Shown: piece after piece, positions 1-35,618 of the stretch
Numbering within the stretch: position 1 is the stretch's first letter
Layout of the letters: every line of letters starts with the position of its first letter
Assembly (NCBI GenBank): GCA_018335695.1
Contig: JAGXRV010000032.1
Coordinates: 1-35,618, forward strand
Direction of reading: 5' to 3'
From: Clostridium sp.
GTDB taxonomy: Bacteria > Bacillota > Dethiobacteria > Dethiobacterales > Dethiobacteraceae
DNA: 35,618 nt
Position numbers and translations under genes: made by a program
Notes under the pieces: model-generated
Databases searched by the model: none
What the model saw: the letters and a program-made list of their open reading frames with translations, nothing else
Told to the model about the DNA's origin: nothing

Positions 1-92
1 ATTTTCGAAAGGTTGATTTGGCCGAAGAATCGATCAATACGAGATTGAATCTTCTGTTCATTGGGTGTCATTTCTGATATAATATTAGTCAT
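1..92 (-). CDS. Partial 5' end of a possible transposase (insertion sequence)
   Basis: Reading leftward from an ATG at 92-90, thirty codons stay open to the window edge. The protein begins MTNIISEMTPNEQKIQ and continues with a basic, helical stretch ending SRIDRFFGQINLSK. A strong ribosome site (GGAGG at 103-99) sits at correct spacing. The sequence has the look of the N-terminus of a DDE transposase (IS4/IS1182-like), but 30 residues are too few to assign a family. The neighbouring exporter permease gene is broken about 110 bp upstream of this start, which fits an insertion sequence having landed in it. It could also be an unrelated small gene. Confidence 0.45.
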   Translation of the reverse strand, partial: MTNIISEMTPNEQKIQSRIDRFFGQINLSK

Positions 93-202
93 AGGAAACC
101 TCCAAACGGCTGGTATTATTGGGATTTGGACACTTCAATTATACCATACCGAGGGGGTTTTCTGTAGTTTTAATGTCAATTACTATATGGGTTTTTTAAG
201 GT

Positions 203-706
203 TCAGGTTTGATTTTGGGTGGGAAAGTTGAGCATATAATTTATAAGGTGGGATGTGAAATCTTTCGCACTATAGGAAAGCCGTATGCCTATAAGCGAAT
301 GCACAGTCGTTACGAGTATGATTGCAGGTATAACCAGAAGTTGGTTGAATGTGACTTCTTTAATAAGGTAAATGGCAGTAGATATAAGAATTAATGTGAG
401 CAAAGAATTTAGGACGTTAACAAGCACTTTTGAGAAAAGGTATTCGTTTTCGGTTACCGGTGCAACCATTATCGAATTAATGGTATGTTCCTTTTTTTCG
501 TAAAAGAGTGTCGCCCCGACAAGTAAAATAGTCATCATTATGCTGTCCATAAAGAATATGAAAGGGATAAATCTTAATAGGATTTCATCTTCGAGAAAAT
601 AAGCGAGTACTATCCACATCATCAGAATTACAAAGTTAGCTTTAAAAAGGTTATACTTGTTTAAACGGTAATATTCAGCTTTTATAAGGGTAAGAAGATT
701 AGGCAC
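203..706 (-). pseudogene. Truncated ABC exporter permease (fluoroquinolone-export type)
   Basis: This is the membrane subunit partner of the ATPase encoded just before it. The GTG start at 706 lies inside the last codons of the ATPase gene (8-nt overlap), so the two were translationally coupled. The 167 residues hold a basic N-terminus and about four hydrophobic segments (roughly 23-38, 44-69, 98-116 and 122-142). Permeases of this drug-export family are usually around 230-240 residues with six segments, so the C-terminal third is missing. After the conserved-looking stretch ending near residue 158, the protein runs into about nine unrelated residues and a TGA. The possible transposase start lies about 110 bp further on. 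I infer disruption by an insertion sequence. Export activity is doubtful. Confidence 0.65.
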
Positions 707-1550
707 GAAGCTTCACCCCCGTAACCTTAATAAAAATCTCCTCAAGGGTTGTTTCTCCGCTGTGAATAGTCTCTATTTCTTTTTCGCGAAGCATTTTAAA
801 AAAGGTTTCTGTTTTAATCTCATCCATTGAGAACAACTTGGAGTGCAAAGCGCCGTTTTCCCGGTATTCGACGTTTACAGTGCGTTTGCCATACTTAATT
901 TTTAAGTCTCTTGGAGAGCCTTCTTCTCGGAGTCTTCCTTCGGATATAAATGCAACGCGGTCGCAAAGCTCGTCGATATCCCCCATTATGTGGCTTGTTA
1001 TGAAAACAGAACCGCCACCCTGCCTGAATTCATGTATCATGTCCTTCATTATGCGTGAATTCGCAGGGTCAACGCCGTTTGTCGGTTCGTCTAGAAATAG
1101 GAATTTAGGGTCGTTAATAAGCGCCTTTACAAAATTCAGACGGATTTTCATCCCTTTTGAGAATTCGCCGGCTTTTTTATTCCGATCCTCCCAAAGACCA
1201 ACCCGCCTTAAAAGTGGCTCTACATCGACTGTTTTTCTGTAAAGCCTTTTAAAAAAATTGAGGTTTTCAATTGCCGTAAGTTTTGAGAAGGATATAGGCA
1301 TCTCGAAGCTGACTCCGACATCCTGATAAAAGGATTCGTCGTAGGCTGATAAAGCCTTGCCACGGTATAATATTTCACCCTCAAAATCCTTTAAAAGCTT
1401 GATTAGTACCTTTTGCGTAGTGCTTTTGCCTGCGCCGGAAGGGCCTAAAAATCCAAAAATTTCACCTTTACTCACATCAAAATCAATTCTGTCAATCGCA
1501 TGAGTGCTTGAATTTCTGTATCTGTAACGCAGGTTCCTTACTTTTAGCAT
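699..1550 (-). CDS. ABC transporter ATP-binding protein (drug-export type)
   Basis: A 283-residue nucleotide-binding subunit that would power export by the adjacent permease at the cytoplasmic face of the membrane. Visible motifs are Walker A GPSGAGKS (residues 36-43), a divergent signature EFSKGM (about 129-134) in place of LSGGQ, Walker B FLFLDEP (150-156) followed by the D-loop region, and the H-loop His in ITSH (187). The C-terminal 60 residues resemble the extension of DrrA/CcmA-like exporters. The ATG at 1550 has an AAGGAGGG ribosome site. Because its permease is truncated, the pair is probably no longer a working exporter, although the ATPase itself is intact. The substrate cannot be read from the sequence. 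Confidence 0.85.
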   Translation of the reverse strand: MLKVRNLRYRYRNSSTHAIDRIDFDVSKGEIFGFLGPSGAGKSTTQKVLIKLLKDFEGEILYRGKALSAYDESFYQDVGVSFEMPISFSKLTAIENLNFFKRLYRKTVDVEPLLRRVGLWEDRNKKAGEFSKGMKIRLNFVKALINDPKFLFLDEPTNGVDPANSRIMKDMIHEFRQGGGSVFITSHIMGDIDELCDRVAFISEGRLREEGSPRDLKIKYGKRTVNVEYRENGALHSKLFSMDEIKTETFFKMLREKEIETIHSGETTLEEIFIKVTGVKLRA

Positions 1551-1578
1551 AGTAAGCCCTCCTTAACATCGCAAAACC

Positions 1579-1758
1579 TTAGTGCTTGGTAATCGCCGCT
1601 GGTTCCTCCACTTTTAGTTTACCCAATACTGCGCAGAAAGACAACAGGCTGTAGCCGTTAAGGACAGTTAATGAAGGTTGTTCCGTAATCGTGTTCAGGA
1701 TACGCGACAAAGGGATCTGTCCTTCTTGTCGGCCATTGAATAGTAAAATCCCCCGATA
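1579..1758 (-). pseudogene. Decayed coding remnant upstream of the ABC genes
   Basis: One minus-strand frame is open here without a usable start and ends at TAA (1581-1579), 29 nt before the ATPase start. It reads like real protein, for example LSRILNTITEQPSLTVLNGY followed by SLLSFCAVLGKLKVEEP. I do not recognise the family. Its position ahead of an exporter operon would suit a regulator, but that is only inference. The upstream part has been replaced by the terminator and the palindromic repeat. It may simply be a chance open frame. Confidence 0.3.
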
Positions 1759-1794
1759 CCTGACCGGTTTGTGCGGCGGTGTCGGGGGATTTTA
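1744..1794 (-). terminator. Rho-independent terminator after the secreted hydrolase gene
   Basis: Arms 1744-1759 and 1779-1794 are complementary over 16 nt with one mismatch (core AAATCCCCCGA / TCGGGGGATTT). The loop is 19 nt. On the minus strand the 3' arm ends in TTTTA. It would end transcription of the hydrolase gene (stop at 1903) before the ABC operon. Confidence 0.6.
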
Positions 1795-1807
1795 GTTTGA
1801 CTATATA

Positions 1808-1930
1808 GGTGACAAGGGGACGGGGTAGATGACACATTTTTTTTCTCTTGAAATAATGTGATAAACCCTGCGATTGCTCTTTTCCCGTGCGTTGAGAATG
1901 TGTCAATAACCCCGTCCCCTTGTCACATTG
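1808..1930. repeat. REPIN/MITE-like long palindromic repeat
   Basis: The arms 1808-1838 and 1897-1930 are near-perfect reverse complements, each carrying GTGACAAGGGGACGGGGT followed by a diverged spacer and TGACACATT. The central loop is 58 nt. Paired GGGGACGG elements of this kind are common in Bacillota and are thought to be moved by Y1 (RAYT-type) transposases; none is encoded here. The right arm covers the stop codon of the adjacent hydrolase gene. Confidence 0.75.
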
Positions 1931-3081
1931 TAGTCGGCAACAGGCAGTACGCGGGCGATGTAGAGCGGTTCCTGCATAACGTTGCCGTAAGGGCGGCCTG
2001 CGGAGTTTGGGATATTGAAATATTCCTCGTTATAGGCGATGCCGTTTGTTGAGCTTTGGCTTGACCAGTAGCGTATGCCGACGATGCGCCCATTGTCGCG
2101 CAGCCAGTCAATAAAAACAGCAGTGTGTCCGGTGCCGTTTGTCCGTGAAAAGTCAATGAAATCTCCCGGTCGTGCTGATTCTAAGTTTGTGATTCTGCTT
2201 CCTATGCCGTATTTCTCGACAGCTATTGTCAGATTGCTGCTCTGCTTCGGGCCTGTGGCCACATACCAGAGCAGCATAAAATCAAAGAGCTCGTCCCAGT
2301 TCATGCCGTTAAAATCATTCGGCGAAAGTCCCAGGCGTCTGTTTCTTTCCTGCATGGCGCGGAAAAATACCTCAAAGGTAATGCCGACACAATGGCTAGC
2401 CCGATTGCCGCTAGGGTGTGCTCGTGCCAGCAACCTGTCTTGATAAAAAATGTTTGTCGTTACGCCGTTATAGTTAGCGTAGTCGTTGTTAAGCAGGTAA
2501 GGGAAATTGCCAATTTGGTAAGTCTGAATGATCTCCAAAACGTAACTGTTCAGTTTTCTATCGTGATTTTCTCGCTCGGGAAGCGGAGCTTCTTGCGGTT
2601 TGTCCTGCACCGGAGTTTCAGGCAGGGGCGGCTCGTTTTCTTGCAAAGGCAGTTGTTCGCTGGGAGCAGGTGTGAGGGCAGCGGGAGGTTTAGGGTTTTG
2701 GACGGGGAGTGTTTGCCGGGCCGCAAGCTCTTTTTTTTCTGGAGGTCTCTCTGGCAGCGGCTTGGCCGTTTTCTTTGCGGCCGGTTTTTCTTCCGCTGTC
2801 GTCGGAGATGTTCTCGGGGCAGGGGCAGTTTCTTGTTTTGTGCGTGAGCGTTCATCCGGGATTTCTTTTAGCAGCTCAATATATGTACCAGGAGACTTGG
2901 GCGGCGCAGAATCAGCAGTTGTCGAAGGAAATTTCGGCGGCGTAAAATCTGCGAGAGCCGCTTTCTCGTAACTGTGTGAGCCGGGATGAAGGCGTGAGGC
3001 TGTAAATAGCAGCGAAAAAAACAAGCAGAAAATTAGTATGCGTGAAGATTTCATGAGAAGCATCATTCCTTTATCAGCCAT
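1903..3081 (-). CDS. Secreted NlpC/P60-like cysteine hydrolase with proline-rich linker
   Basis: A 392-residue exported protein. A basic, hydrophobic signal segment spans about residues 10-30. A long Pro/Glu/Lys-rich linker fills about 45-175. A C-terminal domain from about 180 to 384 has a Cys in SHCVGITF (231) and a His in GHTAVFIDW (319). That Cys...His order, with the RPGDFIDF stretch just before the His, is typical of NlpC/P60 or CHAP-like amidases that cut peptidoglycan. The exact family is not certain. No strong ribosome site marks the ATG at 3081; Met6 or Met10 are alternative starts. The last eight residues (NVTRGRGY) and the stop are encoded by the palindromic repeat, so the original C-terminus has been replaced. 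A terminator follows at 1744-1794. Confidence 0.7.
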   Translation of the reverse strand: MADKGMMLLMKSSRILIFCLFFSLLFTASRLHPGSHSYEKAALADFTPPKFPSTTADSAPPKSPGTYIELLKEIPDERSRTKQETAPAPRTSPTTAEEKPAAKKTAKPLPERPPEKKELAARQTLPVQNPKPPAALTPAPSEQLPLQENEPPLPETPVQDKPQEAPLPERENHDRKLNSYVLEIIQTYQIGNFPYLLNNDYANYNGVTTNIFYQDRLLARAHPSGNRASHCVGITFEVFFRAMQERNRRLGLSPNDFNGMNWDELFDFMLLWYVATGPKQSSNLTIAVEKYGIGSRITNLESARPGDFIDFSRTNGTGHTAVFIDWLRDNGRIVGIRYWSSQSSTNGIAYNEEYFNIPNSAGRPYGNVMQEPLYIARVLPVADYNVTRGRGY

Positions 3082-3088
3082 TTGCTCT

Positions 3089-3112
3089 ACTGTCTGGTTA
3101 ATATGAGACAGT
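3089..3112. promoter_or_regulatory. Small inverted repeat in the hydrolase 5' leader
   Basis: ACTGTCT (3089-3095) and AGACAGT (3106-3112) are perfectly complementary across a 10-nt spacer, just upstream of the hydrolase start. It could be an mRNA hairpin or an operator. Function is unknown. Confidence 0.35.
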
Positions 3113-3127
3113 TTGGTGAGTCAATTG

Positions 3128-3146
3128 CATAATATCAGATATTATG
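3128..3146. promoter_or_regulatory. Perfect 19-bp palindrome, candidate operator
   Basis: CATAATATC-A-GATATTATG has 9-bp arms around one central base. It lies 47 bp upstream of the secreted hydrolase start, where a repressor or activator site would be expected. The regulator is unknown. Confidence 0.4.
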
Positions 3147-3237
3147 ACAACTTAACATCGGTAATTCTTGGCAAAAGCGGCGGCGCATAAAATGCTCGCG
3201 GCAGGAAAGGATTCTCTTGAAGGCTCTTTTTGTGAGG

Positions 3238-3271
3238 CCCTCACCCTAACCCTCTCCCAGGGGGAGAGGGG
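3238..3271. repeat. Dispersed CCCTCACCC-type repeat, half copy
   Basis: CCCTCACCCTAACCCTCTCC followed by CAGGGGGAGAGGGG folds as a GC-rich hairpin. The same 34-nt sequence recurs at 34264-34297. Here it stands alone, between the hydrolase and the carA promoter. Confidence 0.75.
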
Positions 3272-3300
3272 ATCTAGAAGGTGAGAGCGGAGCGAATTTC

Positions 3301-3329
3301 TTGACAGTTTGGCTGTCGTGTGGTAAAAT
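3301..3329 (+). promoter_or_regulatory. SigA-type promoter of carAB
   Basis: A perfect -35 TTGACA (3301-3306) and a -10 TAAAAT (3324-3329) are separated by 17 nt. Transcription would begin near 3336, just ahead of the PyrR-binding stem-loop. Confidence 0.85.
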
Positions 3330-3344
3330 TTCGGTGAGTAGGCA

Positions 3345-3449
3345 CCTTTAACTTAGTCCTGTGAGACTAAAAAGGAGGCTTTGGACTGATGAAGTTAATT
3401 TTTCTGACGTGCCGGCGAAGCGGAATGAACCGCTTAGTTGGCTTTTTTT
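3345..3449 (+). promoter_or_regulatory. PyrR-dependent transcription attenuator of carAB
   Basis: The leader carries a PyrR-binding stem-loop at 3345-3374. Outer CCTT/AAGG and inner TTAGTC/GACTAA (3353-3358 with 3365-3370) close the hexaloop CTGTGA, matching the CNGNGA loop of Bacillus pyr leaders. AGTCC (3355-3359) can instead pair with GGACT (3383-3387) as part of an antiterminator. A terminator follows: 3411-3423 with 3430-3442 (12 of 13 pairs, two of them G-U) and seven Ts at 3443-3449. In the known mechanism, PyrR with UMP binds the first loop and lets the terminator form, so pyrimidine surplus shuts off carAB. The pyrR gene is not in this window. Confidence 0.88.
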
Positions 3450-3512
3450 ATTGCACAGGAAATTAGCTTGAGTTTTCCGGGTTAGATTTCTTAAATAATG
3501 AGGGAGGTCAAA

Positions 3513-4649
3513 ATGAATAAGGCGCTGCTGGTTTTGGCTGACGGGACGGTTTTTGAGGGAACAAATTTCGGCGCTGCAGGAGAAGCTATCGGTGAGGTGG
3601 TGTTTAACACTTCGATGACCGGCTACCAAGAGATTCTGACTGATCCGTCTTACAAGGGACAGATTGTCTCGATGACTTATCCCCAAATCGGCAATTATGG
3701 TGTTAACGGCGAGGATGCGGAGTCTGCCGGTTCTGTTAAAGCAGAAGGGTTTGTTGTTAAAGAATACTTGGATTTTCCAAGCAACTGGCGTGCCGGGACA
3801 GGCGGTGTGGGGAGCGTCTCACTCGGCGATTATTTAAAGCGGCACGGTACGGTCGGCATTGAGCGGATAGACACCCGGGCGCTGACGGTACATTTGCGAA
3901 ACTTTGGCTCTCAGTTGGGGATAATTTCTACTGTGGACTTTAATCTTCAGAGTCTGCTCGAAAAGGTGCGCTCGCATCCGGGCATGGCGGCTGTTGATTT
4001 GGTGGAAAAGGTATCTACCGCCAGGCCATATCAGTGGCAAGAGGGTTGCCAGCCGTGGTGCAGAGCAACGGAAAAGGAAAAAGATTTGCTGAAAGTGGTC
4101 GTCTATGACTTTGGAGTCAAATACAGCATTTTGCGCAATCTCGTGGCGCAAGGTTTTACGGTGACGGTAGTCCCCGCTGCTACGCCGGCAGAGGAAGTGC
4201 TGGCGATGGATTGTGATGGGGTGCTGTTGAGTAACGGCCCAGGCGATCCGACGACGGTAACTTATGCCATTGAGAACACGAAAAAGCTGTTAGGCAAGAA
4301 ACCTTTGTTTGGCGTCTGCCTCGGTCATCAAATCTTGGGACTTGCTATGGGCGGTCAGACATATAAATTGAAATTTGGCCATCACGGCGGTAATCATCCG
4401 GTGATCGATCTGGAGACCGGTTTGGTAGAAATTACGGCACAGAATCATAATTATTGCGTTGATCTAGGCAGTTTGCGAGGCCAAGTGCGTCTGACGCACA
4501 AAAATCTGTATGACGGGACGGAAGAAGGTATGCGTCATGTTGAGTTGCCGGTCTTCTCTGTTCAACATCATCCGGAAGCCGGGCCGGGGCCAAATGATGC
4601 GCTGCATGTTTTCGGTAAGTTTAGGGAAATGATCGGGGGTGTTGCGTGA
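3513..4649 (+). CDS. carA: Carbamoyl-phosphate synthase small (glutaminase) subunit
   Basis: Releases ammonia from glutamine and passes it to CarB for carbamoyl phosphate, the precursor of pyrimidines and arginine. The 378-residue protein has the N-terminal CarA domain ([16 protein letters not shown] at its front) and a class I glutamine amidotransferase domain. The nucleophile Cys269 in GVCLGHQ and His353/Glu355 in QHHPEAGPG fall at the same residue numbers as in the E. coli enzyme. The ATG at 3513 is chosen because AGGGAGGT (3501-3508) sits at ideal spacing; an in-frame ATG at 3498 lies upstream of that site. Its stop overlaps the carB start by one base (TGATG). Expression is under the PyrR attenuator. 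Confidence 0.97.
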
Positions 4650-7600
4650 TGCCGAAACGGACAGATATCAAAAAGATACTCGTAATCGGGTCAGGGCCGA
4701 TTGTTATCGGGCAGGCGTGCGAATTTGATTATTCCGGCACGCAGGCATGCAAAGCGCTGCGCGAGGAAGGCTACCAGGTAGTCCTTGTTAATTCCAACCC
4801 GGCTACGATTATGACCGACCCGGAGATGGCCGATGCCGTCTATATCGAGCCCTTAAATGCCGAGGTTCTTGAGATGATTATTGACCGCGAGAGGCCTGAT
4901 GCTCTTCTGCCCAATATCGGCGGGCAGACCGGTCTGAACTTAGCGGTGGAACTTGCCGAGAAAGGAGTCTTGGACAAGTATAATGTTGAGTTGATTGGCG
5001 CAAGACTTGAGTCAATCAAAAAGGCGGAGGATAGGGAACTATTCAAGGAGGCGATGCGCAGGATTGGCCTGGAAGTGCCGGCGAGCGTTGCCGTAAATTC
5101 GCTTGGCGAGGGACTGGAAATCATTAAAGATATTGGTTTCCCTGCTATTTTACGTCCGGCCTTTACACTCGGCGGGACAGGCAGCGGCATTGCCTACAAT
5201 ATTGAAGAATTTAAAACTATCCTGGAGAGCGCGCTCGAGCTGAGCATGACTCACCAAGTGTTGGTGGAAGAGTCTGTAATCGGTTGGAAAGAGTTTGAAA
5301 TGGAGATGATGCGCGATAAGAAAGACAACGTAGTCGTCATCTGTTCGATTGAGAACTTTGATGGCATGGGGATTCATACCGGCGACAGCATTACCGTGGC
5401 GCCGATACAAACACTGACCGAGAAGGAGTACCAACGGTTGAGGGATGCTTCCATAGCCGTTATGCGGGAAATCGGTGTTGACACCGGAGGCTCCAATATC
5501 CAGTTTGCCAGTAATCCGGTTAACGGCCGGACGGTGGTTATTGAGATGAATCCCCGCGTTTCGAGGAGTTCGGCGCTAGCCTCCAAGGCAACCGGCTTCC
5601 CTATCGCCAAAATAGCCGCAAAGCTTGCTGTGGGGCTTACCTTAGATGAGATACCAAACGATATTACCCGGGAAACACCTGCTTCTTTTGAGCCTGCAAT
5701 CGACTATGTAGTGGTAAAGTTCCCGCGGTTTGCTTTTGAAAAGTTTCCTGAAGCTGATGTGACGTTGATGACGCAGATGAAATCGGTAGGCGAGGTAATG
5801 TCAATCGGCCGCACTTTTAAAGAGGCGCTCAGCAAAGCTATCAGGAGTTTAGAGAAGGGAAACTATGGGCTTGAGAGTGTAGACGGAGACTTGAACGAAT
5901 TGCGCCAGTCGCTGCGTATTCCCAGCAGCGAAAGGTTTTGGTCCATTGCGGAGGCATTCAGGCGTGGTCTGTCAATCGAGGAAGTCAGTGAACTTTGCGG
6001 TGTAGACCCTTGGTTTTTGTTCAATGTCCGGCAGTTGGTGCTCCTTGAAAAAGAAATAGAAAACCAGGCAATCGGAAAAAAAGGGGACGAGGTTCTACTG
6101 CCGCCCGAGCTTTTGCGTATAGCCAAGGAAAATGGCATGGCTGACAGGAGAATAGGTGATCTCTTGCGTGTGCCGGAGGGGACGGTGCGCAATTGGCGCA
6201 AACAGTACGGAATCTTGCCTGTCTATAAGATGGTTGATACTTGTGCCGGAGAATTTAAGGCTTACACGCCGTACTTTTACTCCACATACGAAAGAGCGGT
6301 TTGCCAGGCAGACGGGCAGGCTGCATTAGCGCAATCCGAGGTGTCAGATTCCGGGCGTCAAAAAATCATTATCCTTGGTTCGGGCCCAAACCGTATCGGG
6401 CAGGGGATAGAGTTTGATTATTGCTGTGTCCATGCTGTTTTTGCCTGTAAAGAATTGGGTTTTGAGGCAATAATGGTAAACTGTAATCCGGAAACGGTCA
6501 GTACGGACTACGACACGGCTGACAGGCTATATTTCGAGCCTCTTACAGCAGAAGACGTATTGAACATTATTGAGCTGGAGAAACCGGCAGGCGTGATTTT
6601 ACAGTTTGGCGGTCAGACGCCGCTTAAGCTGGCGCTGCCGCTCTGGCAGGCGGGTGTAAAAATACTTGGCACATCGCACGACGCCATCGACTTGGCTGAA
6701 GACAGAAAGCGCTTCAAAGAGTTGTTGCATAAGCTAAATTTACGGCAACCGGAGAGCGTTACCGCCACTTCGGTTGAGGGAGCGCTTGCACTTGTTAAAA
6801 GCGTGGGCTATCCCGTTATTGTGCGGCCTTCTTATGTGCTCGGCGGGAGGGCGATGGAAATTGTTTATGACGATGAAAGCCTGCGGGATTACATGCGGCG
6901 GGCACTTGCCGCTTCACCGGAACATCCGGTACTGATTGACGAGTACCTGGAAGATGCTATTGAAGTTGATGTGGACGCGATTTCGGACGGTACTGAGACG
7001 GTGATTGCGGGGGTTATGGAGCATATTGAAGAGGCGGGCATTCATTCCGGCGACTCGGCTTGTTCGTTGCCTCCTCATTCCTTGAGCAGCGCTGTGGTGG
7101 AGGAAATTAAGACACAGACGAAGGCGCTTGCGCTGGAGCTTAATGTCTTAGGCTTGATGAATGTTCAATACGCGGTCAAAAATGAGAAGGTTTATATTCT
7201 GGAGGTCAATCCGCGCGCTTCCCGGACGATTCCTTTTGTCAGCAAGGTGACGGGGATAGCTTATGCCAAGCTGGCAGCCAAGGTAATTATGGGGCGCAGC
7301 CTGGCAGAGCTTGGCATGAGCGCTGAAGTGGAAATGCCGCATGTGGCAGTGAAAGAAGCCGTTTTTCCCTTCAACAAGTTCCCGGGGGTTGATGTGATTC
7401 TGGGGCCGGAAATGAAATCTACCGGAGAGGTGATGGGGATAGATGAAGATTTTGGTCTAGCCTATGCCAAGGCGCAAGCGGCAAGCTATAACAGGATTCC
7501 CACCTCCGGCAAGATTTTTATCAGCGTCAAGGATAAAGACAAGGAACAAGCGGTAAATATCGCTCTTAGATTGGCGCGTTTAGGCATCAACATCATTGCA

Positions 7601-7918
7601 ACCAAAGGAACTGCCGGTTTTTTAAGGGAAAGGGGTCTTTGCGCTGAAATAATTAATAAAGTGGCTGAAGGCAGGCCTCATATTGTCGATATGATAAAGA
7701 ACAGGGAAGTAGACTTTGTGATCAATACCGTTACCGGAACGCAAGCACAAAAAGACTCCTTCTCCATCAGAAGGAGCGCTTTGCAGCATCGGGTGTCTTA
7801 TACGACCACCATGGCGGGTGCGGAAGCTGTCGTTACAGCGATAGAGATGCTTTGTCGAAAACAATTGCATATCAAGTCCATCCAGGAATACCACCGTCAG
7901 GTCACGAATAAGTTATAA
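4649..7918 (+). CDS. carB: Carbamoyl-phosphate synthase large subunit
   Basis: Makes carbamoyl phosphate from bicarbonate, ammonia and two ATP, together with CarA. The 1089-residue protein shows the internal duplication of the family. The first ATP-grasp half starts near residue 10 ([20 protein letters not shown]). The second starts near 575 ([20 protein letters not shown]). An MGS-like allosteric domain covers roughly the last 150 residues. E. coli CarB is 1073 residues; the small excess appears to lie in the oligomerisation region between the halves. The ATG at 4649 overlaps the carA stop and is preferred over the GTG at 4646. Nothing suggests damage. No separate arginine-regulated copy is visible here. 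Confidence 0.97.
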
Positions 7919-7961
7919 CCCTAATCTATCAGCTTTTAATTTAAGGAGAGAGGACGTATCA

Positions 7962-8879
7962 ATGATGAATAGAACTAAATGGCTATTTTTGTGCCTGTCG
8001 CTACTTGTCATCGGTTCACTGGTATTAGCGGTAGTTTTTGCTCGCGATTGGCAGCAGGCGGACGGAGGCAATATCGGAGTAATTACCCTTACCGGCCCTA
8101 TTGCCGAGTCTGTCGGCGGCAGCTTACAGCCGGATAGCATTACGCCTGCTAAGGTAAGAAAGCTTTTGCGGCTTGCTGAAGAAGATACCAATATTTCCGC
8201 AGTCGTTTTGCGGGTAAACAGCCCGGGCGGCTCGGTAGGCGCTTCGCAGGAAATCGGCAGTCTGATCAGCGACTTTCCCCGCCCGGTTGTGGTGTCCATG
8301 GCCGACATGGCAACTTCCGGGGGGCTGTATATCTCCGTTTTTGCAGATCATATCGTCGCTCAAGAGGGTACTATCACCGGCAGCATTGGAGTCATCCTCA
8401 GTCACATGTATTTGGGAGAATTATTTGAAAAGCTGGGGATTACTGCCGAGATACTGACTGCGGGAAAGTATAAGGGAATTTTTTCTGAACGGCTTAACCC
8501 GGAGCGGCGGGAAATTTTACAGGTTTTCCTTGATGATCTGCACAGTCAGTTTATTGAGGCGGTGGCGGCAGGGCGCAAAGTTGATGCGGAGAGAGTAAGG
8601 GAAATTGCGACGGGGGAAGTATTTACCGGTGCGCAGGCTCAAGCTTTGGGGTTGGTCGACAGTTTAGGAGGCCTGGACACAGCCATCGAAGAGGCTGCAG
8701 AATTGGCTGGGGTGGCCGACCCTGTTCCGGTAGATATCATTTTGCCGCCGGTGCCTTGGTGGGAGGAATTGGGCCGATTTCCCTCAGCCGTTTTAGACCG
8801 TCTGACGCTCGCCCTGCTAGGGAAGGATGCTTTGATTTTGCAGCAGCAGCTTGAAAAACACCTCATTCCCAGGTGGTGA
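7962..8879 (+). CDS. sppA: Signal peptide peptidase SppA
   Basis: A membrane-anchored serine protease that degrades leftover signal peptides. The 305 residues start with an N-terminal membrane anchor (about 7-27), followed by a ClpP/crotonase-fold protease domain. The Ser-Lys dyad is visible: Ser119 in DMATSGG and Lys171 in TAGKYKG. Their 52-residue spacing equals that of Bacillus SppA (Ser147/Lys199). VNSPGGS (about 86-92) forms the oxyanion region. The length fits the short, single-domain Gram-positive form. A purine-rich site (AAGGAGAGAGG) precedes tandem ATGs at 7962 and 7965, so Met2 is an equally possible start. The gene follows carB by 43 nt but is functionally separate. Confidence 0.93.
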   Translation: MMNRTKWLFLCLSLLVIGSLVLAVVFARDWQQADGGNIGVITLTGPIAESVGGSLQPDSITPAKVRKLLRLAEEDTNISAVVLRVNSPGGSVGASQEIGSLISDFPRPVVVSMADMATSGGLYISVFADHIVAQEGTITGSIGVILSHMYLGELFEKLGITAEILTAGKYKGIFSERLNPERREILQVFLDDLHSQFIEAVAAGRKVDAERVREIATGEVFTGAQAQALGLVDSLGGLDTAIEEAAELAGVADPVPVDIILPPVPWWEELGRFPSAVLDRLTLALLGKDALILQQQLEKHLIPRW

Positions 8880-8937
8880 TACAAACAGTGCCAGGAGCCA
8901 AGTGTATTTTTTAGACGAAAGCGAGGCTGTATAGCAG

Positions 8938-9534
8938 ATGGAAATTGAATCGAAAGATGAAGTTACGCGGAGGGATGGTCTGGCAGAAGTAGTTGTTGGC
9001 ATCATCAGCAGTCCGGTTGCGACTATGCGTGAAGTTAGCAAGGAACCGTCTTTGCGGCTTTCTTTCACAGCGTTTATTTTGGTGATGATGGTAGTAAGTA
9101 TGGCTACCGCGCTGACTGATGTTGAATTGACGGCGCAATTAGGCGGCTCGGCAGTCGTCTTTGCCGTGCTGATGCCTTTATCTTTGCTCATTCTTGTTGT
9201 CCAGGCCGGCGTGAGTTTTGGCGCGGCGCGCCTGCTTGGCGCAAGAGGCAGCTTCCACAATCTTCTTTCATTGTTTGCTTTAAGCAATCTGCCCTCGCTT
9301 TTTATGGCTCCTTTGGCGCTGTTGAGGTTTGCACCGGGAATTACCGGCAGTATTCTCCATGGACTGGGGAGTTTTATCCTGTCAATTTGGGTGCTGGTTC
9401 TTGCCGTGATTGCAGTGCGCGAAACATTTCAGGTTACTACCGGGCGAGCGCTGCTTATCTGTTATCTGCCGATTTTGCTGCTGGCAGTTCTTGTGGCGCT
9501 TTTGGCAGGATTAGCTCTCTTATTGTATATATAA
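8938..9534 (+). CDS. Yip1-family integral membrane protein
   Basis: A 198-residue protein with a short charged N-terminus and five hydrophobic segments (about 44-62, 70-100, 112-128, 140-160 and 170-197). The opening pattern, GLAEVVVGIISSPVATMREV then a hydrophobic core, is that of bacterial Yip1-domain proteins (PF04893). Their biochemical role is not known. It lies 58 nt after sppA and 24 nt before the aquaporin, so it is probably cotranscribed. The ribosome site is weak (GAGG). Confidence 0.7.
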   Translation: MEIESKDEVTRRDGLAEVVVGIISSPVATMREVSKEPSLRLSFTAFILVMMVVSMATALTDVELTAQLGGSAVVFAVLMPLSLLILVVQAGVSFGAARLLGARGSFHNLLSLFALSNLPSLFMAPLALLRFAPGITGSILHGLGSFILSIWVLVLAVIAVRETFQVTTGRALLICYLPILLLAVLVALLAGLALLLYI

Positions 9535-9558
9535 CAGCGCGATGTATAGGAGGTAAAG

Positions 9559-10257
9559 ATGGACGTAACTTTTGCAAAAAAACTTGCAGCCGAATGTTTT
9601 GGCACGTTTTGCCTGGTATTTGCCGGCACGGGTGCCATCATTATTAACGATCTCAGCGGCGGCGCCGTTACTCATGCGGGGGTGGCAATAACTTTCGGGC
9701 TGGTTGTGTTCGCGATGATAGTCGCCATTGGTGACATATCCGGCGCGCATCTGAACCCTGCAGTTACTCTCGGCTTTTTTTTAGCGGGTCGCTTCCCAGG
9801 CAAGGCAGTTATCCCATATATTGTCAGTCAATGCTTTGGGGCGATTTTGGCAAGCGGCACTCTTTTTGCGTTGTTCCCAAACCATCGCACCCTTGGCAGT
9901 ACGATCCCGGCAGGCTCTGCTTTTCAGTCCTTAATACTTGAAATCCTGCTGACATTTATCCTTGTTTATGTGATTCTAAACGTGACGGCGTCAGGTAAGG
10001 AAAAAGGAATCACAGTCGGCATAATTGTTGGTGCGGTGATTGCGCTCTCAGCTTTATTTGCCGGACCTGTTTCCGGTGCGTCAATGAACCCGGCGCGCTC
10101 GCTGGCACCTGCGCTGTTTTCGCGGCAACTGGATCATATCTGGGTTTATCTGACCGGCCCGTTTCTTGGCGCGGTTTTTAGCGTTCCGCTTTGTCGTCTC
10201 ATTCGAAAGTCAGGTTGTTGCAGAACACCTTTGCGGGGGGTAGGTTATAATGAATAG
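9559..10257 (+). CDS. Aquaporin/glycerol-channel (MIP) family protein
   Basis: A 232-residue, six-helix channel with both signature loops: GAHLNPAVTLG and GASMNPARSLAPAL. By hand alignment to AqpZ and GlpF, the selectivity filter reads Phe (in TFGL), Ala, Ala and Arg (of NPAR). AqpZ has Phe/His/Thr/Arg, so the filter here is wider and less polar than in a strict water channel. The downstream ArsC-like gene overlaps it by 8 nt. That matches the aqpS-arsC arrangement of Sinorhizobium, where the channel lets arsenite leave the cell. An arsenite, glycerol or other small-solute role is inferred, not shown. AGGAGGT ends 4 nt before the ATG. Confidence 0.88.
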   Translation: MDVTFAKKLAAECFGTFCLVFAGTGAIIINDLSGGAVTHAGVAITFGLVVFAMIVAIGDISGAHLNPAVTLGFFLAGRFPGKAVIPYIVSQCFGAILASGTLFALFPNHRTLGSTIPAGSAFQSLILEILLTFILVYVILNVTASGKEKGITVGIIVGAVIALSALFAGPVSGASMNPARSLAPALFSRQLDHIWVYLTGPFLGAVFSVPLCRLIRKSGCCRTPLRGVGYNE

Positions 10258-10666
10258 CACGGTAAAACGTCTCTTGTTTGTTTGTGTGGAGAACTCGAAC
10301 CGCAGCCAGATGGCTGAAGCGTTTGCGCGTCTTCACGGGGGAGTAGAAGTGGAAGCTTACAGTGCCGGCTCGCGCCCGGGGGGAAAGGTTAATCCGCAGG
10401 CTGTGGAAATGATGCTCGAGCTGGGATATGACATGAGCAAACATTTTTCTAAATCGCTTGCCGAAATTCCGGATGTGGAATACGACTTTGTGGCGACAAT
10501 GGGTTGCGGCGATGCATGTCCGACGGTGCGTGGCAAATGGCGGGAAGACTGGAGCATTCCAGACCCTAAAGAACTTGCTCCGGCTGAGTTTCGGCAGGTA
10601 CGCGCTTTGATTGAAAGCAATGTAAGAACAGTTTTGAGTAAACTGCTTTGCAGAACTGAAGACTAG
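10250..10666 (+). CDS. ArsC-like arsenate reductase / low-molecular-weight phosphatase family
   Basis: A 138-residue cytosolic protein of the LMW protein-tyrosine phosphatase fold. The P-loop CVENSNR (Cys12-Arg18) fits CX5R, followed by SQMAEA as in thioredoxin-coupled ArsC enzymes. Two further cysteines, Cys86 and Cys90 in MGCGDACP, can serve as the redox relay. Staphylococcal ArsC spaces its pair by seven residues, here by four, so this is a related subfamily. The general-acid Asp lies in SIPDPKE. Its start overlaps the aquaporin gene, so the two are translationally linked. The product would reduce arsenate to arsenite, which the channel could release. A phosphatase role cannot be excluded. 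No arsR or arsB is present. Confidence 0.82.
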   Translation: MNSTVKRLLFVCVENSNRSQMAEAFARLHGGVEVEAYSAGSRPGGKVNPQAVEMMLELGYDMSKHFSKSLAEIPDVEYDFVATMGCGDACPTVRGKWREDWSIPDPKELAPAEFRQVRALIESNVRTVLSKLLCRTED

Positions 10667-10671
10667 TTTGA

Positions 10672-11589
10672 CTATTTGTCTATAAAGTAGCGCATAATTT
10701 CTTTTGCCAGTTTGGCGGTTGTTTCATCGCCTGCAGAACGTGATACGCCGGCGCCATCGTTGCCCACAACGAAAATTGTGAGAGCGATGGGCTTTCTGTT
10801 GGGGAAAAATACTAAAGCCGAATCTCCCACGACAGAGCTTAGGGTGCCGGCTTTGTTGGCAACGATGGTGTCCGCGGGCGGATATTTACCGATGCGGCTC
10901 TTGTTGGTGGACTTTTTCATTAACTCAATGGCGAGCAGGTATCCCTCGTCAGCAGTAAACTCCTGCGAATAGAGTGCGATTAATACTTGATTCATGTCAT
11001 TTGCTGTACTATGTGTGTTTCCCGGTATTCTTTGGTAAATTTTCCGGACAATGTTGGTATCCAGTAGTCCGTAACGCTTAGCTTGCTGATTTAGATGCTC
11101 TTTTCCTAAGTCGGCAATAAACAGGTTTGTAGCCACATTGTCGCTGATACTAATCATCAGCTCAAGCAGTTCTCCCCAAGTATACGACGTCCCCGGTTTT
11201 GCTTGCTGCAATCTGCCGGAGCCCCCTATTCTTGAGCCGGGGCTGCCATATTTATCATTATTTGTGAGGATATGGACATCCGACAAGTTTCTTGTGCCTT
11301 TTTTCACTTCTTCGAGATACGCCAGCATATAAAATGTTTTAATTACGCTGGCGGGATGCAGCCGCTGTGTACCGTTGTAAGAAAAGTTTTTCTCTGTCTC
11401 AAAGTCGTGAATACTAACAAGCAGCGTAGTATTTGGCGGCAAAGTTACTCCTTGAATAATCGCCTGGATTTCTTTTTGTTGTGCAGAACTCATTTCTGCA
11501 GCTGACTTTGTCGGTAGCACGGGGAAATCTCCAAATTCAAGCAGCAAAAGCCAAAAACTAAGTAGCAGCATAATACGATATTTTCGCAA
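10672..11589 (-). CDS. Secreted serine hydrolase of the class A beta-lactamase fold
   Basis: A 305-residue exported protein with a signal segment at about 7-20. Active-site motifs in order are Ser81-Val-Ile-Lys84, Ser149-Asp-Asn and Lys246-Ala-Gly, the last a KTG variant. The Glu of class A enzymes (Glu166) is not evident; the region reads TANDMN. It is therefore more likely a cell-wall or penicillin-binding-like hydrolase than a working beta-lactamase. I chose TTG at 11589 because AGAGGTG sits at good spacing just upstream. An in-frame ATG at 11664 would add 25 basic residues without a ribosome site. The gene is convergent with arsC, only 5 nt away, and divergent from the sensor kinase gene. 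Confidence 0.75.
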   Translation of the reverse strand: MRKYRIMLLLSFWLLLLEFGDFPVLPTKSAAEMSSAQQKEIQAIIQGVTLPPNTTLLVSIHDFETEKNFSYNGTQRLHPASVIKTFYMLAYLEEVKKGTRNLSDVHILTNNDKYGSPGSRIGGSGRLQQAKPGTSYTWGELLELMISISDNVATNLFIADLGKEHLNQQAKRYGLLDTNIVRKIYQRIPGNTHSTANDMNQVLIALYSQEFTADEGYLLAIELMKKSTNKSRIGKYPPADTIVANKAGTLSSVVGDSALVFFPNRKPIALTIFVVGNDGAGVSRSAGDETTAKLAKEIMRYFIDK

Positions 11590-11734
11590 AGAAACACCTC
11601 TTTTTTTTCTGATTGCGATGCAGGAGGCTAAAAAAAGGACTTTCGTCATTTTTGTCGAAATCAAGTACCGGTATGTAGTTTAAATTTAACATAATTGGCT
11701 AAAGCTGGCTACTTTATCTTTGGAGTTGATTTAA

Positions 11735-14428
11735 TTGGAGAGAAGCTCTGCTTTGCTAAGGACTTTTTTTGCTCTGTTTTTGCCGTTTTTGCTGATTTTT
11801 GCTTCCTTTTGTTTGGGAATTTATTACTTGTTTGCCGGAGCGATACGCGAAAGGATTATTTCGGCTAATTTAACTTTGCTTTCTTCAGTGTCGGGTGAGC
11901 TTGACCGCACTATTGATGAGCTGATTACATACACTCAGAATACCTTTTCAGAACCGGCCCTGCTTTCTGCTGTCGCAGCAGGCGACGCGGTCTTGCTGCG
12001 CGAGAGGCTGCGGCCTTTTGTGCAAAATAGGCAAATAATTAATCGGGTTTCTGTCACGACGCCGGAGGCGATACTGGTAGCCGACTATCCGGAAGAACCA
12101 TTGCTTGCAGGAGCCGATTTTTCTCAGCGTGACTGGTACAGGGGCGTATCGAGGGATTGGCAGCCTTATCTTTCCGAGATTTTTTTACGGGCTGCGGAAC
12201 CGAAAAGATATGTTGTTTCTCTGGCCGTCCCGATTAAAGAAGGCAATAACGTTCTGGGTGTGGTTGTGATTCAATTAGTGTTGGCAGATTTGTTTGCACC
12301 TTTGCATTTTCCGTTAGGAAACGGCTATATTTATGCGGTGGACAAGCATGGAAATCTTGTTTTTCATCCGCACTTAGATATTGACGGCATTATTAGTTAT
12401 CGGATGGATCCGGCTGTCCAGCATTTTTTGCTGGACAGAGCCGGATCAGGAAGTGACATTTTTTTTGATCCAATAAATAATGAAGAAAGATTGTCTTCCT
12501 GGATGGGAAGCGGAGGAGGGCAATTGGGGTTGATTGCCCAGGAGCCGACAAGGACTGCCTTTGCTCCTGTAGATAGGATGCTCTATATCTTGCTCATCGC
12601 CGGCGCGTTAATCCTGGCATTTATCATTCTGATTATTTATCGCCAATCTGTCATGATAGAGAAAGAGCGTGCTTTAAACGAACGCTTAAAACGGAAAACG
12701 ACTCTTGAAGAAGGATTTCGTGAAGTTCTGCTATTTTTGAACCAACCGTTTAGCAACCAAGAAATGTTTGCGACAAAGCTATTAGCTTTACTGACAGATA
12801 TCAGCGGAGCCTGGGGGGGAATTTTATATCTTTACGCCGATGGCACGCTGCGCTCCTTTGCAAAGAAGGCGGTGAAAGGTGAACCGCCGGCCTTTCAACT
12901 GAATGAAGGTATTCCCGGCATGGCGCTGGCTGAAAAGAGAACAGTTCGCTCGCAGCAGCAGGAATGCACCGCCAGGCAAAAGTTGGTTTCCGGTTTCGGA
13001 GAATTTTCACCTTGGGAAATAGTCGCTATCCCGCTGTTTAAAGACGGTATGGAGCTTGGTGTGATGGAACTGGCTTATCAGCAGGCTCTGCCGGAGGACA
13101 TGTTGCGTTCCTTAGAGCATGCTTTAGATAAGGTTGCAGATGTACTTGCCGCGCAAAAGACAAGAGCGCTGCTGGAAGAACAGCGCAGTTTAAGACAAAT
13201 AATGATGGATACCGTCCTTGACTTGATCTTTTATAAGGACGCTGCCGGAACGTATCTAATGGTAAACAAAGCTTTTGCCGATTTTCTAAATAAGTCTCAG
13301 GATGAAATTATAGGCCTGACAGATACTGCTCTTTTCCCTGCCTGGGAGGCTAACCGGGATAGGGAGGATGATCAAACTGTAATTAAAGAAAGAAAAATGA
13401 TTGTCGTTAATGACCAGATTGTTACCGGAGCAAACGAGCGCCAGCTTCTTGCAATGACCGTAAAAACTCCCGTTTTCAATGACCAAGGTCAGGTTGCCGG
13501 TTTAGTTGGTGTTGCCAGAGATGTGAGCAAGTTAAAAGAAGCAGAGCAGCAATTATTGCAACAAAACGAAGAATTGCAGCAGCAATCCGAGGAATTGCAA
13601 CTGCAGAAAGAAGAACTTCATGCCCAACAAAGCGAGCTCCACTTTCTTCTTTCACATCTTGAGGAAGCCAATCAAGCTAAAGGCCGTTTTCTTGCCAGGA
13701 TTAGCCATGAGCTGCGCACACCTCTTAGTTCTATTATCGGCTTTTCTGAAGTGCTGCTTGATTCCTTGACTGACCCGTTAACAGCAAAACAAAAGGAGTA
13801 TGTTGGTAATATTGCTGCCGGCGGGCATCACTTGTTGGCTTTAAGCAACAGTATATTAGATTTGGCAAAGATTGAAGCTGGCAAAATAGAGCTTGAACCA
13901 GAACTTTTAGAACCGGACGCGCTAGTCAGGCAAGCGCTGAGTATCGTTAGTGAAACAGCCGATAAAAAGCGCATTGCCATAAACTTGCACATCTCGGAAT
14001 CATTGCCGCATTGCGTTTTGGCAGATCCTCTTAAATTTAAGCAGATTTTGATTAATTTGCTCACAAATGCGCTTAAGTTTACGCCTTCAGGGGGTAAGGT
14101 TGATGTTACTTTGGAGAAAAGGAACGATTCCGGCGGCAAAATACCGGTTCAGGGCGAATATTTACAGGTAGCGATTGCAGATACAGGCATTGGGATTTCT
14201 CTGGCCGATAGGGAAAATTTGTTTAAAGAATTTACACAGTTAGCATCGGCGCAAGGGAGGCAACAACAGGGAGCCGGTCTTGGTTTGGCGCTCTCTAAGT
14301 ATATGGTGGAGCTGCATGGCGGAAATATTTGGCTGGATAGCAAAGAAGGGGAAGGAACAACCTTTTATTTCACAATTCCTGTTGGGCAGTCTAGCATCTG
14401 GGAGTTAGAAAATCAAGAGGCTAATTGA
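11735..14428 (+). CDS. Membrane sensor histidine kinase (dCache-GAF-PAS-HisKA-HATPase)
   Basis: A 897-residue transmembrane kinase. Order of parts: TM1 (about 10-33); an extracytoplasmic dCache-like sensor (about 40-280); TM2 (about 282-304); a GAF domain (about 330-470); a PAS domain (about 485-600); a Gln/Glu-rich coiled coil (about 600-645); HisKA with the phospho-accepting His658 in ISHELRTPLSS; and HATPase_c with N box NLLTNALKF, G1 DTGIGIS and G2 GAGLGLALSKY. There is no receiver domain, so phosphate most likely passes to the response regulator encoded 30 nt downstream. The start is a TTG at 11735 with GGAG about 10 nt upstream. The stimulus is unknown, but the Cache domain suggests a small extracellular ligand. 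Confidence 0.92.
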   Translation: MERSSALLRTFFALFLPFLLIFASFCLGIYYLFAGAIRERIISANLTLLSSVSGELDRTIDELITYTQNTFSEPALLSAVAAGDAVLLRERLRPFVQNRQIINRVSVTTPEAILVADYPEEPLLAGADFSQRDWYRGVSRDWQPYLSEIFLRAAEPKRYVVSLAVPIKEGNNVLGVVVIQLVLADLFAPLHFPLGNGYIYAVDKHGNLVFHPHLDIDGIISYRMDPAVQHFLLDRAGSGSDIFFDPINNEERLSSWMGSGGGQLGLIAQEPTRTAFAPVDRMLYILLIAGALILAFIILIIYRQSVMIEKERALNERLKRKTTLEEGFREVLLFLNQPFSNQEMFATKLLALLTDISGAWGGILYLYADGTLRSFAKKAVKGEPPAFQLNEGIPGMALAEKRTVRSQQQECTARQKLVSGFGEFSPWEIVAIPLFKDGMELGVMELAYQQALPEDMLRSLEHALDKVADVLAAQKTRALLEEQRSLRQIMMDTVLDLIFYKDAAGTYLMVNKAFADFLNKSQDEIIGLTDTALFPAWEANRDREDDQTVIKERKMIVVNDQIVTGANERQLLAMTVKTPVFNDQGQVAGLVGVARDVSKLKEAEQQLLQQNEELQQQSEELQLQKEELHAQQSELHFLLSHLEEANQAKGRFLARISHELRTPLSSIIGFSEVLLDSLTDPLTAKQKEYVGNIAAGGHHLLALSNSILDLAKIEAGKIELEPELLEPDALVRQALSIVSETADKKRIAINLHISESLPHCVLADPLKFKQILINLLTNALKFTPSGGKVDVTLEKRNDSGGKIPVQGEYLQVAIADTGIGISLADRENLFKEFTQLASAQGRQQQGAGLGLALSKYMVELHGGNIWLDSKEGEGTTFYFTIPVGQSSIWELENQEAN

Positions 14429-14458
14429 CGGGCGATTAACCTGTTTGGGGGTGGAACT

Positions 14459-15958
14459 ATGCAGGTAAAAGGAAAATCTATTTTAGTTGTAGATGATGAG
14501 GAGAGAAATCTATTATTGTTGCAAGCTCATCTGGAGCCCCGCGGCTACAACGTGATCATGACTCAGAGCGGCCAGGGGGCTCTGGAAATATTGTCGCAAA
14601 CCGAAATTGATCTTGCTCTGCTTGATGTGATGATGCCGGCGATGGACGGCTACCAGTTGTGCCAAGCCATGAAAACATCTGTAAAGACTGAAAATATTCC
14701 GGTAATTTTTATTTCCGCGCTGCAGGATAAAGAGGAAAGGATCAAAGGGATTGAAGCCGGTGCCGACGATTTTATTAATAAGCCTTTCTCAGGCAAAGAA
14801 GTGCTGGCTCGTGTGCAGGCATTGCTGAAAGCCAAAGCTGTCTCTGACCGTTTTCGTTCCGCCACAGAACAATTGGTGCAGTTAACCCATTCAGCGGAAC
14901 AGGCAATAAAAAACTTGGATTCCTCGATTGTGGGTACCGGAGAAATCATGGAAATTCTCTCCGCAAAAATTTTAACTCCTGTTTGCAATGCTTCCGTGAT
15001 TCCTAAAGGGATTTTATACTTCGATATGTTGGAACAGCATGTTTTGATTATCACCAATGGACAGCGTCTGCAATACATAGAAAATAAGGATGTGCGCAGT
15101 TTTTTAAGCCGATTGGCCAACCAGGGGGCAAATTATTGGACTGCGACAGGCCTTGTCGCATTGAAATTGGTGGGTTATCAATTCCTGCGGCAGGCCGGAA
15201 TTGCCTTAAAAGATCTGGTTATCGTTAAAAGCGGTAATATTATTATTGCTTCCTGGGACTACAGCGGTTCAGTATCTGAAATGGAGCTTAATGTTTTGCG
15301 CCATCTGGCTGTGGAGGCTAATCTGATAAACTCGGTGTCCCGGCAGACAGTTGAGGTAGAAGGGGCGTTTCTTTATCTAACAGGTATCTTGGCCAGAACG
15401 GCGGAGGCATACGACACTGAGACCGGAGCTCATCTGTCCCGTCTAAATAAATACAGCAGGGTTATGGCGGAGGCATTACAGTTGTCGGAAAAGTTCTGCA
15501 AGATAATTGAGTATTCAGCTCAGATGCATGATGTGGGAAAGGTTCATATTCATCCGGATATCTTGCAAAAACCCGGCACGTTATCTGCGGAGGAATTCGA
15601 TCTGGTTAAAAAGCATCCCATTTTTGGCGCGAAAATTATCGGTGAGTCTCCCCGTTTATCCATGAGCAGGCGGATTGCCCTGAGCCACCATGAGCGCTGG
15701 GATGGCAGCGGGTATCCCTTCGGATTAAAAGGGGAACAGATTCCTCTTGAAGGCCGGATTATTAACATTCTTGATCAATATGACGCCCTACGCAGCCGTC
15801 GTCCTTATAAGCCAGCATTTAGCCATGATGATGCCTGTCGAATTATCACGGTTGGAGACGGCAGAACATTGCCCCAGCACTTTGATCCGCGGATACTGAG
15901 AGCATTCAAGAGTGAAAGCAACAGGTTCAAGGAAATTTATGATGAAACTTGTGAATAA
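14459..15958 (+). CDS. Response regulator with HD-GYP (c-di-GMP phosphodiesterase) domain
   Basis: A 499-residue cytosolic output protein. The N-terminal receiver domain has an acidic pocket (VVDDEE), the phosphorylated Asp56 in LLDVMMP and the conserved Lys108 in INKPF. A middle region (about 125-300) of unrecognised fold follows. The C-terminal HD-GYP domain has His357-Asp358 in [16 protein letters not shown] and Gly-Tyr-Pro at 418-420. Enzymes of this type hydrolyse cyclic di-GMP to GMP or pGpG. It is cotranscribed with the sensor kinase, which presumably phosphorylates Asp56. A PilZ-type c-di-GMP receptor is encoded 2.4 kb downstream. A strong terminator follows. Confidence 0.93.
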
Positions 15959-15980
15959 GTTAATAAGGTGAATTTTAGCG

Positions 15981-16018
15981 GCGGGAGTTGGCAGAAGCCA
16001 ATTCCCGCTATACTTTTT
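15981..16018 (+). terminator. Terminator of the kinase/HD-GYP operon
   Basis: GCGGGAGTTGGC (15981-15992) pairs with GCCAATTCCCGC (15997-16008), all 12 positions with one G-U, around an AGAA loop. A T-rich tail follows after a few bases. Confidence 0.85.
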
Positions 16019-16062
16019 TCAGCACAATTTCCCATCTCCTCCTAATAGTATAGAATATGAAG

Positions 16063-16080
16063 GTAAGTTAACATATTGTT
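16063..16080. promoter_or_regulatory. Inverted repeat upstream of the cortex hydrolase, candidate operator
   Basis: GTTAACA-TAT-TGTTAAAC reads as a near-perfect palindrome (6 of 7 arm positions). It lies in the A+T-rich gap between the terminator and the hydrolase gene. No clear sigma factor could be assigned. Confidence 0.3.
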
Positions 16081-16204
16081 AAACTTTTTTAACAGTTGTA
16101 GCGAGGGGGGGCGTCTGCGGGTTTGCGGCTAAAGCTCTCGCCGGCTATAATTAGAGATAGTTAACATAACATTTCAAAATGAGGAAGCGAAAGGGGTGTA
16201 TTGC

Positions 16205-17035
16205 ATGAAGAAGAATGTAACCATAATTTTAACCTTTGTTTTAGTGTTTTTGCTGGCCGGACAAGCTTTTGCTGCAACGCATGTTGTGCAGAGGGGGGAG
16301 ACCTTATGGCAAATTTCCCGGAGGTACGGGATTTCTTTGGCCAGTTTAGCGCTGGCTAACCAGATTTCCAATAAGAGCCGTATCTTGATAGGACAGCATC
16401 TTGTTATTCCGGGACAGTCTGATTTCGAATCGGCGTCGCCGGTTAGAATTCAAGCGGATGCTCGGCAAACCGTACATACTGTGCGGGCCGGTGAAACTCT
16501 GTGGAGGATTGCGTTAAATTATAATACTACTGTGGCAGCAATTGCCGCTGAAAACAGCATAGCTAATGCGAGTATGATAATTGTGGGGCAGCGGTTGGTG
16601 ATTCCTGCAGGAGCAGGCGATGCGACACCGACAGCGGAGCCGTTAGCTTCCCGAGCAGGCAGGAATTTTTCTGCTGCGGAACTCGACCTCTTTGCCCGTT
16701 TAGTTCATGCGGAAGCAGCCGGAGAATCTTTTGAGGGACAGGTAGCAGTCGCCGCCAGCGTCTTAAACCGTGTGGATAGTCCACTCTTTCCAAATACTTT
16801 ATCGGCAGTAATCTTCCAGGTAGTAAATGGATTCTATCAATATAGCCCGGTGCTTGACGGTCGCATTAACCTTCCGGCAAACGATAGTGCCCGCAGAGCA
16901 GTTCAGGAGGCTATTAACGGCAGAGACCCTTCCCTTGGCGCCACCGGTTTCTTTAATCCGGCCAAAACCTCAAATCAATGGGTTCGTCAGCAGCAAGTGT
17001 CGGTCGTCATTGGAAATCACGTATTCTTCCTTTAA
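16205..17035 (+). CDS. LysM-type cell wall hydrolase, SleB/CwlJ family (spore cortex-lytic)
   Basis: A 276-residue secreted enzyme. The signal peptide covers about 1-24 (ends AGQAFA). Two LysM peptidoglycan-binding repeats follow: VQRGETLWQISRRYGIS... and VRAGETLWRIALNYNTT.... The C-terminal catalytic domain is of the Hydrolase_2/SleB type, with LFARLVHAEAAGE, the predicted catalytic Glu region, and AASVLNRVDSPLFPNTLSAV. Such lytic transglycosylases degrade spore cortex or wall during germination or remodelling. I choose the ATG at 16205, since AAGGGG sits 8 nt upstream; the in-frame GTG at 16196 overlaps that site. Its presence supports a spore-forming host. The gene is monocistronic, with terminators on both sides. 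Confidence 0.9.
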   Translation: MKKNVTIILTFVLVFLLAGQAFAATHVVQRGETLWQISRRYGISLASLALANQISNKSRILIGQHLVIPGQSDFESASPVRIQADARQTVHTVRAGETLWRIALNYNTTVAAIAAENSIANASMIIVGQRLVIPAGAGDATPTAEPLASRAGRNFSAAELDLFARLVHAEAAGESFEGQVAVAASVLNRVDSPLFPNTLSAVIFQVVNGFYQYSPVLDGRINLPANDSARRAVQEAINGRDPSLGATGFFNPAKTSNQWVRQQQVSVVIGNHVFFL

Positions 17036-17110
17036 TGGAAACAGAAAAAATGCGGCCTGACTCAGGTCGGTTTTCATAAATAAAAAGAATAGGATAAGCA
17101 AGCAAAATGG

Positions 17111-17144
17111 TGTCTCAAAGTTTATATTTGAGGCATCTCTTTTT
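17111..17144 (+). terminator. Terminator after the cortex hydrolase
   Basis: TGTCTCAAA (17111-17119) pairs with TTTGAGGCA (17127-17135), nine pairs with one G-U, around a 7-nt loop. A run of Ts follows. Confidence 0.7.
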
Positions 17145-17210
17145 TTGCGGTTTTCTTTTATGATGATGCAGCATTGCCCGGCTGCTTTGCTCACACATCT
17201 TCATAACAGA

Positions 17211-17280
17211 TAAGGCTGCGGTTATCACTGCGAACAAAATTCCCCTCCCTTGGAGGGGTGGTGCGTAGCACAGGGGTGGT
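17211..17280 (+). repeat. Dispersed repeat family B, copy 1
   Basis: It runs from AGGCTGCGGTTATCACTGCG through TTCCCCTCCCTTGGAGGGG to GTGCGTAGCAC and GGGGTGGT. It is nearly identical to 17353-17420 and to the reverse of 19105-19193. The CCCCTCC/GGAGGGG core can fold as a hairpin. The 483-bp gap between the cortex hydrolase and the methyltransferase holds only this, its second copy and the terminator. Confidence 0.8.
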
Positions 17281-17330
17281 ATTTACGAGAAACGCTCGCT
17301 TCCGCATTCTGGGCAAGGCTCTAGTCTACA

Positions 17331-17420
17331 GATCCCTTAGGGGCGTAATGAGAGGCTGCGGTTGTCACTGCGACCAAAATTCCCCTCCCTTGGAGGGGTG
17401 GTGCGTAGCACCGGGGTGGT
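17331..17420 (+). repeat. Dispersed repeat family B, copy 2
   Basis: A longer copy starting GATCCCTTAGGGG, then TAATGAGAGGCTGCGG and the same GC-rich hairpin core ending GGGGTGGT. Its 5' part (GATCCCT-AGGGG) also occurs at the island boundaries near 19195 and 21040. Confidence 0.8.
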
Positions 17421-17478
17421 AGGTGGGTTCATGAGTAAAGAAAATTTTGCTTTTAATCCAGGTAAAGCTGGAGGAAAA

Positions 17479-17541
17479 ATGCGAAGTTATGCAGAAGTGT
17501 TTTTAGAGGTGGATAAAGGTGGAAGTAAGCTTACTGTTTGA
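17479..17541 (+). CDS. Short upstream reading frame overlapping the methyltransferase start
   Basis: A 20-codon frame (MRSYAEVFLEVDKGGSKLTV) with an excellent ribosome site (GGAGG about 5 nt before ATG 17479). It overlaps the methyltransferase start at 17519 by 23 nt in another frame. It could be a leader that couples translation to the next gene, or the remains of a frameshifted N-terminus. No homologue is recognised. Confidence 0.35.
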   Translation: MRSYAEVFLEVDKGGSKLTV

Positions 17542-18415
17542 CGCCGGTTTTTGGCAGAATGCCTGGGAAGAAGCGTTGGCTCTTGACCATGCTCGTGCGC
17601 AAGCAAAAAAAACTGTGGATGTTTGGAACCGTAGAGCAAAAAGCTACGATAATAATGCTGAAACCGAATCGGGCAACATGAGGGTGGAAGAAACACTGGC
17701 TTTCCTGGATGCCTACGGAATTTTAAACCGTCAACTGCGCATTCTCGATTTGGGATGCGGGCCGGGTAAATTTACCTTAGCTTTTGCGGAGCGGGGACAT
17801 CAGGTAGTAGCGTTGGATCCGGCAGCAAAAATGTTGGAAATGTTGGAGGAAAAGCTGCAGGCAAAGCCGGATTGCAGAGCGCTTGTCACTACCGCACAGG
17901 CTGATTGGGTGACGCTTTCATTAGCCGAATATGGTTGGAATAATTATTTTGATTTGGTTTTTGCTTCTATGACACCTGGTGTATGTGATGTGGATACATT
18001 GCAGAAATCAATGGCGGCGGCGAAGCACTATGTATATTTAAGTCGTTTTGCCGGTCCGCGGAATCACCCTTCGGTGGAAAACATCTGGAACCGGTTTCAG
18101 GCTAAACCATATTATAGTATTTCACTAGACATTCTTTTTCCTCTCAATTTGCTGTATGCATTGGGTTATAGGCCTGCGCAGCATTTTGCGCGGTGGGAGC
18201 GGGAACATACTCAAGCGGTGGAAGATGCGGTGGAAGAGATAAAAAATGTGCTGGCATTGCGTATGGAGATTGATGCAGTTGCGGAAGAAATGATCCGCCG
18301 TTATGTAGATGAGCGTGCAGACAAAGAAGGCATGTTTACTGAAGTTAAAGGGGCAACATCGGCAATGCTGCTTTGGGGTGTCGACAAAAGAGTATTGACT
18401 CGATTGGGAGGATGA
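17519..18415 (+). CDS. Class I SAM-dependent methyltransferase
   Basis: A 298-residue enzyme with the Rossmann motif I ILDLGCGPGKFTLAFAERG (about 75-93), the acidic post-I residue in VVALDPAAKML, and motif IV-like FDLVFASMTPGV. A helical leader of about 60 residues precedes the SAM fold. The substrate is not evident; the family contains small-molecule and cobalamin-pathway-like enzymes. The GTG at 17519 is chosen for the AGAGGTGG site at 17505-17512. Its stop overlaps the ribosome site and upstream codons of the PilZ gene, so the two are coupled, and a link to c-di-GMP signalling is possible but unproven. Confidence 0.82.
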   Translation: MEVSLLFDAGFWQNAWEEALALDHARAQAKKTVDVWNRRAKSYDNNAETESGNMRVEETLAFLDAYGILNRQLRILDLGCGPGKFTLAFAERGHQVVALDPAAKMLEMLEEKLQAKPDCRALVTTAQADWVTLSLAEYGWNNYFDLVFASMTPGVCDVDTLQKSMAAAKHYVYLSRFAGPRNHPSVENIWNRFQAKPYYSISLDILFPLNLLYALGYRPAQHFARWEREHTQAVEDAVEEIKNVLALRMEIDAVAEEMIRRYVDERADKEGMFTEVKGATSAMLLWGVDKRVLTRLGG

Positions 18416-18417
18416 TC

Positions 18418-19071
18418 GTGGCTATCACAATCGGAGGGGCGTTTAGACATAAAAAGCTTTATATCGGCAAACAGGTTCGACTGCTTTGCGCCGGCGCAGA
18501 GCAGGAGTATAGGGCAAAGGTTGTGGAGGTTAAGCAGGAGGCAATATTGCTGGAGCTGTTGGTCGGAGACAATGACGCGCCAAAACTGCTGCCTCAGGGA
18601 CAAATGACTGTGCTTTTTGTAGTTCCTGATGATGCCTCCTATTCTTTTAGCGCTAAAATCATTAACTACGACGAGTCCGCACGGTTGTTGCAACTTGTTC
18701 AGGAGGCTCCGCTCACTAGGACAGAAAAGCGTAGTGATTATCGTCTGAGAACAGCAAAGTTAATTTATATAGCTTTGTGTAGACAGGCTGCTGAGGGCGA
18801 GGAAATCTGGCACCAGTCTAGTTTGCTGGATCTTTCCCGGAGTGGTGCGAGTGTTTTGACTACCCTGCCGATTAGTAAGGGCGATGAGTTAAAGATCTGG
18901 ATTCCGCTTGAAGAAGTCGATCACATTTTGGAGGCAGGAACTAAGGTAGTGCGTGTTTCAGCCGGGGAGGCGGATCAATTGGTCCTTGGGCTGAGTTTTA
19001 GTGAGCTGAGTCTTGCCGACCAGGAAAAAATTCTTGATTATATTCTTAAAGAATGGACAGAGGGAAAATGA
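18418..19071 (+). CDS. PilZ-domain c-di-GMP receptor (YcgR-like)
   Basis: A 217-residue protein with a YcgR-like N-terminal beta domain (about 1-100) and a C-terminal PilZ domain. The c-di-GMP-binding motifs are visible: RSDYR as the RxxxR site and DLSRSGAS as (D/N)xSxxG. Proteins of this build bind c-di-GMP and commonly adjust flagellar motor function or surface behaviour. GTG at 18418 is chosen because GGGAGG (18406-18411) is spaced 6 nt from it; ATG 18412 abuts that site directly. The start is 2 nt past the methyltransferase stop. A degraded repeat begins right after its stop codon. No flagellar genes are in the window. Confidence 0.88.
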   Translation: MAITIGGAFRHKKLYIGKQVRLLCAGAEQEYRAKVVEVKQEAILLELLVGDNDAPKLLPQGQMTVLFVVPDDASYSFSAKIINYDESARLLQLVQEAPLTRTEKRSDYRLRTAKLIYIALCRQAAEGEEIWHQSSLLDLSRSGASVLTTLPISKGDELKIWIPLEEVDHILEAGTKVVRVSAGEADQLVLGLSFSELSLADQEKILDYILKEWTEGK

Positions 19072-19074
19072 CCG

Positions 19075-19104
19075 CAGGGACGGTTCTCGTGGATACCCGT
19101 GGAT
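19075..19104 (+). repeat. Partial REP-type repeat (GGGACGGTTCTC)
   Basis: GCAGGGACGGTTCTCGTGG followed by a short tandem of GTGGATACC resembles half of the GGGGACGG palindromic family seen at 1808-1930. It adjoins family B copy 3. Confidence 0.45.
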
Positions 19105-19209
19105 ACCACCCCGGTGCTACGCACCACCCCTCCAAGGGAGGGGAATTTTGATCGCAGTATTAACCGCAGGACTGACAACCGCAGCCTCTCATTAAACCCC
19201 TGAGGGATC
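19105..19209 (-). repeat. Dispersed repeat family B, copy 3 (inverted)
   Basis: Reverse orientation of 17331-17420, including the ACCCCTGAGGGATC end, with about 15 extra bases (GTCCTGCGGTTAATA) inside. It forms the left edge of the accessory island. Confidence 0.8.
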
Positions 19210-19262
19210 AATAGACTGACTCTCTGTGTTTTGATATAACTTCCCAATAAGAAAAAGCGGCT
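19194..19262 (+). repeat. Island-flanking direct repeat, left copy
   Basis: ACCCCTGAGGGATCAATAGA and the following 24 nt through TTTTGATATAA are identical to 21040-21082. Similarity continues as AATAAGAAAAAGCGGCTAA, which matches the tRNA-Arg terminator region at the right copy. The two copies bound about 1.85 kb holding the toxin-antitoxin pair and the intron. Confidence 0.8.
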
Positions 19263-19372
19263 AAAGGCACGGTTTAATAGGGAAACTTGTTGAACCATAC
19301 CCCAAACCGATACGGAAAAGCGAAAGAAAGGCGTTGTCCCGCAAGGGATGCGCCTTTCTCTTTCTGTTGCAA
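19257..19372 (+). repeat. Structured multi-hairpin repeat (family C), intact copy
   Basis: An approximately 115-bp unit: a 9-bp hairpin with GGTTTAATA and TGTTGAACC arms and loop GGGAAACT; a CATACCCC stretch that could pair with the GGG of that loop; a CCGATACGG mini-hairpin; and a long hairpin (19322-19364) with GAAAGGCG/CGCCTTTC arms. A second copy at 20211-20790 keeps the pairing with compensating changes. It lies upstream of the antitoxin promoter. It does not match a riboswitch class I know. Confidence 0.65.
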
Positions 19373-19409
19373 CCTTGAAAAACAAATTAACGAAAACTCG
19401 AATAATGTA

Positions 19410-19438
19410 TTGCTAAAAGTTATACAATAGAATATAAT
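19410..19438 (+). promoter_or_regulatory. Promoter of the toxin-antitoxin operon
   Basis: -35 TTGCTA (19410-19415), a 17-nt spacer and a perfect -10 TATAAT (19433-19438) lie 26 nt before the antitoxin start. Confidence 0.55.
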
Positions 19439-19464
19439 AAAGAAAAATGAAAGGTGGAATTATT

Positions 19465-19764
19465 GTGGCTATTAAAACAGCAAATGTTCTCGCTCGCGTT
19501 GAACCTGATATAAAAGAAAAAGCGGAATCAATCATGGCAAAGCTGGGAGTTCCGGCTTCCGTTGTAATCAATATGCTCTACAAGCAAATCGTAATGACGA
19601 AGAGTATTCCGTTTCCTTTGTCGATCCCTGCCGCTCCCGTCGCACTTGATGAAATGGACACTGCGACATTTAATACAATTATGCAAAAGGGGTTGGACGA
19701 AGCAAAAGCAGACCGATCCCGTCCTGTTTCTGAGGTATTTTCAGAGTTAAGACGAGGATTATGA
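19465..19764 (+). CDS. RelB/DinJ-family antitoxin
   Basis: A 99-residue protein. Its front (AIKTANVLARVEPDIKEKAE) is a ribbon-helix-helix DNA-binding segment typical of DinJ/RelB antitoxins, followed by LGVPASVVINMLYKQIV and a flexible acidic C-terminus that would wrap the toxin. It neutralises the downstream toxin and should repress its own operon. GTG 19465 is chosen because AAGGTGG (19451-19457) precedes it at 7 nt; the ATG at 19447 lies upstream of that site. The stop is 3 nt before the toxin start. Confidence 0.9.
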   Translation: MAIKTANVLARVEPDIKEKAESIMAKLGVPASVVINMLYKQIVMTKSIPFPLSIPAAPVALDEMDTATFNTIMQKGLDEAKADRSRPVSEVFSELRRGL

Positions 19765-19767
19765 TTT

Positions 19768-20106
19768 ATGGGGGACAAGGTATATTTTGTTAAAATCACT
19801 ACTCAAGCAGACGAACAGTTGCAAGCAATTGTTAAATACATTACTTCTGATTTAAAGGCTCCCAAAGCCGCTTTACGCTTGCTTGACGAAATTGAAAATG
19901 CAACCTCATCGCTGTCGGAGTTCCCTCATCGGGTTGCATTGACAGAGGAAGAGCCGTGGCGAAGCTTAGGGATACATAAAATGCCGGTAAAAAATTTTCT
20001 TGTTTATTTTTGGATTGACGAAGAAAACAGCAAAGTCCAAGTTACTGCCGTTATCTATGGCAAGTGTGACCAAATAAATCAGCTTTCACAAATGAATATG
20101 GAATAA
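19768..20106 (+). CDS. RelE/ParE-family toxin
   Basis: A 112-residue small basic protein: an N-terminal beta strand (YFVKITTQADEQL), two helices (IVKYITSDLKAPKAALRLLDEIENA), then FPHRVAL and a C-terminal strand block ending VTAVIYGKCD. This matches the RelE/ParE fold. RelE members cleave ribosome-bound mRNA and ParE members poison gyrase; the sequence alone does not decide which. The pair is flanked by repeats, typical of mobile addiction modules. Confidence 0.88.
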   Translation: MGDKVYFVKITTQADEQLQAIVKYITSDLKAPKAALRLLDEIENATSSLSEFPHRVALTEEEPWRSLGIHKMPVKNFLVYFWIDEENSKVQVTAVIYGKCDQINQLSQMNME

Positions 20107-20125
20107 AGTTTATACTCCTTTGTAC

Positions 20126-20170
20126 AAAACGAGGACGCTATCTGGAAAGATAACACCCTCGTTTTATTTT
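20126..20170 (+). terminator. Terminator of the toxin-antitoxin operon
   Basis: AAAACGAGG (20126-20134) pairs with CCTCGTTTT (20157-20165), with an inner TATCT/AGATA stem. T-rich sequence follows. Confidence 0.8.
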
Positions 20171-20210
20171 TGGAGATTACCTCATGGTTCAAATAAAAAA
20201 CAAAAGATAT

Positions 20211-20790
20211 GCGCCGAAAGCTACGTTTCAATAGGGTAACTTATTGAACCATACCCCCGTACGGAATCGAGTAGGAGGTAGGTGATTAGTTCACCTATCG
20301 ACCTCTCACACACCGTACGTAGGGTTCCCTATACGGCGGTTCCCTAGTTTACGCCATAGCAGATTTGTAGTAAGAACTGAAACCCACTCTTTTCTAACCT
20401 TTGATTGGATAGGGCGGTTTGTAGGATTTACGCTCTCGCCAGTAGCCTTTTCTTGAGTTCGCCAAGATACCTGCATTGGAGTGGCTGGTTCCCAGATTCT
20501 CCAAATTCCGGTATCTCACTCTCTTCCAACGATTCCGTGTAGCTATTGGGCTTTGACTTGTATTGCAGCCTTACCCTCATCCACAGCCTTATAAGGTTTC
20601 TGTTCGTCAGACCGGAGATTTGCCTCCACCTTCCTTCAGATTCGCAGTCACCCACGACCACCTTGATTTTGGCTATATCCTTCCCACTACCGGGCGGATT
20701 CAGGACTTTCACCTGCTAGAACGTGCGCCCGCTGGGCGCACAATTAAGAGAGAGGCGTCATCCCATGCGGGACAACGCCTCTCTCTTATT
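20211..20790 (+). repeat. Structured multi-hairpin repeat (family C), copy interrupted by the intron
   Basis: The left part 20211-20265 and the right part 20742-20790 together match 19257-19372. The first hairpin is TTCAATA/TATTGAA with loop GGGTAACT. The terminal hairpin TAAGAGAGAGGCG/CGCCTCTCTCTTA (20745-20757 with 20776-20788) is perfect over 13 bp, and its loop is inverted relative to the intact copy. A 476-nt group II intron separates the parts. Confidence 0.65.
20266..20741 (-). ncRNA. ORF-less group II intron, probably class C
   Basis: On the minus strand the element starts with GTGCGCCCAGCGGGCGCAC (the GTGYG 5' consensus), followed by AGCAGGTGAAAGTCCTG of domain I. It ends CCTCCTACTCGAT. 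Domain V lies at about 20309-20342 (GAACCGCCGTATAGGGAACC folding back on CTACGTACGGT) and shows a CGC triad as in class IIC introns. Domain VI (about 20268-20300) has arms around AACTAATC with a branch-point A. It sits directly downstream of a perfect 13-bp hairpin, the usual IIC target. Comparison with the intact repeat copy fixes both ends. At 476 nt there is no room for a reverse transcriptase gene, so movement would need one supplied in trans. Confidence 0.85.
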
Positions 20791-20887
20791 GTTTTGTTTA
20801 AAGAGAAGTTATGCGTTGTTTGCCGCGGGCTGCCTATAAACATTTATAAAATCTCGCATAAGACATATCGATTGGCTAAGCTGCTCT

Positions 20888-21023
20888 GATGTATATCTGA
20901 TTCCACTGCAGAAAGCCTAAGAATCTACAATTTCGTTCATATATGGAATTATATAAAGACTTTACTACTACATATTGTGGTCAAATAACAGAAAAACAGG
21001 TTTTTGCAGTGGAATCATACATC
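20888..21023. mobile_element. MITE-like element with imperfect terminal inverted repeats
   Basis: The left end GATGTATATCTGATTCCACT GCAGAAA and the right end TTTTTGCAGTGGAATCATAC ATC are reverse complements over about 21 bp, with a 4-nt insertion in the left end. They enclose about 87 bp of A+T-rich sequence without coding potential. No clear target duplication is seen. It could instead be a long stem in an RNA. Confidence 0.45.
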
Positions 21024-21039
21024 GATTAAATAAGTAACC

Positions 21040-21118
21040 CCTGAGGGATCAATAGACTGACTCTCTGTGTTTTGATATAATTTTGCAATAAAGAAAGAAA
21101 AAAGAAAAAGCGGCTAAG
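21040..21118 (+). repeat. Island-flanking direct repeat, right copy
   Basis: Identical over about 44 nt to the left copy at 19194, from ACCCCTGAGGGATCAATAGA to TTTTGATATAA. It then diverges through short A-rich insertions and rejoins at GAAAAAGCGGCTAA, inside the tRNA-Arg terminator. Confidence 0.8.
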
Positions 21119-21132
21119 GCCGCTTTTTTTTC
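21106..21132 (-). terminator. Terminator of tRNA-Arg (works in both directions)
   Basis: GCGGC-TAAG-GCCGC (21110-21123) is flanked by A/T runs on both sides, so it would terminate either strand. It lies just beyond the tRNA 3' end. Confidence 0.8.
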
Positions 21133-21138
21133 TTAAAA

Positions 21139-21213
21139 TGGTGTGCCCGCAGGGATTCGAACCCCGACTTCAGGCTTCGGAGGCCTGCGTGATATCCCTT
21201 TCACAACGGGCAC
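21139..21213 (-). tRNA. tRNA-Arg (anticodon CCG), CCA encoded
   Basis: The minus strand folds as a complete cloverleaf. The acceptor is GTGCCCG/CGGGCAC, the D stem GTGA/TCAC, the anticodon stem CAGGC/GCCTG with loop CTCCGAA, and the T arm has the TTCGAAT loop. It has discriminator A and an encoded CCA. Anticodon CCG reads the arginine codon CGG. The right flanking repeat of the accessory island lies directly downstream of it. Confidence 0.95.
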
Positions 21214-21226
21214 AGATGCATAAACA

Positions 21227-21255
21227 ATGATAACATTGCAAAGCTGGAAAGTCAA
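21227..21255 (-). promoter_or_regulatory. Promoter of tRNA-Arg
   Basis: On the minus strand, -35 TTGACT (21255-21250), a 17-nt spacer and -10 TATCAT (21232-21227) lie 13 nt before the tRNA 5' end. Confidence 0.75.
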
Positions 21256-21325
21256 ACGGATTTAAGCGGGAATCACTGTGATTAGGCGGGGTATACTAGT
21301 GTAAAGCGAGGGGAGCGATGTTTTT

Positions 21326-22441
21326 TTGCATAAGCGGCGAATATTGACAGTTGTGCGTCCAGCCGAAGGCGGAATTAGAACGCATGTGTTAAATCTTTTG
21401 CGGCATTTGCAAAGCGACTTTCATTTTACAGTAGCATGTCCGCCTGAACAGGTGAGCGTCTTTGAAAATACCGGCTGCGATGTGATAGCAGTGCCGCTGT
21501 CGGGAAGGCTGCACCCATATTTTGATATTCAGTCCGCCAAACAACTTAGCCGAATGCTTCGCTCTCAGAAATACGGCTTGCTTCATGCTCATGGTTTTAA
21601 AATGGCGCTGCTTTCCCGACCGGTGTCCCGCTATTGTAAAGTGCCTTGCTTAGTCACAATTCACGGTGATCTGGCTCATGGCGGAACGGCAAAGTGCAGG
21701 CTGGTTTACCGCAAGACGGAAAGACTCTTGTCGGCTTGGGCGGATGGATATATCACCGTTTCTGAGTGGCTGGCCAAGCTGCTTATCACTGATTTTGGCG
21801 TGCCTGCCGAGCGGATTGTTATAATCCCAAATGGTATTGCATTAGGCGAGAGTGATCTTCCCAGACCTTTGGAATTGCCGTTTGCGGCAGAAATGCCGTT
21901 AGTAGGAACAGTGGCACGACTGGCTCCGCAGAAAGGAATTGAGCACTTCCTCTTGGCGGTTAAAGAAGTGGCAAGTATTTTACCCGAGCTTAGGTTCTTG
22001 GTGGTTGGCGACGGGCCGCTTCGACCGGCGCTTGAACGACTGTGTGTTCAGCTAGGCATAGAAGAAAAAGTATTTTTTGCCGGGTTCCGTCAGGATGTCC
22101 CGGCAATCTTGCAGCGTTTGCAACTTTTTGTCCAGCCGTCGCTAAGCGAAGGTCAGGGGATTACCGTGTTGGAAGCAATGGCAGCGGGATGTCCGGTAGT
22201 GGCTTGCGCTGCGGGAGGCTTAAAAGAATTGATTGAAGACGGTGAAACCGGACTGCTTGTCCAGCCGGGGAATCCACAGGCCTTGGCACAGGCTATGACC
22301 TTGTTGTTGCAGAATAGGCAATTGTGTCAACAGATTACGGTAAAAGCGAAAATATTTGCAACCAGATATGAGATGGCAGAAATGATTACAAAGACGCGAG
22401 AAGTATATACCCGCATCCTCGAAGGAAGGTGGCCGGCTTAA
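21326..22441 (+). CDS. Glycosyltransferase family 4
   Basis: A 371-residue GT-B enzyme that moves a sugar from a nucleotide-sugar donor, probably for a surface polymer or glycolipid. It begins RRILTVVRPAEGGIRTHVLN, the usual first Rossmann strand and glycine loop. It has the acceptor-side TIHGD motif, a second domain starting LPLVGTVARLAPQKGIEHFL, and the donor-binding EGQGITVLEAMAAG (EX7E motif). The TTG at 21326 is chosen; GAGGGGAG lies 10 nt upstream, and the nearer ATG (21318) opens a different, very short frame. The start of the next gene overlaps its last codons by 13 nt. The acceptor is unknown. Confidence 0.88.
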   Translation: MHKRRILTVVRPAEGGIRTHVLNLLRHLQSDFHFTVACPPEQVSVFENTGCDVIAVPLSGRLHPYFDIQSAKQLSRMLRSQKYGLLHAHGFKMALLSRPVSRYCKVPCLVTIHGDLAHGGTAKCRLVYRKTERLLSAWADGYITVSEWLAKLLITDFGVPAERIVIIPNGIALGESDLPRPLELPFAAEMPLVGTVARLAPQKGIEHFLLAVKEVASILPELRFLVVGDGPLRPALERLCVQLGIEEKVFFAGFRQDVPAILQRLQLFVQPSLSEGQGITVLEAMAAGCPVVACAAGGLKELIEDGETGLLVQPGNPQALAQAMTLLLQNRQLCQQITVKAKIFATRYEMAEMITKTREVYTRILEGRWPA

Positions 22442-24603
22442 AACGAGGCTGTTTTCTGGTGCTAATTTCGCTTATCATCTGCTGGTCAAGTTCTGTCGCC
22501 GCACAGCAGCCCGGAAAAGTGGTGATTGTCACCATTAACCGTACAAGTCTGATGCAGGCAGCAGCAGACAAGTCCATGGCGCCATGGTTTGCGCGCGGCT
22601 CTGTCGGATTGCTAAACATATCTACCGCAGCTCGTCAGCTTCCCATTCATCTTTATGTGACTATGGGGGCCGGTTCAAGAGCAATCGGCGCCGACAGCGC
22701 CCGTCTGGCGTATATGGCGGATGAGCAGAATAATGGGGTAGCGGCAAGCGAGACTTTCTTTCGTCGTACCTCAATCGCCCCGGAAGGGAAAATTCTTCAC
22801 TTAGGAATGGCTGAAATTAATCGGCTTAATCAAGAACTTCGTCATCCGGTACAACCGGGGCTGCTCGGGGAGATGCTGCGCCAAAATGGCATGGTGGCCG
22901 CAGTCATCGGCAATGCTGATGGGTTGCTTGTTTCCCGCGAAGCAGTAACGTTTTTGGCTGACGGTTCAGGGCAGGTGCCGTTAGGTGATGTAAGCCGGCA
23001 GACTTTGAAAAAAGATAATGCCTTTCCCTTTGGTTGGCGGATTGACCGGGAAAAAGTGTGGAGTATCTTCCAGGAAGTATTTAATAAAGCAGATGTGGTG
23101 CTGGTGGAGTGGGGCGATTTTTCCAGGCTGGACGAATACCGGCCGCTAATGGCAACAGCACCGGCATTAGCCAGAGAGCAAGAAATTTTCCTGGACCTTT
23201 CCTGGTTTTTGGACAGGGTTTTTGCCAAGCTGTCACCCGCCGATCTTCTGCTGCTTATTTCTCCGCTCTCTCCTGCGGCAGAAAGGGGTCGCTTTGGTTA
23301 CATGGTGGCGATTGGCAGTCAATTTCCTTCGGGAGCCCTGCTGTCCTCCGACACGACACGACGCCCGGGCCTTGCAGCCATTACCGATATTGCGCCGACT
23401 ATCTTGGCCGAGCAAGGTTTGAGAATACCGCCGGCAATGCTGGGGATGCCTGTAAGCGCCTGCGGATACGGCGGTCCGTCCGCGCTGCTGGAGATGCAGA
23501 ATCAGATCGGCAGGATTTTTCAACTGCGGGTTCCTTTATTGAGAGGCTACGTTTTTATGCAAATAGTGATTGTCTTGGGGGCACTGATTAATCTGTTTGC
23601 GCATTTTGTCTCCTTTAGCCGCTTTGAGTCACTGCTGCTTGCCCTCTTAACTGTACCGCCTTTATTGCTCATCTTGCCGCTGCAATTGTTATCGCCGGAG
23701 GCAGGGTTTATACTGGTAAGTTTTACGGTAATAATAACGGTAGCTTTAATAAAAAGGTTTGTAAAAAGACAGTTGTTTCAGTTTGCAGTACTTGCGCTGT
23801 CTACTTCTGCGCTAATCGTTGTCGATTTGTTGCGCGGTGCAGAGTTGATGAAAGTCTCTGTTTTGGGGTATGATCCGGTGTCTGGTGCGCGTTATTATGG
23901 TTTGGGAAATGAGTATATGGGTGTGTTGGTCGGCAGCAGCGTCTTAGCTTTTACTGCCGTGATTAGTTTGCTGCCTCGATTCAAGTCTTTGTTTATCATG
24001 TTAACTGTCGTTACTTTCCTGGGGCTGGTGCTGCTGATTGTGGCGCCGGCAGGCGGGGCTAATTTCGGAGGGATGGTTACGGCTTTGACGGCGTATTTTG
24101 TGACACTTGTGTTGCTTTGTCAGATTCGTCCATCTTGGATTAGTGCGGCCGTTGCGCTAATTCTCTTAACAGCAATAAGCGCCGGTGCTTTATATATCAA
24201 TCTGCGGCTTCCGCAACCCGACCAGTCTCACTTGGGACGGACTGTGGGATTGTTTCAGGAAGGCGGCTGGCAGGTAATTCAAGATGTAGTCTTCCGCAAA
24301 GCGGAGATGAACAGCAGACTGTTTCGTTATTCTTTATGGAGTCGAGCATTTTTGGCCTTTTTGATTATGCTTGCAGTGCTCTTTTATCGCCCGTATGGGA
24401 TACTGCATGAGATGCGAAAACGCTTTCCCCAGCTTTCGGCTGGTTTTTGGGGGATTATTGTCGGCAGTGTGGCAGCTTTCTTGTTTAATGATTCCGGGGT
24501 GGTAGCTGCTGCCACGACTTTGCTTTATGCGGGTGTGCCGATAATTCTCCTGGCCGGTCGCATTGTGGGACAAATGCCAGAAAACAGGCAAAATAGTCAA
24601 TAA
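22429..24603 (+). CDS. Large membrane protein with alkaline-phosphatase-like front half
   Basis: A 724-residue protein of unknown function. The first 30 residues are a signal or anchor segment. Residues about 30-340 look like a diverged alkaline-phosphatase-superfamily fold: VVIVTINRTS near the start, VLVEWGDFSRLDEY in the middle, and LLLLISPLSP / IAPTILAEQGLRIPPAMLG near the end as in AlkP proteins. The expected metal-binding residues are not obvious. From about 370 there are roughly ten membrane helices with conserved-looking YYGLGNEYMGV, APAGGANFGG and FNDSGVVAAAT. A GTG start at 22429 lies inside the end of the glycosyltransferase gene, so the two act together, perhaps in making or modifying a surface glycan. 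Confidence 0.65.
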   Translation: MAGLKRGCFLVLISLIICWSSSVAAQQPGKVVIVTINRTSLMQAAADKSMAPWFARGSVGLLNISTAARQLPIHLYVTMGAGSRAIGADSARLAYMADEQNNGVAASETFFRRTSIAPEGKILHLGMAEINRLNQELRHPVQPGLLGEMLRQNGMVAAVIGNADGLLVSREAVTFLADGSGQVPLGDVSRQTLKKDNAFPFGWRIDREKVWSIFQEVFNKADVVLVEWGDFSRLDEYRPLMATAPALAREQEIFLDLSWFLDRVFAKLSPADLLLLISPLSPAAERGRFGYMVAIGSQFPSGALLSSDTTRRPGLAAITDIAPTILAEQGLRIPPAMLGMPVSACGYGGPSALLEMQNQIGRIFQLRVPLLRGYVFMQIVIVLGALINLFAHFVSFSRFESLLLALLTVPPLLLILPLQLLSPEAGFILVSFTVIITVALIKRFVKRQLFQFAVLALSTSALIVVDLLRGAELMKVSVLGYDPVSGARYYGLGNEYMGVLVGSSVLAFTAVISLLPRFKSLFIMLTVVTFLGLVLLIVAPAGGANFGGMVTALTAYFVTLVLLCQIRPSWISAAVALILLTAISAGALYINLRLPQPDQSHLGRTVGLFQEGGWQVIQDVVFRKAEMNSRLFRYSLWSRAFLAFLIMLAVLFYRPYGILHEMRKRFPQLSAGFWGIIVGSVAAFLFNDSGVVAAATTLLYAGVPIILLAGRIVGQMPENRQNSQ

Positions 24604-24719
24604 GCAGAAGTTATTGTCTATTTATATCTTTATCTAAGCAGGATTTCGAGGTTAGAATGGGAATATAGTGTGTTGTCCATTTTTTGGATTGACTGAAAGT
24701 TTCAGAAGGAGGAAAAATT

Positions 24720-26000
24720 TTGCCAACGTATATGCGTAGTCGCCTAGCAAACGGAATTAATCTTTTCATTCATCCCACTGTTAAATTTAAAACTATTTTG
24801 GTGCAACTTATCTTTCACAGGTCTTTGCGCGAGGATGATGTGACCGAAAGCTCTTTGCTGCCTTCAGTGCTTCAGCGGGGCAGCGGAAATTATCCAAACC
24901 GGATGGCTATTGCGCACAGATTAGAAGAGCTTTACGGAACTGAACTGATAACAGGCGTGACTAAAAAAGGAGAAAGGCAGATGGTGACTTTCACCCTTGA
25001 CTTAGTCCACGATCAATATCTGCCAGGTGAAAGCAGCTTATTAAAGAAAGCGCTGGAAGTTTTAAAGGATGTGGTGACAAATCCTGTGCTTGTCGGGGAG
25101 AGTTTCAAAGAAGATTATGTCGCTCAGGAAAAAGAACAACATGAAAAGCTGATTAAAGGCTTGATTAATGATAAAATTGCCTATTCTGTGGAGCGTTGTT
25201 TACAGCATATGTGTAAGGACGAACCATTTGGCGTTTTTAAATACGGCAGCGTGGAGCGGCTGAAAGCAATCGACGGACCGACGTTGTACAGTTATTACCG
25301 TCATTTTCTAAAAGCAAGTCCGGCTGACTTACATATCAGCGGCGATCTGGATACAGCGTCAGTTTTATCCTTGGTTCAGCAAATATTCGGCTTTGAGCGA
25401 GGCGAGGAAGAAAATGTGGCCGCCACGACTGTGAAAAGAGAGATAGGCGATGTACGATATGTGAGAGAGGAACTTGATGTAAGTCAGGGCAAACTGGTGC
25501 TGGGATACAGAACGGGAGTGACTTACGCTGACGACGATTATTTTCCTCTTTTGGTCTACAACGGTATTCTTGGCAGCTTCCCTCACTCTAAACTATTTCA
25601 GAATGTGCGGGAGAAAGCGAGTTTAGCTTATTATGCCTATTCCCGTCTGGAGAAACATAAAGGTTTAATGCTTATCTCTTCCGGTATTGAAGTGGATAAT
25701 TATGAAAGGGCATTGGAAATTATTAATCAGCAGCTATCAGATATGACTCGAGGTGATTTTACAAAGGAAGATTTAGAAAACACCAGAAGTGGCCTGAGAA
25801 ATCAATTTCTTATGGAGGAAGATAATCAAGGGTCAGTAATTAATCGTGTATTGGATGATATGCTGGCAGGACGGGAAGAAAATACTGCGGAGCTTTTAAA
25901 ACGCTTGGCTGCAGTGACTAGTGATGATGTGGCACGGATTTCGGCTAATGTCTGCTTGGACACAGTCTACTTCCTGACAAAAAGGGGAGGAGCAAAATAA
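24720..26000 (+). CDS. ymfF: M16-family peptidase-like protein YmfF (non-catalytic partner)
   Basis: A 426-residue member of the M16 fold. The region where HXXEH should lie reads SLLPSVLQRGSG, so it lacks the zinc site and is presumably inactive alone. The later VSQGKLVLGYRTG and SFPHSKLFQNVREKASLAY stretches are typical of the second M16 half. In Bacillus the YmfF/YmfH pair is linked to maturation of elongation factor P (5-aminopentanol modification). The start is a TTG at 24720 with AAGGAGG at 24706-24712. It overlaps ymfH by one base (TAATG), fitting an obligate pair. Databases also spell the name YfmF. Confidence 0.85.
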   Translation: MPTYMRSRLANGINLFIHPTVKFKTILVQLIFHRSLREDDVTESSLLPSVLQRGSGNYPNRMAIAHRLEELYGTELITGVTKKGERQMVTFTLDLVHDQYLPGESSLLKKALEVLKDVVTNPVLVGESFKEDYVAQEKEQHEKLIKGLINDKIAYSVERCLQHMCKDEPFGVFKYGSVERLKAIDGPTLYSYYRHFLKASPADLHISGDLDTASVLSLVQQIFGFERGEEENVAATTVKREIGDVRYVREELDVSQGKLVLGYRTGVTYADDDYFPLLVYNGILGSFPHSKLFQNVREKASLAYYAYSRLEKHKGLMLISSGIEVDNYERALEIINQQLSDMTRGDFTKEDLENTRSGLRNQFLMEEDNQGSVINRVLDDMLAGREENTAELLKRLAAVTSDDVARISANVCLDTVYFLTKRGGAK

Positions 26001-27292
26001 TGTTGCGACTGCTTGAGAATCAACTTTTAAAGGAAAAAGTGTATATGAGTCAGATAGCGCCAGGTCTGGAAGTGTTTGTCTTGCCGAAAAAAGGTTATGT
26101 GAAAAAATATGTTACATATGCCGCCAACTTCGGTTCCATAGACTCGCGCTTTATTGTGGAAGGAGAAGATAAAGAGTTAAGCGTGCCGGATGGCGTTGCC
26201 CATTTTTTGGAGCACAAACTCTTTGAAGATGAGGACGGCAACGTCTTTGATCGTTTTGCCAGGTTAGGTGCATCAAGTAACGCGTTCACCAATTTTAACA
26301 ATACAGCATACCTTTTTTCCTGCACGGATTACTTCACAGAATGTTTGGAGCTTTTGCTTGATTTTGTGCAGACGCCTTACTTTACCGCAGAAAGCGTGGA
26401 AAAAGAAAAAGGGATTATTGAACAGGAAATCAGGATGTATGAAGATAATCCGCAGTGGCGAATCTTTTTTAACCTGCTGGCGGCGATGTATAAGGAGCAT
26501 CCCGTTCGTGTCGATATTGCCGGTACGGTGGAAAGTATACGTCAAATTGACAAAGATGTTCTCTATAAGTGTTACCGCACATTTTACCATCCGAGCAACA
26601 TGGCGCTTTTTGTCGTAGGAGATGTGGATCCGGGGCGTGTGCTGGAGCAGGTGGAAGCCAATATCAGCAAGCGGAACTATAAAGAGTTAGGTGAAATTAA
26701 ACGAATTTATCCCAGTGAACCGACTGAACTTGGTCAGGATTTCGTCAGGCAGGAACTGGTGGTGTCGCAGCCGCTGCTGAATTTAGGTTTTAAGGAGAGA
26801 GATTTAGGTTATCAGGGGGAGCGTCTCTTTAAGAAAGAACTGGCTACAAACCTGGTATTAGACGTTGTTTTTGGTTCGAGTTCAAAACTTTATAACGAAC
26901 TTTATGAAGAAGGCCTGATTGACGACGAGTTTGATGCCGGATATGTGGCTGAACAAGATTATGGCCATACGATTATAGGCGGTGAGACGGTTGATCCCGA
27001 CCGTTTATCTGAACGGCTTGCCGAGGGCATAAAAGAGGCTAAGAAAAACGGCATTTCGGAAGCGCAGTTTGAACATTATCGCCGCAAAGCGATGGGTGAG
27101 TTTTTGAAAAGCTTTAATTCCTTAGAGTTTATCGCCAACAATTTTTTGGCGTATCATTTCCGTCAAATTAATTTTTTTACCTATCTTGACGTACTTCAAT
27201 CAGTAAGCTTGGACGATGTAAACAGCCGCTTACACCAGCATCTAGTCGAGGATTATATGGTAAGCTCTTTAATCCTGCCGAAAAAAGGTTAA
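26000..27292 (+). CDS. ymfH: M16 zinc peptidase YmfH
   Basis: A 430-residue catalytic partner of YmfF. The inverted zinc motif His68-Phe-Leu-Glu71-His72 is intact, followed by LGASSNAFTNFNNTAYLFSC and EKEKGIIEQEIRMYEDNP, which would carry the third zinc ligand. The second half has LNLGFKERDLG and FGSSSKLYNELYEEGLIDD. Together the pair resembles a heterodimeric M16B protease acting on EF-P modification or a related peptide. It starts on the ymfF stop codon. The third gene of the Bacillus ymf cluster (a ymfI reductase) is absent; an aminotransferase gene follows instead after 83 nt. Confidence 0.9.
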   Translation: MLRLLENQLLKEKVYMSQIAPGLEVFVLPKKGYVKKYVTYAANFGSIDSRFIVEGEDKELSVPDGVAHFLEHKLFEDEDGNVFDRFARLGASSNAFTNFNNTAYLFSCTDYFTECLELLLDFVQTPYFTAESVEKEKGIIEQEIRMYEDNPQWRIFFNLLAAMYKEHPVRVDIAGTVESIRQIDKDVLYKCYRTFYHPSNMALFVVGDVDPGRVLEQVEANISKRNYKELGEIKRIYPSEPTELGQDFVRQELVVSQPLLNLGFKERDLGYQGERLFKKELATNLVLDVVFGSSSKLYNELYEEGLIDDEFDAGYVAEQDYGHTIIGGETVDPDRLSERLAEGIKEAKKNGISEAQFEHYRRKAMGEFLKSFNSLEFIANNFLAYHFRQINFFTYLDVLQSVSLDDVNSRLHQHLVEDYMVSSLILPKKG

Positions 27293-27375
27293 AGACAGAT
27301 AGTTCAAGTGGCAAAGCAGGAATATTTTGTTTGCCGTTGAATTAAGGCGTAAACCTTATAAAAGGAGATGGCTAG

Positions 27376-28764
27376 ATGGAAAAGCCAATCAAACTAGCTG
27401 AACTGGCGAGCTTAAGCCGCAGCCAGGTACGAGAGAATTTTAAAAATTATATGAACCCCGGACTTTGTACACTGCTTGGCCTGTTGGACTTAGATAAGCT
27501 CTATGTGAGGGCTGAAGGCGTTTATGTCTGGGATTCGGAGGGTAATCGCTACTTAGATTTTTTGGGCGGTTTTGGCTCACTGAATTTAGGGCATAATCAC
27601 CCTCGTATTCTGGATGCACTTGAGCAAGTAAAAAATATGCCTAATCTCCTCCAGGCATCAATGGGGATGGCTGCCAGCGCGCTTGCCCATAATTTGGCAC
27701 AGATTACACCGGGGAAATTAAACAATACTTTCTTTTGTAACAGTGGCGCAGAAGCGGTTGAAGGGGCAATTAAGCTGGCAAGAATTGCCACCGGGCGGAC
27801 GCGGATTATTTCTTGTGTGAGTGGTTTTCACGGTAAGACGTTAGGTTCGCTGTCTGTTACAGGACGCGAAAAATATCAGAAAGGCTTTGAACCATTGCTG
27901 CCTGATTGCAGTATGGTAAAATTTTGCGGTTTGGGAGAACTGGAAGAACAGCTTAAAGCAAACGATGTGGCCGGTTTTATCGTGGAACCGATTCAAGGCG
28001 AAGGGGGAATTATTGTTCCCGAGCAGGGCTATCTGAAAGCGGTAGAAACACTATGTCGCCGCTATGGTACGCTGCTGATTGTGGATGAAATTCAGACCGG
28101 CCTGGGGCGGACAGGCAAAATGTTTGCGGTGGAGTATGATCATGTGGAGCCGGATATTCTTTGTCTTGCTAAATCGCTTGGCGGAGGGATTATGCCAATC
28201 GGCGCAGTCATCACCACGCAGGAAATTTGGAATAAAGCTTACGGCGGCATCGAAAAGTGCCTCTTGCATACTTCCACTTTTGGCGGCAATACTTGGGCGG
28301 CTGCTGCCGGCATAGCCACATTGGAAGTGATTCATGAAGAAGACTTGGCTGCTCGTGCTGCGGAGCTAGGCGACTACTTAATGGACGGACTGCGTTCACT
28401 GCAAAAACAATACCCAATCATCGCTGACGTCAGAGGGAAGGGCTTGCTCATAGGCATTGAATTTGAACAGCCGGCTAAAGGTGTGTTAGCAAAGGTGGCT
28501 GGAGCAGTCAACAAGCTGAGTGCGGAATACTTGGGAGCGATGGTTGCCGGCGTTTTATTAAACCAATATAAAATTATCACTGCCTATACTCTGAATAATC
28601 CGAATGTAATCCGTTTTGAGCCGCCGCTGATTGTCACAAAAGAGCAGCTTGATGTGCTTTTACAGGCACTGGAAGAAATTTTTGAGAAAAACCGTTCTTT
28701 GCTCGGTTTCGGGTTGAGTGCGGGCAAAACTATGCTTACCGGACTTTTTAGCAAGAAAAAGTAG
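27376..28764 (+). CDS. Class III PLP aminotransferase, putrescine aminotransferase-like
   Basis: A 462-residue fold-type I enzyme. The PLP-binding Lys266 lies in LCLAKSLGGG, the cofactor Asp in IVDEIQTGLGRTG, and phosphate and ring contacts in CNSGAEAVEGAIKLAR. The long N-terminal segment (NYMNPGLCTLLGLLDLDKLYVRAEG) and overall length resemble PatA/YgjG putrescine aminotransferases more than ArgD (about 400 residues). It would move an amino group from a diamine or omega-amino acid to 2-oxoglutarate. Acetylornithine-type substrates remain possible. GGAG (AAAGGAGATGGCTAG) precedes the ATG. The gene follows ymfH by 83 nt. Confidence 0.85.
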   Translation: MEKPIKLAELASLSRSQVRENFKNYMNPGLCTLLGLLDLDKLYVRAEGVYVWDSEGNRYLDFLGGFGSLNLGHNHPRILDALEQVKNMPNLLQASMGMAASALAHNLAQITPGKLNNTFFCNSGAEAVEGAIKLARIATGRTRIISCVSGFHGKTLGSLSVTGREKYQKGFEPLLPDCSMVKFCGLGELEEQLKANDVAGFIVEPIQGEGGIIVPEQGYLKAVETLCRRYGTLLIVDEIQTGLGRTGKMFAVEYDHVEPDILCLAKSLGGGIMPIGAVITTQEIWNKAYGGIEKCLLHTSTFGGNTWAAAAGIATLEVIHEEDLAARAAELGDYLMDGLRSLQKQYPIIADVRGKGLLIGIEFEQPAKGVLAKVAGAVNKLSAEYLGAMVAGVLLNQYKIITAYTLNNPNVIRFEPPLIVTKEQLDVLLQALEEIFEKNRSLLGFGLSAGKTMLTGLFSKKK

Positions 28765-28833
28765 TTCTTTGCTTAATGCATCTGCTTAAATTCCAGAGAT
28801 AGGGGAAAGCTACTTCTCGGAAGGAGGCGGCTG

Positions 28834-29079
28834 ATGAAACACCAAGGGATTGATGGCTGGGTTTCTATCTTTATTGCGGCAACGATTGACGAGGCTGAAA
28901 TTGTGAGGGGGTTGCTGGAAGCGTCCAAAGTTCCGGTGGCGCTAACCAGGGAAGCCCTGGCATCAAGTGGCTTAGACGAAGGTGCCGAAAATGAAGTGAT
29001 TGTCAAAGTGCCCAGAGAACTGGTGCCGAAAGCAATTCAACTGCTTCAGACTGTTCGGCATGGTCTCCAAGACGAGTAA
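28834..29079 (+). CDS. DUF2007-family small protein
   Basis: An 81-residue protein with the pattern WVSIFIAATIDEAEIVRGLL, EASKVPV, then NEVIVKVPRELVPKAIQLLQ. This is the DUF2007 (PF09413) fold, a ferredoxin-like domain sometimes labelled a putative signal-transducing protein. Function is unknown. AGGAGG lies upstream of ATG 28834 at normal spacing. It sits between the aminotransferase (69 nt) and the HAD phosphatase (42 nt) and is likely cotranscribed. Confidence 0.8.
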   Translation: MKHQGIDGWVSIFIAATIDEAEIVRGLLEASKVPVALTREALASSGLDEGAENEVIVKVPRELVPKAIQLLQTVRHGLQDE

Positions 29080-29121
29080 TACAGATAAAATCGCGAAACA
29101 GAAGAATGACGAGGCTGCAAA

Positions 29122-29805
29122 ATGAAGGTTCCTGTAAAGCTGGAAGTGCTGTGTGATTTTGACGGCACGATTACTAACGAGGATATTGGTTTTAAAATTA
29201 TTGAAACTTTTGCCGGTTCCGGCTGGGAAGAAGTGGAAAATGCTTACCAACGGGGAGAAAAAGGCTCTCGGGAGGCGCTAATCGATATTTTTGCCTTAAC
29301 CCGTGTGTCTGCAGAAACTTTAACCCGTTTTGTGGAGAACGGTTTTCATGTTGATCCGGCATTTCCTGATTTTGTGGATTTGTGCCGCGAGGCTGGCATA
29401 GCGGTGACAGTCCTTAGTGACGGTTTTGATTTCTATATTGAGCTGATGTTTCGCAAGTTTAAGCTCGATCTGCCTTATCTTGCCAACAATCTGCGCGTGG
29501 TGGACTGTAGTCTGCACGCCGATTTCCCTTACAGCAGCAAGCACTGTGGAGCATGCGGAAACTGCAAAATGAATTATGCCAAAAAAGTGAAAGCAAGCGG
29601 TTCGCAGATTGTTTACATAGGTGACGGACACTCCGACAAATGTGTCAGCAGTTTTGCCGATGTGTTGTTTGCTAAGGGTGTATTGGCCGAACATTGCCGT
29701 CAGGAAGGCACGCCTTATTTTCCTTTTGAATGTTTTAAAGATATTAACTCGCTTTGCAGGGATGGATTGTTTAAGAAGCTGCTAAGCGAGAGGAAAGCAG
29801 AATAA
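29122..29805 (+). CDS. HAD-superfamily phosphatase, MtnX-like
   Basis: A 227-residue enzyme with HAD motif I CDFDGTIT (Asp12 and Asp14), motif II VLSDG, and motif IV IGDGHSDKC. The build matches MtnX, the phosphatase of the methionine salvage pathway, and related phosphoserine-phosphatase-like HADs. An unusual cluster of four cysteines (CGACGNC plus the nearby DCSL) before the helix MNYAKKVK could bind metal. No other methionine salvage genes are here, so the substrate is open. A terminator follows directly. Confidence 0.8.
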   Translation: MKVPVKLEVLCDFDGTITNEDIGFKIIETFAGSGWEEVENAYQRGEKGSREALIDIFALTRVSAETLTRFVENGFHVDPAFPDFVDLCREAGIAVTVLSDGFDFYIELMFRKFKLDLPYLANNLRVVDCSLHADFPYSSKHCGACGNCKMNYAKKVKASGSQIVYIGDGHSDKCVSSFADVLFAKGVLAEHCRQEGTPYFPFECFKDINSLCRDGLFKKLLSERKAE

Positions 29806-29832
29806 TTATTTTCGGCATGTGTATCTCAAAAA

Positions 29833-29861
29833 GGAGCGAATTTTCCAGTCGCTTCTTTTTT
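29833..29861 (+). terminator. Terminator after the HAD phosphatase
   Basis: GGAGCGA (29833-29839) pairs with TCGCTTC (29849-29855) over seven positions, with one G-U. Six Ts follow. Confidence 0.75.
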
Positions 29862-29911
29862 ATTCCTGATTTATTCCTGAAAATCAAAGGAGAGAGCGCC
29901 GGTATGCTAAA

Positions 29912-29941
29912 TTGACCCTACCTGCGCCTGTATGATATAAT
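29912..29941 (+). promoter_or_regulatory. Promoter of proS
   Basis: -35 TTGACC (29912-29917), an 18-nt spacer and a perfect -10 TATAAT (29936-29941). The leader to the proS start is only about 53 nt, too short for a T-box. Confidence 0.8.
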
Positions 29942-30000
29942 CCCTTCAGATATGGAGCAGGTTGGGAGTAATCTTTCCCGACGCAGGGAGGAAGAAAGCG

Positions 30001-31452
30001 ATGTCAAAGCAGGATAAAGCGTTTGTTAAGGAAATCACGCCACAGTCAGAAGATTATTCGCAGTGGTATCTAGATGTGGTTTTAAAAGCTCAGATGATGG
30101 ATTATTCCCCGGTAAAAGGTTGTATGGTGATTCGTCCATACGGGTTTACTCTATGGGAAAATATGCAGCAAAGATTGGATAGGCGCATTAAGGAGACAGG
30201 TCATAGAAATGCTTATTTCCCCCTATTTATTCCGGAGAGTTTGCTGCAAAAAGAAACTGACCATGTTGAAGGTTTTGCGCCGGAAGTGGCTTGGGTCACT
30301 CATGGGGGGAACGAAAAACTGGCGGAGCGCTTAGTGGTGCGTCCCACATCTGAGACGATAATTTGTGAAATGTACAGCAAATGGATTCAGTCTTACCGTG
30401 ATCTGCCGGTGCTGATTAACCAATGGTGCAACGTGGTGCGTTGGGAAAAGGTAACGCGGCCTTTTTTGCGCACATCGGAATTTCTTTGGCAGGAAGGGCA
30501 TACCGCCCATCGCAATGAAGAGGAAGCGGAAGAAGAAACGCTGAAGATGCTGGAAGTTTACCGCGATTTTGTGGAAAATGATTTGGCCATCCCTTTGTTT
30601 GTCGGCCGCAAAACTGAAAATGAGAAGTTTGCGGGAGCGCTGCGCACATACTCAATCGAAGCGCTGATGAGCGACGGGAAAGCCCTGCAGGCAGGCACTT
30701 CGCATAACTTGGGGACTCATTTTGCTAAAGTGTTTGAGATTACTTATCTTGATCGGGATGGGGAATTAAAATTTGTCTGGCAGACATCCTGGGGTGTCTC
30801 AACCAGACTGATTGGTGCGATTATAATGGTACACGGCGACGACCGTGGTCTTGTTTTGCCGCCGAAGGTGGCGCCTACGCAAGTTGTTTTGGTGCCGATT
30901 GCTCCTAAAAAAGTGCGCGAAGAAGTATTGGCTAAGACAGCTATTCTCTTCGAGGAGCTGAGAACAACGGGAATTCGCATTGAGATGGATGACCGGGAAG
31001 AGTATTCTCCGGGGTGGAAGTTTAATGAATGGGAAATGAAGGGAGTTCCGCTGCGCATTGAAGTAGGTCCGAGGGATTTGGAAGCGGGACAAGCACTGCT
31101 TGCCCGCCGTGATACGGGAGATAAAGAGACTGTCAGTCTGGGAGACTTAAAGACGAGAGTCCCTGCGTTGTTGGCGGAAATTCAAGCCAATATGTTTGAA
31201 AAAGCGAAAAAATCGCGGGATGATAACACGCGACGCACTGATGATTATGCGGAGTTTAAGCAAATCATCGAAGAGAAGCGCGGCTTTGTCCTCTCGCGTT
31301 GGTGCGGTGACAGCGCCTGCGAGTTGGCAGTTAAAGAAGAGACTAAGGCTACTATTCGCTGCATCCCATTTAACATGGAGACTTCCCCCGGCAAGTGTCT
31401 GCACTGCGGCAGTGAATCAAGCAAACTGGTCTATTTCGCCCGCGCCTATTAA
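30001..31452 (+). CDS. proS: Prolyl-tRNA synthetase (archaeal/eukaryotic-type, ProS3)
   Basis: A 483-residue class II synthetase that charges tRNA-Pro. Motif 1 is in MVIRPYGFTLWENMQ, motif 2 in RPFLRTSEFLWQEGHTAH, and motif 3 in VHGDDRGLVLPP. The anticodon-binding domain starts at TQVVLVPIAPKK. A C-terminal zinc-type domain ends with CIPFNMETSPGKCLHCGSES. There is no inserted editing domain, as expected of the short ProS3 type. I use the ATG at 30001, which has AGGGAGGAAG upstream; a longer in-frame start at 29962 has no such site. Three genes follow in the same direction with short gaps. Confidence 0.96.
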   Translation: MSKQDKAFVKEITPQSEDYSQWYLDVVLKAQMMDYSPVKGCMVIRPYGFTLWENMQQRLDRRIKETGHRNAYFPLFIPESLLQKETDHVEGFAPEVAWVTHGGNEKLAERLVVRPTSETIICEMYSKWIQSYRDLPVLINQWCNVVRWEKVTRPFLRTSEFLWQEGHTAHRNEEEAEEETLKMLEVYRDFVENDLAIPLFVGRKTENEKFAGALRTYSIEALMSDGKALQAGTSHNLGTHFAKVFEITYLDRDGELKFVWQTSWGVSTRLIGAIIMVHGDDRGLVLPPKVAPTQVVLVPIAPKKVREEVLAKTAILFEELRTTGIRIEMDDREEYSPGWKFNEWEMKGVPLRIEVGPRDLEAGQALLARRDTGDKETVSLGDLKTRVPALLAEIQANMFEKAKKSRDDNTRRTDDYAEFKQIIEEKRGFVLSRWCGDSACELAVKEETKATIRCIPFNMETSPGKCLHCGSESSKLVYFARAY

Positions 31453-31491
31453 GCCGTTCCGGGCAAAGCGCAGATTTTGGAGGGGATTTTT

Positions 31492-32601
31492 TTGCCAAGC
31501 AAAGTGTATTTTGCCGATGTTCGTGCCAATGCGAGGCATGAAAGCTTGCCGCAAAAAGTAAGCAGGCTTTTTATTGCGGCCGGGTTTGGACGACTGGTGG
31601 CAAAGGATGAGCTAATTGCGTTGAAGCTGCATTTTGGCGAAAAGGGAGGTACCGCATATATTCATCCCGTTTTTGTCCGTCAGGTAGTCGACAGGGTAAA
31701 AGAGGCGGGCGGCAAACCTTTTCTGACCGATACTAACACGCTCTACGTTGGTTCGCGCGCAAACAGTGTCGACCACATTCAGACAGCTATTGAGAACGGT
31801 TTTTCCTATGCTACGGTCAATGCTCCGATAATTATCGCCGATGGACTTTTTGGTAAAAATTTTGTTGATGTGCCGATAAACGGCAGCCATTTTCAGTCTG
31901 TTAAAATCGGCAGTGACATTGCTAACGCCGCCGGGATGATTGTCATGTCGCATACTAAAGGTCACATTATCACCGGCTTTGGCGGAACAATTAAAAATCT
32001 CGGCATGGGCTGCGGAAACCGTGGCGGTAAACAGATGATGCATTCATCAATTAAGCCTAAAGTAGCTGCAGATGTTTGCAACGTCTGCAGAACTTGCCTA
32101 AAATGGTGTCCTGCCGACGCGATTTTTATCAGCGAGAGTGCGGCTGAAATTGACCAGCTTAAGTGTATCGGCTGCGGTGAATGTACTGTGGTTTGCCCCA
32201 CCAAGGCAATAAAAATTCAGTGGAAAAGTGAAACGGTTGATGTGCAGGAGCGCATGGCAGAATATGCTTGGGGGGCAATCAAAGATAAAATTGGTAAAGT
32301 AGGGTTCTTCAATTTTGTGTTGAATGTGACGCCGGACTGTGATTGCAATAGCTGGAGCGATGCTTATATCGTCAATGATGTGGGAATTCTTGCTGCGACC
32401 GATCCGGTGGCAATTGAGCAGGCGGCCATCGATTTGATTAACAATCAGACGGGTTTGCAGAATACCCGACTGACGGCCAACTTGGCACCCGGTGAAGATA
32501 AGTTTAAAGGGGTTTACCCTGAGACTGACCACGAAGCGCAACTGCGTCATGCGGAAAAACTGGGAATGGGGAGCCGACGGTACGAACTGATTAGGCTATA
32601 G
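31492..32601 (+). CDS. DUF362-family protein with two 4Fe-4S clusters
   Basis: A 369-residue protein. An N-terminal DUF362 domain (about 1-195, with LHFGEKGGTAYIHP, LTDTNTLYVGSR and MSHTKGH) leads into a bacterial ferredoxin module: CNVCRTCLKWCPADAI and CIGCGECTVVCPTKAI, each a CX2CX2CX3CP set for one 4Fe-4S cluster. A third DUF362 segment with DCDCNSWSD and TDPVAIEQAA ends the protein. It is probably an oxidoreductase or electron carrier of anaerobes; the partner is unknown. TTG 31492 is chosen as GGAGGGG (31479-31485) lies 6 nt before it. It is 39 nt after proS. Confidence 0.85.
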   Translation: MPSKVYFADVRANARHESLPQKVSRLFIAAGFGRLVAKDELIALKLHFGEKGGTAYIHPVFVRQVVDRVKEAGGKPFLTDTNTLYVGSRANSVDHIQTAIENGFSYATVNAPIIIADGLFGKNFVDVPINGSHFQSVKIGSDIANAAGMIVMSHTKGHIITGFGGTIKNLGMGCGNRGGKQMMHSSIKPKVAADVCNVCRTCLKWCPADAIFISESAAEIDQLKCIGCGECTVVCPTKAIKIQWKSETVDVQERMAEYAWGAIKDKIGKVGFFNFVLNVTPDCDCNSWSDAYIVNDVGILAATDPVAIEQAAIDLINNQTGLQNTRLTANLAPGEDKFKGVYPETDHEAQLRHAEKLGMGSRRYELIRL

Positions 32602-32609
32602 GAGGCATT

Positions 32610-33188
32610 ATGGAGGAGAAAAAGACGCTTAGACATGAGGTGCTCTCTCGGCGGGACCGGTTAAGCCGGCAAGAGGTTGAGAAATATAGCGCGGAAATTG
32701 CCAAAAAAATGTTTGCGCTGCCGGAATACATTGCCGCCGGAACGATTATGTATTTTCTTAACTTTGGCAAGGAAGTAATGACACTGCAGATGGTGCCACA
32801 GACTTTGGCTCATGCCAAGCGTGTGGTTGCGCCAAAGACATTGCCTAAAGAAAGAAGACTGATTTTATCTGAAGTCTTAGATGTGACTGATGACCTCGCG
32901 CCGGGTCTTTGGGGTATTCCCGAACCGAAGGCGGAGAAGTTGCGTCCGGTGGCGCCGTCGGAAGTTGATTTTGTGGTTGTGCCGGGTGTAGCTTTTGATG
33001 AGAGAGGCAATCGTCTGGGCTACGGCGGCGGTTATTACGATCGCTTTTTTGCGCAACTGCGTGAAGGTGTGCCGCTTGTGGCAGTAACGTTTGAAGTGCA
33101 AATTCTGCCTGCGGTGCCGGTTGCAGCTTGGGATCGCCGGGTAGAGTTGGTTATTACGGAAAAACGGGTGATTGATTGCCGGTCATAG
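32610..33188 (+). CDS. 5-formyltetrahydrofolate cyclo-ligase
   Basis: A 192-residue folate enzyme that uses ATP to turn 5-formyl-THF into 5,10-methenyl-THF. The N-terminal KTLRHEVLSRRDRLS helix carries the nucleotide-contacting Lys/Arg pair. The GIPEP motif and the signature VPGVAFDERGNRLGYGGGYYDRF are typical of the family. AGGAGG precedes the ATG, 8 nt after the DUF362 gene, so the two are cotranscribed. Confidence 0.95.
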   Translation: MEEKKTLRHEVLSRRDRLSRQEVEKYSAEIAKKMFALPEYIAAGTIMYFLNFGKEVMTLQMVPQTLAHAKRVVAPKTLPKERRLILSEVLDVTDDLAPGLWGIPEPKAEKLRPVAPSEVDFVVVPGVAFDERGNRLGYGGGYYDRFFAQLREGVPLVAVTFEVQILPAVPVAAWDRRVELVITEKRVIDCRS

Positions 33189-33246
33189 CCGTCAAAAAAG
33201 AAGCGTCTACCGGCATTGACGATGAGGTGCGGCAGGAGGAAATAAG

Positions 33247-34275
33247 TTGAAAATAATTGATTTGCGCAGTGATACGGTAACAAAACCAACTTTGGCAATG
33301 AGACAAGCGATGATGTCAGCGGAAGTGGGCGATGATGTCTACGGCGAAGACGTTACGGTAAACCGATTGGAAGCAGTCGCCGCTGAAATTATGGGAAAAG
33401 AGGCGGCATTGTTTGTGCCTACAGGCAGCATGGGAAATCAGTTGGCGATAATGACTCATTGCAGCCGAGGTGAAGAAGTAATTTGCGATGCTTCCGCACA
33501 TATTTTCCATTATGAGATGGCTGCGGCCGGACAGCTTTCAGGCGTGCAACTTTATCCTTTGCTGAATCTGCATAGTGAGATGGGCATCAGCAGTTTGTCT
33601 GATCATATCAGGGAGCCGTTAAGCTATTTGCCTCGGACGAGGCTTATTTGCTTGGAAAACACTTTGAACCGGGCCGGCGGCACTGTGATGGACGTGGCGC
33701 GGATGGCGGCTGTTTACCGTCTCGCCGGAAAATTTGGGTTGAAGGTGCATCTTGATGGCGCGCGGATTTTCAATGCTGCCTATGCTTTGCAATGCGAAGT
33801 AAGGGAGCTGACACAATATTGTGATTCGGTGATGTTTTGTCTCTCAAAAGGGCTGGGTGCGCCGGTAGGTTCTGTCTTAGTCGGGCCGGCAGAGTTTATC
33901 GCTCAGGCGCGGCGCTATCGTAAGCTGTTAGGTGGCGGGATGCGCCAAGCAGGCATTTTGGCGGCAGCCGGCTTAGTTGCTTTGGCCGACACATCCCATC
34001 TGCTGCTTGACCATCAAAAAGCGCGTCGTTTGGCTTTAATGCTCGCGCAGTTTCCGGGAGTGAAGGTAAATCCTGCTGCTGCGGAAACAAATATTTTGCT
34101 GATAGAACTAGAAAAAATGCCGCTTGCTCTCTTCCTTGAGGAACTTCAGCGTAGAGGAGTGCTTGCGGGACCTATGGGTCGCAGTGCTGTGCGTTTTGTT
34201 ACTCACTATGATGTCAGTATGGAGGATGTGGAAAGAGCGGGAGAGATGATTGGGAAACTGCTGCCCTCACCCTAA
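33247..34275 (+). CDS. Low-specificity L-threonine aldolase
   Basis: A 342-residue PLP enzyme that splits threonine into glycine and acetaldehyde, linking to one-carbon metabolism of the neighbouring folate gene. It opens DLRSDTVTKPTLAMRQAM and GDDVYGEDVTVNRLE, the family signature. The PLP Lys201 lies in FCLSKGLGAPVGS, and the cofactor Asp is in VHLDGARIFNAA. The start is a TTG at 33247 behind AGGAGG (7-nt spacing). The final residues PSP and the TAA stop lie within a dispersed repeat (34264-34369), so the natural C-terminus has been cut or replaced there. Confidence 0.93.
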   Translation: MKIIDLRSDTVTKPTLAMRQAMMSAEVGDDVYGEDVTVNRLEAVAAEIMGKEAALFVPTGSMGNQLAIMTHCSRGEEVICDASAHIFHYEMAAAGQLSGVQLYPLLNLHSEMGISSLSDHIREPLSYLPRTRLICLENTLNRAGGTVMDVARMAAVYRLAGKFGLKVHLDGARIFNAAYALQCEVRELTQYCDSVMFCLSKGLGAPVGSVLVGPAEFIAQARRYRKLLGGGMRQAGILAAAGLVALADTSHLLLDHQKARRLALMLAQFPGVKVNPAAAETNILLIELEKMPLALFLEELQRRGVLAGPMGRSAVRFVTHYDVSMEDVERAGEMIGKLLPSP

Positions 34276-34369
34276 CCCTCTCCCAGGGGGAGAGGGGAAT
34301 TGATGATAAGGAAGAGGTAGGCGCTCTGATACCCTCTCCACCTTTTGGGGGAGAGGGCTAGGGTGAGGG
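34264..34369. repeat. Full-length CCCTCACCC-type palindromic repeat
   Basis: The left part (34264-34297) repeats 3238-3271 exactly. The right part (34332-34369) ends GAGGGCTAGGGTGAGGG, the reverse complement of the left end. Each part holds its own GC-rich hairpin (CCCTCTCC/GGGAGAGGG). The whole 106-bp unit is a long palindrome with a 34-bp centre. It overlaps the end of the threonine aldolase gene. Confidence 0.85.
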
Positions 34370-34424
34370 GGAAGAGAGGATTTGCTGAATAGGGAGATTA
34401 AAAATTTTAACACTATGACCTATA

Positions 34425-34457
34425 AATAAGGGCTGCCGGGGGCAACCCTTATTTTTT
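34425..34457. terminator. Bidirectional terminator between threonine aldolase and the Asp23 fusion
   Basis: AATAAGGG and TGCC (34425-34432, 34434-34437) pair with GGCA and CCCTTATT (34441-34444, 34446-34453). A T run follows on the plus strand and an A/T-rich tail on the minus strand. The genes on both sides converge here. Confidence 0.8.
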
Positions 34458-35310
34458 AGCTTTGGCGGTTAGATTCAGGCTGTTGGCTTTCAGGAAGTTC
34501 AATGCGTCGTGCCGTTACTTGTAGTTTAGGCAAGTTAAAACCAGTCAGATGCTCTATCTCTTCCTTCACCGTTTGTTGAACTTCCTGCAAGACGTCAGGG
34601 ATATTTTGACCATAAAAGACATTTACGTCAATATGCAGCCACGCGCCTTCAGGTTTAGAGTTGACTTCAATTTTAACTACCCGGGCAATGCCGGGAATTT
34701 TTGCGGCAACGTGGGCAACCATCTGTGAGATTACATGCTCAGCAATGTAGAAATTCCCCAGAGAGCTGTAGATGGGTCTGACTATTGAGCGATCTATCAC
34801 CACTTTTTTAGGATCTTCCCTATGGCTTTTCCCCCAAAAAGAACGCAACGGATCAAGAAGATAGCCCGGGAAATCTTTCTTGATGGCAAAGGTGGGGAGT
34901 GGGATGACATGCCTGTTTTCCCGATTGCGCAATTCCAGCGCTCTGGAAATAGCTCTTGGGGAGGCAATTTCTTCAATCCTGATAAATTTTTCCGGAGCCG
35001 GCAATTGAAGGCGCTCGGCGATGGTATATATCATTTTTACCGATGTGCCGATAAGCAGAATTTTATCAGCGCGAGCTGAGACGATTTTTTCTCTGACTTC
35101 AGCGGCATGGGCATCGTCTTTGAAAATTGCACATTTCACGGCACCGATCTTCGTAGTTTCTCTTTTGGCCGACTTGCCTGCCAAAATAACATTGCCTTGG
35201 ATTAACAGGCCGTCGTCAACAATCAGGGGGATGTGGTGCTTAATGGCTAAATAAGAAGCTCGGTGGGATTTGCCCGTTCCGCTGGACCCTACCAGTGCAA
35301 AAACCTGCAT
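34456..35310 (-). CDS. P-loop NTPase fused to an Asp23/Gls24 domain
   Basis: A 284-residue two-domain protein. The N-terminal half is a P-loop fold with Walker A GSSGTGKS (8-15), IPLIVDDGLLI as a Walker-B-like strand, and ADKILLIGTS. The C-terminal half, from about 180, starts KVVIDRSIVRPIYSSLGNF and continues VAAKIPGIARVVKIEVN, LHIDVNVFYGQNIPDVLQEVQ. That is the Asp23/Gls24 (envelope stress, DUF322) domain. The P-loop part resembles nucleotide-binding regulators rather than a known enzyme. ATG 35310 is chosen because GGGAGG precedes it; the frame is open to 35379 without a ribosome site. The function of the fusion is unknown. Confidence 0.8.
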   Translation of the reverse strand: MQVFALVGSSGTGKSHRASYLAIKHHIPLIVDDGLLIQGNVILAGKSAKRETTKIGAVKCAIFKDDAHAAEVREKIVSARADKILLIGTSVKMIYTIAERLQLPAPEKFIRIEEIASPRAISRALELRNRENRHVIPLPTFAIKKDFPGYLLDPLRSFWGKSHREDPKKVVIDRSIVRPIYSSLGNFYIAEHVISQMVAHVAAKIPGIARVVKIEVNSKPEGAWLHIDVNVFYGQNIPDVLQEVQQTVKEEIEHLTGFNLPKLQVTARRIELPESQQPESNRQS

Positions 35311-35408
35311 TGTAACCTCCCTTAATTTTGGCAAGAGTGATGGCAATATTATAGCATAACGATTGTCGTTGACCAACAAAGAAAAGTAGTTGCAGCAGAC
35401 AGGAATTA

Positions 35409-35502
35409 TTCTAAAATTATGAAAATTCTAATTTTTTGATTAGAAAAAAGAAAATCTTAGCCGGTTCTGCAGGTATTCTTCTAAAATTTACGAACATTCT
35501 AA
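35409..35502. promoter_or_regulatory. Paired operator-like repeats upstream of the last gene
   Basis: Two near-identical 23-24 bp sequences (TTCTAAAATT...ATTCTAA) stand at 35409-35431 and 35479-35502, exactly 70 bp apart. A perfect inverted repeat TTCTAAT-6 nt-ATTAGAA (35426-35445) overlaps the first. Spacing by about seven helical turns suits a regulator binding two sites. It lies between divergent genes. Confidence 0.5.
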
Positions 35503-35548
35503 AAGGTGGTAGAAAAACAAAATTACGGAAGCTGTTTCCCGAGGGGAG

Positions 35549-35618
35549 ATGAGTTGCTTGTCGAAAATAAAAGTGGCAATAGTGGGTGCAGGTGTTGGTG
35601 GCAGTTCTGTTTACCGGG
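35549..35618 (+). CDS. Partial gene, Rossmann-fold NAD/FAD-binding protein
   Basis: The first codons read SKIKVAIVGAGVGGSSVYR, a typical GXGXXG dinucleotide-binding N-terminus, cut by the window end. GAGGGGAG (35541-35548) precedes both ATG 35549 and an in-frame TTG at 35558; the TTG has the more normal spacing. What follows cannot be read, so the enzyme class is open. Confidence 0.6.
   Translation, partial: MSCLSKIKVAIVGAGVGGSSVYR

Follow-up and report, generated by a model that had tools for sequence, protein, structure and literature searches.

Bacterial group II intron copies are mostly truncated or inactivated (PMC4424553), and a survey of the Enterobacteriales found intron fragments to be numerous (PMC3522654). 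With regard to the ribozyme itself, the J2/3 residues A287-G288-C289 act in the catalytic triple helix, while domain III serves as a structural hub (PMC3669008).

In the 35,618-nucleotide stretch of Clostridium sp. DNA that was analysed in this study (the window), a class C group II intron copy of 476 nt is located on the minus strand, with exact ends at 20266-20741. The copy resembles class C introns that carry a reverse transcriptase (RT), namely the full-length relative L143, the intact intron on contig 45 (C45) of the same genome and, judged by its RT, GsI-IIC, in its GTGCG start, the 5' part of domain I (D1), a domain V (D5) with a CGC triad, domain VI (D6) and the CTCGAT end, as well as in its insertion behind a hairpin and its EBS1-IBS1 pairing. 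Being short, devoid of an RT and accompanied in the genome by an RT-bearing relative, it is also similar to bacterial ORF-less group II introns; unlike functional members of that group, represented here by a control copy from Bacillus smithii plasmid pDSM4216, it has not kept the ribozyme domains. With degraded or fragmented group II copies (PMC3522654, PMC4424553) it shares an internal loss, a broken RT remnant, an intergenic position and single-copy status, and no notable difference from these was evident, both termini of the 476-nt copy happening to survive. We consider it highly probable that this element is a decayed relic of a full-length, RT-bearing class C intron rather than a working ORF-less intron.

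Results

Identity and ends of the intron copy

Sequence comparison establishes the ends of the copy, its internal loss, its RT remnant and its insertion site, the coordinates of which are collected in Table 1. The 5' start, at 20741, reads GTGCGCCC, and both ends are those of the full-length relatives L143 and L057. The Rfam model group-II-D1D4-3 (RF02001) matched 20657-20484(-) at 96.4 bits (gathering score 32), and Intron_gpII (RF00029), which covers D5 and D6, matched 20341-20266(-) at 35.4 bits (E 8e-5), below its gathering score of 40. D5 has the 29-nt form with a GAAC loop and its fold resembles that of D5 in the intact C45 intron. Descent from class C is indicated by the sequences of domain V and D1 (RF02001; RF00029 below gathering; nhmmer E 5.5e-43), by insertion directly after a terminator-like hairpin, and by a class C-type RT that is present only as a C-terminal remnant, the best matches of which are RTs of class C introns.

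The first-pass annotation, made from the letters alone, had proposed a minus-strand class C intron with these same boundaries. The class is borne out by the Rfam matches, the CGC triad and the terminal motifs, and the domain V covariance match that such a proposal calls for was obtained, though short of the gathering score; the boundaries agree with the ends of the full-length relatives and with uninterrupted copies of the host repeat. One Rfam result was set aside: the D1-D4 alignment (1-170) is seemingly complete and is misleading, its last part aligning to the RT remnant with many mismatches.

Table 1. Features of the intron copy and its insertion site (positions in the window)
Feature	Position	Strand	Evidence
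Uninterrupted paralogous copy of the host repeat	19257..19372	.	Repeat search, alignment
3' exon side: remainder of the genus-specific repeat hosting the intron	20211..20265	.	Direct repeat, 83% to 19257-19303
Domain VI and 3' end CTCGAT	20266..20310	-	RF00029; end shared with L057 and L143
Domain V: CGC triad, two-base bulge, GAAC loop	20311..20339	-	RF00029 35.4 bits; fold
RT C-terminal remnant continued, frame 3, LARA*ILQTALSNQRLEKSGFQFLLQ	20365..20442	-	hmmsearch E 0.0027; collinear with frame-1 part; stop
RT C-terminal remnant, frame 1, RWKRVRYRNLENLGTSHSNAGILANSRKGYWRERKSY	20421..20531	-	tblastn E 3e-11; hmmsearch E 2.3e-8
Deletion junction (approximate): domain I fused to the RT coding sequence close to the conserved W of QWKK	20530..20531	-	Relative to L143, nt 211 and approximately nt 1620 adjoin
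5' part of domain I, GTGCG to model position 212/330	20532..20741	-	nhmmer E 5.5e-43; RF02001 96 bits
EBS1 (AATA) in loop TGCAATACAAG	20561..20564	-	Position and pairing compared with relatives
IBS1 (AATT), final four 5'-exon bases	20742..20745	-	Pairs 3/4 with EBS1
5'-exon hairpin: 20-bp stem, 4-nt loop GCAT, then ATT before the intron; insertion site	20745..20788	-	Inverted-repeat search; fold -36.7 kcal/mol

Loss of the ribozyme core

A nucleotide profile (nhmmer) built from the 5' regions of full-length class C introns, comprising 330 positions, matched nt 1-210 only. The landmarks GTAAATGC, TTACCCGGGGAGG and GAAGTCAGC (around 220, 258 and 331), present in 35, 35 and 41 of 50 relatives, respectively, are absent from the 476-nt copy; GAAGTCAGC probably contains J2/3, by comparison with the O. 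iheyensis intron. The ribozyme domains I to VI of a functional ORF-less intron are thus incomplete, the profile stopping at 212/330 and the landmarks of the 3' D1-D3 region being absent. The B. smithii pDSM4216 copy, in which no RT is annotated, was matched by the 5' profile over 1-329 and displayed all three landmarks, including the J2/3 motif, one of them with a single mismatch; since this copy passes the same test, the test recognises a genuine ORF-less class C intron. Unannotated ORF-less class C introns that keep the J2/3 landmark were encountered on Bacillus smithii and Pseudomonas plasmids (L163, about 1435-2075; L162, about 1490-2109).

The closest full-length relative, L143 (genome G012), is 1905 nt long with an RT frame of 474 aa, and is 77% identical to the copy over nt 1-211 and 73% over nt 370-476. 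Global alignment of the two places short chance blocks across the lost middle, and the long end blocks alone were used. Gauged against L143, the internal loss amounts to approximately 1.4 kb, a size that rests on relatives at about 75% identity since the exact parent intron was not found. By this comparison, the 3' part of domain I, domain II, J2/3, domain III and approximately 400 RT residues were lost and, relative to the RT-bearing class C introns, the 5' part of D4 is missing as well.

The approximately 170 nt that follow nt 210 (20365-20531) are what is left of the RT C-terminus, frameshifted and divided between two frames, in the correct order and on the correct strand. A tblastn search with RTs returned 58% identity over 38 residues (44 bits), while 20 shuffles gave 23 bits or less. 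The element had been described as free of any complete ORF, which is accurate, and no complete intron-encoded protein is present, but the frameshifted RT remnant persists; with this remnant in place and the above ribozyme parts gone, the designation of ORF-less intron in its usual sense has to be abandoned.

Relatives in the genome and prospects of help in trans

The C45 intron encodes an RT of 469 aa, scoring well above the NCBIfam cut-off, the closest RT of solved structure being that of GsI-IIC. Bacterial ORF-less introns nearly always accompany an RT-bearing relative (PMC4424553), and the 476-nt copy retains its ends, D5 and D6, all of which would suit a functional ORF-less class C intron that is spliced and moved in trans by the C45 RT. 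We regard such a scenario as very improbable, as an RT-coding remnant stands in place of the 3' portion of domain I together with domain II, J2/3 and domain III, D1 is merely 71-73% identical to that of C45, no other copy exists in its own genome, and the deletion junction was not found in any other genome of the class searched (98 in all). The earlier suggestion of movement by a protein encoded elsewhere is upheld in so far as a related intron with an intact RT is present in the genome. Of movement of the short form as such there is no sign, as it has a single copy in its genome and its junction was not found in the other genomes searched.

Two further class C relics, C56 and C5, were detected in the same genome. 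In C56 a 5' part (profile 1-150) is fused to D5, generating a second internal-deletion form that keeps both ends, while D5 was not found in C5. The existence of C56 could be taken to indicate that the short form was inserted already deleted, as a non-autonomous, MITE-like group II element served by a still active helper; yet C56 differs in its junction and 5' part, neither form is repeated, and reverse splicing requires the catalytic core that both lack, making this extremely unlikely. We attach equally little credence to a half intron completed in trans by the RNA of the intact C45 intron, which would be a bacterial example of a group II intron with its core supplied by another copy. Group II introns of a second family, with equal D5 scores, lie at the ends of four contigs of the window's genome, G000 (C16, C57, C76 and C81; L024-L027); this family is probably a multi-copy element that interrupts the assembly.

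Insertion site and host repeat

The 5'-exon hairpin ends 3 nt ahead of the intron 5' end. A hairpin directly before the intron had been noted previously, with a 13-bp stem; its position is correct, whereas repeat search and folding extend the stem to 20 bp. A mir-9201 match at 20738-20794 was rejected, as it coincides with this hairpin and scores 26 bits where the gathering score is 95.5. The relatives' EBS1-IBS1 pairing averages 3.29/4, compared to 2.17 in shuffles.

The repeat copy at 19257-19372 aligns over the insertion point (score 93), as does a third one, from the sister species G003 (C81:102303-102398). The occupied junction reads CTCTCTCTTA-ATT^TCCGTAC and the empty one CTCTCTCTTACATTTCAGTAC. 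The uninterrupted copy at 19257-19372 had been presented as the empty version of the same site, and it does support the boundaries, but the spacer of its hairpin at 19325-19350 is inverted with respect to that of the occupied copy, which makes it a diverged paralogue. In G001, G002 and G003 the flanking matches at the orthologous position lie only about 35 to 170 bases apart; the whole block of approximately 2 kb at 19070-21058, which includes a RelB/ParE-like pair and repeats as well as the intron, is therefore missing there.

Several other elements were observed in this region. The genus-specific repeat (19257-19372; 20211-20265 with 20742-20788), of which G001 and G003 have copies, contains a conserved, foldable stretch of about 55 nt (AAAGGCACGGTTTAATAGGGAAACTTGTTGAACCATACCCC...) beside strong, sequence-variable hairpins, and may represent a structured RNA plus terminator, or else a small mobile repeat. 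The RelB antitoxin and ParE-like toxin pair occupies 19447-20106 of the block missing from the sister species. A MITE-like stretch with 22-nt inverted ends is located at 20893-21022, with similar copies in G001 and G002, and a dispersed repeat with the core CACCCCTCCAAGGGAGGGG at 19105-19171 has dozens of copies in the genus. Finally, the inserted block is bordered at both edges by a 61-nt direct repeat (92%; 19195-19255 and 21036-21096), the second copy of which adjoins a tRNA-Arg gene. This arrangement suggests that the region downstream of the tRNA gene was the site of a duplication or insertion.

Discussion

Normal retrohoming followed by decay in place is the best reading of this locus and fits the literature, being an outcome common among group II introns in bacteria. 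We infer that a full-length class C intron (approximately 1.9 kb) with its own RT would have retrohomed into a short dispersed repeat, behind its hairpin and in the orientation usual for the class, and that a subsequent internal deletion of about 1.4 kb would have fused mid-domain I to the RT's C-terminal codons, stops and a frameshift then presumably building up in what remained. Both exact ends would be kept in the 476-nt sequence because they came from the parent.

Lacking domain II, J2/3 and domain III, the 476-nt RNA should neither splice nor move, retrohoming included, and since J2/3 belongs to the catalytic triple helix and domain III is a structural hub, the C45 RT should not rescue it. 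Two features speak against the relic. D5 is intact, its upper stem carrying paired changes relative to C45 (AGG/CCU in place of ACC/GGU); such changes are expected of a functioning D5 and could equally derive from the parent. Furthermore, EBS1 and IBS1 still pair at three of four positions, which is as expected of a relic that had been inserted normally.

Matches to D5 and D1 with clean ends are insufficient evidence for an ORF-less intron. A published pipeline accepts a D1-D4 match at most 1,300 bases from domain V (PMC8919778), and could thus count the 476-nt relic as such an intron. Outside annotation the relic is of little importance, being an ordinary decayed copy.
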